A stretch of 64,000 nt of DNA from Rhodoplanes sp. Z2-YC6860 (GTDB lineage Bacteria > Pseudomonadota > Alphaproteobacteria > Rhizobiales > Xanthobacteraceae), in contig NZ_CP007440.1 of assembly GCF_001579845.1 (NCBI RefSeq), positions 4,114,029 to 4,178,028 of the forward strand, in the 5' to 3' direction. A program made the position numbers and the translations under genes. The stretch's first letter is position 1, and every line of letters starts with the position of its first letter. The notes under the pieces were generated by a model. That model saw only the letters and a list, made by a program, of their open reading frames with translations. It was not told the DNA's origin and made no database searches. Positions 1-64,000 of this stretch are shown here, piece by piece.

Positions 1-82
1 CGCCCTTGCCGACGGTGAGCGAGACGCCGCGGAGCACGTGGCTCTCGCCGTAATAGGCATGAACGCTCTCGAGCTCCAGCAT
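1..82 (-). CDS. livF: LivF-type ABC transporter ATPase, N-terminal fragment
   Basis: Only the first 27 codons lie in the window; the gene continues past the left edge. The visible protein begins MLELESVHAYYGESHVLRG, the usual opening of LivF, the second ATPase of branched-chain amino-acid (HAAT family) importers, which energises transport at the cytoplasmic membrane face. Its ATG shares one base with the livG stop codon (TGATG), so the two are translationally coupled. The Walker motifs are outside the window, so the call depends on this opening and on operon position after livG. Confidence 0.8.
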   Translation of the reverse strand, partial: MLELESVHAYYGESHVLRGVSLTVGKG

Positions 83-825
83 CAGTGCCTCACCCCGAGA
101 TAGACCTCACGCACGCGAGCATTGGCCTGGATTTCGTCCGGCGTGCCGGTGGCGAGAATTTTCCCGTAATAGAGCACGGTGACGCGGTCGGCGACCGAGA
201 ACACGACCTTCATGTCGTGCTCGATCATCAGGATGGCGAGGCTGCGCGGCAGGCCAGCAATGAGCTCGATCATCCGCGCGGTTTCGGCTGGCGACATGCC
301 TGATGTCGGCTCGTCGAGCAGCAGGATTTTCGGATCGCCCGCGAGAGCCATGCCGATTTCGAGCTGACGTTGCTCGCCATAGGAGAGATTGCGGACGGTG
401 CGGTCGCCGTCGCTGCCAAGATGCACCTGGGCCATCAACTCCTTGGCGCGCGTCATCAGGGCGGCATTGCGGTCAGCCGGCCGAAAGAAGTCCAGCGGCT
501 TGCCCAGGCGGACTTCAAGCGCAAGCCGCAGGTTCTCGATCACCGAAAGGTTCTGGAACAGATTGTTGCGCTGGAACGTGCGGGCCACCCCCATGCGGCT
601 GATCCGGTCCGGCGAGTGACCGGTGATATCTGTGCCGTCGACCAGGATATGGCCGGAACTTGGCGCGAGCTGGCCGCCGATCTGATTGACCAGGCTGGTC
701 TTGCCGGCGCCGTTCGGACCGATGATGACGTGACGTTCGCCCGGTGCGATGTCGAGGTTGACGTCGTCCGTGACGACGAGGCTGCCGAACGAGCGGTTGA
801 GGTGTTCGATGCGGAGCGCGCTCAT
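82..825 (-). CDS. livG: LivG-type ABC transporter ATP-binding protein
   Basis: 247 aa, the normal length for LivG. It hydrolyses ATP to drive uptake of branched-chain amino acids or related amides and carboxylates. Visible motifs in order are Walker A GPNGAGKTS (about residues 37-45), the ABC signature LSYGEQRQ, Walker B ILLLDEP with its catalytic Glu, and the H-loop EHD. Its ATG overlaps the last four bases of the permease gene upstream (ATGA), and its stop overlaps the livF start, so the genes form one minus-strand operon. The true substrate cannot be read from the ATPase. Confidence 0.93.
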   Translation of the reverse strand: MSALRIEHLNRSFGSLVVTDDVNLDIAPGERHVIIGPNGAGKTSLVNQIGGQLAPSSGHILVDGTDITGHSPDRISRMGVARTFQRNNLFQNLSVIENLRLALEVRLGKPLDFFRPADRNAALMTRAKELMAQVHLGSDGDRTVRNLSYGEQRQLEIGMALAGDPKILLLDEPTSGMSPAETARMIELIAGLPRSLAILMIEHDMKVVFSVADRVTVLYYGKILATGTPDEIQANARVREVYLGVRH

Positions 826-2666
826 GATTTCGCGCTCCTCGTGCGGAGGTGGAGGCCACGGATCGCACCCCAGATGCCGCCGGGGAAGAACATCACGCAG
901 CAGATGAAGGTGATGCCGATGATGGCGAGCCAGTGCTCGTTGTAGGAGCTCACGACGTTCTTCATCAGCAGGAACACGCCGGAGCCGATCGCGGGTCCGA
1001 TCAGGGTGCCGGCGCCGCCCAGCATGGTCATGATCAGGACGTCACCCGAGGCGGTCCAGTAGAGCGCATCGGCTGAGATGAAGCCGTTGAAAATGGCGTA
1101 GAGCCCGCCGGCGAGGCCGGCGAGCGCGGCCGCAATGGTGAAGGAGAGAAGCTTGTAAGCCAGCGTCGGGTAGCCGATCGCGAGCATGCGCTGCTCGTTT
1201 TCGCGGATGCCGATGAAGACGCGGCCGAGCGGCGCGTTGATCAGGCGGCGCAGCGCCCAGAATACCAGAACGAAGAAGATGAGCGCCATGAAGTACATGG
1301 TGAGCGAGCTCGACAGGTCGAAACCGAAGAAGCTCGGCTTGTCGGCAATCGCGAGGCCATCGGAGCCGCCCGTGACGTCACGCCATTTCAGCGCAATCGA
1401 GAACACCAATTGCGAGAAAGCGAGCGTTAGCATCAGGAACGTGACGCCGCCGGTGCGGACGCAGAACCAGCCGATCAGGCCTGCGGCGAGCGAGGCAAGC
1501 ACCGAGCCCGCCACAACGCCGATCCAGGCATTGATCCCGAACATATTGCCCAGTACGCCGACTGCATAAGCGCCAAGTCCGAAGAATGCGGCGTGGCCGA
1601 GCGACATCAGCCCGGTGAAACCGAGCAGAAGATCGAGGCTCATGGCGAAGATCGCGAAGATGAAAATCTCGGCGATCAGCGTTCTGCCGTAGTCCGAGAC
1701 CGTAAATGGCAGGGCGATCAGAGCAGCGAGCGCGACGAACTCGACAATGCGGGTGCGGTTGGTCGGCGGCACGGGCGTTGTCGAGACAGCGGCCGGAGCC
1801 GCATCGGCATATTTGATGCCGAACAGGCCCTGCGGCCGCACCAGCAGAACCAGAATCATCGTCAGATAAATCAGGAACAGCGCGAGGCTCGGCAGATAGG
1901 CCTTGCCGAAGGTGTCGGCGATGCCGATCACCAGACTGCCGGCAAATGCGCCGCGAAGACTCCCGAGCCCACCGATCACGATGACGATAAACGCCGGGAT
2001 CAGGATCTCGGCGTCCATGCCCGGATAGAGCCCGAGAATGGGTCCCGCGGCGACGCCGCCGAGGGCTGCCAGCGCGACGCCAAAGCCGAACATGCCGCTG
2101 AACAGCGCCGGGATGTTGCCGCCGAGGCCCGACGCCATCTGCGCGTCATCGACGCCAGCGCGCACCATGGCGCCGATGCGGCTTCGCTCCAGGAACAGCC
2201 AGAGCAGGAGCGCGATGGCGAAGCCGAAGCCAATGAGAAACAGCCGATAGGCCGAGAACACGCCGGCGCCGATATGCAATGTGCCCTGCAGCGCCTCCGG
2301 CGCCGGCAAACGCAGCACCGAACGGCCCCAGACGGTCTGCACGAAGTCGAGAAACACGAAGGTGAAGCCGAACGTCAGCAGCACCTGGTCCATATGGCCG
2401 CGCCGGTAGAGCGGCCGCATGAACAGCCGCTCGATGACGATGCCGGCGATGATGATGGGGATGGGGGCGAGGATCAGCGCCAGCCAGAAGCTCCCGGTGG
2501 CGTTGAAGATCGACAGCCCCACATAGGCGCCGAGCATGAAGAACGAGCCGTGGGCGAGGCTCACGACATTCATCAGCCCGAAGATCAGCGACAGGCCGGC
2601 CGCCATCAGAAAGAGCAGGACGCCGTAGACCAGCCCGTTCAGAAGCTGGGCGACGAACACTTCCAT
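822..2666 (-). CDS. Fused LivH-LivM branched-chain amino-acid permease
   Basis: 614 aa holding two permeases that are usually separate. Residues about 1-290 are LivH-like (FVAQLLNGLVYGVLLFLMA opening and a helix set). A linker rich in Pro and Thr near 295-305 leads to a LivM-like half (about 310-610) with the typical GFTGLMSLGHAAFFGLGAYA segment. Together they would form the full membrane channel of a HAAT importer. The gene lies 39 bases after the binding-protein gene and overlaps livG by 4 bases. The reading frame is continuous, so this looks like a genuine fusion; LivHM fusions are known in alphaproteobacteria. Confidence 0.9.
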   Translation of the reverse strand: MEVFVAQLLNGLVYGVLLFLMAAGLSLIFGLMNVVSLAHGSFFMLGAYVGLSIFNATGSFWLALILAPIPIIIAGIVIERLFMRPLYRRGHMDQVLLTFGFTFVFLDFVQTVWGRSVLRLPAPEALQGTLHIGAGVFSAYRLFLIGFGFAIALLLWLFLERSRIGAMVRAGVDDAQMASGLGGNIPALFSGMFGFGVALAALGGVAAGPILGLYPGMDAEILIPAFIVIVIGGLGSLRGAFAGSLVIGIADTFGKAYLPSLALFLIYLTMILVLLVRPQGLFGIKYADAAPAAVSTTPVPPTNRTRIVEFVALAALIALPFTVSDYGRTLIAEIFIFAIFAMSLDLLLGFTGLMSLGHAAFFGLGAYAVGVLGNMFGINAWIGVVAGSVLASLAAGLIGWFCVRTGGVTFLMLTLAFSQLVFSIALKWRDVTGGSDGLAIADKPSFFGFDLSSSLTMYFMALIFFVLVFWALRRLINAPLGRVFIGIRENEQRMLAIGYPTLAYKLLSFTIAAALAGLAGGLYAIFNGFISADALYWTASGDVLIMTMLGGAGTLIGPAIGSGVFLLMKNVVSSYNEHWLAIIGITFICCVMFFPGGIWGAIRGLHLRTRSAKS

Positions 2667-2705
2667 GCGGGTTTCAGCCGGCGTTTCAGGGCGTTGCGGG
2701 TGCGG

Positions 2706-3923
2706 TCAGTAGATCTTCTTGCCCGGGTCGGTGACGTCCTTGGCGGTCGACAGGATCTTGGTCGAGATGCCGTCGCCCTTCTCGATCACCTGGCAGATGT
2801 AGATGTCCTGGATCGGATTATGCGTTGCCGGGTCCATGCGAAACGGCCCGCGCGGCGCGTTGAATTTCACCTTGGTCATGGCGTCGGCAAGCTTGTCCTT
2901 GTTGCCGGCATCGCCGTCGATCGCCTGCATCGCCTCGCCGAGCGCCCGGCCGGCAACGTAGCCGTAATCGGCGAACAGGTCCGGAGAGGATTTGTATTTG
3001 GCCTTGTAGTCGGCCGCGAACTTCTGGCCCTCGGGCGTGGGCACCGTATCCGTGTAGGTCAGCGCCGAGATGATGCCGATCGCGGACTTGCCAAGCGCGC
3101 TCACGGTTTGCGAGTCGATGATGGTGAAGCCGGTCAGCGGCATTTTCTCCTTCAGTCCGAATTCGCTGTATTGCTGGATGAAGCGCACCGCGTCGGCGCC
3201 CGGCATGAAGTCGTAAGTGACCGGCGGATTGATCGACTTGATGTCAGTCAGGTAAGGGCTGAAATCGGTGGTGCCGAGCGGCGGCCAGATTTCCTTGATC
3301 ACCTTGCCGCCGCGCTTGACATACGGACCCTTGAACTGCGCGATGACATCGCGTCCGCCCGCATAGTCCGAGGCCGTGGTGACGATCTCCTTGCCGAGAT
3401 TGTCGTAGACGTAGTTCGCCATCGGTGTGGACAGCTGATAGGCGGAGATCGAGGTACGGAACAGATAGGGGTAGCGGTCCCAGGTGATGGCGTCGGTGCC
3501 GGCGCCCGACACCACGTAGAACGCTTTCTGTTGCTTCATGTAATTCAGCACGGCGAGTGCCACGTTGCTCGCCTGGATGCCGACCAGGAGATCGACCTTG
3601 TCGCTTTCAACGAGCTTCTTCGCCTTCTGCAAGCCAACCTGCGGATTGAACTGATCGTCCTCCTTGACGAGTTCGATCTTGCGGCCGGCGACCGTCCAAT
3701 TGATGCTCTCGAAATAGAGGCTCATGCCGTTGAGGTTGCCCTCGGCTGCGTAGGCAAGGCCGCCGGTGAAGGAGTTCAGCACGCCGAGCTTGATCGGTGC
3801 TTTGCTCTGGGCGAGCAGCGCGGGCGCGGCGAGGTTCGAGGTCAGGACGGCGCCGGCGGCCGCGGAATGCTTGACGAATGAACGCCGCGACAGGCGTGCG
3901 GCGAATGGGCCTTGCTTCCTCAT
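2706..3923 (-). CDS. Branched-chain amino-acid-type ABC transporter substrate-binding protein
   Basis: 405 aa from the chosen ATG. It binds the ligand in the periplasm and delivers it to the LivHM permease downstream. The N-terminus has a twin-arginine signal (RRSFVKHSAAAGA, then ALLAQ as a likely cleavage region). The mature part matches the Peripla_BP_6/LivK type: IKLGVLNSFTGGLAYAAEG, then VDLLVGIQASNVALAV and a C-terminal QDIYICQVI. The frame is open further upstream to 4094, but the segment before the signal peptide is not protein-like, so that start was rejected. It is the first gene of the transporter operon. Aromatic acids and amides are also ligands of this family, so the substrate is open. 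Confidence 0.9.
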   Translation of the reverse strand: MRKQGPFAARLSRRSFVKHSAAAGAVLTSNLAAPALLAQSKAPIKLGVLNSFTGGLAYAAEGNLNGMSLYFESINWTVAGRKIELVKEDDQFNPQVGLQKAKKLVESDKVDLLVGIQASNVALAVLNYMKQQKAFYVVSGAGTDAITWDRYPYLFRTSISAYQLSTPMANYVYDNLGKEIVTTASDYAGGRDVIAQFKGPYVKRGGKVIKEIWPPLGTTDFSPYLTDIKSINPPVTYDFMPGADAVRFIQQYSEFGLKEKMPLTGFTIIDSQTVSALGKSAIGIISALTYTDTVPTPEGQKFAADYKAKYKSSPDLFADYGYVAGRALGEAMQAIDGDAGNKDKLADAMTKVKFNAPRGPFRMDPATHNPIQDIYICQVIEKGDGISTKILSTAKDVTDPGKKIY

Positions 3924-4165
3924 TGCGTCTCTCCCTCGGGCTCCGGACTTGTCGCCGGCTGCTTCCTCGATACTAGGCGGGACTCGGCGCACCTCGCTAG
4001 AGGTTTCCGTGCGTTCGATCGTCTCGGCATGCGGACGGTTCTGCGTCACGCGGCTATTGACCAATGCTGCGTCACCTGATGCAAATCCGCCCAACTCCCC
4101 GCTGCATTGGCGGTGCGATTACAGAACAGGCAAACCAAGCCGTAAATTGAGTGGGCGGAAACCGC

Positions 4166-5191
4166 ATGAAGTTGGAATTCGGCATTTTCGATCACCTCGA
4201 TCGCAACGACTTACCTTTGCGCGAGTATTACGAGCAGCGGTTGAAGGTGATCGAGGCCTTCGATCGTTCTGGCTTCTACGCCTATCACGTGGCCGAACAC
4301 CATTTCACGCCGCTCGGCATGGCGCCATCGCCCAGCGTGTTCCTTTCCGCGATCGGCCAACGCACCGCGCGGCTTCGTTTTGGCACCTTCGTCTATGCTC
4401 TGCCGGTGCATCATCCGCTCCGGGTGATGGAAGAGATCTGCATGCTCGATCACATGAGCGGCGGGCGGCTGGAGATCGGCTTCGGCCGCGGTTCAGTGCC
4501 GTACGAGATTTCCTATTACGGGCAGAACGCGCAGGAGCGGCAGCAGATCTATGCCGAGCGTCTGGAACTGATCATGAAGGCCTTCACGGTCAAGAAGCTC
4601 GACTGGAAGGGCAAGTATGACCAGTTCGCCAACGTGCCGATGGAGATGGAACCGTACCAGAAGCCGCATCCGCCGCTGTGGTACGGCGCGCATTCGCCGG
4701 ACAGCGCCGAGCGCGCCGCACGCAAGGGCTTGAACATCGTCACCAACGACATGCCCGACAACACGCGCGCCATCGTCGAGCGTTATCGCAAGATTTGGGG
4801 CGAGGTCCAGAGCGGTGCGGCGTTACCCAAGATGGGCATGGTGCGCTTCATCGTGGTGGCCGACACCGACGATCAAGCGCTGGCCATCGCGCGGCGCGCC
4901 TATCTGCGCTGGCGGGCGAGCTTCACATATCTCTCCGAGCTGAACGGCACATGGCCGGAATCGCCGCTTCGCGTGGAGAATTTCGACATGCTGATCAAGC
5001 AAGGGCAAGCCATCGCCGGTTCGCCCGAAACCGTGCGAGCGTTTTTGGGCAAGCAGGTTGAGGACAGCGGCGCCAACTACATTGTCGGGCAGTTCTGCTT
5101 CGGCGATCTGTCGGGGGAGGAAATGCTGCGTTCAGTGGAGCTGTTTGCAGCGCAGGTGAAGCCCGAGCTGCAGACGGCGTTCAAAAGCTAG
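4166..5191 (+). CDS. LLM-class (luciferase-like) flavin-dependent oxidoreductase
   Basis: 341 aa TIM-barrel oxidoreductase of the bacterial luciferase family, expected to use reduced FMN and O2 to oxidise an organic substrate in the cytoplasm. Family landmarks are the opening MKLEFGIFDHLDR, AEHHFTPLG, the SGGRLEIGFGRG flavin-site loop and PPLWYGAHSP. ATG 4166 is chosen over GTG 4151 because the close paralogue at 47930-48973 starts at the same position and GGGCGGAA precedes it. It diverges from the ABC transporter operon and is followed by an FMN reductase that could supply FMNH2. The substrate is unknown. Confidence 0.88.
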   Translation: MKLEFGIFDHLDRNDLPLREYYEQRLKVIEAFDRSGFYAYHVAEHHFTPLGMAPSPSVFLSAIGQRTARLRFGTFVYALPVHHPLRVMEEICMLDHMSGGRLEIGFGRGSVPYEISYYGQNAQERQQIYAERLELIMKAFTVKKLDWKGKYDQFANVPMEMEPYQKPHPPLWYGAHSPDSAERAARKGLNIVTNDMPDNTRAIVERYRKIWGEVQSGAALPKMGMVRFIVVADTDDQALAIARRAYLRWRASFTYLSELNGTWPESPLRVENFDMLIKQGQAIAGSPETVRAFLGKQVEDSGANYIVGQFCFGDLSGEEMLRSVELFAAQVKPELQTAFKS

Positions 5192-5224
5192 CGTGGAGTC
5201 GAAGTCGGCGCGAAGAACACGTGG

Positions 5225-5818
5225 TCAAGCTGCGGCCGCTTTTGCCGCCGTCGTTGCTTTCGCCCACCACACGAGTTCGTCGAGCGCGGTTTTGGCCGAA
5301 GGAAGCAGATTCGCCTCAATCTCCTCGATGGGCTTCTTGCCGAACATCGGATGCACCGCCATGAAATCCCCGCCGCCAATATGCACGGCAGCATGCGTGG
5401 AGACCATTTGTAGTTCCACGGCAATAGAACGCAGGTGTTCGATAGCGCGCGCAGCTCCGACGCCGCCGTATCCGATCGCGGTGAATGGCTTGCGATTCCA
5501 CTCCTTGTAAGCTTGATCGAGCGCGTTCTTGAGCACGCCAGTAATGGAGTGGTTGTATTCCGCGACCACAAAGATGTAGCCGTCATATTTTGCGACGGTA
5601 TGTTGCCAGCGGATCGCCTCGGCATTCTTGCTCGGCATCCACATGTTCGATGCCATTTCATCGAAGAAGGGCAGCGCATAATCGCGCAGGTCGACCAGCT
5701 CTACATCCATATCTCCACGCGCCTTGGTTTGCTTCAGAATCCACTGCGCCGGCCCGTCGGCGAAGCGAGTCGGTCGCGTAGAGCCAATGATGACGGCGAT
5801 TTTAGGCTTAGATGTCAT
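5225..5818 (-). CDS. NAD(P)H-dependent FMN reductase (NADPH-dependent flavin/quinone reductase family)
   Basis: 197 aa flavodoxin-like protein. It starts with KIAVIIGSTRPTRFADGPA, the phosphate-binding loop of the FMN_red family, and carries VVAEYNHSITGVLKNALD, the second flavin-contact segment (usual form PEYN). It would reduce FMN or quinones with NAD(P)H. ATG 5818 is preceded by GAGGTAATC, a good ribosome-binding site; the longer frame to 5935 crosses the neighbouring regulator gene and was rejected. It is divergent from an HxlR-type regulator with only 51 bases between them, which suggests direct regulation. Confidence 0.88.
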   Translation of the reverse strand: MTSKPKIAVIIGSTRPTRFADGPAQWILKQTKARGDMDVELVDLRDYALPFFDEMASNMWMPSKNAEAIRWQHTVAKYDGYIFVVAEYNHSITGVLKNALDQAYKEWNRKPFTAIGYGGVGAARAIEHLRSIAVELQMVSTHAAVHIGGGDFMAVHPMFGKKPIEEIEANLLPSAKTALDELVWWAKATTAAKAAAA

Positions 5819-5836
5819 GATTACCTCGGGTATGCT

Positions 5837-5867
5837 GGTTTCTTGCGGTAACCAACCTAAGCAAACC
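5837..5867. promoter_or_regulatory. Candidate operator between FMN reductase and HxlR genes
   Basis: The 51-base divergent intergenic region contains an imperfect inverted repeat: GGTTTCTT at 5837-5844 and AGCAAACC at 5860-5867, 6 of 8 positions matching, with 15 bases between. A further GGTT/AACC pair lies inside. It sits where a dimeric HxlR protein would control both genes. The repeat is weak and the assignment is inference. Confidence 0.35.
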
Positions 5868-5869
5868 CA

Positions 5870-6268
5870 ATGGCTGAACAAGAAGGCACCTTGTCGACAC
5901 CAGATAACCACGAGGATACCGCCCACTGCGAACACATCAGCCGCATGCTCGCGCGCATCAGCGACAAATGGACTCTTCTCGTGGTGCGCGTGCTAGGCCA
6001 GGGACCGCGTCGATTCAACGCGTTGAGGCGCGAAGTCGGCGAGATCAGCCAAAAAGTGTTGGCATCGACGCTGAGGGACCTTGAGGAAAACGGCTTTGTC
6101 ACGCGGACGGTCACCCCCGTCACGCCGCCGCAGGTGGAATATGAACTGACCGACCTCGGGCGAGAACTTTTCAAGCCGGTGCAAGGGATAGCAGACTGGG
6201 TCGTCGCGAACTCGACGCGCATCGAAGCTGCGCGCGCGGCCTATGCGAAACGTCGCGCGCGTGAATAA
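5870..6268 (+). CDS. HxlR-family winged-helix regulator with one cysteine
   Basis: 132 aa. The core HISRMLARISDKWTLLVVRV and the wing region FVTRTVTPVTPPQVEYELTD are characteristic of HxlR/DUF24 proteins, which bind DNA as dimers. It has a single cysteine, Cys20, just before the first helix. This is where redox-sensing family members such as Bacillus YodB and CatR carry their reactive Cys. It is divergent from an NAD(P)H-dependent FMN/quinone reductase, the usual type of target for those sensors. Response to quinones or electrophiles is therefore a reasonable inference, not shown by sequence alone. Confidence 0.9.
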   Translation: MAEQEGTLSTPDNHEDTAHCEHISRMLARISDKWTLLVVRVLGQGPRRFNALRREVGEISQKVLASTLRDLEENGFVTRTVTPVTPPQVEYELTDLGRELFKPVQGIADWVVANSTRIEAARAAYAKRRARE

Positions 6269-6280
6269 CCGTGCCGCTGC

Positions 6281-6874
6281 TTACTTCAGTGAGACGTGCT
6301 GCGCCTCGATCAATTCGGCGTGCACCAGATAGCGCAGCGGGCCGGGCGTGACGGAGTCCAGCGGCCAGCAGGTCGACAGCACCAGCTCCGGTCGGTCGGT
6401 GATCGGATCGATGCCTGAGTCGTCGTAGCGCACCACGGACGTGCCGTTGACCTTGTAGCGGAAGATGCGGCCGTCGCGCCGCGTTACGGCAATCTCGTCG
6501 CCCATTTTCACGTCCTTGAGAAACCGGAAGTGCGTGTCGCGGTGCGCCGAGTAAACCGCGACGCCGCGTTCGCCGGCATTGGCTGTGAGTTCGACATGGC
6601 CCGGGCCGAACGCCAGAGCCTGGCCGCTGCTGCCTTCCAGCACGATGGCGCTGGCGTTGATGCGTTTCATTTCGATGCGCGCCACGGGCCAGGTGTCGGC
6701 CCATGACCACGGCTTCACGTCGCGGCCGGTCGCAATCGTCTCGGCGAAGGCGCGCTCCAGCAGCACCTGGGCGAGCATGGCTTTGGCGTGGATGTAGAGG
6801 CCTTGGCCCAGCAGGTAGGCACCAGCGAGAGCGAGCATCAGAGCGGCCAACCGTTTTGCATCGAGGCGTTTCAT
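6281..6874 (-). CDS. Class GN-type sortase (proteobacterial sortase)
   Basis: 197 aa transpeptidase that would cleave an LPXTX-type signal and anchor or process the partner protein encoded just upstream. One N-terminal membrane helix (about 8-27) precedes the sortase domain. The catalytic set is visible: His111 in VYSAHRDTHF, Cys169 in LVLSTCWPLD and Arg181 in LRYLVHA. ATG 6874 is chosen because the longer frame to 6967 runs through a hairpin-rich intergenic region. Gram-negative sortases of this type are encoded beside a dedicated VIT/VWA target, exactly as here. Confidence 0.9.
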   Translation of the reverse strand: MKRLDAKRLAALMLALAGAYLLGQGLYIHAKAMLAQVLLERAFAETIATGRDVKPWSWADTWPVARIEMKRINASAIVLEGSSGQALAFGPGHVELTANAGERGVAVYSAHRDTHFRFLKDVKMGDEIAVTRRDGRIFRYKVNGTSVVRYDDSGIDPITDRPELVLSTCWPLDSVTPGPLRYLVHAELIEAQHVSLK

Positions 6875-6896
6875 CGGCGCGGTCCTTGAAGAGAAT

Positions 6897-6961
6897 GCGC
6901 GCGCGGCCCTGGGGGGACAGAGGCCGCGCGCGCTGGGAGGAGGTGGGGGGCAGACTCCTCC
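6897..6961 (-). other. Tandem hairpins with C6 loops between sortase target and sortase
   Basis: Read on the minus strand, two hairpins sit back to back in the mRNA leader of the sortase gene. The first has 7-base arms (6955-6961 with 6936-6942, GGAGGAG/CTCCTCC). The second has perfect 12-base arms (6922-6933 with 6897-6908, GCGCGCGCGGCC/GGCCGCGCGCGC). Both loops contain CCCCCC on the minus strand, and CCTCCTCCC overlaps the 3' side of the first. No U-run follows the second stem, so a simple intrinsic terminator is not supported. Differential expression of the two genes, mRNA stabilisation or an sRNA-like element are possible. Confidence 0.55.
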
Positions 6962-6973
6962 GGTCATCCGGCG

Positions 6974-9166
6974 TCAGGTTGTGGCAGCACGCCGCCGGGT
7001 GAGTGCGAGCAGGATCAGACTGAGCGTGAGCAGCACAGCGCCTGCGATCATCTTGAGTTCGGCATCCGTTGCCGTCTTGGGCAGCGTCACCGTCTTGGGG
7101 GCTGCCGACACCGCGGGCAGTGCGCGCTTGGCGAGCGCAAGCTGGATGCGGCCTTCGTCAGCTTCGGTGCGCTGCTCCTTCGGCACGAACGGCACGGAGC
7201 GTTCGCCGAACACCTTCTCGAACACCCAGCCGGCCGGCAAATTCAGCGGCAGCTCGGTGAGCTTCAGCGTCTCGCCGTCGGGCCTGCTCGGCGTCCTGTC
7301 GACCGCGACCAGACTGGTCAGCCGTGTCACCAGCTGATGCTCCAGGCCCAGCGCCAGGATGGTCTTGTCGGCTTCCTCCGGCGCAGACTGCCGCATGGTG
7401 CGGGCAATCTCGGCGTCGGCGATTTTGCGCCGCGCCCAGAGCTTGGACAGGCCTTTGCCCTCGGCGGCGTTTTCGAGCGGCAGCGTCACCGACCACGGAC
7501 GGTCGCCGATGCGGCCCTTGATCTCGACCGAGCCGGGGAGCTTGTCGAGGCGTGCCGCAAGCACCAGCGGCTCGCCACGATAGATGTCCGGGATCGCGGC
7601 CGGCGTCATATCGGCCAAGGCGGCGGAGAACTTCACCGCGAGGTTCGTCACCGCTGGGTTCTCGAGCTTGGCGAACAGGCCGCGCATCCGCTCCTCGACC
7701 TGCTCGACCGAGCCGATGTGGGTGAAGGTGCCGCGGCCGAGCTCGGCTGCGCGGTTCATCAGGTAGGTGTTCGGCGCGGAGCCGATGCCGACCATGAAGA
7801 TCCGCGAACGGCCGCGCATGGTGCTGATGGTGTCGAATAGCTGCTGCTCGTTGCCGATCGCACCGTCGGTCAAGAACACGACCTGGCGGACGTAGTTGCC
7901 ATCAGCTAGGCCGCGATCGTTCAGCGCGGCACGCATCGCCGGTACCATTTCGGTGCCGCCCTGGGCCTGCAGCGCGTCGACGAAGCGCCTGGCCTGATCG
8001 ACATGCTCCTGGTCGGCCGATACCGCGTCAGGGAACAGCACGTCCATGGTGTGGTCGAAGCGGATCACGTTGAAGCGGTCGTTCGGCTGCAGGCGGCCAA
8101 GCGCATAAATGAGGCTCGCCTTGGCCTGCACGATCGAGGTGCCGCCCATCGATCCCGAGTTGTCGATGACGAAGATCACCTCGCGCGGCAAAGGCTTCTG
8201 CTCGGCCTGCTCGATGGCAGGCGGCGTCACGTAAGCCAGCACATAGTCGGCGTCGCCGACCTTCTCACGGAACAAACCCACGGAGGGCGCGGTCTCGTTC
8301 GCAGGCTTCCAGGTCAGTTCGAAGTCGCGGTCGGCTGGCACCGGCCCGTTCGCGAGCTTGACGATGCGTGTGCCCGCGTCCGGGCTCTCGACATTGACCG
8401 CATGGAAGTGGCTCTTCACCTCGCCGAGCGGAAAGCCGGCCTGCAGGCGCACGGTGATCTGGGTCGGATTGACCGGACCGTTCTGCGCCGGATCGAGCAC
8501 CGGCGGCGAGATGCGGTCACGGTCGGGCACCGGATCGGTCGTGGCTGTGCCCCAGCCGCTGCTGTCCGGGCGCAGGTCGACGCTCTGCACGATCGGCGCC
8601 GGGTTGTAGCGGGGGCCCACGACCATCGGAACGCGGAGCGAGAACTCACCGGCCGATTGGTGCACCGGCTCCTGGTATTCGATCTGCACCAGCACGGTCT
8701 CGCCCGGGCCGATGTTGGCGACAGAGTTTGTGAAGATGTTCGGCCGTTCCTGTTCGGTCAGCGCGGCCTTCTGGCCGTTCTGCTTGGCTTGCTCATAGAT
8801 CACGCGGGCCTGCTGGCGCTCTTTGATTTCGCCAACCACGATGCGGTCGCCGACCACCATCTTCAGGGTGTCGACCGCGCCGCCTTCGGGCAATGGATAG
8901 ACGTAAACCGCCTCGACCCAGTTCCGCGTCGGATTGCGGAAAATCTGGGTGACTCGGGCGCGGATGGTCGGCCCGGACACCGTCAGATCGACGTCGATCC
9001 CAAGCCGGTTGGCGTCGGCGTAGCCGTCATCGGTCTTGATCAGAAGCGAGCCCGAACGGGCGTCGCCGGGCTTGGTCAGAGGAGCAGGGTCGCTTGCCGC
9101 CTGCATCGGCCCGATGTTGATAAAAAATGCCGCAATTCCCACGAGAATCGCAGCCAGATACCGCAT
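6974..9166 (-). CDS. VIT/VWA-domain sortase target protein
   Basis: 730 aa exported protein. A signal peptide (MRYLAAILVGIAAFFINIG, ending near QAA) is followed by a VIT domain (about 35-150; RNPTRNWVEAVYVYPLPEGG) and a VWA domain (about 300-470) with an intact MIDAS start DNSGSMGG. The C-terminus is a sorting signal: LPKTA at about 695-699, a hydrophobic helix, then RRR. The adjacent downstream gene is the matching sortase. ATG 9166 is preferred to 9244 because it gives a direct signal peptide. Surface or periplasmic binding by metal-dependent VWA adhesion is the likely role; the ligand is unknown. Confidence 0.92.
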   Translation of the reverse strand: MRYLAAILVGIAAFFINIGPMQAASDPAPLTKPGDARSGSLLIKTDDGYADANRLGIDVDLTVSGPTIRARVTQIFRNPTRNWVEAVYVYPLPEGGAVDTLKMVVGDRIVVGEIKERQQARVIYEQAKQNGQKAALTEQERPNIFTNSVANIGPGETVLVQIEYQEPVHQSAGEFSLRVPMVVGPRYNPAPIVQSVDLRPDSSGWGTATTDPVPDRDRISPPVLDPAQNGPVNPTQITVRLQAGFPLGEVKSHFHAVNVESPDAGTRIVKLANGPVPADRDFELTWKPANETAPSVGLFREKVGDADYVLAYVTPPAIEQAEQKPLPREVIFVIDNSGSMGGTSIVQAKASLIYALGRLQPNDRFNVIRFDHTMDVLFPDAVSADQEHVDQARRFVDALQAQGGTEMVPAMRAALNDRGLADGNYVRQVVFLTDGAIGNEQQLFDTISTMRGRSRIFMVGIGSAPNTYLMNRAAELGRGTFTHIGSVEQVEERMRGLFAKLENPAVTNLAVKFSAALADMTPAAIPDIYRGEPLVLAARLDKLPGSVEIKGRIGDRPWSVTLPLENAAEGKGLSKLWARRKIADAEIARTMRQSAPEEADKTILALGLEHQLVTRLTSLVAVDRTPSRPDGETLKLTELPLNLPAGWVFEKVFGERSVPFVPKEQRTEADEGRIQLALAKRALPAVSAAPKTVTLPKTATDAELKMIAGAVLLTLSLILLALTRRRAATT

Positions 9167-9461
9167 AAATCGGAGCCCGATGGGCTCCGTCGAATTTGGC
9201 CGGCCCAGCCGGCCGGTCCGTTGGATTGCACCGCACGTGATCATTTCAAGCGCTCCCGAAGCTGCCTTCCGCCGGCTGCCGTTGTGCGTCGGAGCGCTTT
9301 ATCCCGCGAGCGTGATGATCTGGATTGTTCCGCAAGGCCCCGCCAGGCTCAGCACGAGGGCAGCCGCGACTCGCCGCCGTCCGCCCGAGGCGTACGGCCC
9401 GGTGCGGTTTTGTGATGGTTTGTGCGTCCGCTAGAATTCTTGAGGATTCGGAGGGGTGACG
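9167..9461. other. Divergent intergenic region with a 9-base inverted repeat
   Basis: About 295 bases between the start of the VIT/VWA gene and the divergent HTH gene, with no convincing gene. AAGCGCTCC at 9248-9256 and GGAGCGCTT at 9291-9299 form perfect 9-base arms enclosing 34 bases. The position suits an operator or leader hairpin for the sortase-target operon. I could not identify a clear -35/-10 pair. Confidence 0.35.
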
Positions 9462-10226
9462 ATGCTGGCGATGGACAAGCAGCTGACGGCCGAGCAGAGC
9501 CAGCAGGTGGCCGCGACGGTCCGTGAAGAGCTGGCAAGGCGCCGCCTCTCGCGGCAGCAGCTCGCTGAGCTCGCCAAGATCAGCATGTCGACGTTGGAGA
9601 AGGCGTTGGGCGGCCGGCGTCCATTTACGCTTGCGACCACCGTGCGGCTGGAGGAGGCGCTCGGCGTGGCGCTGCGCAAGCGCGCGGACGCAGCGGTCGC
9701 GGTCGTGCCGTCCGGTGGCGACGTCGCGCCGGATCATCTCGGTGCTTATTCGCGCAGAGCGGTCGCCTGGATCGAGGGCACCTACGTGACGCTGCGGCCG
9801 TCATTCGGTGACAAGGAGTCGATCTACGCCTATCGCACTGAGATCGCTTGGGATGCCAAGAGCGCCTGCCTGCTGTTTCGCGAGGGCGAGCGGCTCGACG
9901 CGGACTTCACCCAGTTCGGCGAGGTCGCGGTGCCCAATCAGTCGGGGCATGTTTATCTCGTCACCAACCGGAGCGGTCAGCACCGGCTGGTCACCGTGTC
10001 GCGTCCGACCATCACCGGCGAGATGTACGGCATCCTGATGACGCTGCTCGCCGGCAAAGGCTCGCTGCTCACGCCGATTGCCGCGCCAATCGCCTTCGTG
10101 CCGCTCAAGGCCGTGGCGAAGCCGAGCTTCGGCCGCGTCAATTCCAGCGATCCGAACCACGCGCTCTATCGCAAGCATCTCAAGCGGACGCTCGACGAGC
10201 CGTTCGCGATGTTCATGCCGGGGTAG
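9462..10226 (+). CDS. XRE-like helix-turn-helix protein with unknown C-terminal domain
   Basis: 254 aa. Residues about 15-75 form a Cro/C1-type HTH domain (RRRLSRQQLAELAKISMSTL followed by EKALGGRRPF). The remainder, from about 95 to the end, is a conserved-looking globular region (GAYSRRAVAWIEGTYVTLRP, then LLFREGERLDADF and GHVYLVTNRSG) with no domain I recognise; it may sense a ligand or mediate oligomerisation. ATG 9462 is preferred to GTG 9456 because GGAGGGG at 9450-9456 would overlap the GTG. The IS630-like element lies immediately downstream. Its target is unknown; the divergent sortase-target gene is the nearest candidate. Confidence 0.75.
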   Translation: MLAMDKQLTAEQSQQVAATVREELARRRLSRQQLAELAKISMSTLEKALGGRRPFTLATTVRLEEALGVALRKRADAAVAVVPSGGDVAPDHLGAYSRRAVAWIEGTYVTLRPSFGDKESIYAYRTEIAWDAKSACLLFREGERLDADFTQFGEVAVPNQSGHVYLVTNRSGQHRLVTVSRPTITGEMYGILMTLLAGKGSLLTPIAAPIAFVPLKAVAKPSFGRVNSSDPNHALYRKHLKRTLDEPFAMFMPG

Positions 10227-10247
10227 CCCCGGCACTTCCGGTCGCTA

Positions 10248-10258
10248 GAGCGGTTCAC
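10248..10258 (+). repeat. Left terminal inverted repeat of the IS630-like element
   Basis: GAGCGGTTCAC, the exact reverse complement of 11284-11294. The transposase stop codon lies inside it (10255-10257). Confidence 0.9.
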
Positions 10259-10908
10259 AATTTGACGGAAGCGTATCCGGCGTTTGCGAAGTAGTTGCTG
10301 CATTCGCGGGGGCCTATGGTTGTGACGAGGCTGCCGATTTGGCGCCAGACATCGTCGATGGTGCGCCTTTGAGCCATGCGCATCCAATGTTTGATCTTGG
10401 CGAAGGCCTGCTCGATCGGATTGAGGTCCGGCGAGTAGGGCGGCAGGTACCAGAGCCTGGCTCCGGCTGCTCTTATGATCTGTCGCAGCACGGCAGCCTT
10501 GTGGCTTCCGAGGTTGTCCATGACGACAATATCGCCGGCCTTCAGTGCGGGAACGAGTTGCTGCTGGACATAGGCTCGGAAGCACTCGCCGTTGATCGGG
10601 CCATCGAACACGCAAGGGGCTGTGAGGCCGTCGTGGCGGAGCGCGCCGAGGAAGGTCAGCGTCCGCCAATGACCATGCGGCGCGTAAGCTCGCAGGCGAT
10701 CGCCCTTGCGTCCCCATCCGCGCAGTGGGGCCATGCTGGTCTTGATCCAGGTTTCGTCGATGAAGACCAAACGCCGTGGATCGAGACCGGCCTGCCAGGA
10801 TCGCCAGCGCTTTCGTCTGCGGGCGATGTCGGCCCGGGCCTGTTCAAGCGCGAACAGTGTTTTTTTTGAACCGCAGGTCTTCGCGCCGCAGGAACAGCCA
10901 CACGGCAT
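10255..10908 (-). CDS. IS630 transposase, catalytic (DDE) part
   Basis: Second reading frame of the transposase, about 200 aa of functional sequence. The DDE catalytic domain is visible: LVFIDETWIKTSMAPLRGWG (first Asp), IVVMDNLGSHK (second Asp), then YLPPYSPDLNPIEQAFAKIK (final Glu in PIEQ). This is the classic IS630 pattern. The nominal ATG at 10908 lies upstream of the junction, but family alignment suggests expression by fusion to the first frame at the A8 run (minus strand) at 10860-10867. Reading seven A's instead of eight gives FKKTLFALEQ, which continues the family sequence. Confidence 0.88.
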   Translation of the reverse strand: MPCGCSCGAKTCGSKKTLFALEQARADIARRRKRWRSWQAGLDPRRLVFIDETWIKTSMAPLRGWGRKGDRLRAYAPHGHWRTLTFLGALRHDGLTAPCVFDGPINGECFRAYVQQQLVPALKAGDIVVMDNLGSHKAAVLRQIIRAAGARLWYLPPYSPDLNPIEQAFAKIKHWMRMAQRRTIDDVWRQIGSLVTTIGPRECSNYFANAGYASVKL

Positions 10909-11203
10909 TGTGCGAGACCTTTACCCCACGCGCGGCAAGTTCGTCCTTCAGCCCATGCAGGGTCAGATGCGGGGTCTGTCTGATGCGCTCCAGGATGAAG
11001 GCCCGATGCGGATCGAGCACCGGCTTGCGATATCCACCCATCTTGCTCGGCGACACTGAGCCAGTCGTCCGATAGCGCTGAGACCACTTCACCACCGACG
11101 ACACCGCCACGCCGAACCGCGAAGCCACCGTCCGGCAGCTCTCACCGTTCCGCACCGCCGCAACGACACGCTCACGCAGATCATTGGACAGAGGTCGGGT
11201 CAT
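10844..11203 (-). CDS. IS630 transposase, N-terminal DNA-binding part
   Basis: First frame of the transposase, 119 aa from ATG 11203 (MTRPLSNDLRERVVAAV). It carries the paired HTH region used to bind the terminal repeats: CRTVASRFGVAVSSVVKWSQ, then HLTLHGLKDELAARGVKVSH. Without a frameshift it ends shortly after the A8 run with an unrelated tail (NTVRA). A frameshift or transcript slippage there would produce the full transposase; the short product alone may act as a repressor. Confidence 0.85.
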   Translation of the reverse strand: MTRPLSNDLRERVVAAVRNGESCRTVASRFGVAVSSVVKWSQRYRTTGSVSPSKMGGYRKPVLDPHRAFILERIRQTPHLTLHGLKDELAARGVKVSHNAVWLFLRREDLRFKKNTVRA

Positions 11204-11283
11204 GAGCTGCTGGCCTCCAACCCAGCCAGCAGCTTGAATCACAATTCGAAGCCCAGCGGAATCCCCAGCGATTCAGAAAAGAA

Positions 11284-11294
11284 GTGAACCGCTC
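11284..11294 (-). repeat. Right terminal inverted repeat of the IS630-like element
   Basis: GTGAACCGCTC, an exact inverted copy of 10248-10258, followed by the duplicated TA at 11295-11296. Confidence 0.9.
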
Positions 11295-12268
11295 TAGAAT
11301 CCGAACAGCCGCTCCGCGTTGCCGTGGGCGATGCGCTCTTTGTCCGCTGGGCTGATCGGGAGTTGCTCCAGAAACGCACGCGCCTCGGCCATCGATCCAT
11401 ACGGGTAGTCGACCGAGAACATGATCCGATCGATCCCGACTTCTTGCACCAGATTTTGAAACGTCGCCGTGAAATTGAAGCCGCCGAACGTGTAGTGAAC
11501 GTTTTCCCGCAGATAAGCGCCGACCGGACGGCCGAGCTTCGTCATCTCCGTCGGCAGGTTCTTGTTCAGCCGCGGCAGCATGAACGGGATGCCTTCGCCC
11601 AGGTGACCGATCACGACTTGCAGCTTGGGATACTTATCGAAGACTCCCCCGAGGATCATGCGAACGAGATGGATCGCGGTTTCGATATGCCAGCCCCAGC
11701 CGCCGGTTGAGAAAACGCCGCTCACTTGCGGGCTGAAGCCGCTGTATTGCGCATCGAACACCGCTTTTGGCGGCGGCGTTGGATGCAGATAGATCGGCGT
11801 GTTGAGGGCTTCGGCCCGCTCCAGGATCGGCCAGAAGAACTTGTCATCGAGATAGCGGCCGCGTGTATGGCCGTTGATGAGGGCGCCTTTGAAGCCTTGC
11901 TGACGGACCCGACGCTCCAGTTCTTCCGCCGCCTTTTCCGGTGCGGCTGTCGGCAGCGCGGCGAAAGCAGCAAACCGCGTCGGATGCTTTTTGACGGCGT
12001 CAGCCAGGAAGTCGTTGGACTCACGCGCGGCCGAAATCTGCTCCGCGGCATCGGATTGCTCCACGCCTGGAGAGTTCAGCGAGAGCACCTGCATATCGAT
12101 CTTGTCGGCATCCATCTCGGCGATGCGCTTGTCGCCGATGTCTTTGAGTTTTTCGTAGATCGCCGCGCCGCGCGGCCCTGCATCGCGGATCCGTCCCATG
12201 AATTCCTTGCCCGGACCGGCGAGGAAACCTGGGCTGCCGAAGTGCTCTTCGAGAGTGATGGTCCGCAT
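11294..12268 (-). CDS. Amidohydrolase family protein (ACMSD-like TIM barrel)
   Basis: 324 aa metal-dependent hydrolase or decarboxylase of the Amidohydro_2 group, which includes 2-amino-3-carboxymuconate semialdehyde and gamma-resorcylate decarboxylases. Landmarks are MRTITLEEHFGSPGF at the N-terminus (EEH replaces the usual metal-binding HxH), PIYLHPTPPP and VIGHLGEGIPFMLPR mid-protein, and FSVDYPYGS with the active-site Asp near the end. NAERLFGF is a normal family C-terminus, so the protein is complete although the stop codon TAG is shared with the IS630 target site. It may act with the UbiD gene upstream on an aromatic acid. Confidence 0.85.
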   Translation of the reverse strand: MRTITLEEHFGSPGFLAGPGKEFMGRIRDAGPRGAAIYEKLKDIGDKRIAEMDADKIDMQVLSLNSPGVEQSDAAEQISAARESNDFLADAVKKHPTRFAAFAALPTAAPEKAAEELERRVRQQGFKGALINGHTRGRYLDDKFFWPILERAEALNTPIYLHPTPPPKAVFDAQYSGFSPQVSGVFSTGGWGWHIETAIHLVRMILGGVFDKYPKLQVVIGHLGEGIPFMLPRLNKNLPTEMTKLGRPVGAYLRENVHYTFGGFNFTATFQNLVQEVGIDRIMFSVDYPYGSMAEARAFLEQLPISPADKERIAHGNAERLFGF

Positions 12269-12414
12269 TTTCTCTTCCTGGCGTGGCGTGAATTTCGGCG
12301 GATAAGCGATCTCTTTGCGCCTGTTCTGTCAACTCATCCGCGCGCATGGGACGCGTGCCCGCCGCGTTCGGCGGGCCTCTCAAGATCGTTGGTCGAGACT
12401 AAGCCGCCGGGCTG

Positions 12415-13788
12415 TTACCGGCCGTCGAGCTCGGGCATCTCGAAGTCCTCCCAGCCCGGCACGTCGGCCACTTCCGAGAATGGCTTTCCGTAGGGCCGCG
12501 TCGCGTCGATGCCGATCGAGGACGCGGTGCGGAACGGACGCGGCTTGGTCGGATCGTCGATCGAGGGGTCCGAGGGGCCGGCCGGAATCTGATCGACGAT
12601 GATCACGTCCTTCTGCGGCTGGGTGCGGAATGCCATGGCCCATTCGACATCCGACGACGAGTGCACGTCGATGTCGGGATCGACGATGATCACCCATTTC
12701 GGCCGGATGTTGCTCGACATCGCCGAGAGGATCACCTGACGCGCTTCGCCGGCGAAGCGTTGGTTCATCGAGATCACCACATAGAACGACACGCCGGCCG
12801 AAGCGCGCACCGAGATCTGATCGATGGTCGGGAATTGCCGCTTCAACGTCTTGAGGAACGAGGCCTCGAACGGAATCTGCTTGAGGATATGGTTCTCGGT
12901 GATCGGTTTGCCGGTGAGCAACCCCTGGAAGATCGGCTTCTTGCGGTGCGTGATCGCGGTGATCTTCGCCACAGGTTTCAGCGAGGCAGGCGTGTAATAG
13001 CCGGTGTATTCGCCGAGCGGGCCTTCCATCACGGTCTTGTCCATGTCGACTTCGAACTCGATGACGAATTCCGACGTTGCCGGCACCTCGATGTCGCAGG
13101 TTTTGCACTTGGTCAGTTCGATCGGCGCGCCGCGAAGTCCGCCCGCAACCTCCCAGTCGTTGGTCTGATCATGCACCTGGACCTGGCACGTGTAGGCGAG
13201 GATCGGATCGACGCCGATGATCAGCGCGGCGCGCGGCTTCACGCCCATCTTCTGGCATTTCGCGAGATTCTTGCCGAAGCGGTGGAACGGCTGCGCCGAG
13301 AATGACACGGTGTTCTTGCTGAGAATGAGAAAGCGATAGTGGCCGATATCCGGCACGCCGGTTTCCGGATCCTTCGACACCACGATGCCCGGCGTGATGT
13401 AGGGGCCGCCATCCTTCGGGCTGTAGGTCGGTATCGGCAGGCTGTAGAGGTCGATATCTTCTTCTTGGATCACAACCTCATGGCAAGGCGCTGCGCCGTT
13501 GACCATCACAGGCTTGATCGGATTGTCGAGTCCGTCGAGCACCTTCTGCATGATCGATTTCTCGTCGCTCTGGAACGCGAGAAGCGCCTTGTTGCGGTCC
13601 GAATAGAGGCCGCACACCAGCGGGAACTCCGTGCTGTTGTAGTTGAAAGACACGGCGGGCCGGCCTTTCTGATAGGCCTGCTTCAGCGCCTTGCCGACGT
13701 CGGTCAATGCGACCGGACGATCGATGTCGATCAGTTCGCCCTGCTGACGCAACACATCGAGGAACTGGCGAAAATCCTGGTAGGGCAT
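12415..13788 (-). CDS. UbiD-family prenyl-FMN-dependent decarboxylase
   Basis: 457 aa, typical of the UbiD family, which decarboxylates (or carboxylates) unsaturated and aromatic acids using prenylated FMN. The diagnostic segment EGPLGEYTGYY (255-265) holds the family glutamates, and RFLILSKNTVSF and GVDPILAYTCQVQ match the prFMN and metal-binding regions. The gene lies upstream of the amidohydrolase on the same strand with a gap of 146 bases, and diverges from a Bug binding-protein gene, suggesting an aromatic-acid pathway. No UbiX prenyltransferase is in the window. A ubiquinone role is less likely given this context. Confidence 0.9.
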   Translation of the reverse strand: MPYQDFRQFLDVLRQQGELIDIDRPVALTDVGKALKQAYQKGRPAVSFNYNSTEFPLVCGLYSDRNKALLAFQSDEKSIMQKVLDGLDNPIKPVMVNGAAPCHEVVIQEEDIDLYSLPIPTYSPKDGGPYITPGIVVSKDPETGVPDIGHYRFLILSKNTVSFSAQPFHRFGKNLAKCQKMGVKPRAALIIGVDPILAYTCQVQVHDQTNDWEVAGGLRGAPIELTKCKTCDIEVPATSEFVIEFEVDMDKTVMEGPLGEYTGYYTPASLKPVAKITAITHRKKPIFQGLLTGKPITENHILKQIPFEASFLKTLKRQFPTIDQISVRASAGVSFYVVISMNQRFAGEARQVILSAMSSNIRPKWVIIVDPDIDVHSSSDVEWAMAFRTQPQKDVIIVDQIPAGPSDPSIDDPTKPRPFRTASSIGIDATRPYGKPFSEVADVPGWEDFEMPELDGR

Positions 13789-13882
13789 CTTGATCTCCAG
13801 AGCATGAACGCAGATGTGGTTGACGGGATTGCGCAGGCCGTTATGTCTGACGCCGAGGAAACGTCAAACAAAGGATAGGCGA

Positions 13883-14869
13883 ATGAAAGCCATGCGTGCC
13901 GCGCTTGTTGTTGTGGCGATGATGTGCGGCGCAAGCGCTGCAAACGCGCAAAGCAAGTGGCCTGATCATCCGCTGCGCTTTATCGTTCCGCTGCCGGCCG
14001 GTTCTGCCGCTGACGTGATGGCGCGATTGATTGGCCAGAAGCTCAGCGAACGCATCGGCCAGCCGGTGATCGCAGAGAACCGCGCGGGCGCAAGCGGCAT
14101 TCTGGGCGCGGACGTGGTCGCGAAGGGCGCGCCGGACGGCTACATGCTTGGCATCGCGACCTCGACGACGCACGTCACCGCGCCGATCTTCAACGCCAAG
14201 CTGCCGTTCGATCCGGTCAATGACTTCGTGCCGGTCGCGGTCGTTGGCACGTCGCCTTACGTGCTGGTGGCGAGCTCGACGCTGCCGGTGAAGACCGTCG
14301 CCGATGTGGTCGCGCTCGCCAAGGCCAAGCCGCGCACGATCAGCTATTCGTCGGTCGGGCAGGCGAGCCTTGCCTACCTCGCGATGGAGCTGTTCTCGGC
14401 CAAGACCGGCGCCGAATTCAATCACGTGCCCTACAAGACTTCGACCCAGGCGCTGCTCGACCTGGTCGAGGGGCGCATCGACATGCAGTTCGGCATCCTC
14501 GGCACGAGCCTCGAGATGATCCGCGAAGGCAAGCTCAAGGCGCTGGCTGTCGCGATGGACAAGCGCAGCGAAGACCTGCCCGGCGTGCCGACCATGGCGG
14601 AGGCCGGTGTCAAGGACTTCGAGGTGTCGCTGCTGTTTGCGGTGATGATGCCGCCGAAGACGCCCAACGAGATCGTCACGCGCATCAGTGACAACATCAG
14701 GGACATCATGGCCGAGCCCGAGGTCAAGCGCGCGCTCGCGGGCCAGGCCATCATCGCCACCAGCAGCACGCCTATCGAGGCGCATGACCGGATCCAGCGC
14801 GAGGTCGCGCTGTGGCGTGGCCTTGCTGCCAAGGCTGGCCTGGTCGCGGAGGCGGGCGGTCGAAATTGA
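13883..14869 (+). CDS. TctC/Bug-family periplasmic solute-binding protein
   Basis: 328 aa. A signal peptide (MRAALVVVAMMCGASAANA) leads into the Bug fold: PLRFIVPLPAGSAADVMARL, PVIAENRAGASGILGADVV and APDGYMLGIA are family signatures. These proteins bind carboxylates for tripartite tricarboxylate transporters, but no TctA or TctB is nearby, so it is an orphan receptor. ATG 13883 follows AAAGGAT. It diverges from the UbiD gene, and an aromatic or organic acid ligand is inferred from that. Confidence 0.9.
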   Translation: MKAMRAALVVVAMMCGASAANAQSKWPDHPLRFIVPLPAGSAADVMARLIGQKLSERIGQPVIAENRAGASGILGADVVAKGAPDGYMLGIATSTTHVTAPIFNAKLPFDPVNDFVPVAVVGTSPYVLVASSTLPVKTVADVVALAKAKPRTISYSSVGQASLAYLAMELFSAKTGAEFNHVPYKTSTQALLDLVEGRIDMQFGILGTSLEMIREGKLKALAVAMDKRSEDLPGVPTMAEAGVKDFEVSLLFAVMMPPKTPNEIVTRISDNIRDIMAEPEVKRALAGQAIIATSSTPIEAHDRIQREVALWRGLAAKAGLVAEAGGRN

Positions 14870-14883
14870 ACCCGGCATAGCGA

Positions 14884-15360
14884 TTATCTCCGCAAGTTGC
14901 GGATGATCTTTCCAACTGTTTCGAACATCGCCGCGACGTCGGCTTTCGAGAGGCCGGCGCGGGCGCGGAGGTTCACCGCGATCGCGCAATCGTCGAGCGG
15001 CTTCTCCAGCGCGCGGCCCGGCGGCGTCAGCGTCACAATGATGCGCCGGCGATCCTGCGGATCGCGCTTCCTGCGGATGAGACCGAGCTTTTCGAGCTGA
15101 TCGATCACGGCGGTCGACGAGGCGGTCTCGATCCCGATCCGCCGTGACAGATCGACCTGCGCGAGACCATCTTCCTGCCAAAGCTGACGCAGATGCTGGT
15201 ACTGGCTGAAGGTGATCTTGTGCTGGGCGAGCTCCTCACGCAGCGCGCGGTTGAATACCGCATTTGCATCGCGCAGCAGCATGCCCAGCCCGATGTTGGG
15301 AACGTCATGCTGTGCCGCGGAAGCGCCGCGCTTCTCGAATTTGCGAACCGTTGCGGTCAC
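14884..15360 (-). CDS. MarR-family transcriptional regulator
   Basis: 158 aa winged-helix dimer. The HTH reads LAQVDLSRRIGIETASSTAV, followed by the recognition and wing region IRRKRDPQDRRRIIVTLTPPG, in which the DPQDRR wing motif is characteristic of MarR. It diverges from the Rieske-ferredoxin operon, with a strong sigma-70-type promoter overlapped by short palindromes between them. It most likely represses that operon and is released by an aromatic ligand, as is usual for the family. Confidence 0.92.
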   Translation of the reverse strand: MTATVRKFEKRGASAAQHDVPNIGLGMLLRDANAVFNRALREELAQHKITFSQYQHLRQLWQEDGLAQVDLSRRIGIETASSTAVIDQLEKLGLIRRKRDPQDRRRIIVTLTPPGRALEKPLDDCAIAVNLRARAGLSKADVAAMFETVGKIIRNLRR

Positions 15361-15391
15361 CTGTTTTCTCCGGAGGGCACGCAGCGATAAG

Positions 15392-15422
15392 TTGACCCAA
15401 TCATAAGGTATCTTATAATAAG
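15392..15422 (+). promoter_or_regulatory. Sigma-70-type promoter with overlapping MarR operator candidate
   Basis: TTGACC at 15392-15397 and a perfect TATAAT at 15414-15419 are 16 bases apart, an excellent -35/-10 pair for the Rieske operon with a 5' leader of roughly 25 bases. Overlapping the spacer and -10 box are alternating 5-base half-sites ATAAG (15403), CTTAT (15412) and ATAAG (15418), giving palindromes ATAAG-GTAT-CTTAT and CTTAT-A-ATAAG. Binding here by the divergent MarR protein would block polymerase. Confidence 0.7.
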
Positions 15423-15449
15423 AGTTCTAATAATCAAAGGGAGCAGGCC

Positions 15450-15815
15450 TTGGCCGAAATCCACGTGTGCAAAAAGGGCGAGATCGCCGATGGCGGCACC
15501 CGCCTGGTGAAGAGCGGGCCTGTCGAGATCGGCGTGATCTTCCACAAGGGCGCCTATTACGCCTACCGCAACCAATGCCCGCATCAGGGCGGACCGGCCT
15601 GCGAGGGCCTGAAGATGCCGCAGGTGGTCGAGAAGCTCGGCGAGAAAGGCATCTTGCTCGGTCAGGATTTCGACGAGAGCGACATGCACATCGTTTGTCC
15701 GTGGCACGGCTGGGAGTTCCATCTCAAGGACGGCTGCCACGTCATCGACAACCGTCACAAGTTGAAAAAATACGACGTCATCGAGCGGGGCGACGAAATC
15801 TATGTCGCAGTCTGA
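15450..15815 (+). CDS. Rieske [2Fe-2S] ferredoxin-like protein
   Basis: 121 aa. Both cluster-binding motifs are intact: Cys43-Pro-His45 (CPHQGG) and Cys83-Pro-Trp-His86 (CPWHGWEF). It is the size of a free Rieske ferredoxin that passes electrons to an oxygenase or other redox enzyme. The start is TTG 15450, preceded by AGGGAG at 15438-15443; no better start was found. The next gene begins inside its last codons. No oxygenase alpha subunit or ferredoxin reductase lies alongside, so its redox partners are unknown. Confidence 0.92.
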   Translation: MAEIHVCKKGEIADGGTRLVKSGPVEIGVIFHKGAYYAYRNQCPHQGGPACEGLKMPQVVEKLGEKGILLGQDFDESDMHIVCPWHGWEFHLKDGCHVIDNRHKLKKYDVIERGDEIYVAV

Positions 15816-16140
15816 CGCCAACCGCATCGCCGCGTTTCCGGAGCTTGCCAGCGATCTCGCCGCGGCCTGCGCCGAGGCGATCGAGGCGAACCGGCTGGAC
15901 GATATTCCGGATGACTCGCTCGGCCAGGCGTTCGGCGCCATCGTCCGGCTCTATGCCGCGAAAGCCCAGATGGGCAACGCGCCGCGGCCCTATGGCCGCA
16001 ACAGCGGCGTCACCGTGACCGACGTCGCGATCGGCTGCACCGCGCTTCTGGAAAGCGCGGGCATCGAAGTGTTCGAATTGGGCGCCTGGCAATCGATGTC
16101 GGGCATCGGCCGTCTCACGCCGCAAGGCGGCAACCGTTAA
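15802..16140 (+). CDS. Small conserved-looking protein of unknown function in Rieske operon
   Basis: 112 aa, soluble, with no signal peptide and no domain I recognise. It has an acidic helical N-terminal half (FPELASDLAAACAEAIEANR) and a C-terminal half with GVTVTDVAIGCTALLESAGI and GAWQSMSGIGRL. It overlaps the Rieske gene by 14 bases in a different frame and ends 12 bases before the amidohydrolase gene, so the three are a tight operon. A role as accessory factor for the neighbouring enzyme is inference. Confidence 0.75.
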   Translation: MSQSDANRIAAFPELASDLAAACAEAIEANRLDDIPDDSLGQAFGAIVRLYAAKAQMGNAPRPYGRNSGVTVTDVAIGCTALLESAGIEVFELGAWQSMSGIGRLTPQGGNR

Positions 16141-16152
16141 AGAGGCTTCTCC

Positions 16153-17430
16153 ATGTCCATGCTGACCGATCCGCAGGCTCTGCAGAATCAGGCCAACCGC
16201 GATTTCCGCGACCTTGCGAGCGAGGAGTTCGACACCCGCACGCTCCTTCGCAACGCCGTGACCCAGGCGATCGACCGCAAGTACGAAGACTTCCTGATCG
16301 TCGACACCGACTCGCACCATTACGAGACCGAGGCTTTCAAGGAGATCGCCGAATACATCGACGATCCGGTGATGCGCTATGAGGCCAAGTTCCAGGGCCA
16401 CTCGCGCGGTGGCTTCACCTCGGAAACCGGCTCGTATCAGGAGATCGCCGGCCGCATCACGCGCTATCCCGAGCGCAAGAACGAGAAGGTGCCGACCACC
16501 AAGCACCGCGACCTGACGCTGATGGAGCGTTGGATGGACGCCATGGGCGTCGACATGGCGGTGATGTTCCCGACGCCGATGCTCAACCTGTCGAACTGCC
16601 CGCGCATCCAGGTCGAGGTCGCCATGGCCAAGGCCTATAACCGCTGGCTCTGCGACAAGATCCTCGACGCCGATCCGCGCATCAAGTCGATGCTTTATCT
16701 GCCGTTCCACGATCCGGAGGCGAGCTACGAGATCGTCAAGGAGTTCGCCGACCGCAAGGGCGTGATCGGTTTCATGGTGACGTCGACTCACTACAAGGCG
16801 AACTACGACAACGCCTACATGAAGACCTACCACATGTTGGAGGAGCGCAACCTGCCGCTCGGTTTCCATGCGGCCTTCACCTGGACCGACCAGAGCCTGC
16901 AGCTTTGCAACCGATTCATCGGGGTGCATGCGCTGGGATTCACCTGGTGCAACATGCTGCACATGACCAATTGGATCACCAATGGCATGCCGGAGCGCTT
17001 CCCGAAGTTGAAGACGCTCTGGATCGAAAGCGGGCTCGCCTGGATCCCATTCCTGATGCAGCGGCTCGACAACGAGTTCATGATGCGTACGTCGGACTGC
17101 GGCCTGCTCAAGCGCAAGCCCAGCGAATACATGCGCGAGATGTTCTACACCACGCAGCCGATGGAGATGGTCGACAACCGTGAAGCGCTGGAGCTGACCT
17201 TCAAGATGATCAAGGCGGACACCCAGCTCCTGTACTCGTCGGACTATCCGCACTGGGACATGGATCTGCCGTCGACGATCTACGATCTGCCGTTCCTGAA
17301 AGAGGAGGGCAAGCGCAACATCCTTGGTGGCAATGCGCAGAGGCTGTTCAATCTCGACCCGGTCTATTCGCCGGTGAAACTCGCGCGGCGCGCCGCGCGG
17401 GAGGCCGGTCAGCCCGTTGCCGCTGAATAA
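16153..17430 (+). CDS. Amidohydrolase family protein, long ACMSD-like form
   Basis: 425 aa metal-dependent hydrolase/decarboxylase-type protein. The N-terminal metal region reads IVDTDSHHYETEAFKEIAEY (a DxxHH variant of the usual DxHxH). The central part has YLPFHDPEASYEIV and LGFHAAFTW, and the C-terminal active-site Asp lies in LLYSSDYPHWDMD. It is longer than the amidohydrolase at 11294-12268, mainly through an N-terminal extension of about 50 residues. It is the third gene of the Rieske operon; together they suggest oxidation and ring cleavage or decarboxylation of an aromatic compound. A strong terminator follows. Confidence 0.87.
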   Translation: MSMLTDPQALQNQANRDFRDLASEEFDTRTLLRNAVTQAIDRKYEDFLIVDTDSHHYETEAFKEIAEYIDDPVMRYEAKFQGHSRGGFTSETGSYQEIAGRITRYPERKNEKVPTTKHRDLTLMERWMDAMGVDMAVMFPTPMLNLSNCPRIQVEVAMAKAYNRWLCDKILDADPRIKSMLYLPFHDPEASYEIVKEFADRKGVIGFMVTSTHYKANYDNAYMKTYHMLEERNLPLGFHAAFTWTDQSLQLCNRFIGVHALGFTWCNMLHMTNWITNGMPERFPKLKTLWIESGLAWIPFLMQRLDNEFMMRTSDCGLLKRKPSEYMREMFYTTQPMEMVDNREALELTFKMIKADTQLLYSSDYPHWDMDLPSTIYDLPFLKEEGKRNILGGNAQRLFNLDPVYSPVKLARRAAREAGQPVAAE

Positions 17431-17452
17431 CAAGGCGGATAAGCGTGAACTG

Positions 17453-17485
17453 ATGGCCGGAGCCTGGCGCTTCGGCCATTTTTTT
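17453..17485 (+). terminator. Rho-independent terminator of the Rieske operon
   Basis: An 11-base stem (ATGGCCGGAGC paired with GCTTCGGCCAT, one G-T wobble) with a CTGGC loop is followed by seven T's (17479-17485), 22 bases after the amidohydrolase stop. Confidence 0.88.
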
Positions 17486-17505
17486 GGCCGGCCGTGGCGT
17501 CCGCC

Positions 17506-18465
17506 TCAGGCGGCGCGCGGCCGGTGACCAAAGCACAGGCGGCGGCCGATCATGGACGCGGCGTACTCCACGCTTGATTGCGCGATCACGGCGTCGAGTT
17601 GCCTTCGGACTGCCTCGCCGGGTGGCACCATGGGAAGGCGGACGTCCGGCGACATCCAGCCAAGTGTGCTGAGCGCATATTTCAGCGGTGCGGGCGTTGC
17701 CTCGCAGAGCAGGGCCGAGGTCAGCCGGCCGGCCTGAACGGCAAGGCGCTGGGCTCGCGCGATCTGTCCCTGCCGGTAAGCCAGGAACACGTTACGGCAC
17801 AGCCCTGGAGCCATGTTGGACGTGACCGAGATGCAGCCGTCGCCGCCTTGCGCCAGATAACCCAAGGCCGTGGCGTCGTCGCCGGTCATGAGCCTGAACT
17901 CCGCACCGACCAGCGGCCGCAGGTGGCAGGGCCGCGTCACGTCGCCGGTCGCATCCTTCAAGCCGATGATCTGCGGAAGCTCGGCCAGTCGCGCCACGGT
18001 CGCGTCGGCCAGGCCGCACACCGTGCGCGAGGGCTCATCGTGCAGGAACACCGGCAAGGCCGTGGACTGTGCGATTTCGCGGAAGTGCGCAATGAGGCCC
18101 GCTTGCGTCGGCTTGTTGTAGTAGGGCACGACCAGCAGCACGGCGTCGGCACCGGCGTCTTCCGCCTCTTGCGTCAGATCAACCGCATGTTCGGTCGAAT
18201 TCGATCCGCAGCCGGCGATCACCGGCACGCGGCCGTTCGAGACCTCGCGGGCGATATGGATTAGCCGGACATGCTCGGCGGGCGTTAATGTCGGCGCTTC
18301 CCCCATGGTGTCGGCAACCACGAGCGCCGACGCGCCTTCGTCGACCTGGCGGCTGCAGAACTCCGCGAACGCGTCGGCGTCAAGGTTGCCATCCTGGTTG
18401 AATGGCGTCGGCAGCGCCGGTGCGTAGCCGGAAAGCTTGGTCACATGTCGGCCGATGGTGGACAT
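17506..18465 (-). CDS. DapA/NAL-superfamily aldolase or lyase with altered active site
   Basis: 319 aa TIM-barrel enzyme of the dihydrodipicolinate synthase/N-acetylneuraminate lyase superfamily. The Schiff-base lysine is present (Lys170 in IIGLKDATGD), as is Tyr116 in PYYNKPTQ. Two DapA residues are changed: the GTTGE motif reads DTMGE (Met54), and the YNVPSRT segment reads HDEPSRT, so catalytic Tyr133 becomes His142. It is therefore unlikely to be DapA itself and probably acts on another pyruvate- or 2-oxoacid-derived substrate. ATG 18465 is preferred to TTG 18489, which would overlap the upstream small gene. Confidence 0.88.
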   Translation of the reverse strand: MSTIGRHVTKLSGYAPALPTPFNQDGNLDADAFAEFCSRQVDEGASALVVADTMGEAPTLTPAEHVRLIHIAREVSNGRVPVIAGCGSNSTEHAVDLTQEAEDAGADAVLLVVPYYNKPTQAGLIAHFREIAQSTALPVFLHDEPSRTVCGLADATVARLAELPQIIGLKDATGDVTRPCHLRPLVGAEFRLMTGDDATALGYLAQGGDGCISVTSNMAPGLCRNVFLAYRQGQIARAQRLAVQAGRLTSALLCEATPAPLKYALSTLGWMSPDVRLPMVPPGEAVRRQLDAVIAQSSVEYAASMIGRRLCFGHRPRAA

Positions 18466-18478
18466 GGCTGCACCGATC

Positions 18479-18778
18479 TCAAGCGACAAGCCGTATGGCG
18501 GGATTGTCGCGGGCTTTCTCTCGGTCGGTGTTGTTTTGGGGCGACGGCCTCATGTTGAGGTCGAGACTCATAACTCCCGGCACCATGATCACGGCGCGCG
18601 GATTGCGGCCGTTCTCGAACAGCGCAAAGCGCAGGGCCTGCGCGCGATCGACAAAGAGTCCGCCCCGCAGGCCACCCTGGTCTTTCACCACCCAGTGACC
18701 CTCACTGTCCTTGCCGAGGTAGAACAGGTTATTGGCAGCATGGGTCTTCGATAGCGGGGGCTCCGAATGGTTGTTCAT
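18479..18778 (-). CDS. Small hypothetical protein
   Basis: 99 aa, soluble, unknown function. The core NLFYLGKDSEGHWVVKDQGG followed by LFVDRAQALRFALFENG resembles small alphaproteobacterial proteins with a single beta-hairpin-helix unit (DUF2188-like in appearance), then AVIMVPGVMSLDLN. It lies 13 bases upstream of the aldolase gene on the same strand and may be co-transcribed. The composition is protein-like throughout, which supports expression. Confidence 0.65.
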   Translation of the reverse strand: MNNHSEPPLSKTHAANNLFYLGKDSEGHWVVKDQGGLRGGLFVDRAQALRFALFENGRNPRAVIMVPGVMSLDLNMRPSPQNNTDREKARDNPAIRLVA

Positions 18779-18918
18779 GACACGCTTCCTTTCATCAACG
18801 GCTCGCGCTGCGGTTCACGCGATGGCCGATGCTGGGAATGTGCAGAGAGCTGCGTTTGAATTCGAGGGAAGATGAAGGATGACGTTATAAGTCCCGCATA
18901 AAGATGCGGCTGTCTCAC

Positions 18919-19155
18919 TCACAGGCCGGAGGAGTTTCGCCCGTGGACAGCAAGTCCCACAGCGGGCAGGTCATCGTCGTTCTTGGATGAATAGGTATAG
19001 AGCCCGCCGAACAGCTCGCGTTCCACGGCGGCGCGGTCGACCCGGGCGCAGTCAGACGCGCGAGAAACACGAGCGGCCATGGTTTGCGCGATGGCGATCA
19101 GCCTGATCCAGGGCGGTGACGTGCGCCGCGGGCCGGCGGGGGCGCGATACGGCAC
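18919..19155 (-). CDS. Small hypothetical protein, GTG start
   Basis: 78 aa if it begins at GTG 19155, or 53 aa from ATG 19080. The segment WIRLIAIAQTMAARVSRASD, followed by VDRAAVERELFGGLYTYSSK, is protein-like and resembles small Bradyrhizobium-type orphan proteins. The start lies 8 bases after the stop of the neighbouring minus-strand gene, suggesting coupling. No domain is recognised and the ribosome-binding site is weak. Confidence 0.4.
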   Translation of the reverse strand: MPYRAPAGPRRTSPPWIRLIAIAQTMAARVSRASDCARVDRAAVERELFGGLYTYSSKNDDDLPAVGLAVHGRNSSGL

Positions 19156-19163
19156 GGGATTGC

Positions 19164-19664
19164 TCAAGCGAAATCGTCGCAATTCATGGGGACTGCAGAC
19201 AGCCGTTGCAGGCGCACAGCCGTAGCTCTCTGGAACTCCGGTTGCGCGGCCTTTCGCGTCTCGACCAGCGCCAGCAGGATCGCAATCGCCGCAATCTCGT
19301 GGCGGCTGTCGATCGTATCGTCGATCTCGATCGGAAGCTGCGGATACCGGGACAGCGAGCAGAACCATTCGCCGTCATCGAAGGTGAGACGGCGGAGCGT
19401 CCATTGCGGCGCTTCCAGCGTCAGCAACGCGAGCGCGGCATCGATCCAGGCACCGGCGGCGCTCAGTCGCTTCAGATTTTCTCTGGCATAGGGCGTGTGG
19501 GCAGTAACGTCGCTGCATGCATATGAAATCACAACGGCGATTGGTTCGAGCGAACTGGTACAGGCGTGGTGCAGGCGTTCGGCGAGTTGGTCGAGCGACG
19601 TTTGTTGTCTGGGCACGTGCAGCATCGGCGTCAGCTCCCATTGGTGGGTGCAACTCGTGGCCAT
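19164..19664 (-). CDS. Hypothetical protein of unknown function
   Basis: 166 aa. It has a coherent globular composition: helical LDQLAERLHHACTSSLEPIA, then WIDAALALLTLEAPQW, a beta-rich RRLTFDDGEWFCSLSRYPQL, and a C-terminal helix HEIAAIAILLALVETRKA. No signal peptide or membrane segment, and no family I recognise. It is the middle of three small minus-strand genes (18919-20163) that look like one transcription unit. Confidence 0.6.
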   Translation of the reverse strand: MATSCTHQWELTPMLHVPRQQTSLDQLAERLHHACTSSLEPIAVVISYACSDVTAHTPYARENLKRLSAAGAWIDAALALLTLEAPQWTLRRLTFDDGEWFCSLSRYPQLPIEIDDTIDSRHEIAAIAILLALVETRKAAQPEFQRATAVRLQRLSAVPMNCDDFA

Positions 19665-19750
19665 GCTGAAGATGGAGAAGACGCCATAAAGAAGCGAGAT
19701 GAAGCCCGGAACCGCGTTATAGGAATGTCATAGTCGTTTTGGCGTGTTCT

Positions 19751-20163
19751 CTAGGCACGCCTCTTGATGCGAACGGGCAGGCCTCGCCACAGATCCTCGT
19801 TCCTGGCCGGCGGCCTTGTTTCGCGGCGCCGATCAGGCTCACGCGTTTCCACCAAGCCCATTGCCGCCTGGAATGCTCGCCGCAGGCGAGGATCGTCGAT
19901 GCGCTCGATGTGTCGGCGCAGGACGATGCTGTCCTGTCCGTCGGCGAGAGTGGCGATGGCCGCGCAAACCTCATCGGTCGTTCGGGTGAAAAAGCGCGGC
20001 GCGACCGGCCACCATTGCCCGCCACGGAATCGAGTTTGTCTGCGATCATAACCGCGACCGCATGATCCGTGTGCCGTCGCGTCACGGCAAATCGCAGCAG
20101 CGCCAGAAGCCATTCGCGGATTTTCGAGGCATGGCGGTCGTCTTCGTCGGGCTCGACAGTCAT
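19751..20163 (-). pseudogene. Frameshifted hypothetical gene (or assembly error at a 5-base run)
   Basis: The first frame, from 20163, reads KIREWLLALLRFAVTRRHTD and continues to KLDSVAGNGG. It then loses protein character, while the next frame becomes protein-like with RFFTRTTDEVCAAIATLADG and ILRRHIERIDDP-like sequence (exact text VLRRHIERIDDPRLRRAFQA) to the stop at 19751. The two frames join at a run of five T's on the minus strand (plus-strand A's at 19989-19993). One extra T would give RAFFTRTTDEV and a single protein of about 137 aa. Function is unknown; this is either a recent one-base deletion or a sequencing error. Confidence 0.55.
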
Positions 20164-20370
20164 GCTTGGGAGCTACGGCTGTTGCTGGTTTGGCGGGCGT
20201 TCACATCAACTGAACCGATGTTTGAAAGCGAGAGGGAGGCAAGGGTTAAAAAATAGGAATTCTGTAAAAGATCGACAGTTGACCTGCCGCCGGGGGTCCG
20301 ATTTGCTAAGGTCATCCGGGCCGGGAAAGACATGCCAGCGGCGCGCCGTTCGCGCTTGAGGAGATACGCC

Positions 20371-21537
20371 ATGCCGATCGTTAACCGCGTCGCCGACCTG
20401 CACGACGAGATCAAGGGCTGGCGGCATGACCTTCACGCGCACCCTGAAATTCTGTTCGATGTGCACCGCACCGCGGACGTCGTCGCCGAGAAGCTGAAGA
20501 GCTTCGGCTGCGACGACGTCGTCACCGGCATCGGCCGTACCGGGGTGGTCGGTGTGATCCGTGGCAGGAAGGGCGGCAGCCAGCGGACCATCGGCTTGCG
20601 CGCCGACATGGATGCACTGCCGATCACGGAAGCCACCGGCCTGTCCTACGCCTCGAAGAACGACGGCAAGATGCATGCTTGCGGCCACGACGGCCACACC
20701 GCGATGCTGCTCGGCGCTGCCAAATACCTCGCCGAGACCCGCAACTTCGATGGCACGGCTGTCGTGATCTTCCAGCCGGCCGAGGAGGGCGGCGGTGGCG
20801 GCCGCGAGATGGTCAAGGACGGCATGATGGACCGCTTCAAGGTCGAAGAGGTCTACGGCATGCACAACTATCCGGGCATTCCACTCGGCGAGTTTGCCAT
20901 CCGCTCCGGCCCGATGATGGCGGCGGCCGACCGCATCTATATCGACATCGAAGGATTGGGCGGGCATGCGGCGCGGCCGCATACGTCGATCGATACGGTC
21001 GTGGTGGGGGCCGCGATCATCAACCAGCTGCAGACCATCGTGTCGCGCAATGTCGACCCGCTTGAGTCAGCGGTGATATCGATCACCCAGTTCCATGCGG
21101 GCACCGCCGACAACATAATCCCTCAGACCGCGCAGCTGCGCGGCACAGCGCGGAGCCTGACCGAGGCCACGCGTGACATCGTCGAGAAGCGCGTCCGCGA
21201 GGTGGTGGAGGGTACCGCCAAGCTCTACGGCGCCAAGGCCACGCTCACCTACAAGCGCGACTACCCGGTGACCCGCAACCACGACCGCCAGACGTCATTT
21301 GCCGCCGAAGTCGCGGCCAACGTGGTCGGCAAGGATCGGGTCGACACCGGAACGCCGCCGGTGATGGGTGCCGAGGATTTCTCGTTCATGCTGGAAAGTC
21401 GGCCGGGCGCCTTCATCTTCGTCGGTAACGGCGACAGCGCGGGGCTGCATCACCCGCAGTATAACTTCAACGACGAGATCATCCCGGTCGGGACATCGTA
21501 TTGGGTGAAGCTCGTCGAGACCGCGCTGCGCGGTTAG
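20371..21537 (+). CDS. M20-family amidohydrolase (hippurate hydrolase-like)
   Basis: 388 aa cytoplasmic metallo-aminoacylase. The dinuclear metal site is visible in MHACGHDGHTAMLLG, FQPAEEGGGGGREM and MHNYPGIPLG, with the last ligand in GAEDFSFML. The M20 dimerisation domain lies between, around GGHAARPHTSIDT. It would hydrolyse N-acyl amino acids such as hippurate or N-acetyl compounds. ATG 20371 is preceded by GAGGAG; the longer frame from 20332 lacks such a site. It is monocistronic and convergent with the beta-glucan synthase gene. Confidence 0.92.
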   Translation: MPIVNRVADLHDEIKGWRHDLHAHPEILFDVHRTADVVAEKLKSFGCDDVVTGIGRTGVVGVIRGRKGGSQRTIGLRADMDALPITEATGLSYASKNDGKMHACGHDGHTAMLLGAAKYLAETRNFDGTAVVIFQPAEEGGGGGREMVKDGMMDRFKVEEVYGMHNYPGIPLGEFAIRSGPMMAAADRIYIDIEGLGGHAARPHTSIDTVVVGAAIINQLQTIVSRNVDPLESAVISITQFHAGTADNIIPQTAQLRGTARSLTEATRDIVEKRVREVVEGTAKLYGAKATLTYKRDYPVTRNHDRQTSFAAEVAANVVGKDRVDTGTPPVMGAEDFSFMLESRPGAFIFVGNGDSAGLHHPQYNFNDEIIPVGTSYWVKLVETALRG

Positions 21538-21566
21538 TCCACGCCTTGCTTTGTGGCCAAAACGCT

Positions 21567-21591
21567 GATGCCCGGCACAGGGCCGGGCATC
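21567..21591. terminator. Hairpin between convergent M20 and glucan synthase genes
   Basis: Perfect 10-base arms GATGCCCGGC (21567-21576) and GCCGGGCATC (21582-21591) enclose a 5-base loop. On the minus strand the stem is followed by AGCGTTTT, so it most likely ends the glucan-synthase transcript; it may also work in the other direction. Confidence 0.6.
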
Positions 21592-21619
21592 GCGACGATT
21601 GCCAATGTGAGCGGAAGCG

Positions 21620-24604
21620 TCAGTGCGTCGGTTCGATGACACGCCGCTCTTCGGCCGGAACGGGCGCAGGTGCCGGTTGCGCCGCAATCGCCGAACGCCG
21701 CGGACGCATATCGATGACGATGTTTTCCAGTCCGCGCCAGAACGCGAACTCATTGATTCGGCTTCTTTCAAGCAACGCCATGGCCACCGATGACAGGAAC
21801 GGGAGTGCCTGAACGGCGAGGGCCGCGGCGAACAGGTTGGCTTGATACACCCGGTTGAAGTTGGTGACGTAGAGCAGGATCGCGATGGTGATCAGCAGCG
21901 TGCCCAGCACCGCTTCCCAGAACGCGGGAAATTCCGAGCGACGCCGGGTGGCGCCGCCCTTGGCGGTGACGACGAAGGGCAGGCCGTCCTTCACGATGCC
22001 CGTGCCGACGGCGCGCGCGACCGACCACTGCAGTGCCATCGCGGCGATCACCGAGCTCAGCATCTGGCGGGGCTTGATCGAAACCCGCAGGCGATACAGC
22101 GACACGAAATGAATGACCGCAACCGCGAAGGTGGTGAGGATCGGCAGCGTCAGGACCTGGTCGGGCACCACCGCGACGACCTTGCCGTGGATCTCCGTCC
22201 AGAAGCCCTTGATTGGCCGCCCCTGGAGGTAGTCGTAGGCAAGCCACAGCGGCGGCGCGAGTATGATCCAGATTAGGTTGAGCGCCGCCATCAGCACGCC
22301 GATGCTTTCAGCACCGAGCCAGCCCATCCAGCCGAGCAGGAATTCGCGCTTCTGTTCGCTCGTCAGGTTGCTGCGGCCCGGCAGGAACCGGCGCCAGTGC
22401 TTCTTCATGATCTGGAAGCCGCCATAGGCCCAGCGATCGCGCTGGCGCTTGTAGCCCTGGTAGCTGTCCGGCAGCAGGCCGTGGCCGTAGCGGCGGTTGG
22501 TGTAGTGCGAGGTCCAGCCGAGTTCGAGGATGGTGAGTCCTAAATCCGTGTCCTCGCAGATCGTGTCGCTCGACCAGTTGCCGGCCGCGATCATCGCCTC
22601 GCGCCGGATCAGGCACATGGTGCCGTGGGTGACAATGGCGTTGTGCTCGTTCCGCTGCACCATGCCGATGTCGAAGAAACCGGCATACTCGCCGTTCATC
22701 GCTTCGTGCATCACGCTGCGGTTGGCATCGCGATGATCCTGAGGAGCCTGAACCAGGCCGACCTTGGGATCGGTAAACAGCGGCACCAGATCCTTCAGCC
22801 AGTCAGCCTGCACGGTGTAGTCCGCATCGAGGATGCCGATGATCTCAGCGTCCTCCGCGGTGCGGGTCAGCGCGAGCCGCAACGCTCCGGCCTTGAAGCC
22901 CTCAAGCTTGTCCTCGCGGATGAACTTGAAGCGCTCGCCGAGCTTTTTGCAGTGCTCTTCCACTGGCTGCCACATCGCCGGATCCGGCGTGTTGTTGATC
23001 ACCAGCACGCATTCGAAGTTCGGGTAGTTCAGCCGCGCCACCGAATCGAGGGTGAGCTTCAGCATCTCCGGCGGCTCGCGATAGGCCGGGATGTGGATCG
23101 ACACCTTTGGCGGATTGGGCAGGTCGGGGACGACAGGCGGCGCCGTGACCAGCCGTGCGGGCTTGCCCCCGAAGGCGATCGCGGCGATGTCCTCGATGCG
23201 GGTCAGCGCCACGAAGATCATTGGCACCAGGAGCGCCATCGCGAGGCCGAAGGCGAAGGCCGCGCCCGGCACGAAGTAGTGACCGTTCCAATAGGCGAAC
23301 AGGATGGCGAGCCAGGCGCCAGCAATGTTGGCTGCAGTTGCAAGCAGGACCGCCTGGCCGAAGGTGGCCGCCGCCAGCGCCAGGATCGGCAGTGACAGCA
23401 GAACGCCAATCGCAACCGCGATCGTGGTCAGCTTCCAGTGGTCGGGATTGTGGATCGGCCCGGTCCAGGAGAACTTCGGCTGCCGTGAGGCGTCGAGGAA
23501 GCCCCAATAGGGACCGACGCCGCCTTCGGTCCTGGCCTTCCAGGGCTGATCGTAGGCTTCGATGATGTTGTACTCGATGCCAAGCTCGTCGGCCCGGTTG
23601 ACGAAATTGCGCAGCACCGCGGCCTGCGTCAGCGAGTCGGGCAATGCGTCGTTGCGGTTGGGACCGGCACTCGGCCAGCCAAACTCGGCGATCACGATGC
23701 GCTTGCCCGGATAGGCCTGGCCAAGCTCGCCGTAGATTTTGACGGCAAAGTCGACAGCCTGGTTCGCCGATACGCTCTCCCAATACGGCAAGATGTGCGC
23801 GCCGATAAAGTCGACGGCCGCAGCAAGCGAAGGGTGATAAGCCCATTGGCTCTGGATTTCACCGGTCGTGACCGGCAGCCCAGTGTCGCGCCGAACCCGT
23901 TGAATCACCTTGATGAGCCGCTGGACGTTGTTCTCGTCCTTGGCCCATTGCTTCTCCTGATCGGTCCGAGCCTCGTTAAGCCGCTCGGTCTCCTCACGAA
24001 GGAGACTGGCTTCGGCGTCCTTGTTGTCCCGGTCCTTGTCGGAGCCGAGAGCCAGATTGGCCACCGGGATCGTCGTGTTGGTGTAGATCGTCTCGTTGCC
24101 GACGACGATGCTTTCGATGTTCCGGTTCTTCCGGGCCAGGTCGATGACCGACTGGATCTCGCGCTCGTTGCGGTCCGCGTCGGTGCCAAGCCAAGCGCCG
24201 AGAGACACCCGCAGGCCGAACTCCTGAGCGATCTGCGGAACGAGCTCCATACCGCGCGTCGCCGAATAGGTTCGGATCACCCGGGTATAGGGGGCGATCG
24301 CCTGCAGGTCGGCCCGGATTTGATCGGGTTGGCAAGCGTTCGGGTCTGGCTTGGCGGCGACTTCCGGTTTCGGGAAGAGGTCTTGCACGAACGAAGACTT
24401 GTTCTCGCCCGCGGCAGCTTTCTTTGCCTTTTCCTTTTGGCCGTCTTCGTCCTCCGAAGAGGCGCAGCCATTGAACGGCGTGTAGGACACGCTGGGCAAT
24501 TGCCCGCGAAAGCCTGGTGCCCCGATCACATCGCGAGAGAGAGACCATGCCCCGGCATGCAAACACGCCACGGCCACAACGCCGACAAGAGCGACGAAGC
24601 GCAT
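21620..24604 (-). CDS. ndvB: Cyclic beta-glucan synthase: GH17-like domain plus GT2 glycosyltransferase
   Basis: 994 aa inner-membrane protein. After a signal-like N-terminus comes a periplasmic GH17-like domain (about 35-360) with its acid/base Glu in VVGNETIYTN and nucleophile Glu in VIAEFGWPSAGP. Membrane helices follow (about 395-475), then a GT2 domain with VINNTPD, ILDADYTVQ, EDTDLGL and QRDRWAYG, and more helices. This matches Bradyrhizobium NdvB, which makes cyclic beta-(1,3),(1,6)-glucan for osmotic adaptation and symbiosis. Companions resembling NdvD and NdvC lie upstream, supporting the name. A charged insert near 190-220 (ETERLNEARTDQEKQWAKDE) interrupts the GH17 part. Confidence 0.82.
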   Translation of the reverse strand: MRFVALVGVVAVACLHAGAWSLSRDVIGAPGFRGQLPSVSYTPFNGCASSEDEDGQKEKAKKAAAGENKSSFVQDLFPKPEVAAKPDPNACQPDQIRADLQAIAPYTRVIRTYSATRGMELVPQIAQEFGLRVSLGAWLGTDADRNEREIQSVIDLARKNRNIESIVVGNETIYTNTTIPVANLALGSDKDRDNKDAEASLLREETERLNEARTDQEKQWAKDENNVQRLIKVIQRVRRDTGLPVTTGEIQSQWAYHPSLAAAVDFIGAHILPYWESVSANQAVDFAVKIYGELGQAYPGKRIVIAEFGWPSAGPNRNDALPDSLTQAAVLRNFVNRADELGIEYNIIEAYDQPWKARTEGGVGPYWGFLDASRQPKFSWTGPIHNPDHWKLTTIAVAIGVLLSLPILALAAATFGQAVLLATAANIAGAWLAILFAYWNGHYFVPGAAFAFGLAMALLVPMIFVALTRIEDIAAIAFGGKPARLVTAPPVVPDLPNPPKVSIHIPAYREPPEMLKLTLDSVARLNYPNFECVLVINNTPDPAMWQPVEEHCKKLGERFKFIREDKLEGFKAGALRLALTRTAEDAEIIGILDADYTVQADWLKDLVPLFTDPKVGLVQAPQDHRDANRSVMHEAMNGEYAGFFDIGMVQRNEHNAIVTHGTMCLIRREAMIAAGNWSSDTICEDTDLGLTILELGWTSHYTNRRYGHGLLPDSYQGYKRQRDRWAYGGFQIMKKHWRRFLPGRSNLTSEQKREFLLGWMGWLGAESIGVLMAALNLIWIILAPPLWLAYDYLQGRPIKGFWTEIHGKVVAVVPDQVLTLPILTTFAVAVIHFVSLYRLRVSIKPRQMLSSVIAAMALQWSVARAVGTGIVKDGLPFVVTAKGGATRRRSEFPAFWEAVLGTLLITIAILLYVTNFNRVYQANLFAAALAVQALPFLSSVAMALLERSRINEFAFWRGLENIVIDMRPRRSAIAAQPAPAPVPAEERRVIEPTH

Positions 24605-24748
24605 TTTAACGAGACCAAGCGGGGCTTGAGATGTCCGGCGCCAACCCGTCCCCTGGGTGGGCCATCGCTGCTTTGCAGCTTACCTCATTCGAGGCCATAT
24701 GACTATATACCCACAGTCGTGGCGAATTGATGACATCGCCTATTTTGA

Positions 24749-24778
24749 TGACGCCCATCTATATCGGGTCGGGCGTCA
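24749..24778. other. Inverted repeat between ndvD-like and ndvB-like genes
   Basis: TGACGCCC at 24749-24756 and GGGCGTCA at 24771-24778 form perfect 8-base arms with a 14-base loop, just after the ndvD-like stop and about 145 bases before the ndvB-like start. No T-run follows on the minus strand, so it is not a clear terminator. It could be a processing site, an attenuator, or an operator for ndvB. Confidence 0.4.
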
Positions 24779-24784
24779 ACACTT

Positions 24785-25375
24785 TCACCGGCTGGGGGTT
24801 CCTGAAGTCTTGGGTGGAGCCGCCTGATTGGCACCGGGCGCAGATGTCGCACCCTCCTTAGCCGCGGCGGGCGCCGGCTCGGATTTGGTCGGGGCAGGTT
24901 GAGCAGCCGGAGCCTGGGTGGCGGCGGCCGCTGCCGTCGTTGCGACCGGGTTGATCCAGCAGCTTTGCAGCCGGTCGGTCAGACCCCGGCCGGATTTCGG
25001 ATCGATGCTCGCGGTCTGACGCAGCACGCAGCGGAAGGCCGATTGGATGTGAGGACCCGGACATCCGAACCGATCGTACAGATCGAGGTGCCGGAATGCC
25101 GTATCCATATCGTTCCGAAACAGCAGGCCAACGACGTTCTTTCCGAGAAAGACGCACTCGGCATTGCCTGCCGGACCGCTGATTTCCCGGGCGGCTTGGG
25201 TGAATTCGTCCGCCTTACGCTGGGCGTCGGGATCCACAGCCTGGGTTTGAGCCGGTTTATCGGCCGGCTTGTCCGCAGGCTTGGTCTCGTTGTTCTGGGC
25301 TGAGGCCGGCAGGGATGCAAACAGACAGGACGCCGCCAGCAGTGCAGCGAGGCTCAAGCGCGGGGGGGAAAACAT
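24785..25375 (-). CDS. ndvD: Beta-1,3/beta-1,6-glucan biosynthesis protein, NdvD-like
   Basis: 196 aa exported protein. A signal peptide (LSLAALLAASCLFASLPASA) is followed by a low-complexity stretch with repeated KPAD units, then a compact Cys-containing domain (about 55-140; SGPAGNAECVFLGKNVVGLL, FRHLDLYDRFGCPG). The C-terminal tail is Ala/Pro-rich. Proteins of this type are annotated as beta-(1,3),(1,6)-glucan biosynthesis proteins in Bradyrhizobium, where ndvD lies between ndvB and ndvC, as here. Its biochemical role is unclear. ATG 25375 was chosen because the signal peptide begins there; the frame is open much further. Confidence 0.72.
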   Translation of the reverse strand: MFSPPRLSLAALLAASCLFASLPASAQNNETKPADKPADKPAQTQAVDPDAQRKADEFTQAAREISGPAGNAECVFLGKNVVGLLFRNDMDTAFRHLDLYDRFGCPGPHIQSAFRCVLRQTASIDPKSGRGLTDRLQSCWINPVATTAAAAATQAPAAQPAPTKSEPAPAAAKEGATSAPGANQAAPPKTSGTPSR

Positions 25376-25585
25376 ACGAGCTTTTTCTTGTTTGGGGTTC
25401 GCGAACGATCGATCGGGATTTGTGTCTGTCGAATGGGTCCGATTTGCGGCTTCGACCGCACGATTGTTTAGTGGCAGAGATTGCCAAACCTGTTTGCTTT
25501 GTCCAGCGTCCTGAAAACTTTTGATGAAAGTGTCGCACCGCGTCGGCGGGCCGACACTGATCGGAACACACTCAGCTGAACTTTG

Positions 25586-27187
25586 ATGCATAAACCTGTC
25601 AGTCTGTTCACCTTGGCGGCCTTCGCGATCGTCGTATGCTGGTGGTGGCTCGGCGCCGCGGTTCCGATGCCGCCGTCGCCGCTCGATCCCGGCGAGAAGC
25701 TTTATTGTGTTTCCTATGCGCCATTTCGCGGCACGCAGACACCGCTCGATCCCTCGATGCGAGTCGAAGCATGGCAGATCGAGGAAGATCTGACGCAACT
25801 CGCCAAAGTGACCGATTGCGTGCGCACCTATTCGGTCGACGTCGGGCTCGATCAGATTCCAGAGATCGCGCAGCGGCACGGCCTGAAGGTGCTGCTCGGA
25901 ATTTGGGTTTCGAGTCATTCCGACCGTACGCAGTATCAGATCGAAACCGGCGTCAAGCTCGCCAATCAATTCCCCGACACGATTCGCGCCGTGGTGGTCG
26001 GCAATGAAGCGTTGCTGCGCGGGGAGATCGCGGCGCCGAAGCTTCGCGAATACATTGAGAGTGTGAAGCGGCAGGTGAAGGCACCCGTCACCTACGCGGA
26101 TGTGTGGGAGTTCTGGCAGCGCAATCGAGAGCTATCGAGTGCAGTCGATTTCGTCACCGTGCACATCCTGCCGTACTGGGAAGACGATCCGGTTTCGGCA
26201 GCCAGGGCCGCCGATCATGTCGGCACGATCCGCAAGCTGGTCGCCCAGGATTTTCCCGGCAAGGAAATCCTCATTGGCGAATTCGGCTGGCCCAGCGCCG
26301 GGCGAATGCGCGAAGGCGCGTTACCATCTCCTTCGACACAAGCGCGCGTGCTGGCCGATGTGCTCAAGCGCAGCAAGCAGGATGGCTTTCGCGTCAACCT
26401 GATCGAAGCCTTCGACCAGCCATGGAAGCGCTATCTCGAGGGTACGGTCGGCGGCCACTGGGGCATTCACGACGACGCGACACGCCAGCCCAAATTTACA
26501 TGGGGCGCGCCGGTGTCGAACCATCCGAATTGGGTTTGGCAGGCGGGGGGCGGCGTCGCGCTGGCTGCGGTGATGTTCGTTGTGGCGGCGCTCGCGGCGC
26601 GTCGCAAAGACGGTGTGCCGACCAGCGCCTGGCTTGCGATCGCGTTGAGCGCAGTGTCGGGAGGCGTCTTCATCGGCTGGACCGTCGAGAATATTCCGGT
26701 CGAAAGCCTGGGGATTTGGGCTTGGATACGGTCGCTCGCCTTTGCCGCGGTTTCGATCGGCCTGCCGATCACGAGCGCCGCGAGCCTCGCAATGTCGCGC
26801 CATGTGCCGGCGTTCGGCGAGGTGATCGGCCCGCGTTCGCAGCGCCTGCACGGCGGGTTGGCCGTATTGCTGGGAGCCCTCTTGATCGGTCTGACGGTGC
26901 TGGCCATCCAGTCGGCGCTCGCGCTGTCTTTCGACCCGCGCTATCTCGACTTTCCGTTTGCGCCGATGACCGGAGCAGTGGTGCCTGTTTTGTTGGTGTC
27001 CTTGGTCGCGCCGCGCGTTGCGGGACGCCGACCACTCGCCGAGATCGCGGCAGCCGTTGTGCTTGCCATGTGTGCTGCGTTCATCGTCTGGAACGAGACG
27101 CTCGCCAACTGGCAGGCGCTGTGGTTTGCGGCAACCCTGGTCGCGCTTGCGGTCAGCCTCGTGCGGGCGCGGGCCGCGCCAGGCTGA
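25586..27187 (+). CDS. ndvC: GH17-domain membrane protein, NdvC-like glucan synthesis
   Basis: 533 aa. An N-terminal membrane anchor (LFTLAAFAIVVCWWWLGAAV) precedes a GH17 domain (about 35-320) with acid/base Glu in VVGNEALLRGE and nucleophile Glu in ILIGEFGWPSAGR. From about 325 onwards there are roughly eight membrane helices. Size and layout fit NdvC of Bradyrhizobium, needed for beta-1,6 linkages in cyclic glucan. It diverges from ndvD-like (210 bases between starts) and its GH17 domain is clearly related to that of the ndvB-like protein. ATG 25586 is preferred to the TTG at 25583. Its 3' end overlaps a convergent gene by 35 bases. Confidence 0.78.
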   Translation: MHKPVSLFTLAAFAIVVCWWWLGAAVPMPPSPLDPGEKLYCVSYAPFRGTQTPLDPSMRVEAWQIEEDLTQLAKVTDCVRTYSVDVGLDQIPEIAQRHGLKVLLGIWVSSHSDRTQYQIETGVKLANQFPDTIRAVVVGNEALLRGEIAAPKLREYIESVKRQVKAPVTYADVWEFWQRNRELSSAVDFVTVHILPYWEDDPVSAARAADHVGTIRKLVAQDFPGKEILIGEFGWPSAGRMREGALPSPSTQARVLADVLKRSKQDGFRVNLIEAFDQPWKRYLEGTVGGHWGIHDDATRQPKFTWGAPVSNHPNWVWQAGGGVALAAVMFVVAALAARRKDGVPTSAWLAIALSAVSGGVFIGWTVENIPVESLGIWAWIRSLAFAAVSIGLPITSAASLAMSRHVPAFGEVIGPRSQRLHGGLAVLLGALLIGLTVLAIQSALALSFDPRYLDFPFAPMTGAVVPVLLVSLVAPRVAGRRPLAEIAAAVVLAMCAAFIVWNETLANWQALWFAATLVALAVSLVRARAAPG

Positions 27188-27539
27188 GGATCAGCGCAGC
27201 CACCGCGAAGGCCGAGAGGACGGTGTTGTAAAGCACGATGCCGGCGCCGCCTGAGAGCAGTGCGACGGCAGCCAGAACGATCCATGGCCGGCACAGGTTG
27301 AGCAGCGCCCCCGCGAGCGCCACAGCTCCGAACACTTGCTGCTGGAACAGCACGATCGTCGCGTAGCGGCCCGTGCACAATAAGGTCGATGCGGTTTCAC
27401 AGCCGATCCCGATCGCAGAATTCTGGATCACTGCGTAGCGCATGACGAAGCCGAACGTCAGCGCGATGGCCGCGATCACGACAAGGGCAGACGTTTGGCG
27501 GAGGGTGGGGCGGTAGAGCGAGCGGTCCATGCGGACCAT
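27153..27539 (-). CDS. Small four-helix membrane protein of unknown function
   Basis: 128 aa with about three to four hydrophobic helices (SALVVIAAIALTFGFVMRYA, VFGAVALAGALLNL, WIVLAAVALLSGGAGIVLY, LSAFAVAALILSLA) and two Cys in a short periplasmic-type loop (CETASTLLCTG). No family is recognised. It is encoded 13 bases downstream of the SPOR-protein gene and is probably co-transcribed with it. The C-terminus overlaps the convergent ndvC-like gene by 35 bases. An internal ATG at 27530 is an alternative start. Confidence 0.72.
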   Translation of the reverse strand: MVRMDRSLYRPTLRQTSALVVIAAIALTFGFVMRYAVIQNSAIGIGCETASTLLCTGRYATIVLFQQQVFGAVALAGALLNLCRPWIVLAAVALLSGGAGIVLYNTVLSAFAVAALILSLARPAPARG

Positions 27540-27552
27540 TGTGCCTGAATCT

Positions 27553-28413
27553 TCAGCGGCCCGCGACCCGAGCCCCGTCGTACATCGCGGGCTGGCAGAC
27601 GCCGCCCATTGACGTGATCGCCGCGCAGAAGCGCGCCGCCTTGGACGCGTCGGCGATCGGACCGGCCACCAGCCGGTACTCCGTGCCGCCGCGAGGGCGG
27701 TCGCGTGGCACCACGATGGGCTGCAGGCCCTGCAGCAGGTTGCCGTGACGGCGCACGGCCGTGCTCCAGCTTGCGCGCGCGGCTTCTTCCGAAGTGCTGC
27801 CGCCCAGGTCGAGGCCGAACTGCCGTTTGGTCACGCTCGTGGTGTTGGGCTCTGAACTGGCGGGCGGCACGGGTTCAAGCGACGTGGCATCCGGTCCCGA
27901 AAGCGTCGACGTGAACTCCTCGACGGGCCTGCCGGCCGCCGCCGGAGGTGGAGCGGCTGCGACCTGCGGCCTTGGAGGGGGGGCGCTGACTTGCGGCATC
28001 GGCGGCTTCGCTGGCGCGACGGTCTGCGGCGCCGTCATCGCAACCGGAGGCGATGTCGGCGGAGCAAAGGGTTGCAACTGCTCGACCGGGGCGGCCGCAA
28101 TCCGCACGGACCGTTCAACCCGCGTGATCGAGCCGGTCATGTCGTCGACATTGTGCTCCAGAGCTTCGATCCGGGCGAGCAGGCGCTCCCGATCAGCAGA
28201 AAGAAGGCGGACTGTGTCGGCCAGCCGGCGGCCCTCATTGGCGTCGAGCGGACGTGCGGCCTGGGCGCCGGTCGGCGCGACCATTTCGCGAAACTGCTGA
28301 GCGGCGTACCGGGCGCGGTCAACACCGGCATTCGTCGAGCCGGCATAGACCGCCACGACCAGAGACACGGCCGCGGACCCTCCCCAAGCACATATTCGCC
28401 AGAGTTCTCGCAT
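27553..28413 (-). CDS. Membrane-anchored SPOR-domain protein
   Basis: 286 aa. One N-terminal membrane helix ([17 protein letters not shown]) is followed by a coiled-coil stretch (about 60-105; [20 protein letters not shown]), a long Pro/Ala linker (about 110-200) and a C-terminal SPOR-like domain (about 200-280; [34 protein letters not shown]). SPOR domains bind denuded peptidoglycan at division sites, so an envelope role in the periplasm is likely. It diverges from glmU, whose product supplies a peptidoglycan precursor. The coiled coil suggests oligomerisation. Confidence 0.8.
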
Positions 28414-28605
28414 TCCAAAAGCCCAAATGGCGCCGTTCTGACGCCGATTTCATTGCGCAATGCTGGGGAACGCGGACACGAATCGCTTCGCTTGAAGCAC
28501 TATCAGATTCGCTGCATTGGAACCTCTGTCCTGTGCCCTCGGGATCTGCGCTTTTTTCTTGGGGAATGCTCGGTTATGACGGCCGCGCGAGCGGTGGGAG
28601 AATCG

Positions 28606-29958
28606 ATGAGCAACCGAACCTGTCTGGCCATTGTGCTTGCCGCCGGCGAGGGCACACGAATGCGCTCGTCGTTGCCAAAGGTCCTGCACAGGGTGGCGGG
28701 CCGGTCTCTGGTCGCACACGTGCTGCATGCTTTGCGCGGTGCGGGCGGTGGACAGACCGCGGTGGTGGTCGGGCCCGACCGCGAGGACGTCGCCGCTGAG
28801 GCGCGGCGGGAGATGCCTGGCGCGGAGATTTTCGTGCAGCGCGAGCGGCGCGGCACCGCGCACGCGGTGCTGGCGGCGCGCGCTGCGCTAGAAAAGGGCG
28901 CCGACGATGTCCTGATCGTGTTCGGCGATACGCCGCTGATCCTGCCGCAGACGCTGGCGAAGCTCAGGCAAGCTTTGGCGGACGGCGCTGCGGTCGCGGT
29001 GCTCGGCTTCAAGCCTGCCGATCCCACCGGCTACGGCCGGCTTGTGACGCAAGGGAGCGAACTCCTCGCGATCGTCGAGCATGCCGATGCAACGGAAGCA
29101 CAGCGCGCCATCGCACTCTGCAATGGTGGGCTGATGGCCTTCGATGGGAAGCAGGCGCTGTCGATTTTGGACAAGATCGGCAACGGCAATCGCAAGGGTG
29201 AATTCTATCTGACCGATGCGGTGGCAATCGCGCGCCAAATGGGCCTGCGCGCGGTGGCCCTCGAAGTGGCGGAGGATGAAGTGAGCGGCATCAACACCAA
29301 GGCGCAACTGGCGGAGGCCGAGGCTGTCACGCAGCGGCGATTGCGGCAACAGGCGATGGAGGCGGGTGTCACCCTGGTCGCGCCCGAGACGGTGCACCTG
29401 TGCATCGACACAAAATTCGGTAAAGACGTCACCGTCGAGCCGTTCGTGGTGTTTGGCGCCGGTGTCACCGTCGAGGACGGCGCCACGATCCGCTCGTTCT
29501 CGCACCTGCAGGGTGCCCTTGTCGGACAGAGCGCCACAGTCGGGCCTTACGCGCGGCTGCGCCCAGGCGCCAGGCTCGAAGCCGACGTACACATCGGCAA
29601 CTTCGTCGAGGTGAAGGAGGCGCTGATCGAGCAGGGCGCCAAGGCCAATCACCTGGCTTACATCGGCGACGCCCGGGTCGGCGCGGGCTCCAACATCGGC
29701 GCCGGCACGATCACCTGCAATTATGACGGCGAGTCCAAGCACCGCACTGACATCGGCAAGGGCGCCTTCATCGGTTCGAATTCATCGCTGGTTGCACCGG
29801 TGACCATCGGTGACGGCGCCTATATCGGCTCGGGCTCGGTGATTACGGCCAACGTGCCAGCCGATGCGCTTGCGCTCGGACGTGGCAGACAAACCGTTAA
29901 GGAGGGCTGGGCCCAGCGCCTTCGCAACCTCAAGTCGTTGGTCAAAAAGAAGGCATAA
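28606..29958 (+). CDS. glmU: Bifunctional GlmU (UDP-GlcNAc pyrophosphorylase / GlcN-1-P acetyltransferase)
   Basis: 450 aa, the expected length. It acetylates glucosamine-1-phosphate and couples it to UTP, giving UDP-GlcNAc for peptidoglycan and lipopolysaccharide. The uridyltransferase motif [15 protein letters not shown] lies at the N-terminus, and the C-terminal half is a left-handed beta-helix of hexapeptide repeats with [23 protein letters not shown] 28606 has GGGAG upstream; ATG 28576 is a possible earlier start. It is followed by glmS, the preceding step in the pathway. Confidence 0.96.
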
Positions 29959-30099
29959 AGCACTGCTTAAGCATGCCGTTCTTGTTTGCCGGCTTTGCTG
30001 CCTTGTTTTGACACATCAGGACATCCATTTTGATTTTCCGGAAACCCGTACCGCTGCATAAAGGACCACAACAGCGGTCGGGGTGAGGGGGTAGTCGAC

Positions 30100-31944
30100 T
30101 TGTGCGGGATTGTTGGGATTCTCGGTCATGAGCCGGTGGCGGGGCAACTCGTCGACGCGCTCAAGCGGCTCGAATATCGCGGCTACGATTCGGCGGGCGT
30201 TGCCACGCTGGAAGCGGGCGCGCTGACGCGCCGTCGCGCCGAGGGCAAGCTTCGCAACCTCGAAGGCCGGCTGCGCGACGCGCCGCTGAGCGGCACCATC
30301 GGCATCGGTCACACCCGCTGGGCGACTCACGGGAAACCGTCGGAGAGCAACGCCCATCCGCATGCCACCGACCGCATCGCCGTCGTCCATAACGGGATCA
30401 TCGAGAATTTCCGCGAACTGCGCGAGCAGCTTGAGAAAAGCGGAGCCAAGTTCGCAAGCGAGACCGACACCGAGGTCGTGGCCCATCTCGTCACCGACGA
30501 GATGAAGAAAGGCAAGAATCCGGTCGACGCCGTTGCGGCGGCGCTGCCGCGGCTGCGCGGCGCCTTCGCGCTGGCATTCCTGTTCGCGGGCGAAGAGGAT
30601 CTCCTGATTGGCGCCCGCAAGGGCTCGCCGTTGGCGGTGGGCCACGGCGATGGCGAGATGTTCCTGGGCTCGGACGCGATTGCGCTTGCCCCGTTCACCG
30701 ACACCATCAGCTATCTCGAAGACGGCGACTGGGCCGTGGTGACGCGCAAGGGCGTCCAGGTGCGCGATGCCACCGGCAAGATCGTCGAGCGTGCGGTGCT
30801 GAAGTCCAACGCCTCTGCGTTCCTGGTCGACAAGGGCAACCACCGCCATTTCATGGCCAAGGAAATCCACGAGCAGCCGGAAGTTGTCGGCCACACGCTC
30901 GCGCACTATCTCGACATGGCGGCCGAGCGGGTCTCGCTGCCGATGACGCTGCCGTTCGACTTCAAGAAGATCGAGCGGGTGGCGATCTCGGCCTGCGGCA
31001 CTGCCTACTATGCCGGCCTTGTCGCCAAGTACTGGTTCGAGCGTTTTGCGCGGTTGCCGGTGGAAATCGACGTCGCCTCGGAATTCCGCTACCGCGAGGC
31101 GCCGTTCTCACCGGGCAATCTCGCGCTGTTTGTCTCTCAGTCAGGCGAGACCGCCGATACGCTGGCGACGCTCCGCTACGCCAAAGAGCAGAAGCAGCAC
31201 GTCCTTTCGGTCGTTAACGTGCCGACTTCGACCATCGCGCGCGAGAGCGATGTGGTGATGCCGACCCTTGCCGGTCCCGAGATTGGCGTGGCGTCGACCA
31301 AGGCCTTCACCTGTCAGCTCGCGACGCTGCTGTGTCTGACGATCGCAGCGGGCAGGGCGCGTGGGGTGCTCTCAACGGAAGACGAGCGCAATCTCGTCCG
31401 CGCCATGATCGAGGTGCCGCGGCACATCTCCGAGGCGCTCCGGCTCGAGCCGCAGATCGAGGCGTTGTCACGCGATCTCGTGAAAGCCAAGGACGTGCTC
31501 TACCTCGGTCGCGGTACGGCTTATCCGCTGGCGTTGGAAGGTGCTTTGAAGCTGAAAGAAATCTCGTATATCCACGCCGAAGGCTACGCAGCGGGCGAAC
31601 TCAAGCACGGGCCGATCGCATTGATCGACGAGAACATGCCGGTGGTCGTGGTGGCGCCTTTCGATAAAAGCGCTCGGCGCGAGGGCGTGTTCGAGAAGAC
31701 CGTTTCAAACATGCAGGAGGTCGCGGCGCGTGGCGGCAAGATCATCCTGATCACCGATCCGCACGGCGCCAAGGAAGCCGCGGCACTGTCTCTGTCCACC
31801 TTGGTGCTGCCCGACGTGGCGACCACGGTTACACCCATCGTCTATGCCATTCCGGTGCAACTGATGGCCTATCATACGGCCGTGAACATGGGCACCGATG
31901 TCGACCAGCCGCGCAACCTTGCGAAGTCGGTGACGGTTGAGTGA
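30100..31944 (+). CDS. glmS: GlmS glutamine-fructose-6-phosphate aminotransferase
   Basis: 614 aa cytoplasmic enzyme that makes glucosamine-6-phosphate from fructose-6-phosphate and glutamine. It begins CGIVGILG after the initiator, placing the nucleophile Cys at the mature N-terminus of the glutaminase domain (1-230). Two SIS isomerase domains follow (about 290-420 with FVSQSGETADTLATL, and 460-600 with YAAGELKHGPIALI). The start is TTG 30100, fixed by the need for Cys at position 2. GAGGGGG lies upstream. No glmS ribozyme or other leader is evident in the 141 bases after glmU. Confidence 0.95.
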   Translation: MCGIVGILGHEPVAGQLVDALKRLEYRGYDSAGVATLEAGALTRRRAEGKLRNLEGRLRDAPLSGTIGIGHTRWATHGKPSESNAHPHATDRIAVVHNGIIENFRELREQLEKSGAKFASETDTEVVAHLVTDEMKKGKNPVDAVAAALPRLRGAFALAFLFAGEEDLLIGARKGSPLAVGHGDGEMFLGSDAIALAPFTDTISYLEDGDWAVVTRKGVQVRDATGKIVERAVLKSNASAFLVDKGNHRHFMAKEIHEQPEVVGHTLAHYLDMAAERVSLPMTLPFDFKKIERVAISACGTAYYAGLVAKYWFERFARLPVEIDVASEFRYREAPFSPGNLALFVSQSGETADTLATLRYAKEQKQHVLSVVNVPTSTIARESDVVMPTLAGPEIGVASTKAFTCQLATLLCLTIAAGRARGVLSTEDERNLVRAMIEVPRHISEALRLEPQIEALSRDLVKAKDVLYLGRGTAYPLALEGALKLKEISYIHAEGYAAGELKHGPIALIDENMPVVVVAPFDKSARREGVFEKTVSNMQEVAARGGKIILITDPHGAKEAAALSLSTLVLPDVATTVTPIVYAIPVQLMAYHTAVNMGTDVDQPRNLAKSVTVE

Positions 31945-31984
31945 ACGTGAGCCCTACTGAATTCAGGCCAATGAATCCCAGACG

Positions 31985-32755
31985 ATGAGTCCGTCCGACG
32001 ATAAGCCCGTTTTGCCGCCCGCGATGACCGCCTCGGACATTGCACCGGCACCGCCCACTCACGGGCCGCTTGGCCGGCTGCGCAATTACTTCCTCACAGG
32101 CTTGATCCTGGTCGGACCGATCTACATCACCGTAAATTTGACGTGGTGGCTGGTGAACTGGGTGGACGGGCAGATGCGGCCGTTCATTCCCATCAGCTTG
32201 CGCACCGAAACTTATCTGCCGTTCCGGGTCCCGGGCTATGGCGTGATCATTGCGCTGTCCGCGCTGACGCTGCTGGGCTTCCTCACCGCAAACCTTGTCG
32301 GCCGTACGCTGGTCGAATTCGGCGAGAGCCTTTTGAACCGCATGCCGATCGTGCGGCCGATCTACAAAACGATGAAACAGATATTCGAGACGCTGTTCTC
32401 GAAGTCTGGCGGGGGCTTCGGCAAGGTGGCGCTCGCGGAGTTTCCGGCCGGAATGTGGTCGGTAGTGTTCCTGGCATCGCCTCCGACCCCGGACGTTGCA
32501 TCGCGGTTGCCGGGCCAAGAGTTTGTGTCGTGCTTTCTGCCGTGCACGCCGAACCCGACCACTGGATTCTTCTTCTACGCGCCGCGCAACCAGGTGATCG
32601 AACTCGACATCACGGTGGAGCAGGCGATGACATTGATCATGTCGGCCGGCATGGCGCAGCCCAATGCCGAGGCGCAGAAGAAGCTCGCGGCCCTGGTTGA
32701 AAACGGCCGGGCGAAAGCCGCCACGGTCGCACCTCCCACCGCGCCGGTGCCGTAG
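31985..32755 (+). CDS. DUF502 family membrane protein
   Basis: 256 aa. Two membrane helices (about 33-58, LTGLILVGPIYITVNLTWWL; and about 80-105, VIIALSALTLLGFLTANLVG) precede the conserved soluble part PIVRPIYKTMKQIFETLF and FLPCTPNPTTGFFFY, typical of DUF502. The function is unknown; it is often encoded near recG in alphaproteobacteria. It lies 40 bases after glmS on the same strand. Its stop codon directly abuts the stop of the convergent AraC gene, leaving no room for a conventional terminator. Confidence 0.9.
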   Translation: MSPSDDKPVLPPAMTASDIAPAPPTHGPLGRLRNYFLTGLILVGPIYITVNLTWWLVNWVDGQMRPFIPISLRTETYLPFRVPGYGVIIALSALTLLGFLTANLVGRTLVEFGESLLNRMPIVRPIYKTMKQIFETLFSKSGGGFGKVALAEFPAGMWSVVFLASPPTPDVASRLPGQEFVSCFLPCTPNPTTGFFFYAPRNQVIELDITVEQAMTLIMSAGMAQPNAEAQKKLAALVENGRAKAATVAPPTAPVP

Positions 32756-33730
32756 TCAGCGGGCGAGGCTTTGCAGCCGCGTGTGCTTCCTCCATGTCGC
32801 CGGCGGAACGCCGAAACCTTGCTTGAACGCGCGATTGAACGCGGATTCGGATTCGTAGCCGACCTGTTCGGCGATGCGAGCCAGCGGCGCCTCGCTGTTG
32901 CGCAGGTGTTGCGCCGCCACCTGGATGCGCCAGCGTGCCAGATAGCGCATCGGCGGTTCGCCGATCAGCTTGGTGAAGCGGTCGGCAAGCGCCGAGCGCG
33001 ACATCCCGACCTCCTGGCCCAGATCGTCGACCGTCCATGCATGAGCGACGCGACCATGCAGCAATGACAGCGCGCGCGACACGAATGGATCCCTGAGACC
33101 GGCGAGCCAGCCGGTGTGCTCGTCGGATAATGTTTCGACATAGCTCCGCACGGCCTCGACGAACAGCAACTCGGACATCTTCGCCAGCACGGCTTCGGAG
33201 CCGGAGCGCCGTGAGGCCACCTCCGACGCCGCGAACTCCAGCGTGCTCCGGATCCATGAGCCGGCTGCGCCTTGCCTTGTGTCGAACTTCAGCAGCGGCG
33301 GCAGCGCTCCCGCCAAAGGATTGCCGTCGAGCTTGTCGCATCCCAGGAAGCCGCAGACGATACGAGTGGGCTCGCCGCCGCCACCATGGTTGATAGCGAC
33401 AAGACCGTCGCTCTCCGGCGGCTGGACCAGCTGCTTGGCTGGCACCGGAGGCAGATCGAGACGGCTTCCCATCAGGTGCAGGTCGTTGTGAGGCAGGATC
33501 ATGACCTGGCCAGCTTCGAACTCGACCGGATCGTTGCCGGGCACCTGCGCAAGGGCGCGTCCCGAGGTCACGTAGTGGTAAAGCACCATGTGATCGGCGC
33601 CGCTGAGCAGGGGGCTGCATTCCTGAGGTTCAGGCCGCGATTCGATGCACCACGGTGCCGTGAACTCGGCGTGTAGAAATACGCCCCCCTTCAATCGGAT
33701 GACGCGCAACAAGTCGGAAAGTGCATCCAT
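32756..33730 (-). CDS. AraC-family regulator with cupin ligand domain
   Basis: 324 aa. The N-terminal half is a cupin-type sensor (Cupin_6-like; VLYHYVTSGRALAQVPGNDP, GQVMILPHNDLHLMGS). The C-terminal 100 residues hold two HTH motifs (WTVDDLGQEVGMSRSALADR, then RIAEQVGYESESAFNRAFKQ). Such proteins regulate catabolic or redox genes in response to small molecules. ATG 33730 is preferred to 33796 because the protein-like sequence starts there. It diverges from the DUF1127/PLP-enzyme pair, which are plausible targets. Confidence 0.88.
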   Translation of the reverse strand: MDALSDLLRVIRLKGGVFLHAEFTAPWCIESRPEPQECSPLLSGADHMVLYHYVTSGRALAQVPGNDPVEFEAGQVMILPHNDLHLMGSRLDLPPVPAKQLVQPPESDGLVAINHGGGGEPTRIVCGFLGCDKLDGNPLAGALPPLLKFDTRQGAAGSWIRSTLEFAASEVASRRSGSEAVLAKMSELLFVEAVRSYVETLSDEHTGWLAGLRDPFVSRALSLLHGRVAHAWTVDDLGQEVGMSRSALADRFTKLIGEPPMRYLARWRIQVAAQHLRNSEAPLARIAEQVGYESESAFNRAFKQGFGVPPATWRKHTRLQSLAR

Positions 33731-33909
33731 GGCCGGGAAGTGGTTCTCGCGTCCTGAGCCTTGACGTCCTGGGTTTCGGCGTCCTGGGCAAGACATCCGG
33801 CGTGCGCGTCATTCATACGCTGCCCGTCCCCGAATATATCAGGGCCCATTACGGCAGCCAGATGCATTGCGGCTTTGGCTGCGTCGAAACATCGCAACGA
33901 ATGCATTGA

Positions 33910-34215
33910 ATGGAGAGCATTGTGAGCATGAACTGGACTGTGCCGTTTGCGGCACAAAGCACCGGAGAGCGGTGGTTACACCGCTTTATGGCCGCGGCGG
34001 AGGGCCGTTGGAGCGTCTACAGTCGCTGGCGCGTCGAGCAACACGCAGCGGCTCAGCTTCGCGGCATGAGCGATCGTGAGCTCAAGGACATTGGCCTGAT
34101 CCGGTCCGAGATCGACTGCGCCGTCAACATCGTACCGGTCGGGATTGTCGGCCTGGGCGGCCACCATGAGCCACATCCGACCAAGTGGCGCGGCAGCGCC
34201 CGCGCCGTTCGTTAA
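33910..34215 (+). CDS. Small DUF1127-domain protein
   Basis: 101 aa (or 95 aa from ATG 33928). Residues about 40-70 hold the DUF1127 signature RVEQHAAAQLRGMSDRELKD followed by IGLIRSEID. Short DUF1127 proteins bind RNA and affect phosphate, carbon or stress regulation in alphaproteobacteria. Here the domain is extended on both sides. It lies between a divergent AraC gene and a PLP enzyme gene 28 bases downstream, and is probably co-transcribed with the latter. Confidence 0.78.
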   Translation: MESIVSMNWTVPFAAQSTGERWLHRFMAAAEGRWSVYSRWRVEQHAAAQLRGMSDRELKDIGLIRSEIDCAVNIVPVGIVGLGGHHEPHPTKWRGSARAVR

Positions 34216-34243
34216 ACGATTTCGTAAAACGGAGAAAACAAAG

Positions 34244-35557
34244 ATGACCAAGACCATGCATCCGGAAACCATGATGTTGCACGCCGGGCCTCGTTGCGAG
34301 GCTGGCACTGGCGCCGTTGCGGTGCCGATTTTCCAAACCTCGTCATTCCAATTCCGCAACTCCGAGCACGCGGCGAACCTGTTCGCGCTGAAAGAGCTCG
34401 GTCCGATTTACTCGCGGATCGGGAATCCGACGACCGACGCCCTCGAGCAGAAGATGTCGGCGATGGAGGGCGGCGTCGCCGCGCTCGCGGTGAGCTCCGG
34501 ACAGGCCGCGTCAGCGGTCGCGATCCAAAATCTGTGCCGGCCGGGCGACAATGTCGTGAGCTCGACCGATCTCTACGGCGGCACTTGGAATCTGTTCGCC
34601 AACACGCTGCCGTCGATGGGCGTCACGGTCCGCTTCGTCGACCCGGCCGATCCGGAGGCGTTCCGTCGCGCCACGGATGCACGCACGCGCGCCTATTACG
34701 CCGAGACATTGCCGAATCCGAAGCTCATGGTGTTTCCGATCGGTGAGGTGGCAGCGATCGGGCGCGAACTCGGCGTGCCGCTGATCATGGACAACACCGC
34801 GTCGCCCTTGATCTGCCGGCCGTTCGATCACGGCGCGGCCGTTGTGGTGCACTCGCTGACCAAATATGTCGGCGGTCACGGCACCTCGATTGGCGGCATC
34901 ATCATCGACGGTGGCAATTTCGACTGGACGGCGCACAAGGAACGCTTTCCGACCCTCAACGAGCCCGATCCGAGCTATCACGGTGCGGTGTGGACCGAGG
35001 CCGTCAAGCCGCTCGGGCCGATTGCCTACATCATCCGAGCCCGCGTCGTGTTGTTGCGCGACATGGGCATGTGCATGAGCCCGTTCAACGCGTTCCAGTT
35101 CATCCAAGGACTGGAGACGCTGGCGCTGCGGATGCGCGAGCATTGCAGCAACGCCGCCGAGGTGGCGCTGCATCTGCAGCGGCATCCGGAGGTGTCACGC
35201 GTGATCTATCCGGGCCTGCACGAGGACAAAGAGCAGATCCGCCGTGCGCAGACCTATATGAAGGGCTTCGGCGGCCTGGTCGGCTTCGAGCTGAAGCGTG
35301 GTGGCGAGGCGGGAGCGCGCTTCATCGATGCCCTGAAGCTGTTCTATCACGTCGCCAATATCGGCGATGTGCGGTCGCTCGCGATCCATCCGGCCAGCAC
35401 CACGCATTCGCAGTTGAGCCCGGACGACCAGCTCGCGAGCGGCGTGACGCCCGGCTATGTCAGGCTGTCGGTCGGCATCGAGCACATCGACGATATCATC
35501 GCCGATCTTGATCAGGCGCTTGCGGTCGCGGCGGGTGGTATCGCCAAGGCGGCGTAG
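34244..35557 (+). CDS. PLP-dependent Cys/Met metabolism enzyme (O-acetylhomoserine sulfhydrylase-like)
   Basis: 437 aa fold-type I PLP enzyme of the Cys/Met metabolism family. Family marks are the phosphate-binding region AALAVSSGQAASAVAIQNL, the tyrosine segment PIYSRIGNPTTDALEQKM, IMDNTASPLICRPFDHGA, the PLP lysine in VHSLTKYVGGHGTSIGG, and TTHSQLSPDDQLASGV. The length suits O-acetylhomoserine aminocarboxypropyltransferase better than methionine gamma-lyase, but the exact reaction cannot be settled from motifs. ATG 34244 has CGGAGAAAA upstream. It is convergent with recG. Confidence 0.9.
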   Translation: MTKTMHPETMMLHAGPRCEAGTGAVAVPIFQTSSFQFRNSEHAANLFALKELGPIYSRIGNPTTDALEQKMSAMEGGVAALAVSSGQAASAVAIQNLCRPGDNVVSSTDLYGGTWNLFANTLPSMGVTVRFVDPADPEAFRRATDARTRAYYAETLPNPKLMVFPIGEVAAIGRELGVPLIMDNTASPLICRPFDHGAAVVVHSLTKYVGGHGTSIGGIIIDGGNFDWTAHKERFPTLNEPDPSYHGAVWTEAVKPLGPIAYIIRARVVLLRDMGMCMSPFNAFQFIQGLETLALRMREHCSNAAEVALHLQRHPEVSRVIYPGLHEDKEQIRRAQTYMKGFGGLVGFELKRGGEAGARFIDALKLFYHVANIGDVRSLAIHPASTTHSQLSPDDQLASGVTPGYVRLSVGIEHIDDIIADLDQALAVAAGGIAKAA

Positions 35558-35569
35558 CCTTGAGGCAAC

Positions 35570-35599
35570 CTGCGGGCCGGAAGCCTAGCCGGCCCGCAG
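35570..35599. terminator. Hairpin between convergent PLP enzyme and recG, partly coding
   Basis: Perfect 11-base arms CTGCGGGCCGG (35570-35580) and CCGGCCCGCAG (35589-35599) enclose an 8-base loop. The right arm and loop contain the recG stop and last codons. No T-run follows on either strand, so termination would be weak or Rho-assisted. Confidence 0.5.
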
Positions 35600-37690
35600 C
35601 AGCCTGATCGCTTCATCGCGCTCGAACAGATAGAGCAGATGACGTAGCGCTTCGCCGCGAGGCGAGGCGAGGTGAGGATCGCGCGAGAGGATGAGTGCCG
35701 CATCGTCACGGGCGGCCGGGATCAGCTTGCCGTGCACCTCGATGCGCGCGATGCGGAAGCCGGGGATACCACTCTGTTTGGTGCCGAGGAGGTCGCCTTC
35801 ACCTCGAAGGCGCAGATCCTCCTCGGCGATGCGGAAGCCATCTTCGGTGTCGCGCATGATCGCAAGCCTCGCTTTGGCGGTCTCGCCGAGAGGTGCGCGA
35901 TAGAGCAGCAGGCAGGTCGAGCGGTCTCTGCCACGGCCGATCCGGCCGCGCAGCTGGTGGAGCTGGGCGAGGCCGAAGCGCTCGGCGTGCTCGATCACCA
36001 TGACGGTCGCGGCCGGTACGTCGACACCGACCTCGATCACCGTGGTGGCGACCAGAAGCTGCGTTTCGCCAGCCGAGAAGCGGGCCATGGCGCGATCCTT
36101 GTCGGCCCCCTTCATCTGGCCGTGGACGATATCGACCTTGGCGCCAAAATGCTTTTTGAGATCGGCGAAACGGTCTTCGGCGGCGGCGAGATCGCTGGTC
36201 TCGGATTCGGCAACGAGCGGACAGACCCAGTAGGCGCGCTTGCCTTCATTGAGTGCGCGGCCGACTGCGGCCACCACCTCGTTCAATCGGTCGAGCGGAA
36301 TGGTTCGGGTGTCGATCGGCTGGCGGCCGGCCGGCTTCTCGCGCAGCTCCGAGATTTCCATGTCGCCGAAGTAGGTGAGCACCAGCGTGCGCGGGATCGG
36401 CGTCGCCGTCAGCACCAGCATATCGACGGCCTCGCCCTTGCGCGCCAGCGCGAGCCGCTGGTGGACGCCGAAGCGGTGCTGCTCGTCGATGATGGCGAGC
36501 GCGAGATCGCGGAAAGCCACGTCGTCCTGGAACAGCGCGTGGGTGCCGACCACCAGATCGAGCTCGCCGATGGCGAGCCGCTGCAGCGTCTCGTCGCGCT
36601 CCTTGCCGCGCTCGCGGCCGGTCAGCACCGCAACGCGGATGCCGGCCTTTTCGGCGAGCGGCGCGATGGTGGCGAGATGCTGCCGCGCCAGGATTTCTGT
36701 CGGCGCCATCAGCGCGGCCTGCCGTCCAGCTTCGATCACCGTGGCAGCCGCCATCAGCGCGACCACGGTTTTGCCGGAGCCGACGTCGCCCTGCAGCAGC
36801 CGGATCATGCGCTGCGGTCGGGCGAGGTCGGTGACGATGTCGTCGACCGCGCGGCCTTGCGACGGTGTCAGCGCGTAGGGCAGGGCCTTGATAACCTTTG
36901 CCCGCAGAAGGCCTTCCCCGGAACTGCCGCGGCCGGGGAGGCTTTTCTGATGCTGACGCACCAGACCGAGAGCGAGCTGCCCGGCGAGGAATTCGTCGTA
37001 GGCAAGCCGCGACCAGGCCGGCGTTTCCGGCATGACCGCCGTGGGTTCGGCTGGGTGATGCAGCGCGTTCAGCGCATCGGCGAAGGCCGGAAAGTCGTTG
37101 CGCTTGAGCCAGGCCTCGTCTTGCCATTCCGGCAGCTTCGGGACTTTGGTCAGCGCAGCCTCCGCGGCCTTGCGCACCACATTCAGCGACAACCCCTCGG
37201 TCAGCGGATAGACCGGCTCGACCAGCGGCAGCTTGTGCAACTCCTCGTCGCTGACCACGCGATCCGGGTGCACCATCTGCAGTATGCCGTCGTAGAGCGC
37301 GGTGGTACCGGACACCGTGCGGTGCTCGCCAACCGGTAAGAGCTTTTCGAGATAGTCGCGTTTGGCGTGGAAGAAGGTCAGGACGAGGTCGCCTGTATCG
37401 TCGCTGGCATAGACCTGATACGGCACCCGCGGCCGGTTGGGCGGCGGCGGGCGATGACGGTCGATCGTAACCGCGACGGTGACGACACTGCCCGGCACGA
37501 CGTCGCGAAGCTTGGGCCTTGATCTCCGGTCGATGGTGCCAGTTGGCAGGTGGAACAGCAGGTCGACCACGCGCGCGGGCATATCCTCGCCGCGGTCGAA
37601 CAGCCGCCGGTATAGCTTTTCGAGCTTCGGACCTGTGCCTGGAAGCACAGTCAATGCGGCAAACAGCGGGTCAAGCAGCGATGGACGCAT
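35585..37690 (-). CDS. recG: RecG ATP-dependent DNA helicase
   Basis: 701 aa. RecG remodels stalled forks and branch-migrates Holliday junctions. An N-terminal wedge domain (about 1-230) is followed by superfamily 2 helicase motifs: Walker A GDVGSGKTVVA, DEQHRFG, TATPIPRTL, and the C-terminal QLRGRIGRGRDRSTCLLL. ATG 37690 is used because the preceding 29 codons of open frame are not part of the family. In relatives recG neighbours DUF502 and sdhE-mfd; here accessory genes separate them. Confidence 0.95.
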   Translation of the reverse strand: MRPSLLDPLFAALTVLPGTGPKLEKLYRRLFDRGEDMPARVVDLLFHLPTGTIDRRSRPKLRDVVPGSVVTVAVTIDRHRPPPPNRPRVPYQVYASDDTGDLVLTFFHAKRDYLEKLLPVGEHRTVSGTTALYDGILQMVHPDRVVSDEELHKLPLVEPVYPLTEGLSLNVVRKAAEAALTKVPKLPEWQDEAWLKRNDFPAFADALNALHHPAEPTAVMPETPAWSRLAYDEFLAGQLALGLVRQHQKSLPGRGSSGEGLLRAKVIKALPYALTPSQGRAVDDIVTDLARPQRMIRLLQGDVGSGKTVVALMAAATVIEAGRQAALMAPTEILARQHLATIAPLAEKAGIRVAVLTGRERGKERDETLQRLAIGELDLVVGTHALFQDDVAFRDLALAIIDEQHRFGVHQRLALARKGEAVDMLVLTATPIPRTLVLTYFGDMEISELREKPAGRQPIDTRTIPLDRLNEVVAAVGRALNEGKRAYWVCPLVAESETSDLAAAEDRFADLKKHFGAKVDIVHGQMKGADKDRAMARFSAGETQLLVATTVIEVGVDVPAATVMVIEHAERFGLAQLHQLRGRIGRGRDRSTCLLLYRAPLGETAKARLAIMRDTEDGFRIAEEDLRLRGEGDLLGTKQSGIPGFRIARIEVHGKLIPAARDDAALILSRDPHLASPRGEALRHLLYLFERDEAIRLLRAG

Positions 37691-37776
37691 GTCCGATCCT
37701 TTGGCATGCAAGCTGCACGGGTTTTTGACGCGCTTCAACCAATGCGCATAGGTTGGGGCACAGTGGAGTGGATACA

Positions 37777-38751
37777 ATGACTTGGTCGAAATGGCTGCTG
37801 GCGGCAGTTTTATTGGGGCAGCCCCTTGCGGCCTCAGCGCAGGACTATCCGACGCGCCCCGTCAGCATGGTCGTGGCCGCCGCGGCCGGCGGGCCGATCG
37901 ACGTGTTCGCCCGGATCATGGCCGAACGGATGTCGCCCGCGCTGGGCCAACGAATGATCATCGAGAACGTCGGTGGCGGCGGTGGCACCCTGGGCGGCCA
38001 GCGCGTCGCGCGTGCTGAGCCTGACGGCTACACCACGCTTCTTGGTACCATCGCGACCCACGCCAACCCGCAGCTTTATGGCAGCAAGCCGCTCTACGAT
38101 CCGATCAACGATTTCGTCCCCGTGGCGTTGATGGCCGAAATCCCGCTCATTCTCATCGCGCGCAAGGACCTGCCCGCCAACAACCTCGAAGAGTTCATCG
38201 CCTATGCCAAAGCGAATGACGGGCTCCTGAACTATGGCTCGGCCGGCGTCGGCTCCTCGGCGCATCTCGGCTGCGTGATGCTGGAGCAGGCGATCGGCGC
38301 CAAGTTCCAGCATGTGCCCTATCGCGGCACGGGTCCTGCGATGCAGGATCTGATCGCGGGTCGCATCGATTTCCTGTGCGATATCGCCGTCACCGCGGTG
38401 CAGGCCATCAACAACGGCAACGTCAAGGCGCTGGCGAACCTCTCGACCACGCGCTCCTCCGTGCTGCCCGATCTGCCGACTGCCGCCGAGCGCGGCCTGC
38501 CGACGGTTGCGGCCTACACCTGGGCGGCGCTGTTCGTGCCGAAGAACACGCCTGAGGCGGTTGTGACCAAGCTCAACAGCGCCGCGGTTGCGGCGATGGA
38601 GGGTAAGGGGCTCCGCGAGCAACTCGACAGCGTTGCCGCGACCTTGGTGGCGCCGGAACGAAGGACACCTGCCTATGCGGCGACCTTCGTGAAGTCCGAA
38701 TGGGACAAATGGGGCGCCGCGATCAAAGCCGGCGGTGCGATCCCGCAGTAG
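37777..38751 (+). CDS. TctC/Bug-family periplasmic solute-binding protein
   Basis: 324 aa with signal peptide (WLLAAVLLGQPLAASAQ) and Bug hallmarks PVSMVVAAAAGGPIDVFARI, RMIIENVGGGGGTLGGQRVA and EPDGYTTLLG. It is diverged in the first motif (AAAAGGPIDV instead of PFAAGGPADV). No transporter membrane genes are nearby. It sits alone between recG and sdhE, 86 bases from the divergent recG start, and appears to be an insertion into a housekeeping block. The ligand is unknown. Confidence 0.88.
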   Translation: MTWSKWLLAAVLLGQPLAASAQDYPTRPVSMVVAAAAGGPIDVFARIMAERMSPALGQRMIIENVGGGGGTLGGQRVARAEPDGYTTLLGTIATHANPQLYGSKPLYDPINDFVPVALMAEIPLILIARKDLPANNLEEFIAYAKANDGLLNYGSAGVGSSAHLGCVMLEQAIGAKFQHVPYRGTGPAMQDLIAGRIDFLCDIAVTAVQAINNGNVKALANLSTTRSSVLPDLPTAAERGLPTVAAYTWAALFVPKNTPEAVVTKLNSAAVAAMEGKGLREQLDSVAATLVAPERRTPAYAATFVKSEWDKWGAAIKAGGAIPQ

Positions 38752-38837
38752 CTGGCCCACAACTTCGTCAAAATCGAAGCGTTCATTCGCGACTTTGCCG
38801 CTGACACCGGCGCCGCTGCGAACTATATAAAACGCGC

Positions 38838-38859
38838 ACCCGGCCGCCGCCGGGTTTTT
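38838..38859 (+). terminator. Terminator-like hairpin upstream of sdhE
   Basis: Seven-base arms ACCCGGC (38838-38844) and GCCGGGT (38849-38855) with a CGCC loop run into five T's (38855-38859). It most likely ends the Bug transcript. It lies only 15 bases before the sdhE start, and a TATATAA box at 38824-38830 precedes it, so it could instead be an attenuator in an sdhE leader. Confidence 0.72.
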
Positions 38860-38874
38860 GGCGTTGGAGACGGC

Positions 38875-39162
38875 ATGACGGGAAGCACGATTTCGAGCGA
38901 CGGCCTCGACCCACGGCGGCGAAGGTTGCTGTTTCGGTCATGGCATCGCGGCACCCGCGAGGCCGACCTGATCATGGGCCGCTTCGCCGACGCGCATATC
39001 GCGGCTTTCAGCGATGCCGAGCTCGACCAGTTCGAGCATCTGCTCGATGCGCTGGAGACGGATCTACTGTCCTGGATGACCGGACTCTCCGAGGTCCCAG
39101 CCGATCACGACACGTCGATGTTCCGTCGCGTGCGCGAGTTTCATTTCAAGGCAAGGCAGTAA
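38875..39162 (+). CDS. sdhE: SdhE FAD assembly factor (succinate dehydrogenase flavinylation)
   Basis: 95 aa. SdhE promotes covalent attachment of FAD to SdhA. The family core is clear: RRRRLLFRSWHRGTREADLI, with the RGxxE motif as RGTRE, then GRFADAHIAAFSDAELDQFE and LLDALETDLLSWMTG. GGAG lies 7 bases before ATG 38875. It directly precedes mfd, the usual arrangement in this group, and the two are probably co-transcribed. Confidence 0.93.
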   Translation: MTGSTISSDGLDPRRRRLLFRSWHRGTREADLIMGRFADAHIAAFSDAELDQFEHLLDALETDLLSWMTGLSEVPADHDTSMFRRVREFHFKARQ

Positions 39163-39165
39163 TTG

Positions 39166-42100
39166 ATGGCCAAGCTTGCTGCTGTCAAATCGCCTGCCGA
39201 ACTGCTTGCGCCTGACCGGCCGCTGACGCTCGCCAACGTTGCGGACGGCGCCGAAGGCGTGGTCATTGCCGATCTCGCCAAGGCGGTGGCGGCGCGCGCC
39301 AATGCGCCGGCCACCAGCGCTGTGGTGATCTGCCGCGACGGCCCGCGAATGGCGGCGCTGGCGCGACAGCTTTCGTTCTTCGCGCCCGGGCTCGAGGTGC
39401 TGCAATTCCCGGCCTGGGATTGCCTGCCTTACGACCGGGTGTCCCCGCACGCGGCGATCGTCGCGCAGCGCATGACCGCATTGTCGCGACTTGTGCGCAT
39501 CAAGGGCCGCGAAAAGCCCGCGGTGCTGCTGACCACCGTCAACGCCGCGCTCCAGCGCGTGCCGTCGCGCGACCAGATCGCCAAGCAGGCGCTGTCGGCT
39601 GCGCCGGGCAACGTGCTCGGCATGGAAGGCGTGATCCGCTGGCTCGAGCTGAACGGGTTTATCCGCAGCTCCACGGTGCGCGAGCCGGGGGATTATGCGG
39701 TGCGGGGCGGCATCCTCGACCTGTTCGCGCCCGGGATGGACCTGCCGGTGCGGCTCGATTTCTTCGGCGACACGATTGAAACGATCAGAAGTTTCGATCC
39801 CGAGAACCAGCGCAGCGTGATGGACATGCGCGGGCTCGATCTGGTGCCGGTCGCCGAATTCCAGCTCACCACCGACACCATTCGCAAATTTCGCACCGGC
39901 TACGTGGCGGCGTTCGGCGCCGCCGGGCCCGACGACATTCTGTACGAAGCCGTGAGCGAAGGCCGCCGCCATGCCGGCATGGAGCACTGGCTGCCGCTGT
40001 TCCATGACCGCATGGACACGCTGTTCGACTATCTGCCGGGCGCGCCAGTGATCCTGGAGAACCTGGTCGAGGACGCCGCCCGCGAGCGCATCACGCAGAT
40101 CGCCGACTACTACGAGGCGCGCAAGGAGCCGCTCGCGGCCGAAAGCGTGCCCTATAAGCCGTTGCCGCCGGACAAGCTCTATTTGCCCGAGGCGGAATGG
40201 AACGAGCGGCTCGGCACGTCGGCGCTGGCGCGGCTGACGCCGTTCGCGGTGCCGGACGGCGGCGCAGCCCATGTCGATGTCGGTACGCATCAGGGAAAGA
40301 ACTTCGCCGCCGAGCGCACCGACAACGCCGCGGGCGTGTTTGATGCCGTCACCAAGCACGTGATGGCGCTGCAGGCCGACGGCAAGCGCGTGGTCATCGC
40401 GCTGTGGAGCGAGGGCGCCCGCGAGCGCATGAAGCATGTGCTCGCCGAGCACGGGCTGCACAATCTCACGAACGTCGGCTCATGGACTGACGCGCTAGGG
40501 CTGCCCAAGCCCCAGGTGGCGCTCGCCGTGCTGGGTCTTGAGACTGGATTTGAAACCGCCGACGCGGCCGTGATCGGCGAGCAGGACATTCTGGGCGATC
40601 GTCTCGTCCGGCCGCGAAGGGCATCCAAGCGCGCCGAGAATTTCATCGCCGAAGTGACGAGCCTTTCGACCGGCGACCTCGTGGTGCACGTCGACCACGG
40701 TATCGGCCGCTTCGTCGGCCTGCAGAACATCGAGGCGGCCGGGGCGCCGCACGATTGCCTGGAGATCCAGTACGCCGAGGGTGCCAAGCTCTACCTGCCG
40801 GTCGAGAACATCGAACTGCTGTCGCGCTACGGCTCCGAGGACACCGGCGCCGAGCTCGATCGCCTGGGCGGCACCGGCTGGCAGACCCGCAAGGCGCGGA
40901 TGAAGAACCGCATCCGCGAGATCGCCCATGAGCTGATCAAGATCGCGGCCGAGCGTAAATTGCGTGAGGCGCCGAAGCTCGTGCCGCCGTCGGGCGCGAT
41001 GGACGAGTTCGCCGCGGGCTTCCCCTACGAAGAAACCGAGGATCAGCAGTCCGCGATCGACGCAACCCTCGACGATCTCGCCACCGGCCGGCCGATGGAC
41101 CGGTTGATCTGCGGCGACGTCGGATTCGGCAAGACCGAGGTGGCGTTGCGCGCGGCCTTCGACACCGTGATGAACGGCAAGCAGGTCGCCGTGGTGGTGC
41201 CGACCACGCTGCTGGCGCGCCAGCACGCCAAGACGTTCAGCGAGCGCTTTCGCGGCTTCCCCGTGCAGGTGGGGCAGGCGTCGCGTCTCGTCACTTCGAC
41301 CGAACTAGCGCGGGTCAAGAAGGGTATCGCCGACGGCGGCATCGACATCGTGGTCGGCACCCATGCGCTTCTTGGCAAGGCCATCAAGTTCAAGGACCTG
41401 GGGCTCGTCATCGTCGACGAGGAGCAGCACTTCGGCGTCGCCCACAAGGAGCGGCTCAAGGCGCTGCGTGCCGAGGTCCATGTGCTGACGCTGACCGCGA
41501 CGCCGATCCCGCGGACGCTGCAATTGGCGCTCACCGGCGTGCGCGATCTTTCGATCATCGCCTCGCCGCCGGTCGATCGCCTTGCGGTGCGCACTTTCGT
41601 GTCGCCGTTCGATCCGATCGTGGTGCGCGAGGCGCTGCTGCGCGAGCGCTACCGGGGAGGGCAGTCGTTCTATGTCTGCCCGCGCATCGAGGACCTCGCC
41701 GGCGCCAAGGACTTCCTCGAGAAGCACGTGCCCGAGGTGAAGGTCACGGTGGCGCACGGCCAGATGCCGCCGCAGGTGCTGGAAGACATCATGTCGGCCT
41801 TCTACGACGGCAAGTTCGACGTGCTGCTGTCGACCACCATCGTCGAGTCCGGGCTCGACATTCCGGCCGCCAACACGCTGATCGTGCACCGCGCCGACAT
41901 GTTCGGCCTGGCGCAGCTCTATCAGCTCCGCGGCCGCGTCGGGCGCTCCAAGCTTCGCGCCTATGCGCTGTTCACGCTGCCGGAGAAAAAGAAGATCACG
42001 CCGCAGGCCGAGCGCCGCCTCAAGGTGCTGCAGTCGCTCGACACGCTCGGGGCGGGCTTCCAGCTCGCCTCGCACGATCTCGACATCCGCGGCGCCGGCA

Positions 42101-42717
42101 ATCTCCTGGGCGACGAGCAGTCCGGCCACATCAAGGAGGTCGGGTTCGAGCTCTACCAGCAGATGCTGGAAGAGGCCGTCACGTCGCTCAAGGCTGGCAT
42201 CGCCGAGCCGGTCGCCGACCGCTGGTCGCCGCAAATCACCATCGGCACACCGGTGCTGATCCCAGAGGACTATGTCGCCGATCTTTCGGTGCGGCTCGCG
42301 CTCTACCGGCGGCTCGCCGATCTCGAAGAAGACCAGGACATCGAGGCGTTCGGCGCCGAGCTCGTCGACCGCTTCGGGCCGCTGCCGGACGAGGTCGAGC
42401 ATCTGCTCAAGATCGTCGCCATCAAGGCGTTGTGCCGCAAAGCCAATGTCGAGAAGATCGAGGCTGGTCCCAAGGGTGCGGTGCTGCAATTCCGCGACAA
42501 CGCCTTCGCCAATCCGGAGGGCCTGATTGCCTTTATCAGCAAGCAGGGCGCTTCGGCCAAGGTGCGGCCGGACATGAAGGTCGTGCTGTTCTACGACTGG
42601 GAGAAGCCCGCGCAACGGCTGCACGGCACCACGGCGGTGCTGCGCAATCTCGTGCGGATCGCCGGGCAGGCGAAGACAACCGCGCCAGCCGCGCAAAAGC
42701 AGAAAGCATCGGCCTGA
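39166..42717 (+). CDS. mfd: Mfd transcription-repair coupling factor
   Basis: 1183 aa. Mfd removes RNA polymerase stalled at lesions and recruits UvrA. UvrB-like region (about 35-350, ALARQLSFFAPGLEVLQFPA), RNA-polymerase-interacting domain (about 500-560, GDLVVHVDHGIGRFVGLQNI), then translocase motifs GDVGFGKTEVALRAA, DEEQHFG, TATPIPRTLQLAL and QLRGRVGRSKLRAYAL, and a C-terminal D7 domain. ATG 39166 follows TTG 39163 immediately; ATG is preferred. It starts 4 bases after the sdhE stop. Confidence 0.96.
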   Translation: MAKLAAVKSPAELLAPDRPLTLANVADGAEGVVIADLAKAVAARANAPATSAVVICRDGPRMAALARQLSFFAPGLEVLQFPAWDCLPYDRVSPHAAIVAQRMTALSRLVRIKGREKPAVLLTTVNAALQRVPSRDQIAKQALSAAPGNVLGMEGVIRWLELNGFIRSSTVREPGDYAVRGGILDLFAPGMDLPVRLDFFGDTIETIRSFDPENQRSVMDMRGLDLVPVAEFQLTTDTIRKFRTGYVAAFGAAGPDDILYEAVSEGRRHAGMEHWLPLFHDRMDTLFDYLPGAPVILENLVEDAARERITQIADYYEARKEPLAAESVPYKPLPPDKLYLPEAEWNERLGTSALARLTPFAVPDGGAAHVDVGTHQGKNFAAERTDNAAGVFDAVTKHVMALQADGKRVVIALWSEGARERMKHVLAEHGLHNLTNVGSWTDALGLPKPQVALAVLGLETGFETADAAVIGEQDILGDRLVRPRRASKRAENFIAEVTSLSTGDLVVHVDHGIGRFVGLQNIEAAGAPHDCLEIQYAEGAKLYLPVENIELLSRYGSEDTGAELDRLGGTGWQTRKARMKNRIREIAHELIKIAAERKLREAPKLVPPSGAMDEFAAGFPYEETEDQQSAIDATLDDLATGRPMDRLICGDVGFGKTEVALRAAFDTVMNGKQVAVVVPTTLLARQHAKTFSERFRGFPVQVGQASRLVTSTELARVKKGIADGGIDIVVGTHALLGKAIKFKDLGLVIVDEEQHFGVAHKERLKALRAEVHVLTLTATPIPRTLQLALTGVRDLSIIASPPVDRLAVRTFVSPFDPIVVREALLRERYRGGQSFYVCPRIEDLAGAKDFLEKHVPEVKVTVAHGQMPPQVLEDIMSAFYDGKFDVLLSTTIVESGLDIPAANTLIVHRADMFGLAQLYQLRGRVGRSKLRAYALFTLPEKKKITPQAERRLKVLQSLDTLGAGFQLASHDLDIRGAGNLLGDEQSGHIKEVGFELYQQMLEEAVTSLKAGIAEPVADRWSPQITIGTPVLIPEDYVADLSVRLALYRRLADLEEDQDIEAFGAELVDRFGPLPDEVEHLLKIVAIKALCRKANVEKIEAGPKGAVLQFRDNAFANPEGLIAFISKQGASAKVRPDMKVVLFYDWEKPAQRLHGTTAVLRNLVRIAGQAKTTAPAAQKQKASA

Positions 42718-42738
42718 CGCGCCGTCCAGAAAAGAAGT

Positions 42739-42768
42739 GGCCCCGCCTCGGGGGGAGGAGGCGGGGCC
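42739..42768 (-). other. Stable hairpin with CCTCCTCCC/C6 loop (minus strand)
   Basis: Perfect 10-base arms GGCCCCGCCT and AGGCGGGGCC enclose, on the minus strand, CCTCCCCCCG. The end of the 5' arm plus loop reads CCTCCTCCC, the anti-Shine-Dalgarno-like motif found in alphaproteobacterial 'cuckoo' sRNAs. A U-rich tail (ACTTCTTTTC) follows on the minus strand. It lies downstream of the small membrane-protein gene and also after the mfd stop, so it could be a terminator or a 3' UTR-derived sRNA. Confidence 0.55.
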
Positions 42769-42838
42769 GTTCCAAAGCAGGCTGGGTTCGGGGGGCTGGG
42801 CTGCCTGCTTCGTACTGAACTTCTGGAAAAGAATGTTC

Positions 42839-43045
42839 TCAGCGGATCGTCGCGCCATCCTTGCCGGCATAGGCCGGCGTGGGGACGGCTTTGACGACCG
42901 CCGGGCCGGTTGCGGTGGCGGCTGTGTCGAAGCTGCTCGTGCGGGCGTTGATGCCGACAACGACGACGACAATCGCTGCCGCGAGCGAAACCAGGACGAT
43001 CTTGAGGTGCGTGGCGCCGCGGGCGCGCAGGAGCGTCGAGTCCAT
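42839..43045 (-). CDS. Small single-pass membrane protein
   Basis: 68 aa. It begins MDSTLLRARGATHLKIVLVS, continues into one hydrophobic helix (VSLAAAIVVVVVGINA, about 18-36), then a short Ala/Thr-rich periplasmic tail. Very similar small proteins of unknown function are common in Bradyrhizobium and relatives. ATG 43045 has AGGGAG 7 bases upstream, which decides the start against longer in-frame options at 43063 and 43117. Confidence 0.78.
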   Translation of the reverse strand: MDSTLLRARGATHLKIVLVSLAAAIVVVVVGINARTSSFDTAATATGPAVVKAVPTPAYAGKDGATIR

Positions 43046-43234
43046 CTGTAGTCTCCCTGCCATGCTGATCGTCTTGAATGCGATCCCAATCATGCTGTTC
43101 GACGTTTGATGCAGCATGTTAGTTCGGCGCTCTTCATCGCTCTATTGAACATAGGGAAGCTGCTGCTACCCAAAACGATCGGCGCGCTAGACGTTCGTAT
43201 ATTGGTGTAGAAGCGCGCGATCTTCCCTGGACGT

Positions 43235-43272
43235 CAAAAAAATGCGGCTGGCTCGGGGGGAGAGCCAGCCGC
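43235..43272 (-). terminator. Rho-independent terminator of the L,D-transpeptidase gene, C6 loop
   Basis: On the minus strand, perfect 11-base arms GCGGCTGGCTC and GAGCCAGCCGC (43262-43272 with 43244-43254) enclose the loop TCCCCCC and are followed by seven T's (43242-43236). It lies about 60 bases after the transpeptidase stop. Confidence 0.88.
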
Positions 43273-43285
43273 GCGCGAACCTGGT

Positions 43286-43306
43286 CGGTGGGGTTGGGGG
43301 GGGTGG
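43286..43306 (+). other. G-rich tract in the transpeptidase 3' region
   Basis: Plus-strand tract of G-runs (GGTGGGGTTGGGG followed by GGGGTGG) between the transpeptidase stop and its terminator. It could form a G-quadruplex as DNA; the mRNA strand is C-rich. GGTC/GACC flank it. Confidence 0.4.
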
Positions 43307-43330
43307 ACCGGGGCCGCGATGAAAGACTTC

Positions 43331-44050
43331 CTAGTAGAGACTGAAGGGCCGAACCGAATTGGCGCCTGCCACGCTCAAGCGCGCTTGAGCCTGCGGCGGT
43401 GCGGCATGCGGAACCTTCGCTTCGAGGCGCGGCCTGTCAGGCAGGACGATGACCTTGGTTCCGACGTTCACGCGGTTGTAGAGATCAATCACATCCTCGT
43501 TGACCATGCGGATACATCCGCTCGAGACATGCGAACCGATCGTCTCGGGAGCATTGGTGCCGTGGATGCGATAGACTGTATTACCGAGATACATCGCGCG
43601 GGCGCCCAAAGGATTGGACGGGCCGCCGGCCATGAAGCGCGGCAGATAGGGTTGCCGTTGCAACATCTCTTCGGGCGGGATCCAGTCGGGCCATTCGGAC
43701 TTGCGTGCGATCGACTGCACGCCGGACCAGGTGAAGCCGTCACGGCCGACACCAATGCCGTAGCTGATGGCCTTGCCGCCGCCGAGCACGTAGTAGAGCC
43801 GCGTGTGCGGCGTATCGATGACGATCGTGCCCGGCGCTTCGCGGGTCTGGTAGTTGACGATCTGCCGCCGGAACCGGTCTGGCAGCTCTTTGGTCATTTC
43901 GGCGTCCTCGCGGTCCGGCGTGATCTGCTGGAAGATCGGGCCTTGCTGGCCGAACCACGGAGCATAGCCGAGCGGTTCTGCATGAGCGGCGGTGCTGGCT
44001 ACGAGCGTGGCGGCGAGAGCGACGGTCGTGTGGATGCTCAGGCGTGACAT
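43331..44050 (-). CDS. L,D-transpeptidase (YkuD/ErfK family), exported
   Basis: 239 aa. A signal peptide (TTVALAATLVASTAAHAEPL) precedes a YkuD domain (about 70-200) with the catalytic motif HGTNAPETIGSHVSSGCIRM (His and Cys present). It would make 3-3 peptidoglycan crosslinks or attach proteins to peptidoglycan in the periplasm. The C-terminal 30 residues are a Pro/Ala-rich tail. ATG 44050 fits the signal peptide; a longer frame to 44215 was rejected. A clear terminator follows at 43235-43272. Confidence 0.93.
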   Translation of the reverse strand: MSRLSIHTTVALAATLVASTAAHAEPLGYAPWFGQQGPIFQQITPDREDAEMTKELPDRFRRQIVNYQTREAPGTIVIDTPHTRLYYVLGGGKAISYGIGVGRDGFTWSGVQSIARKSEWPDWIPPEEMLQRQPYLPRFMAGGPSNPLGARAMYLGNTVYRIHGTNAPETIGSHVSSGCIRMVNEDVIDLYNRVNVGTKVIVLPDRPRLEAKVPHAAPPQAQARLSVAGANSVRPFSLY

Positions 44051-44082
44051 GATAGACCCCTGCGATTGAACGATCGAAGCTG

Positions 44083-44379
44083 CTAGTTCGCGAACGAAGG
44101 AGAGATGTCGCCGGGCGGCGTGCGGTCGGCTGCGACGATCCGCACAACTCGAGCCGCGGGCCCTTGGTCCGACGGCTGGCGGCCGCGCACGCAGTCGCCC
44201 CTGTAGTACGGCCACGCGGCGTCGGCGCAGTTCGTGCCCGCCGGGAGAACGGGGAGGCGGTCGCCTTTCACGCCGCGAGGCTGCTCGATCGTCTCGTTGG
44301 GTCCGGTCGAGGCCGGTGCCACGGCAGCGTCATAGACGACGAACGAAGCGAGTGCGGCGGCAATAGCGATCCGTATCAT
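44083..44379 (-). CDS. Small exported hypothetical protein
   Basis: 98 aa. N-terminal signal peptide (MIRIAIAAALASFVVYDAAV) and a mature part with two Cys in CADAAWPYYRGDCVRGRQ, likely one disulfide, followed by RVVRIVAADR. Short proteins with this CxxxxWPYYxxxC pattern are common in Bradyrhizobium-like genomes; the function is unknown. It lies 32 bases upstream of the L,D-transpeptidase gene on the same strand, suggesting an envelope role. Confidence 0.75.
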   Translation of the reverse strand: MIRIAIAAALASFVVYDAAVAPASTGPNETIEQPRGVKGDRLPVLPAGTNCADAAWPYYRGDCVRGRQPSDQGPAARVVRIVAADRTPPGDISPSFAN

Positions 44380-44555
44380 TGTCGTCTCCCGGTCTGATCT
44401 TGTTGTCGATTGACCGCGAGACTACGAGCGCGAATGTGAGCGCTCCATTGTACGTCCGGCGTGCCCGCTTATCGAAAGGGACACTGTCCTATCCGAAGGT
44501 TTAGGGGGATATCGGCGATATGCGGGTGGCAATATGCGGTGGCTCGGGCCAGCCG

Positions 44556-44960
44556 TCACGCGGCATTGAGCGCGCGATCAAGACAGACGATCAGGTTCGC
44601 TTCGCTATAGGGCTTGCTCATGAAGGAGATTGCTCCGGACCGCATGGCGCGGTCCCGCACCTGGTCGTCCGGAAACGCCGTAATGAAGATGATTGGTATG
44701 CGGTGGCCGCCGGCGGCCAGCCGTTCCTGAAGTTCGATGCCGTTAAGCCCCGGCATGTGGACGTCCGAGATCAGGCACGACGTTTCTTGCACCCGGTTTG
44801 AGCCGAGAAACTCTTCCGCTGACGAGAACGTGGCTGCGCGATAGCCCAGCGACCTTATCAACGCTTTGGTTGCATCGCGAACAGCTTCATCGTCGTCAAC
44901 AATCGAAATCATCGGCGTGTTTTTTTGAGGCAAGGAACGATCCTCTCGGCTTTTGTACAA
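44556..44960 (-). CDS. Stand-alone response-regulator receiver protein
   Basis: 134 aa, a receiver domain only, with no output domain. Phosphoacceptor Asp66 (ISDVHMPG), acidic pocket VDDDE, Thr94 (FITAF) and Lys116 (MSKPYS) are all present, so phosphorylation is expected. ATG 44912 (MISIVDDDE) is a shorter alternative start. It lies 90 bases downstream of the FixJ-type regulator and may serve as a phosphate sink or competing partner for the nearby histidine kinase. Confidence 0.88.
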   Translation of the reverse strand: MYKSREDRSLPQKNTPMISIVDDDEAVRDATKALIRSLGYRAATFSSAEEFLGSNRVQETSCLISDVHMPGLNGIELQERLAAGGHRIPIIFITAFPDDQVRDRAMRSGAISFMSKPYSEANLIVCLDRALNAA

Positions 44961-45050
44961 ATATGAGGGGATTCGGCCGATGCCGCCACGATGCTTGCAG
45001 CGCGGTCCAATGCCAGAAAGGCTAACGGAACTATACTTAAGTGTATGGAG

Positions 45051-45698
45051 CTAGGGCTTGGTCTGCCGGATGCCGAGTGTGTCCGCCATTCGCACCAGAT
45101 CGGCGAACGATTTCGCTCCCATCTTGTGCATGACGTTGCCGCGGTGGACTTTGACGGTGACTTCGCTCACGCCGATGTCGGCGGCAACCTGCTTGTTCAT
45201 CAGGCCGGACGTGACGAGGGCCATCACCTGCTGTTCGCGGGCGGTCAGCGTCTGATAGGCGGACATGAGGTTCGCTGTCGCCCTGTCGTTTTCGCGCCGC
45301 ACGCGGTCACGGTCGAGCCCGACCTGGACCGCATCCAGAAGATCCTGGTCGCGGAACGGCTTCGGCAGGAATTCCACGGCGCCGGCCTTCATCGCCCGCA
45401 CCGTCATCGGGATATCGCCATGCCCGGTGATGAAGATGACCGGAATCTGGATGCTGGACTGGATGAGCTTGGCCTGGAAATCCAGCCCGCTCACACCCGG
45501 CAGGCGGACGTCCAGGACGATGCAACTCGGCGCGTCAGGCATCCGGCCCGCGAGGAACTCGTCTGTGGAGCCGAACGTATTCACCCGCAGGCCGACCGAC
45601 CGAAGCAGCGTCTGCAACGAAGCCCGCACGCCGGCATCGTCGTCGATGACGAAGACGGTTGCTTCATTGTCCTGAGATGGCTTCGGAATGGCCGCCAT
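45051..45698 (-). CDS. FixJ-type response regulator (receiver plus LuxR HTH)
   Basis: 215 aa. Receiver domain (about 12-130) with Asp63 in CIVLDVRLPG, Thr91 and Lys113 (FLPKPF), then a LuxR-type HTH (about 150-205; LTAREQQVMALVTSGLMNKQ, then VAADIGVSEVTVKVHRGNVM). It is a transcriptional regulator activated by the histidine kinase encoded 9 bases upstream. Similarity to FixJ is at family level; nothing shows that it controls nitrogen fixation. Confidence 0.92.
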   Translation of the reverse strand: MAAIPKPSQDNEATVFVIDDDAGVRASLQTLLRSVGLRVNTFGSTDEFLAGRMPDAPSCIVLDVRLPGVSGLDFQAKLIQSSIQIPVIFITGHGDIPMTVRAMKAGAVEFLPKPFRDQDLLDAVQVGLDRDRVRRENDRATANLMSAYQTLTAREQQVMALVTSGLMNKQVAADIGVSEVTVKVHRGNVMHKMGAKSFADLVRMADTLGIRQTKP

Positions 45699-45707
45699 GC
45701 ATGTGTC

Positions 45708-47738
45708 CTAGCCGGGCGCAACCGGCAGGGTGAAGCAAAATTCGGTTCCGTGCGCCTTTGCGGGCGCGGCCCAGAGCCGTCCGCCATGGGATTGGACGAT
45801 GCCTCGGCAGATTGGCAGCCCCATGCCCATCCCGGTGCTCTTGGTCGTGAACAGCGGGTCGAACACGCGATTCTTGACGGCTTCGTCGATGCCGGTGCCG
45901 GTGTCCCCGACGACCACCAGCACATTGTCCGTACCGTCAAGTTGCGATCCGATCCGCAGGACGCGCGAACGGTCCGTGACCGAATTCATGGCGTCCGCGC
46001 CGTTGATCACCAGGTTCATGATGACCTGCTGCAACTGGACGCGGTCACCGAGCACAGGCGGCACCTCGCTCGGCAAGGAGGTCTTCACTATGACATTGCG
46101 CTGGCGCAGCGTGTTCATGGTGAGCGCCAGCACCTCGCGGATGGCCTCGTTGATGTCGGTTGCGACGTAGTCGGGTTTCCGGTTTCTGAGAAATGCGCGG
46201 ATGCGGCCGATCACCTCGCTCGCGCGATTACCCTCCTGGATCGCACCTTCGAGCGCGTCCTTGGCTTCTGCCAGATCGGGCGTGGCACGGTCGAGCCATC
46301 GGAGCGCGGCGTTGCCGTTGGCCACCACTGCGGCGAGCGGCTGATTGATTTCATGCGCGATCGAAGCGGCCAACTCGCCCATCGTCGTCAGCCGCGCGAC
46401 CCGCGCGAGCTCCGCCTGCGCCTCCTGGAGGGCTGCGGTGGCGCGGACGCGTTCGGTCTCGTCGATCGTTGCACCGACGAGCTCGGCCACTTCGCCGGTC
46501 TCGTCGAGCACCAGACTGCAGACGGTGTGGATGTTCTTGACCGTGCCGTCGTGCAGCACCACGCGATAGGAGATGTCGTAAGGCCTTTTTTCTCGTATGG
46601 CTCGTGCGCTCGCTTCATCGAACAGGGCGCGGTCTTCCGGATGGACCCGTTCACGGACCAAGTCGAGTGATGGCGTCGTCACTGCCGGATCGATAGCGAA
46701 GATATTCCACTCTTCCGGCGACCAGAATATCTCGCCGGTCTTCGTTTTCCTGGACCAGAAGCCGGTGTGGCTGAGCTTCTCTGCCTCCGCGAGGTAGGTT
46801 TCCGTGCGATGCAGATCGCTTTCCCGTCGCTCGGCGGTCTGCTTTTTGTTATCGATATCGACGCAGATGCCCACCCATTCGCGGACCGTGCCGTTGTTTT
46901 CCAGAACCGCGTTGGCGCGCACCTGATGCCAGATGTGGACACCGTCGTGCTGCCGGATGCGGTACTCGACCTCGAACGGCGATTTCTGCCGGACCGACCG
47001 TTGCCAGACATCGCGCGCCCGGTCGCGGTCGCCGGGATGCACCGCGGCCAGCCATCCCGAGCCGCGGATTTCATCTGGCGACTGGCCGGTGAAAGCGCAC
47101 CATCCGGGCGACTCGATGAATTGTCCGTCCAAGGTCGCGGTCAACACCAGCGACGAGGTGGCCTGGGCCAGCGCCCGGTAGCGCTGTTCGCTTGCGATCA
47201 CCGCGGCTTGTGCGCGCTTGCGTTCGGTAATTTCCTCGGCCGCGACATTGACGCCGACCACGCGGCCGCCTGGTCCTTTAAGCGGGTACCAGTTCGTCAG
47301 CCAGGCGCGGTCGGCGCCGACGCCGTCCGCGCGCTGTCCATTGACCTCGATGCCTGTGATCGGCTTGCCGCTTTCGACGATGGATCGTACGAGCTGCTCC
47401 ACCTGACCGGCGATATTCGGGACCATTTCGCGGACAGTGTGGCCGAGGTGGCCCTCCACCGAGATGCCGCAGATGTCGGTCAGCCGCTGATTGATCTGCA
47501 AATACTGGCAATCGGGAGACAGGAAGGCGAGCCCGATCGGTGCCGTGTCGTAGATCCAGCGCAGCTCAGGCGGCGCGAGGCCAGCTTCGCCTGCCGCTCG
47601 CCGTGCCACCGACATCGGACGCGCAGTTTGCGCGCCCGTTCGCACGGGTTTCCGCGCCGGTCTTGCCGCTCCTTTCCGCTTGCCCATCGACCCCACCGGC
47701 ACCCCAAAGGGCGCCGACCCATTGACGCGATTGAACAA
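45708..47738 (-). CDS. Cytoplasmic PAS-domain sensor histidine kinase
   Basis: 676 aa. Three PAS domains (about 60-175, 185-300 and 320-430), each with PAC-like ends (VGVNVAAEEITERKRA; VGICVDIDNKKQ; VGATIDETER), a HisKA domain with His462 (SIAHEINQPLAA) and an ATPase domain with N-box Asn575 (MNLVINGADAM), G1 (GDTGTGID) and FDPLFTTKSTGMGMG. No membrane segments, so sensing is internal. HEINQPLAA is shared with FixL/TodS-like kinases. I cannot identify a haem pocket. It is translated just before its regulator (9-base gap). ATG 47687 is a possible alternative start. Confidence 0.92.
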   Translation of the reverse strand: MFNRVNGSAPFGVPVGSMGKRKGAARPARKPVRTGAQTARPMSVARRAAGEAGLAPPELRWIYDTAPIGLAFLSPDCQYLQINQRLTDICGISVEGHLGHTVREMVPNIAGQVEQLVRSIVESGKPITGIEVNGQRADGVGADRAWLTNWYPLKGPGGRVVGVNVAAEEITERKRAQAAVIASEQRYRALAQATSSLVLTATLDGQFIESPGWCAFTGQSPDEIRGSGWLAAVHPGDRDRARDVWQRSVRQKSPFEVEYRIRQHDGVHIWHQVRANAVLENNGTVREWVGICVDIDNKKQTAERRESDLHRTETYLAEAEKLSHTGFWSRKTKTGEIFWSPEEWNIFAIDPAVTTPSLDLVRERVHPEDRALFDEASARAIREKRPYDISYRVVLHDGTVKNIHTVCSLVLDETGEVAELVGATIDETERVRATAALQEAQAELARVARLTTMGELAASIAHEINQPLAAVVANGNAALRWLDRATPDLAEAKDALEGAIQEGNRASEVIGRIRAFLRNRKPDYVATDINEAIREVLALTMNTLRQRNVIVKTSLPSEVPPVLGDRVQLQQVIMNLVINGADAMNSVTDRSRVLRIGSQLDGTDNVLVVVGDTGTGIDEAVKNRVFDPLFTTKSTGMGMGLPICRGIVQSHGGRLWAAPAKAHGTEFCFTLPVAPG

Positions 47739-47929
47739 AGCCGAAGCAGACGTGGCGGGGTGGATGTTCGTGCTGCGGCCGCCGCGCCGAGCCCGGATAG
47801 CGTCCTATGTTGCCCTAGGAAAGGCCGCCCGTACATTAGCCCCAAGGACAATGAGCCGGCTACTGGCCTCCGTTTCCGGGAATGCCCGGGTGGCGTCCGC
47901 AAATACAGGTACTGGAGAACCGTCTCTGT

Positions 47930-48973
47930 CTAAGCCATCGCCCGCGTTCTGGCCGATGCCTTGAGTTCGGGCATCACCTTCTTCGCAAACAATCCGATGG
48001 AATGCAGCGACTCCGCGAGGCTCATGTCGCCGAACACCATCTGGCACATCAGATAATTGCTGCCAGACTCTTCTATCCGTCGTGACAGCACGTCGAGGAC
48101 AGTCTGCGGCGAGCCTGCGATACCGAGTTCGCGCTGTACCACATCGGGGAAGTTGTCCGCGCGCTCACCGTGCACCGGAGAACGACCGTGCAAGTGATAG
48201 AGATAGTGGAAGCTGTGGTGCCAGACCTTGTAGGCGCGGTCGGCGAGCTTCTGTGCTTCGGCATCGGTGTCGCCGACCACGACGAACACATTCATACCCA
48301 TCTTGATCTTCGGATCGAGCCCGCCGTTCTGTCGCGCGGTCTCCTTGTAGCGCTCGACGCGCGCGCGCATTTCTGACGGCCGCTGGATCGCCACGAAATT
48401 CATGTTGGCGCGCGCGGCCTGCTCGGCGTTCTCGAGCGAGCTCACGCCCATCCACAGCGGCGGATGGGGCTTCTGCAGCGTCTCGAGCTCGATCGGCACG
48501 TCCGTGGCAGTCCGGTATTGGCCCTGCACGGTGACGCGCTTTTTCGTGAACGAGTCCTTCATGATCTGCCAGGTTTCGGCGAACGTTTGCCGCGACTCCT
48601 TGAAATCGGTGGACTCGCCGTAATAGCCCGCCTCGACGGGCGAGATGCCACGGCCGATGCCGAGCTCGAGCCTTCCACCGCTGAGCTGATCGAGCATGCA
48701 GATCTCCTCGGCGAGCCGCAGCGGGTGATAGAACGGCAGAATGTAGACGAGGGGGCCGAACCGCAGCGTCGTGGTGCGCTGTGCCACCGACGCGAGGAAG
48801 ATGCCGGGCGAGGCAGCCATGCCGAGCGGCGTAAAGTGGTGCTCGGCGATGTGGTAGCAGTAGAAGCCGTGGCGTTCGTAAGCCTGCGCGATCTGGATGC
48901 GTTCCTCGAAGAATTGCCGAAGTGGTGCACCCGATCGATCGACGTGATCGAAGACGCCGAATTCCATTTTCAA
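47930..48973 (-). CDS. LLM-class (luciferase-like) flavin-dependent oxidoreductase
   Basis: 347 aa. A clear paralogue of the protein at 4166-5191: MKMEFGVFDHVDRSGAPLRQ, AEHHFTPLGMAASPGIF, SGGRLELGIGRGISPVEAGY and PPLWMGVSSLENAEQ align throughout. It would use reduced flavin and O2 on an organic substrate. It is the last gene of the minus-strand unit ThDP enzyme, cytochrome c, Bug protein, oxidoreductase, only 7 bases after the Bug gene. No flavin reductase lies next to it. Confidence 0.88.
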   Translation of the reverse strand: MKMEFGVFDHVDRSGAPLRQFFEERIQIAQAYERHGFYCYHIAEHHFTPLGMAASPGIFLASVAQRTTTLRFGPLVYILPFYHPLRLAEEICMLDQLSGGRLELGIGRGISPVEAGYYGESTDFKESRQTFAETWQIMKDSFTKKRVTVQGQYRTATDVPIELETLQKPHPPLWMGVSSLENAEQAARANMNFVAIQRPSEMRARVERYKETARQNGGLDPKIKMGMNVFVVVGDTDAEAQKLADRAYKVWHHSFHYLYHLHGRSPVHGERADNFPDVVQRELGIAGSPQTVLDVLSRRIEESGSNYLMCQMVFGDMSLAESLHSIGLFAKKVMPELKASARTRAMA

Positions 48974-48980
48974 CTCCCGA

Positions 48981-50054
48981 TTATTTTTGTTCTGGATTGA
49001 GATTGATGGCTTTGACCACGCGCTCCCAGCGCGCGGAGTCTTCCTCGATCAGGTTCCGGAACTCCGCGGGCGAACTGCCGACCGGCTCCATGAGGATGCG
49101 CGCAAGCGCGTCCTTCGCCTGAGGCTGCTGCACCGCGTTGGCGAATTCACGGCCAACCTTCTCCACGATCGCAGGAGGCGTGCCACTGCGCATCACGATG
49201 CCGTTCCAGCTGAAGGCCTGCATGCCGGGAACGGTCTCGGCCACGGTCGGCATCTCGGGATAGAAAGAGGTGCGCTTGGCCGTGGTGACGCCAAGCGAAC
49301 GCAGCGCGCCCGACGCGAGATGGCTCGCGACCGATGACGAGACGTCGATGGTCAGATCGACATTGCCGGCGAGCAGGTCGTTCAGTGCCGGGGCATTGCC
49401 GCGATAGGACACGTGAACCATATCGGTGCCGGTGAGCAGCTTGAACAGCTCGACCGAGAGATGGGCCACGCTGCCGATGCCGGTGCTGGCGTAGGTCACT
49501 TTGCCGGGATTCTGCTTCAGATAGGCGATCAGCTCCTGCACGGTGTGGGCTGGCACCTTGTTGGGATTCACCACCAGCATCATCGGCGCAATGACCAGCA
49601 GCGTCACCGGCGTGAGGTCGGTCATCGGATTATAAGGGAGGTCGCGGCGCAGCGCCCGCAACGCGGTGTGCGAGGTCGGCGCCGCGTTGAGCAGCGTGTA
49701 GCCGTCGGCAGGCTGCCGGACCGCAAATTCGCCGGCGATGGCGCCAGTGGCGCCCACGCGGTTGTCGATCACGACAGGTTGGTTCCAGTTTTTGCTGACT
49801 GTCTGTGCCAGGAGCCGCATGACCACGTCGCTCGATCCGCCGGCCGCGAACGGCACGACGACCTGCACGGGGCGTGAGGGAAACGAAGAGGCCTGCTCCT
49901 GGGCGGGCAACTGCCGGCTACAGCACAGCGAAACGGCCGCCACGATCGCGCTCCGAAGCGCGGCAGGCCATACCCCAATTTTCAAATGCGAACCCCACCT
50001 ACAGGCATCTCGACCAAGCCGCTTCCGCACTCCCCGGACGAAGCCGAGGCCCAT
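48981..50054 (-). CDS. TctC/Bug-family periplasmic solute-binding protein
   Basis: 357 aa from ATG 50054; a TTG at 49985 after AGGTGGGG gives a more normal signal peptide (WPAALRSAIVAAVSLCC) and a 334-aa protein. Bug signatures are PVQVVVPFAAGGSSDVVMRL, PVVIDNRVGATGAIAGEFAV, PADGYTLLNA and YASTGIGSVAHLSVELF. It lies between the cytochrome c and oxidoreductase genes, with no tripartite membrane subunits nearby. It presumably binds the carboxylate used by the operon's enzymes. Confidence 0.9.
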   Translation of the reverse strand: MGLGFVRGVRKRLGRDACRWGSHLKIGVWPAALRSAIVAAVSLCCSRQLPAQEQASSFPSRPVQVVVPFAAGGSSDVVMRLLAQTVSKNWNQPVVIDNRVGATGAIAGEFAVRQPADGYTLLNAAPTSHTALRALRRDLPYNPMTDLTPVTLLVIAPMMLVVNPNKVPAHTVQELIAYLKQNPGKVTYASTGIGSVAHLSVELFKLLTGTDMVHVSYRGNAPALNDLLAGNVDLTIDVSSSVASHLASGALRSLGVTTAKRTSFYPEMPTVAETVPGMQAFSWNGIVMRSGTPPAIVEKVGREFANAVQQPQAKDALARILMEPVGSSPAEFRNLIEEDSARWERVVKAINLNPEQK

Positions 50055-50155
50055 GGAAATTTCCGGGAATGGCTGGGCGTGCGCAGCGCGCCAGGCTCAT
50101 GTGGCTCAGGCGGGAACGCATGGGGCGGAACGCATGGGCGCGATGGTGCGCCCAA

Positions 50156-50518
50156 TCAGTTGTTCAGGATCGCGATGTCCTTGGCCGGTCGTCGTCCCGG
50201 AAGGCTCTGTAGGAACGCGTAGATGTCGGCAACGTCCTGGTCGGGCAGCACCGCTTCGACATAGGCCGGCATGTCCCGCAACGACTGCCGCAGCACGCCT
50301 TTGAAGCCCTCGAACGGAACCTCGGTCTTGGCGAGCGCCGGCGCCGGATAGTTCAGCGCGCCGCCCTGGCCAGAGCGGCCGTGGCAGTAGTAACAGCCGA
50401 CGGCCACAAAGACCTGCTTGCCATGGGCGACATCGCCCTTCGGCGCATCCTGGGCTCGCGCCGCCGCGGTGAGGGCGAGCACGCTGAGTGCGCCGATCAA
50501 GACAGCTTTCGACATCAT
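50156..50518 (-). CDS. Small periplasmic c-type cytochrome
   Basis: 120 aa. Signal peptide (AVLIGALSVLALTAAARAQ), then a single haem c motif CYYCH in FVAVGCYYCHGRSGQGG; Met in RQSLRDMPAY is the likely sixth haem ligand, and the C-terminal helix DQDVADIYAFLQSLP is typical of class I cytochromes. It carries electrons in the periplasm. GGGGAGAG directly precedes the start used here (50518), which rules against the ATG at 50533. It begins 11 bases after the Tat-signal ThDP enzyme gene, suggesting it accepts electrons from that enzyme. Confidence 0.92.
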   Translation of the reverse strand: MMSKAVLIGALSVLALTAAARAQDAPKGDVAHGKQVFVAVGCYYCHGRSGQGGALNYPAPALAKTEVPFEGFKGVLRQSLRDMPAYVEAVLPDQDVADIYAFLQSLPGRRPAKDIAILNN

Positions 50519-50529
50519 ATCTCTCCCCA

Positions 50530-52461
50530 TCACCGCGGATCAGTCACGACATCGATCAAGGCGGGTGCGCCGCTCTTGACCACTGCGAGCGCGCGTTTGA
50601 TCGCCGGCGCAAGGTCCTTGGGGTCTGTGATCGGTCCTTCGCCGTATATGCCGTAGCCTTTCGCCACGGTGGCGTAGTCGATGTTGGGGTCGGTCAGCGT
50701 CGTGCCGATGCGCGTGTTGGTGATGCCGCGGGCATGACGCGCCGCCATCGCCTGCAGGTACATCAGCTCCTGATGATAGGCGCGGTTGTTGTGCACGATA
50801 TAGAGGATCGGAATCTGGTGATGCGCCGCGGTCCACAGCGCGCCCGGCACGAAGTTGAAATCGCCATCGCCGCCAAACGCCACGGTAAGGCGGCCGTGCT
50901 TCTTGTTGGCGAGCGCCGCGCCGATCGAGGCGGGCAGGTTGTAGCCGATGCCGGCACCGCCGGCGCCGCCGTTCCACTGATAGGACTTCTTCATGTCCCA
51001 CAGCCGGTGCGGCCACACGTTGCGAATGGCGTTGCCGACCAGCGACCAGTCCTCGTCCTTGATCTGCGCGTAGACCTCGGCGCACATCCGCGCCGTGGTG
51101 ATCGGGCTCGCGTCCCAGCCGATCGTCGCTTCGGAGCGGGCCTGGTCCATCATCGCCAGCCGCGCCGCGGCGAGCTTCTTGCCGCGCGCCTCGAACGCGT
51201 TCTTGCGGCCATCGTCGACGAGCTTCTTCACTTGCTCGGTCAGCGCCGGCAGCGAGGCTTCGCCGTCGCCGGTGATCGCCAGGTCGACGTCCTGGTAGCG
51301 CGAGAAGTCCTGATAGTTTGCTCGGATCAGCATGTCGCGGGTGCCGAGCGTGACGAGCTTGGCGTCCTTCTTGGCGACGCGCCGGTAGCTGCGCTCGATC
51401 CGGTCGCTGAACTGGTTCAACACGCCCCAGAGGTCGTTCATCTCGATCGCCAGGATCACGTCGGCTTGCGCCAGAACCGGGCCGCGGCGGAAGCTCATGT
51501 TGAGCGGATGCCGCGACGGGAAGTTCATGCGGCCGGCGTTGTCGATCACCGCGCATTGCAGGGTTTCGGCAAGCTCGACCAGCCGCTCCATGCCGGCCGG
51601 CGTTCGCGCCAGGCGGTCGCAGATGATCACCGGGTTCTCGGCAGCCACCAGCAGCTTCGCGGCTTCGGCAAGCGAGCCGGAATCGCCGACAGGCGCCATC
51701 ATCTTGCCGAGCTTCGGAATGTGCAGCGTCTCTGCATCCTTGATCGGATTTTCCTGGAGTTCGGCGTCGAGCGACAGCAGCACCGGAGCCATCGGCGGCG
51801 TCATTGCGACCCGGTAGGCGCGCACGGCCGATTCAGCGAAATGCTGGAGTGACGTGGGCTGATCGTCCCACTTGGTGAAGTCGCGCGTCAGCGCGCCGAT
51901 GTCGATTGCCGAATGCACCCATTCGGCGCCCGGCATGCGCTTGTCGGCTTCGACGATGTTGCCGCCCATGCAGTAGACCGGCGCGCGGTCGCACCAGGCG
52001 TTGTACATCGCCATCGTGGCGTGCTGCAGGCCCACGACGCCGTGGCAGATGAAGGCCATCGGCTTGCCTTCGATCTTGGCGTAGCCGTGTCCCATCGCCA
52101 CCGCGATTTCCTCATGCGGACAGGTGAGGATTTCCGGTTTGTTGTTGTTGTGATTGAGCACGGCCTCGTGCAGGCCGCGGAAGCTCGAGGCGCAGTTCAT
52201 CGCCAGGTATTCGATGTCGAGCGTCTTGAAGACGTCCACCATGAAGTCGCCGCCGCTCGACGACTGCGTGGCCGGATCCTTGACCGGAGCCGTGGTTTCG
52301 ACAGCGATTTGCCGCGGACCAGGTCCTGGCGCCTTCAATTTTGCAACCGGCACGGCGGCTTCGGCGGTCGGCGCCACTGCCACGGCGGCGGTGCCGGCCA
52401 GGGCGGCGCCTTTCAAGAAATTGCGGCGACCCATACCGCGCGGATTGTCAGACTTCGACAC
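50530..52461 (-). CDS. Tat-signal thiamine-diphosphate-dependent enzyme
   Basis: 643 aa from GTG 52461, which follows GGGAGGTCACC. A consensus twin-arginine signal (GRRNFLKGAALAGTAAVAVA, likely cleaved near TAEA) precedes a complete acetolactate-synthase-type fold. The cofactor-activating Glu lies in CPHEEIAVAMGHGYA (about residue 118), and the ThDP/Mg motif runs from GDGDFNF (about 531) to VHNN (about 559). It may be a periplasmic oxidase or decarboxylase of 2-oxo acids. The next gene is an exported cytochrome c, a natural electron acceptor. Most family members are cytoplasmic, so the location is unusual. Confidence 0.88.
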   Translation of the reverse strand: MSKSDNPRGMGRRNFLKGAALAGTAAVAVAPTAEAAVPVAKLKAPGPGPRQIAVETTAPVKDPATQSSSGGDFMVDVFKTLDIEYLAMNCASSFRGLHEAVLNHNNNKPEILTCPHEEIAVAMGHGYAKIEGKPMAFICHGVVGLQHATMAMYNAWCDRAPVYCMGGNIVEADKRMPGAEWVHSAIDIGALTRDFTKWDDQPTSLQHFAESAVRAYRVAMTPPMAPVLLSLDAELQENPIKDAETLHIPKLGKMMAPVGDSGSLAEAAKLLVAAENPVIICDRLARTPAGMERLVELAETLQCAVIDNAGRMNFPSRHPLNMSFRRGPVLAQADVILAIEMNDLWGVLNQFSDRIERSYRRVAKKDAKLVTLGTRDMLIRANYQDFSRYQDVDLAITGDGEASLPALTEQVKKLVDDGRKNAFEARGKKLAAARLAMMDQARSEATIGWDASPITTARMCAEVYAQIKDEDWSLVGNAIRNVWPHRLWDMKKSYQWNGGAGGAGIGYNLPASIGAALANKKHGRLTVAFGGDGDFNFVPGALWTAAHHQIPILYIVHNNRAYHQELMYLQAMAARHARGITNTRIGTTLTDPNIDYATVAKGYGIYGEGPITDPKDLAPAIKRALAVVKSGAPALIDVVTDPR

Positions 52462-52685
52462 GGTGACCTCCCAACAGTTGATATTTTGATTTTGGACAGT
52501 GTCGCGCCGGGCGCGGTGGCCGGTCAAGGCGGGCTTGGTCGTGTTATGGTTTGCGGGTAAAAAGGTAGCGTCGCGAGACTCGTCCGCATCTCGGGCCGGA
52601 AGATGCTATCATTTGCCGACGGGCCGCTTGATTGACGTCAGCTAAAGCTTAGCCGCGGGCAGCAGGTTAAGGGACGAACGAACAT

Positions 52686-54437
52686 ATGGCACCAACCGCT
52701 GTCGAAACGTCCACCCGACGTTTCCTGGTCGTTCTGATCAAGCCGTCGCATTACGACGGGGACGGCTACGTCATTCAGTGGCATCGCTCGGGGATCCCCT
52801 CGAACAGCCTCGCCAGTGTCTATGGTGCTTTTGCCGAATGCGCGTCGGCGCATGCTCTCGGGCCTGATGTGAAGATCGAATTGGAGGGATACGACGAATG
52901 CAACACGGTCATTGACGTCCGGGGCATCGTCAAGCGCCTGCGAAAGGCCGGGCAGGGTCTGATTGGGCTGGTTGGCGTCCAGTCGAACCAGTTTCCGAGA
53001 GCACTCGATCTGGCGCGGCAATTTCGCGCCAGCGGCTTGCCGGTCGTCATCGGCGGTTTTCATGTGAGCGGCTGCATATCGATGCTGCCCGAGTTGCCAC
53101 CCGATCTCGACGAGGCACTTGAGCTCGGGGTCACGCTTTATGCCGGCGAAGCCGAAGGTCGTCTGCACGAATTGCTGCAGGACATCGATCGCGGTTCGCC
53201 CAAGCGCGTGTACAATCACCTCCACGATCTGCCGGGCCTGGAGGGCGCAAGCCTGCCGATCCTGCCGCGCGATATTTGCGAGCGGGTCTATATGAGGTCG
53301 TCGACCTTCGACGCCGGACGCGGTTGCCCGTTTCAATGCTCGTTCTGCACCATCATCAATGTGCAAGGCCGCAAATCGCGCTATCGCACGGCGGATGACG
53401 TCGAGGCGATCGTGCGTGCCAACGCTGCGCAAGGCATCACACGTTTTTTCGTGACCGATGACGACTTTGCCCGCAACAAGAACTGGGAGTCGATCCTCGA
53501 CCGTCTCGCCGACTTGCGAGTGCGGCAGGGATTCGGGATTTCACTGGTGCTGCAGGTCGATACGCTGAGTTACCGCATCCCCGGCTTCATCGAGAAGGCT
53601 GCGCGAGCGGGCTGCCGATCGGTCTTCATTGGGCTCGAGAACATCAACCCAGAATCCCTGATGGCGGCCAAAAAACGCCAGAACAAAATCTGGGAATACC
53701 GCGAGATGCTGCTCGCCTGGCGGCGGTTCAGAATTTCCACCCATGCCGGCTATATTCTCGGTTTCCCGGCCGATACGCCTCAATCGATCGCCCGCGATAT
53801 CGAGATCATCAAGAAGGAACTGCCGGTCGATCTGCTTGAGTTCTTCTATCTCACGCCGCTTCCGGGTTCCGAGGATCACAAGAAGCTCTACGTTTCCGGC
53901 ACCCGTTTGGAGCCGGATCTGAACAAATACGATCTCGAACATCCGTGCACCGATCATCCACGGATGAGCCAGGAAGAGTGGACGCAAGCCTACAACGACG
54001 CGTGGGAGCGCTACTATTCCAGAGACCACATCGAGACCATCCTGCGCCGCGCGGCGGCAAGCGTGGTCGGCCTGGGGAAGGTCGCCAATGGCGCAACCAT
54101 TTTTTCGGGGGCTACAAGCATTGAAGGGCTGCACCCCCTGCAGTGCGGAATTGGACGCCGTAAGGTGCGGACGCAGCGCCGGGCCGGATACCCTATCGAG
54201 AATCCGTTCACGTTCTACCCACGACGCGCGGTGGAAATAACCTTCGAATGGTCGCGTTGGGGCTGGCGCTTCTGGTGGATCCGAAGGCTGCGCAAGCGCA
54301 TCGCCGCTGATCCGGCCTCTTCGCGCTACTCGGACGAGGCTTTGATTGAAACGCCTGTAACCGACAGCATCGTCGAAACCTACGCCAGCAAGGTGCCGAA
54401 GACGCACGGCGCGCCCGTTCGTCAGCCGGCTGCGTGA
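52686..54437 (+). CDS. B12-binding-type radical SAM protein
   Basis: 583 aa. A cobalamin-binding-like N-terminal region (about 10-190; LVGVQSNQFPRALDLARQFR, PVVIGGFHVSG) precedes a radical SAM domain (about 215-430) with the cluster motif CPFQCSFC in GRGCPFQCSFCTI, then FVTDDDFARN and RSVFIGLENINPESL. A DUF4070-like C-terminus follows, ending in a basic Trp-rich stretch (WSRWGWRFWWIRRLRKRI) that may touch the membrane. A classical DxHxxG cobalamin-ligand motif is not evident. It is encoded alone, so the substrate is open; methylation or modification of a lipid or small molecule is possible. Confidence 0.87.
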   Translation: MAPTAVETSTRRFLVVLIKPSHYDGDGYVIQWHRSGIPSNSLASVYGAFAECASAHALGPDVKIELEGYDECNTVIDVRGIVKRLRKAGQGLIGLVGVQSNQFPRALDLARQFRASGLPVVIGGFHVSGCISMLPELPPDLDEALELGVTLYAGEAEGRLHELLQDIDRGSPKRVYNHLHDLPGLEGASLPILPRDICERVYMRSSTFDAGRGCPFQCSFCTIINVQGRKSRYRTADDVEAIVRANAAQGITRFFVTDDDFARNKNWESILDRLADLRVRQGFGISLVLQVDTLSYRIPGFIEKAARAGCRSVFIGLENINPESLMAAKKRQNKIWEYREMLLAWRRFRISTHAGYILGFPADTPQSIARDIEIIKKELPVDLLEFFYLTPLPGSEDHKKLYVSGTRLEPDLNKYDLEHPCTDHPRMSQEEWTQAYNDAWERYYSRDHIETILRRAAASVVGLGKVANGATIFSGATSIEGLHPLQCGIGRRKVRTQRRAGYPIENPFTFYPRRAVEITFEWSRWGWRFWWIRRLRKRIAADPASSRYSDEALIETPVTDSIVETYASKVPKTHGAPVRQPAA

Positions 54438-54469
54438 GCGAAGTCAGCCGCGAGCGGAAAACAGCACCG

Positions 54470-55450
54470 TCATTCCGGCTTGATGTTGCCGGCCGCGATA
54501 ATCTTCACCCATTTGTCGATCTCGCGGTCGACGTGGCTGCGAAATTCATCGGTCGAGGTGCCGATCGGTTGAAAGCCGCGCGCCAGAAGCTTCTCGCGAA
54601 ACACCGCGTCCTTCACTGTCGTGGCCGAGATGCGCTGCAGCTTCTCGACGATCGGGGCGGGGGTCGAAGCGGGTACGACCAGGCCCATCTCGCTTGCGGA
54701 GTCGACGCTGCCGTAGCCGATCTCGTCCATGCCAGGGATGCCCGGAAGCTGTGGCGCGCGTCCGCGCGTGACGCCAAGCCCGCGCGCGTTTCCAGCTTCA
54801 ATGTAGGACTTGATCGACGGCACCGCGCCGAAGGTGAAGTCGACCTTGCCGGCGAGGAAATCGGCCAGCGCCGGCGCGCCGCCGCGATAGGGGACAATGA
54901 CGATCTGGATGCCGGCGACCTGGCGGAATTGTTCGCCGGCGAGGTGAATGCCGGTGCCGATGCCGGCCGATGCAAAGGTCAGCTTGCCGGGATTGGCCTT
55001 GGCGTAGTCGACCAATTCCTTCGCGGTTTTGAACGGCGAGGCCGCGGGCACCGCGAGCACGAGCTGCGTGCGTGAAAGCAGCGACACCGGGATGAAATCC
55101 TTTCGCGTGTCGTAGGGAAGCTTCTCGCCGAGCAGGCCGGGATTGGTGACGAAGGCAGAGTCGACCATGCCGATGGTGTAACCATCGCCCGCCGCATCGG
55201 CGACGGCGCGGGTGCCGATGGTGCTGGCGCCACCGGCACGGTTGTCGATGACAAGCGGCTGGCCGAATTCTTTCTCCATTTGCGCCGCGAGCAGCCGCGA
55301 GAACACGTCGGTCCCGCCGCCCGGTGCATACGGCACGATCAGCTTCACCGGACGTTGCGGGTAAGCGTCTTGCGCGCGCAAGGAAGAAGCACCCGCAAGA
55401 CATAACGCAGCAGCACCGGTGGCGAGCTGCCGCCTGCTCACGAAGGTCAT
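54470..55450 (-). CDS. TctC/Bug-family periplasmic solute-binding protein
   Basis: 326 aa. N-terminal export signal with RRQLATGAAALCLAGASSLR (Tat-like, RRQLAT), then Bug motifs PVKLIVPYAPGGGTDVFSRL, PLVIDNRAGGASTIGTRAVA, AGDGYTIGMV and FASAGIGTGIHLAGEQF. It lies 31 bases downstream of the enolase-superfamily gene on the same strand, suggesting that it binds that enzyme's sugar-acid substrate. No tripartite membrane subunits are present. Confidence 0.92.
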   Translation of the reverse strand: MTFVSRRQLATGAAALCLAGASSLRAQDAYPQRPVKLIVPYAPGGGTDVFSRLLAAQMEKEFGQPLVIDNRAGGASTIGTRAVADAAGDGYTIGMVDSAFVTNPGLLGEKLPYDTRKDFIPVSLLSRTQLVLAVPAASPFKTAKELVDYAKANPGKLTFASAGIGTGIHLAGEQFRQVAGIQIVIVPYRGGAPALADFLAGKVDFTFGAVPSIKSYIEAGNARGLGVTRGRAPQLPGIPGMDEIGYGSVDSASEMGLVVPASTPAPIVEKLQRISATTVKDAVFREKLLARGFQPIGTSTDEFRSHVDREIDKWVKIIAAGNIKPE

Positions 55451-55481
55451 GGACTTTTCTCCCGAACGGCGTTTGTTGTTG

Positions 55482-56576
55482 TCAGACGCGGTATTTCAAC
55501 AACTCATCCTCTTCTGGATCGGCGCCAAGTCCGGGCCGGTCCGGCACGTCGACCGCGCCGTTCACGTCCGGCACCGTCTTCGTGTAGGGGACAAAAGCCA
55601 CATCGGCGAACAGCCGCTCCAGCGGCGCATCGCGGTCTTTCGAGGCGATACAGTGCAGCGTTGCGAGATAGCCCGGGCCGAAGAAGAAAGCATGGGGCAC
55701 GCAGGTGATGCCGGACTTCTCGGACTCGGTCGCGATGCGGAAGAGTTGCGTGATGCCGCCGATTTTGACGATAGACGGCTGCACATAGTCGGTAGCACCG
55801 GCCGCAATCATTTTGCGGAAATCGCTTGGGCTCGTCGCGTTCTCGCCCATCGCGAGCGGCATGCCAGTGGCCTTGCGGAGCTTGGCCGCCGATTCAAAAT
55901 CCTCCGGAGGCCAGATCGGCTCCTCGACCCAATACGGATTCGACGGTTTCATCGCGGCGACCGGCTTTTCGGCTTCGCCAGGCGTCCAGCCGCAATTGGT
56001 GTCGACCTTGATTGGGATCGCCGGCCCGGTGACCGAGCGGGCCGCGGCGACGGCCTCGGCGGTGCGCTCATGCAGCTTGATGTGGCGATAGCCGCGCTCC
56101 AAGGCGCGAGCGGTGTTGCGCTTCACGTGCTCGACATCGCCGGCGTATTGCAGAAGCGACGCATAGGTCTCGACGCGCTTGCGCTTCGGTCCGCCCAGCA
56201 GCTTCGACACCGACGCGCGTTCGAGCTTGCCGCGGATGTCCCACAGCGCGATGTCGAGGCCGCTCAGTGCATGCATCACCGGACCGGCGCGACCGAGGCC
56301 GTGCAATAGCCGCTCCATGGTGGGAAGCAGGTTCGGATCGGTCGGATCCTTGCCGACCGCAAGCTGCCGGATCCAATTGTCATAGGCCGCGACCACCAAG
56401 GTGCCGCTCGAGCCGAAGGCCTCGCCCCAGCCAATCGTGCCATCGCTGCATTTCACTTTGACATAGAGCGCCTCGACATGGGTGCGCGGCCGGCCGGCGA
56501 ACAGCGGAGGCGGCGCCCAGGTGTCGAGCGGGATCCGCACGTGAATGACGTCAATGGCACTGATGGTGACGGGCAT
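55482..56576 (-). CDS. Mandelate racemase/muconate lactonizing enzyme (enolase superfamily)
   Basis: 364 aa cytoplasmic TIM-barrel enzyme. The N-terminal capping domain opens MPVTISAIDVIHVRIPLDTW. Metal ligands appear as Asp in IKVDTNCGW, Glu in YWVEEP and Glu in AMGENA, with a lysine in HIKLHERT at the position of the second-strand base and a His in VPHAFFFGPG. It would abstract a proton alpha to a carboxylate, most likely dehydrating or racemising a sugar acid or mandelate-like acid. ATG 56576 is chosen; the frame is open to 56729 but overlaps the divergent gene. The adjacent Bug gene supports acid-sugar uptake. Confidence 0.9.
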   Translation of the reverse strand: MPVTISAIDVIHVRIPLDTWAPPPLFAGRPRTHVEALYVKVKCSDGTIGWGEAFGSSGTLVVAAYDNWIRQLAVGKDPTDPNLLPTMERLLHGLGRAGPVMHALSGLDIALWDIRGKLERASVSKLLGGPKRKRVETYASLLQYAGDVEHVKRNTARALERGYRHIKLHERTAEAVAAARSVTGPAIPIKVDTNCGWTPGEAEKPVAAMKPSNPYWVEEPIWPPEDFESAAKLRKATGMPLAMGENATSPSDFRKMIAAGATDYVQPSIVKIGGITQLFRIATESEKSGITCVPHAFFFGPGYLATLHCIASKDRDAPLERLFADVAFVPYTKTVPDVNGAVDVPDRPGLGADPEEDELLKYRV

Positions 56577-56625
56577 TTCGCTTCCTCGGGATGGCAGGCT
56601 TTTTGAGATCGCTATAGTGGACGAC

Positions 56626-57237
56626 ATGCGGGGCGCTGTAATCCCGGTTTTTGCAGTTCTGGCTTGCTTGGCGTTGCCTGGCCTGGCGGCGACGCCGGCT
56701 TTGGCCCATCCGCCGCCGCTTGGGCTCACGGGCTTCGCGGGTGGTGCGCTGCATCCGCTGTTCGTGATCGATCATGCGATGGCGGTGCTGGCGATGGGCC
56801 TGATGGTGGGCAGCCAGACGCGATGGGGCTGGCCGCCCGTCATCGGCTTTGGGTTGGGCATCGCGGCGGGGATCGCCGTGATGGTTTCGGGGGCGGTGCC
56901 GCTCTACGCCAACGAGACCATTCTGGGCATCGCCGTTCTATCGGGCGTTCTGGTCGCGCTGGCGTGGCCGCTGTCGGTCCGCATCGGGATTGCGCTTGCG
57001 GGCGTGCTCGGGATTGCGATCGCGCTCGACTCGCCGCCCGAGGCGCTGTCGATCAGCGAAGCCAACCGGACGCTCGCCGGCACGGCGGTCGGCGCCACGA
57101 TGTTCCTGATCGCGATGTGGCAGACCACGCGATACGCGCGGCCGCTGTGGGCGCGGATCGCGGTGAGGGCTGCCGGGTCGTGGATCGCGGCGGCCGCAAT
57201 TCTGGCGCTTGCGTTGCGCTTCGTGCGACCGGACTAG
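56626..57237 (+). CDS. HupE/UreJ family membrane protein
   Basis: 203 aa. A signal-like first helix (VFAVLACLALPGLAATPALA) is followed by the family motif HPPPLGLTGFAGGALHPLF and VIDHAMAVLAMGLM, with a conserved His in HPLFVIDH, and about six helices. HupE and UreJ proteins are putative nickel or metal permeases. No hydrogenase or urease genes are nearby, so it is a stand-alone copy. ATG 56626 is used; it diverges from the enolase-superfamily gene. The stop overlaps the start of a palindromic repeat. Confidence 0.88.
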   Translation: MRGAVIPVFAVLACLALPGLAATPALAHPPPLGLTGFAGGALHPLFVIDHAMAVLAMGLMVGSQTRWGWPPVIGFGLGIAAGIAVMVSGAVPLYANETILGIAVLSGVLVALAWPLSVRIGIALAGVLGIAIALDSPPEALSISEANRTLAGTAVGATMFLIAMWQTTRYARPLWARIAVRAAGSWIAAAAILALALRFVRPD

Positions 57238-57335
57238 AGCATGATCCCGAAAAGTGTGAAGCGGTTTTCGGAAAGGATCATGCTCAAGCAAGAGAAAGAG
57301 CGACGGGTCTGATTCAACGAAGTTGAATCAGACCC
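57237..57335. repeat. Palindromic intergenic repeat (GAGCATGATCC type) with second hairpin
   Basis: Two perfect palindromes lie between convergent genes. Arms GAGCATGATCC (57237-57247) and GGATCATGCTC (57275-57285) enclose CGAAAAGTGTGAAGCGGTTTT-like spacer sequence. Further right, GGGTCTGATTCAAC (57305-57318) and GTTGAATCAGACCC (57322-57335) enclose a 3-base loop. The first unit matches a repeat I know to be scattered between genes in Bradyrhizobium and relatives. Here it could end transcription from both sides; both flanking stop codons touch it. Confidence 0.75.
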
Positions 57336-58033
57336 TAGCGGCCCGCGGCGCGTTGCTGCTCGGCGAGGAACGTTTCGCGGTTGACCGCGATCTGCTCGAT
57401 AGCGTTGGCCAAAACCTCCGGCGCCTGCGCGCCGCTGACCGCGGCCACGCCGCCGAGGATGTAGGTCGGCACGCCGTCGATGCCGGCTTCCTTTGCTGCA
57501 CTGGCCGCAGCCTCGACCTTGTCGACGTCAATGTCGTTCGCAAGCTTCTGGCGGACGTCCGCCGCGTCGAGGCCGATGGAGGTGGCGGCCGCGACCAGCA
57601 CCTCCGGATCCGACAGGTCGGCGCCCTCGGTGAAATACATGTCCATCAGCCGCTGCTTCATCTGGGGAGCCTTACCGATGGCGCCGGCCCAGAGGATCAG
57701 CCGATGGCAGTCGAGCGTGTTGGGCTGACGCCGCATCTTGTCGACCGCGTAGGTCAGCCCCTCGGATGCCGCCGCCGCGGCAACCCGCCCGGCAATGCCC
57801 TGGTAGCGCTCCGGCGAGCCGAATTTGGTGGTCAGATACTCGTCGCGGGTCATGCCCTCGCGCGGCACCCATGGATTCAGGAAATAGGGGTGATAGCGCA
57901 CCTCTACCGGAATATTTGGTTTCAGCGCCAAGGCCTTCTCAAGACGGCTCTTTCCGATAAAGCACCAGGGGCAGACCACGTCCGATACGACGTCGATCGT
58001 GACAGGCGGGATGGCATTGGGCGTGTCTGGCAT
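57335..58033 (-). CDS. DsbA-family oxidoreductase, FrnE-like
   Basis: 232 aa, cytoplasmic (no signal). A thioredoxin fold with active site CPWC in VVSDVVCPWCFIGK, an inserted helical domain (about 60-160), and the cis-Pro segment GIDGVPTYILGG. FrnE-like proteins act as disulfide oxidoreductases or isomerases and in oxidative-stress response. ATG 58033 follows AAGGAAGG. Its stop codon lies at the edge of the palindromic repeat. A role as 2-hydroxychromene-2-carboxylate isomerase, a related fold, is less likely because CPWC is intact. Confidence 0.9.
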   Translation of the reverse strand: MPDTPNAIPPVTIDVVSDVVCPWCFIGKSRLEKALALKPNIPVEVRYHPYFLNPWVPREGMTRDEYLTTKFGSPERYQGIAGRVAAAAASEGLTYAVDKMRRQPNTLDCHRLILWAGAIGKAPQMKQRLMDMYFTEGADLSDPEVLVAAATSIGLDAADVRQKLANDIDVDKVEAAASAAKEAGIDGVPTYILGGVAAVSGAQAPEVLANAIEQIAVNRETFLAEQQRAAGR

Positions 58034-58076
58034 GGCGGGCCTTCCTTGCATCGGCCCGTCAGATTTAAGGCCCGGA

Positions 58077-59324
58077 TCAGGCCGCGGCAACCGGTCGGGG
58101 CGAGACGCGGTCCAGCAACGTTTGCGCCGTATCGCCGGGCTTCAGCGTCGCGAGCGTCACCGCGGGGCTGACATTGGGCCGCTGACGGTCGAGCCGCAGC
58201 ATGGAATGCTTGAGAACGCTTGCGAGCCGCCGTGCGGCGACATTGGCATCGCGCAGCGTCGTGTCGCCGAACACGAAGAGGATCGAATTGTCCTCCTGTT
58301 GGCTGGCGAAATCGGTGTCGCGGACGAGCTGGCTGACGAGGCGGGCCGCATCGACGGCGGTGCGGCGGTCGAGCGGCTGCTCAAAGGCGAAGCGGGCGAT
58401 TGAGAACACCGTCCTGCGCTCGCCGGCATCCTGGATCGCGAGACTGAGAGCCTGATCGAAGGCGTTTCGGTGCAAGAGGCCCGTCAAAACGTCGAGCATG
58501 CCCTTGTATTCGATTGATTTCAGGAGCCGCTTCAGCGCGCTTTCGAGCGCGCGGGCGCGAATGAGCGGCATCATCCGTTGCAGCAGCACCTGCGGGTCAT
58601 GGGCGCGGGCAAAGTTCGGCAGCTCGGCGATGTCCGTGGATGCGCCGAGCATCGCGATCGGCAGGTCGCGATAGAGCAAGTTGGCACAAAGCGTTGCGAG
58701 GAATGTTTCAATCGAGCGTGCGGGCAGGCCATCGCCAATCACGATGCCGCTGACCTCACGGTCCGCAAGACAGCGCTCCGCGGTCTCGGTACTGAGCGAG
58801 CCGATGACTCCCATCCGCTCGCCGATCGCAACGCTGAGAGTCGCATAGTGTCGGCCTCGTCCGACAAGCATTACGGTGGCGTCGTCGAGGGGATCGCCGG
58901 CGGGCAGTTCCGCGATGATGTTGCGTTCTTCCTTCAGAGCCTGTGCGCGCATGAGCACCGTCGAGTGCAGCGTGCGCAAACGCTGCGCCGATGTGACCTT
59001 GGCGGTCAGCTGCTCGACGGTCGCGTTGTCAGAAATCGCCAGCGCATTGGCAACTGGGGGGATGGTGTTGTCGCGAGCGCCGATGATCGCCGGGGTGTAG
59101 GGCGCAGCTTCGAGAATCAGCCGTGACAAGGCCTCGGCGACCGATGGGTTGCTGCCGTCGGGCTCGGGGATCACGACTGCGGCGGGCCTGACTTCGGCCA
59201 TCGCGGTGACCGCACCAGCCCACGAAGCCTCGATGACGGGCGAAGCCCCGGCATCGGCGAACGCTTTTGCCAACGCGTTCGTCGGCCGACCGGCGACAAT
59301 CAGGATTGGACCTTGCAGCGACAT
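58077..59324 (-). CDS. Degenerate GGDEF-domain protein with receiver-like N-terminus
   Basis: 415 aa. Residues about 1-115 and 140-260 resemble degenerate receiver domains without a clear phosphoacceptor set. The last 150 residues look like a GGDEF domain, with DVLTGLLHRNAF (278-289) matching the entry motif. At the place of the catalytic GGDEF loop the sequence reads QQEDN (342-346), before the expected strand SILFVFGD. It therefore cannot be an active diguanylate cyclase; it may bind a nucleotide or serve as a scaffold. It lies downstream of a degenerate adenylate-ligase-like gene on the same strand. Confidence 0.8.
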   Translation of the reverse strand: MSLQGPILIVAGRPTNALAKAFADAGASPVIEASWAGAVTAMAEVRPAAVVIPEPDGSNPSVAEALSRLILEAAPYTPAIIGARDNTIPPVANALAISDNATVEQLTAKVTSAQRLRTLHSTVLMRAQALKEERNIIAELPAGDPLDDATVMLVGRGRHYATLSVAIGERMGVIGSLSTETAERCLADREVSGIVIGDGLPARSIETFLATLCANLLYRDLPIAMLGASTDIAELPNFARAHDPQVLLQRMMPLIRARALESALKRLLKSIEYKGMLDVLTGLLHRNAFDQALSLAIQDAGERRTVFSIARFAFEQPLDRRTAVDAARLVSQLVRDTDFASQQEDNSILFVFGDTTLRDANVAARRLASVLKHSMLRLDRQRPNVSPAVTLATLKPGDTAQTLLDRVSPRPVAAA

Positions 59325-59405
59325 CGGACGGCTACGCAGAACTAAGAACCGCAGGAAGGCAGCGACTTTAGCGGCCCGCCATTAACGAGCGGTCAACGCT
59401 GACGC

Positions 59406-60950
59406 CTAGGCTGCTTTTGACCGTCGGTTGCGGAAGGCTTCGGCAACAAGCGGGTTGACGCCGATCTCCTTGAGTTGCGTGCGCACCGTTTCGAAGTCCT
59501 CGCAAATGCCGGCAAGCCGGTGGCCGGCGACGGCGTCGGGCAGGGCTGTGACCATGGCGCTATTGCTCGCCTGGCGCACCGTGCTCTCGAGTTCGCTCAG
59601 AACGAAGCGGTAGCCGCCGACCGTAACCATGCCCGGGGGCGGTGCCGTGACGACAAAGGTGCCGGAGCCGCGGTCGGCACGGCATGCGTAGCGGGTGTCG
59701 ACGAAGTTCTGGGTGTCGGGCTTCAGATGCGGCAGATTGTGCCGCTCGGCGCCCGGCGGGAACGCGCGCTTGGGCACCATCGCTCCGCGCAGCGCCAATG
59801 TGCCGGCCTGGGTGCGCGCCACTTCGGCGAGCAGCACCGCGTTGGCCGAGCCGCGCGGCACCATCACCTCGCCGGAGGGCAGCGGGTCGGGGCGACCGAC
59901 CACGTCGCGTCGCGAGCCGAGAATTGCGATTTCGCCGAACGCCATCAGGTCGACCAGTCGGGCGCGAGGATGCTTCCAACTCGGACTCGCCATCAGCCGT
60001 TCGGGCATGCGCCACAGTGCCAGCACGCATTTCAGGTCGGGATGCTCGAGCAGGCCCGCGTCGGCGAGGCGAGGGGCCAGCGCCGACGGCAACGCGATGG
60101 CGTCACAGCGGTCGAGCCTGCATTGCAGATCGAGGGTCTCGGCATCGAAAGCGTGGTGCAGCGACAGCGTACCGCCGGCCAGCAGCCACGGCGTCACCGA
60201 CAGTGACAGCCCGGCGAATGACATCATCGAGCAGCAGGCGAGGAGCCGAGTGTCGGGCCCGAGGCCGCCTTCCAGGAGCGCGGTCACGCCGCCGGCGATG
60301 AACTCGGTGTGATTGCGGGCCACCGCCACCGGTCCATCCGGCGTGATGTCCCACGTCACCACGGCGACGTGGGCGGCGGGGTTGCCAGCGCGCGCCACTT
60401 CTGGCGGCGTCTCCTCGGGGCCTGGCGCCAGGAGATCGTCGAACGGCACCACGCCGTCGGGGAGTTTTTGGCCGAAGCCGCAGACATAGCGGATCGGGAA
60501 CACATCGGCCGCGACCCGCATGGCAAGTTCGCAATGGTCGACGGCGCCGATCCGCGATGCGGTGATGATGGCCTTGGCGCCGAGCTGGCTGAGGGCATGG
60601 CTCGCATCGGCGCGCCGCCAGAGCAGAGGCAGCGGCGCGGCAATCATACCCGCACGGATCACTCCCAGAATGGTCAGGACGCATTCGAGGGTGTTGGGCA
60701 GTTGAATGCCTACCACGGCGTCGGTCTGCAGGCCGAGCTTGCGGAGGCGGGCGGCAATCGCGGATATGATCCGGTCGGCTTCGGCGAAGGTCAGGCGGCG
60801 CGGCGCGCCGTCGGTGAAGGTCTCACGATCGAGCGGATCCGAGATCGCGACCGCGTCCGGCCGCAGCGCCGCGGCGCGCCGGAATATCTGATCGATCGTC
60901 GTCTCCGGGCCAGACTTGGCGCGACCCGACCGGGGATCGCCGAGAATCAT
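59406..60950 (-). CDS. Degenerate AMP-binding (acyl-CoA synthetase-like) protein
   Basis: 514 aa with the overall layout of acyl-adenylate ligases: LTFAEADRIISAIAARLRKL, GIQLPNTLECVLTILGVIRA and IAAPLPLLWRRA in the N-domain, and GGYRFVLSELE near the C-domain hinge. The ATP-binding loop is lost: where TSGTTGxPK belongs, residues 197-214 read VVTWDITPDGPVAVARNH. The motif usually ending in Glu (YGxTE) reads AFGEIAIL, and the conserved Asp before the hinge is not evident. Catalysis is doubtful; a binding or regulatory role is possible. ATG 60950 avoids overlap with the upstream gene. Confidence 0.8.
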   Translation of the reverse strand: MILGDPRSGRAKSGPETTIDQIFRRAAALRPDAVAISDPLDRETFTDGAPRRLTFAEADRIISAIAARLRKLGLQTDAVVGIQLPNTLECVLTILGVIRAGMIAAPLPLLWRRADASHALSQLGAKAIITASRIGAVDHCELAMRVAADVFPIRYVCGFGQKLPDGVVPFDDLLAPGPEETPPEVARAGNPAAHVAVVTWDITPDGPVAVARNHTEFIAGGVTALLEGGLGPDTRLLACCSMMSFAGLSLSVTPWLLAGGTLSLHHAFDAETLDLQCRLDRCDAIALPSALAPRLADAGLLEHPDLKCVLALWRMPERLMASPSWKHPRARLVDLMAFGEIAILGSRRDVVGRPDPLPSGEVMVPRGSANAVLLAEVARTQAGTLALRGAMVPKRAFPPGAERHNLPHLKPDTQNFVDTRYACRADRGSGTFVVTAPPPGMVTVGGYRFVLSELESTVRQASNSAMVTALPDAVAGHRLAGICEDFETVRTQLKEIGVNPLVAEAFRNRRSKAA

Positions 60951-60972
60951 GAAGTTCCTCCGGTGCTTGCTT

Positions 60973-62799
60973 TCACTGGCGCCGCTCCGGCGCCGCACGC
61001 CACCAGGTTTCGGGGAGATAACCGAACAGCGAGGTTGCCGCGGGATGCTCGACCCTGGACCAGCGGGCGACCCACTGGTCGGGCAGATGATACAGCGGCA
61101 CGACGAAAAAGCCTGATATCAGGATTCGGTCGAGCGCGCGCACCGCTGCGACGAACTGGTCGCGCTCGTGCGCGGACAAAAGCGCAGCGATCATGGCGTC
61201 GACCGCAGGGCTTTTCACGCCCATGTAGTTGCGCGTGCCGTCGGCATCGGCGGCGGCCGATCCCCAATAGAACGACTGTTCGTTGCCCGGCGACAGCGAC
61301 TGGTCCCAGCGGTATTCGATCATGTCGTAATCGTATGTGAGTCGCCGCCCGTCGTATTGCACGGCGTCGACGACACGAACACGAACCGCGATGCCGGCGC
61401 GTTTGAGATCGCGGGAGTAGGCGAGCGCCAGCCGCTCCTGCTCCTTGGTTGTCACCATGATTTCAAAGGTGAACGGCCGCTTGTTCGCGCGATTGCGCAA
61501 CACCGTGCGGTCGAGGTCGTAGCCCGCGGCGTCAAGAAGTTCGAGGGCGCGGCGCAGCGTTTCGCGATCGCGGCCGGTGCCGTCAGTCACCGGCGGCTGC
61601 CAGCGTCCCTCCATGACGTCGTCGCGAACTGCGCCGGGAAACGGCTTCAGCAACGCGCGCTCGCTGTCGTCGGCGGGCCTGCCGCGGGCCGACAGCTCTG
61701 AGCCTTCGAAGTAGCTCGCTGAGCGCTGATATTTATCGAAGAAGAAATTGTGGTTGAGCCATTTGAAGTCGAAGAGAAGGGCGAGCGCCTCGCGCACCCG
61801 GATGTCTTGGAACAACGGGCGTCGGGTGTTGAATACGAGCCCCGAGAAGGGCTTCGGCATTCCGGTCGGAAACGCTTCCTTGACGATGCGGCCGTCGCGA
61901 ACTGCGGGCACATTGTAGGCGGTCTCCCAGCGGCTCGGATCGTATTCGACGCGCAGGTCGTAAAGGCCCTTGGTGAAGGCTTCGAAATGCGAATTGGTGT
62001 CGCGATAGAAGTCGTAGCGGATCTCGTCAAAATTCCAGAAGCCGCGATTGATGGGAAGATTGCGGCCCCAGTAGTTCGGGTCGCGCTTGAATGTGATGCT
62101 GCGTCCCGGTTCGACCGCGCTGATCACGTAAGGGCCGCTGCCCACGATCGGATCGAATGTGGTGTCCTCGAAGGTGTCGGGATTGATGGCATGCTTGGCC
62201 AGCACCGGCATCAGCCCGAGAATGAGCGGCAGCTCGCGGTCGTCGGCGCCCGTCAGATCGAAACGCACCACGCGATCCGATAGCGCCTCGGCCTTGGCGA
62301 CCTTGGCATAGTAGGTGCGGTAGTTTGGCCGGCCTTTGTCGCGCAGCAGCTCCCAGGAAAAGATCACGTCCTCGGCGGTGACAGGCTTGCCGTCGGAAAA
62401 TTTTGCGGCGGGATCGAGCTCGAATTTCACGTAAGTGCGATCGGCATCGGTCTCGACCGTCTTGGCGAGCAAGCCATACAGCGTGAACGGCTCGTCGTAA
62501 CCGCGGGCGAGAAGGCTCTCGACCACATAGCCGCGCACCTGCGGCAACGTGATGCCTTTCACGATGAACGGGTTGAGGCTGTCGAAGGTGCCCAGGATCC
62601 CCTGGTTGAGCCGCCCGCCCTTGGGGGCGTCGGGATTGGCATAGCGGAGCTGGTCGAAGCCTGCGGGCATGGCCGGCTCGCCGTGCATTGCGATGGCGTG
62701 TTCCGGGACACCCGGACGGGCCTGCGCCACCGAAGCCATCGGCAGCAGCATGGCGACAACACCAAACATCCTCGGCAACAAGGCCGGACGCCGGCGCAC
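60973..62799 (-). CDS. Family 5 extracellular solute-binding protein (oligopeptide/microcin C type)
   Basis: 608 aa from GTG 62799, which gives a signal peptide with a basic start (RRRPALLPRMFGVVAMLLPM, cleaved near AQA); TTG 62859 and ATG 62769 are alternatives. The SBP_bac_5 fold is evident: LRYANPDAPKGGRLNQGILG, VKFELDPAAKFSDGKPVTAE, YWGRNLPINRGFWNFDEIRY and a C-terminal DYPHWE-free WWRAAPE end. The sequence resembles YejA-type periplasmic receptors that feed ABC importers for peptides. No permease or ATPase gene is adjacent in the window. It precedes the adenylate-ligase-like gene by 22 bases. Confidence 0.9.
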   Translation of the reverse strand: MRRRPALLPRMFGVVAMLLPMASVAQARPGVPEHAIAMHGEPAMPAGFDQLRYANPDAPKGGRLNQGILGTFDSLNPFIVKGITLPQVRGYVVESLLARGYDEPFTLYGLLAKTVETDADRTYVKFELDPAAKFSDGKPVTAEDVIFSWELLRDKGRPNYRTYYAKVAKAEALSDRVVRFDLTGADDRELPLILGLMPVLAKHAINPDTFEDTTFDPIVGSGPYVISAVEPGRSITFKRDPNYWGRNLPINRGFWNFDEIRYDFYRDTNSHFEAFTKGLYDLRVEYDPSRWETAYNVPAVRDGRIVKEAFPTGMPKPFSGLVFNTRRPLFQDIRVREALALLFDFKWLNHNFFFDKYQRSASYFEGSELSARGRPADDSERALLKPFPGAVRDDVMEGRWQPPVTDGTGRDRETLRRALELLDAAGYDLDRTVLRNRANKRPFTFEIMVTTKEQERLALAYSRDLKRAGIAVRVRVVDAVQYDGRRLTYDYDMIEYRWDQSLSPGNEQSFYWGSAAADADGTRNYMGVKSPAVDAMIAALLSAHERDQFVAAVRALDRILISGFFVVPLYHLPDQWVARWSRVEHPAATSLFGYLPETWWRAAPERRQ

Positions 62800-63123
62800 T
62801 GCAGCATGCGGATGGGCAACGATCACAACGGCCCCGGTTGCGTCCAGGCAGACGCCCAAGCGAATCGCTTTCGTCCTCCCCCTTTAGCACGGTCGCGAGC
62901 GGGCGGTCCGAGGCGTGTTGTCCAGATTAATCAACGCGCCACTCTGCGATCTTAGCGCAGGTATGAAGGCTTTATCGGGCCGCGGAATTCGGCTAATCAG
63001 GCGTCCGCCAGTGGCCGCTAGGCGTCACGCTCCCGCCTTTTTTGAGGCGTCGAGACAGGCGTTGGGCGCCCGCACGGGCCGGCGCCGGGGATTTCCCGGC
63101 GGAGTGGTAAGAGGGACCATCGA
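62800..63123. other. Divergent intergenic region upstream of the IalB-family gene
   Basis: About 320 bases between divergent genes, with no convincing coding sequence. A hairpin CGCCGGG/CCCGGCG (63083-63089 and 63095-63101) with a GATTT-type loop lies just before the ribosome-binding site GAGGGA near 63111. It could modulate translation of the downstream gene. I could not assign clear promoter boxes. Confidence 0.4.
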
Positions 63124-63933
63124 ATGACCTACCCGATCGCGTCCGCGGCACCGCGGACCGCAAAAAGAATGTTTGTCGCGCTTGCTTCGGCGGCGGCCCT
63201 AACGATCGCAGCGGCGACGGCCGCGCTGGCGCAGGCCCAGCCGCCGGCGCAGCAGCGCCCGCCGGCACGGCCCGCCCAGCCGGCGCAGCGGCCCGCCCAG
63301 CCGGCTCAGCCCGCCCAACGGCCGGCTCAAGCCGCCCCGGCTGCGCCCCAGCAACAGCAGCAGGCCGGTGGCGAGGCGCCGCAGCTGATCTTTTCGCCGT
63401 GGGTCAAGCTTTGCAACAAGGACGCCGATCCCAAGGCCAAGCGCGTTTGCGTCACTGTTAAGGATGGCCGCGTCGAGTCTGGCCTGCTGGTCGTCAGCGT
63501 TGCTGTCATCGAGATGGACGGCGAGCCGAAGAAGCTTCTGCGCATGAGTCTGCCTTACGGCGTCAACCTGCAATACGGCACGCGCCTGATCGTCGACCAG
63601 AGCGAGCCGCATACCGCTCCGTTCGTGACCTGCTTGCCGCCGGTCGTGCCGCCGGGCGGTTGCATCGCCGACTACGACGCGACGGCTGATCTGATCAACC
63701 AGATGAAGAAGGGCCAGCTGCTGACCGTGCAGGCCATTCATATGAATGCCCAGGCCATGAGCCCGCAGCTCGATCTCAAGGATTTCGCCAAAGCCTTCGA
63801 CGGCCCGGCGACCGATCCAAAGGTGTTCGAGGAGCAGCAGAAAAAGCTCCAGGAGGAGTTGCAGAAGCGGGCCGAGAAGGCGCGCGAGCGGCTCGAAAGC
63901 CAACAGCCAGCACAGCAGGCGCCGTCGCGCTGA
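63124..63933 (+). CDS. Invasion-associated locus B (IalB) family protein
   Basis: 269 aa exported protein. A signal peptide (MFVALASAAALTIAAATAAL, ending near AQA) is followed by a Pro/Ala/Gln repeat region (about 38-82, units such as RPAQPAQ), an IalB domain (about 85-225; FSPWVKLCNKD, RVCVTVKDGRVESG, TCLPPVVPPGGCIADYDA with four conserved Cys) and a charged helical tail rich in Glu/Lys. IalB-like proteins are periplasmic and common in non-pathogenic Hyphomicrobiales. GAGGGA precedes ATG 63124. A strong terminator follows. Confidence 0.9.
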   Translation: MTYPIASAAPRTAKRMFVALASAAALTIAAATAALAQAQPPAQQRPPARPAQPAQRPAQPAQPAQRPAQAAPAAPQQQQQAGGEAPQLIFSPWVKLCNKDADPKAKRVCVTVKDGRVESGLLVVSVAVIEMDGEPKKLLRMSLPYGVNLQYGTRLIVDQSEPHTAPFVTCLPPVVPPGGCIADYDATADLINQMKKGQLLTVQAIHMNAQAMSPQLDLKDFAKAFDGPATDPKVFEEQQKKLQEELQKRAEKARERLESQQPAQQAPSR

Positions 63934-63954
63934 GCTGGTTTAAACCGAAAAGCA

Positions 63955-63986
63955 AAAAGGCCCGCAGCGATGCGGGCCTTTTCATT
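63955..63986 (+). terminator. Rho-independent terminator after the IalB-family gene
   Basis: Perfect 12-base arms AAAAGGCCCGCA (63955-63966) and TGCGGGCCTTTT (63971-63982) with a GCGA tetraloop; the T-run continues as TTTTCATTTT. The A-run on the other side makes it potentially bidirectional. Confidence 0.92.
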
Positions 63987-64000
63987 TTGGGGATGCTTTT

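Follow-up and report, generated by a model that had tools for sequence, protein, structure and literature searches.

A ThDP enzyme with an apparent export signal, encoded beside a cytochrome c in soil bacteria, suggests a respiratory enzyme of a kind not yet characterised

Analysis of a 64,000-nucleotide stretch of the Rhodoplanes sp. Z2-YC6860 genome (the window) and of its homologues suggests a respiratory enzyme, acting on keto acids or similar compounds, of a kind not yet characterised: a ThDP enzyme of soil bacteria that looks equipped for crossing the inner membrane and whose gene usually adjoins that of a small cytochrome c. The ThDP and haem c motifs of the pair are intact, the Tat-type N terminus and the adjacency of the two genes are conserved, and the two proteins diverge in a correlated manner. 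ThDP enzymes are textbook cytoplasmic enzymes, and an open-access literature search found no paper on a system combining a Tat-type ThDP enzyme with a cytochrome c.

The locus encodes an intact ThDP enzyme and a class I cytochrome c

A sequence-only reading of the window had described four genes here, and all four were found where it put them, on the minus strand. Genes and motifs are as follows (positions in the window).

50530..52461, minus strand: ThDP-dependent enzyme with Tat-type signal, 643 residues, GTG start (Pfam domains and ORF reading)
52411..52431, minus strand: twin-arginine motif GRRNFLK, residues 11 to 17 of the ThDP enzyme (conserved in 77 of the 78 named loci whose 5′ end is intact)
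52111..52113, minus strand: catalytic glutamate E117 of the ThDP enzyme (aligns with Glu47 of benzoylformate decarboxylase; invariant in 26-row and 53-row alignments)
52042..52044, minus strand: H140 of the ThDP enzyme (aligns with His70 of benzoylformate decarboxylase; invariant in the same two alignments)
50156..50518, minus strand: class I cytochrome c with signal peptide, 120 residues (motif and Pfam)
50381..50395, minus strand: haem c attachment motif CYYCH (C42, C45 and H46 invariant in 40 rows, all selected for CxxCH)
48981..50054, minus strand: Bug (TctC) binding protein gene (Pfam TctC; local neighbour outside the conserved unit)
47930..48973, minus strand: luciferase-like (LLM) flavoprotein gene (Pfam Bac_luciferase; local neighbour outside the conserved unit)

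The GTG start of the ThDP gene lies five bases behind a GGGAGG (52467-52472), and 11 bases separate its stop codon from the ATG of the cytochrome gene, which has GGGGAGAG upstream. A promoter and terminator scan returned 0 and 3 sites, respectively; shuffled sequences yielded at least as many.

Read by eye, the N terminus of the ThDP enzyme runs from GRRNFLK through a hydrophobic stretch to AEA, giving the sequence features of a Tat substrate (RR motif, hydrophobic stretch and A-x-A before the mature part). TPP_enzyme_N, TPP_enzyme_M and TPP_enzyme_C all score above the Pfam cut-offs, and the cofactor motif is intact (GDG at residues 531-533, NN at 558-559). With three domains, a catalytic Glu and GDG...NN, the protein belongs to the ThDP decarboxylase/acetolactate synthase superfamily. 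Reading and alignment thus bore out the consensus Tat motif, catalytic Glu and cofactor motif reported earlier. The fold had been called acetolactate-synthase-like: a complete ThDP fold is present, but the best matches among solved structures, by sequence and by fold, are the benzoylformate decarboxylases and their relative 4q9d, with acetolactate synthase close behind. Benzoylformate decarboxylase (e.g., 1bfd) and 4q9d share with the window's enzyme the three-domain ThDP fold, the catalytic Glu and the matching His, although identity to benzoylformate decarboxylase is about 20%. Benzoylformate decarboxylase is cytoplasmic, non-oxidative and free of FAD.

Among NCBIfam models, the PRK08327-type thiamine pyrophosphate-requiring protein scored highest (255.6 bits, below the cut-off of 456). 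The benzoylformate decarboxylase model NF005485 (151.7 bits, cut-off 493), the acetolactate synthase large subunit TIGR00118 (125.5 bits, cut-off 538.35) and the ubiquinone-dependent pyruvate dehydrogenase (PoxB) model (71.9 bits, cut-off 792) were likewise under threshold. The last score bears on a PoxB-like flavoenzyme, in which FAD in the middle domain would take electrons from the ThDP intermediate, with the cytochrome (alternatively O2 or quinone) as the next acceptor. A middle domain is present, and acetolactate synthase and pyruvate oxidase relatives bind FAD; the distance from the PoxB cut-off and the FAD-free closest solved relative nevertheless make such an enzyme improbable.

The partner protein carries CYYCH and a Met in DMPAY, and both Cytochrome_CBB3 and Cytochrom_C score above cut-off, so that CxxCH, distal Met and domain content identify it as a class I c-type cytochrome. 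Sequence reading and Pfam thereby agreed with the earlier description of a signal-peptide cytochrome c directly behind the ThDP gene. All 40 aligned partner cytochromes match both Pfam models. A structural model showed weak likeness (rmsd 2.1, TM 0.79 by target, E 0.04) to 1wve_C, the p-cresol methylhydroxylase cytochrome subunit.

The twin-arginine motif and the adjacent cytochrome gene are conserved

To examine conservation, we compared 80 named loci, the best-scoring 80 of at least 585, mostly from metagenome-assembled genomes. The RR motif was present in 77 of the 78 with an intact 5′ end, and a CxxCH ORF lay within 700 bp downstream of the ThDP gene in 73 of the 80, compared with 14 of 604 other ORFs of at least 350 residues in the same loci (mechanical ORF set). 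Both features occur well beyond chance. The gap between the two genes was at most 60 bp in 53 of 68 measured. In the host's own family, ThDP matches occurred in 20 of 149 genomes; a cytochrome gene adjoined 27 of 27 matches, and RR was present in all 26 that were aligned (4 of the 27 genes also belong to the 80 named loci). Five further sampled genomes had both RR and cytochrome (5/5). Homologues therefore keep the two features on which the sequence-only reading had staked its proposal.

The exceptions were inspected individually. Locus L095 has no RR in frame, possibly through a frameshift; L063 and L055 are truncated at the 5′ end, and the apparent RR of L063 is a false match. Alignment A1 leaves out L031, whose start was picked wrongly, and RR invariance in alignment A2 is by selection, because A2 was built from RR-bearing loci. 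A complete cytochrome ORF was missing by our filter in 9 of the 77 RR loci: in L067 and L105 a cytochrome ORF runs to the contig end, L089 has 144 bp of room behind the ThDP gene, L109 has a dihaem cytochrome ORF whose first motif lies 736 bp on, and five (L073, L078, L081, L094 and L107) showed no cytochrome in the DNA examined. A set of 30 loci drawn from 16 carrier genomes included 7 (partly the same loci) with no cytochrome in the 1.5 kb examined. A fused ThDP-cytochrome gene was found in 0 of 103.

ThDP and cytochrome distances were correlated (r = 0.81 over 62 pairs; maximum of 2,000 shuffles, 0.14), as is also expected from joint inheritance. The backbone of an earlier tree was unresolved. 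In a tree of 59 rows (other sequences together with roughly half of the 77 named rows; "quick" method, signal region trimmed, long rows L040 and L123 dropped), 52 Tat rows formed one clade apart from 7 cytoplasmic rows, with SH-aLRT of 100 and one change of state. Together, these results support the view that the ThDP enzyme and cytochrome genes form a unit.

Judged by record titles, carriers of the pair are found among the Acidobacteriota, in Bradyrhizobium and among its relatives. ThDP enzyme matches were found in 0 of 397 other genomes of the host's phylum at E 1e-150 (three candidates scored per genome) and in 7 of 247 genomes of the phylum that includes the L061 genome, two of them already identified as carriers; the distribution is therefore sporadic. 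The main Tat-ThDP lineage has also multiplied, with six copies in one genome (G546). One annotated record, a Caballeronia plasmid, names the pair merely "thiamine pyrophosphate-binding protein" and "c-type cytochrome".

Tat-type signal and cytochrome gene go together in the host genome

In the host genome, we read 22 of about 26 ThDP-type places, leaving out four weak partial matches. A Tat-type signal was detected in 3 of the 22 genes, and a cytochrome c gene comes next in all 3, but in none of the 19 without the signal (L036, where a CxxCH lies 616 bp downstream but its ORF shows no signal peptide, was left uncounted). The third Tat-type gene is 29% identical, and the start of its dihaem cytochrome gene overlaps the ThDP stop. 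Host paralogues L003 to L007, 33 to 38% identical to the window's enzyme, have neither Tat-type signal nor adjacent cytochrome. In L173, RR is present but no hydrophobic stretch follows. A second Tat-ThDP lineage has RR in 6 of 6 loci, but just 2 of the 6 have an adjacent cytochrome (L164, whose ThDP gene is followed by a short ORF with a CxxCH, was left uncounted). The neighbours of one host paralogue, identified by eye as TonB receptor, PKHD-type hydroxylase and trehalose genes, gave no substrate clue.

These comparisons also bear on whether the RR motif might go unused, with the ThDP enzyme remaining in the cytoplasm and the cytochrome lying beside it through operon history. RR is retained at identities as low as about 50%, in Acidobacteriota as well as Pseudomonadota, although the N-terminal region is otherwise variable, and the host paralogues that lack the signal also lack a cytochrome gene behind them. 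We regard a cytoplasmic enzyme as very improbable.

The Bug and LLM genes are local neighbours

The sequence-only reading had joined all four genes into one system. Across the 80 named loci, Bug relatives were found in 11 and an LLM relative in 1; 47 of the 80 are flanked by over 3 kb on each side. A conserved four-gene unit was accordingly rejected: the proposed partnership of a Tat-exported ThDP enzyme with a cytochrome c agrees with the conserved RR and adjacent gene, but Bug and LLM drop out of it. In 3 of the 80 loci, no more than 350 bp separated a Bug gene from the ThDP frame (L045, same strand; L050 and L066, opposite strand), and the sole LLM relative was 8 kb from the ThDP gene. Two loci not among the 80 also have such neighbours: a Bug gene lies immediately upstream in L023, on the same strand, and an LLM relative some 1.1 kb upstream in L123 (Novosphingobium), on the opposite strand. 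Bug genes also directly adjoin three of five cytoplasmic host paralogues (L036, L038 and L039). Because the host genome has at least 150 TctC genes (462 first-look candidates), a Bug gene beside the pair means little by itself.

ORF-based neighbour clustering lumped the cytochrome and Bug genes with antisense or out-of-frame ORFs and was excluded from evidence. A Pfam scan covered 130 neighbour proteins, taken from loci flanked by 4.5 kb or more each way; its most frequent family reached 5 of 130 and PQQ 2 (among the first 25 of 162 families). An FMN-dependent hydroxyacid dehydrogenase was rejected as a regular partner, being near the pair only in L100 (8 bases upstream, script-picked start) and L057; in 42 genomes (30 with a match), no other shared a contig with an identified Tat-ThDP place at a distance of 40 kb or less, many contigs being short.

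The scan bears on a non-oxidative role, in which the exported enzyme is a decarboxylase or C-C lyase of the benzoylformate decarboxylase or benzaldehyde lyase type, another periplasmic dehydrogenase oxidises the aldehyde, and the cytochrome serves that step. The nearest solved relatives carry the names of non-oxidative enzymes, H140 corresponds to His70, and PQQ-dehydrogenase relatives lie directly upstream in L076 and L085 and further off in L082, L095 and others. However, no dehydrogenase family is prominent in the scan, and we consider this division of labour unlikely.

A proposed respiratory module

We propose that the pair is probably a two-gene respiratory module, in which a periplasmic ThDP enzyme oxidises a 2-oxo acid (or an acyloin or aldehyde) and passes electrons to its paired cytochrome. 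The enzyme would fold and load ThDP in the cytoplasm, cross the inner membrane via the Tat pathway and attack its substrate in the periplasm. The enamine (Breslow) intermediate left after decarboxylation would be oxidised in one-electron steps, with electrons moving to the class I cytochrome c and on to the respiratory chain and a carboxylic acid released as product. From the motifs and gene order we infer export, complex formation, direct ThDP-to-haem electron transfer and oxidative chemistry; adjacency of the genes does not prove electron transfer. Substrate hints come from a handful of loci. Given a few aromatic-degradation neighbours and the benzoylformate-decarboxylase-like fold, our guess would be 2-oxo acids resembling arylglyoxylates, formed from aromatic compounds of lignin or tannin origin.

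The proposal resembles PoxB, a pyruvate oxidase, in that electrons from a ThDP enzyme's intermediate would enter the respiratory chain. PoxB works on the cytoplasmic side with FAD and quinone, whereas the window's enzyme has a Tat-type signal and a cytochrome c partner gene. Like p-cresol methylhydroxylase, the system would pair a catalytic subunit with a small class I cytochrome; that subunit is a flavoprotein there and a ThDP enzyme here. More tentatively, Tat-exported ThDP enzymes may form a new flavin- and iron-sulphur-free class of respiratory dehydrogenase that passes Breslow electrons directly to a dedicated c-type cytochrome. The pairing would then have at least two origins, in distant ThDP lineages that each took a different cytochrome; the main lineage has multiplied.

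A two-gene unit is simple to express and test. If the proposal is true, a conserved periplasmic ThDP lineage coupled to cytochrome c would extend periplasmic respiration by one cofactor class, and its carriers could gain energy from 2-oxo acids without importing them.

Features of the ThDP enzyme and cytochrome c

The four genes described by the sequence-only reading, encoding a ThDP enzyme, a cytochrome c, a Bug receptor, and an LLM oxidoreductase, were found in the window. The ThDP gene starts with GTG, behind a ribosome-binding sequence, and its product carries GRRNFLK at residues 11 to 17, followed by a hydrophobic stretch and A-x-A. All three TPP_enzyme Pfam domains scored above their cut-offs, and profile alignment placed E117 and H140 on Glu47 and His70 of benzoylformate decarboxylase, residues that have functional roles in that enzyme. 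The structure model (mean pLDDT 85.2; residues 1 to 48 below 50) matched benzoylformate decarboxylase, acetolactate synthase, benzaldehyde lyase, 2-hydroxyacyl-CoA lyase, and CDH (4d5g; cyclohexane-1,2-dione hydrolase) at 17 to 23% identity. The cytochrome gene begins 11 bases after the ThDP gene; besides the CYYCH motif, its product has a signal peptide and a distal Met. All matches to the cytochrome model (pLDDT 86.0) were weak (best E, 0.001); one was to the cytochrome subunit of p-cresol methylhydroxylase (2.1 Å; TM 0.79 by target). Upstream of the ThDP gene, window positions 54470 to 56729 encode another Bug receptor, whose N-terminus is Tat-like (SRRQLATGAA), and an enolase/mandelate-racemase-like protein (named by eye); a radical-SAM-like gene, also named by eye, sits between these two genes and the ThDP gene.

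Conservation of the Tat motif and the adjoining cytochrome gene

Among the 80 best-scoring named loci of at least 585 relatives, the RR motif was retained in 77 of the 78 with an intact 5′ end. Within the window's family, 27 matches were detected in 20 of 149 genomes (E 1e-150); R12, R13, and F15 were invariant in the 26 proteins aligned, L031 having been omitted because its start was wrongly picked. Across 103 proteins with a chosen start, the F position of the motif was occupied by F in 100 and by L in 3, most of these starts having been chosen with the help of RR.F/L/M. The five cytoplasmic paralogues from the same genome (33 to 38% identical) showed no Tat-type signal. A tree was built by a quick method from a subset of rows, after the signal region had been trimmed off and two long rows dropped. 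It placed the 52 Tat rows in one clade apart from 7 cytoplasmic rows, with SH-aLRT 100 and a single change of state.

The proposed linkage to a cytochrome gene also held: 73 of the 80 loci have a CxxCH ORF no more than 700 bp downstream, against a background of 14 of 604 other long ORFs at the same loci. By a stricter count, the cytochrome ORF is complete and includes a Met-Pro ligand region in 68 of the 77 RR loci (62 classed as monohaem, 6 as dihaem); the gap to the ThDP gene is at most 60 bp in 53 of these 68 (median, about 20). Two further loci have a cytochrome ORF reaching the contig end, one is without room for it, one has it farther on, and five are without a cytochrome gene. At L107, where the cytochrome is missing, the next-gene place (6604 to 7500, + strand) is occupied by a VOC/glyoxalase-like protein (by eye) bearing its own Tat-like signal, NRREFIAGA.

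All 27 family matches, 4 of which are also among the 80, have the cytochrome, and both RR and cytochrome were present in 5 of 5 newly sampled genomes and in plasmid relatives from Caballeronia and Novosphingobium. In 16 carrier genomes, 23 of 30 loci (paralogues and loci counted before among them) have the cytochrome and 29 have RR. Cytochrome and ThDP distances were correlated (r = 0.81, 62 pairs), which could come from joint inheritance alone. Two genomes contain six matches each, at 50 to 59% identity in G546 and with one just 40% identical in G550. A third, G544, holds a decayed Tat-ThDP copy with five internal stops (contig C808, 4095 to 5780), while its four other matches are free of internal stops. 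We conclude that the ThDP and cytochrome genes form a genuine conserved unit.

The larger four-gene system was not upheld: of the 80 loci, 11 have Bug relatives and 1 has an LLM relative. The window's own genome (8.2 Mb) contains at least 150 TctC (Bug receptor) genes, from 462 first-look candidates, so a Bug gene next to the pair is unremarkable; among the five cytoplasmic paralogues, three likewise have a Bug gene directly alongside. No Pfam family occurred in more than 5 of 130 neighbour proteins scanned; ORF clustering of neighbours was set aside because it lumped real genes with shadow ORFs.

A second Tat-type lineage in the same genome

We read 22 ThDP-type genes (the window gene and 21 others) of about 26 places found in the genome. 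Tat-type signals were seen in three: the window gene, a paralogue at 52% identity, and the following distant enzyme.

L040, 5843 to 8238 (own genome, about 4597842 to 4600237): ThDP enzyme, 29% identical, signal SRRKLM

A c-type cytochrome gene comes after each of the three, and the other 19 have neither a Tat-type signal nor a cytochrome behind. One of these 19, L036, has a bare CxxCH in an ORF that shows no signal peptide. The cytochrome of L040 is dihaem, with a modest Dehyd-heme_bind match (31.9 bits; cut-off, 25.2); its ATG and the ThDP stop codon overlap. In this second lineage, RR was present in 6 of 6 loci and an adjoining cytochrome in 2, the L040 relatives L163 to L166 retaining RR with no adjoining cytochrome. 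Thus, two distant lineages contain ThDP enzymes with Tat-type signals, each with cytochrome-paired members.

Substrate hints and proposed mechanism

L061 has PcaB and PcaDC of the protocatechuate pathway downstream, and in L108 (also listed as L029) a 4-oxalomesaconate tautomerase lies just downstream. Tautomerase relatives adjoin the cytochrome on the opposite strand in L104 and L121 and lie several kilobases off in L103; L084 has a tannase-family gene. Together with the benzoylformate-decarboxylase-like core, these hints, each from one to a few of the 80 loci, weakly suggest arylglyoxylate-like substrates. A possible periplasmic source of 2-oxo acid adjoins one ThDP gene.

L100, 8589 to 9845, + strand: FMN-dependent hydroxyacid dehydrogenase, 8 bases upstream of the ThDP gene; the protein bears a Tat-type signal and a CxxCH of its own

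Relatives of this enzyme occurred in 30 of 42 genomes searched, and all 13 recognised ORFs at 20 loci (L182 to L201), one of them L100's own copy, combine a Tat-type signal with an internal CxxCH. These enzymes may represent a haem c version of flavocytochrome b2 that works in the periplasm.

A search of largely open-access literature, judged by titles and the openings of abstracts, turned up no description of such a system. The Tat pathway carries folded proteins, cofactor included, and the ThDP enzyme would leave the cytoplasm folded, with its cofactor bound. One-electron acceptors such as ferricyanide can take electrons from ThDP intermediates; a periplasmic cytochrome c may act as such an acceptor. 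Comparison across relatives supports well the predicted export of the ThDP enzyme and its putative respiratory coupling.
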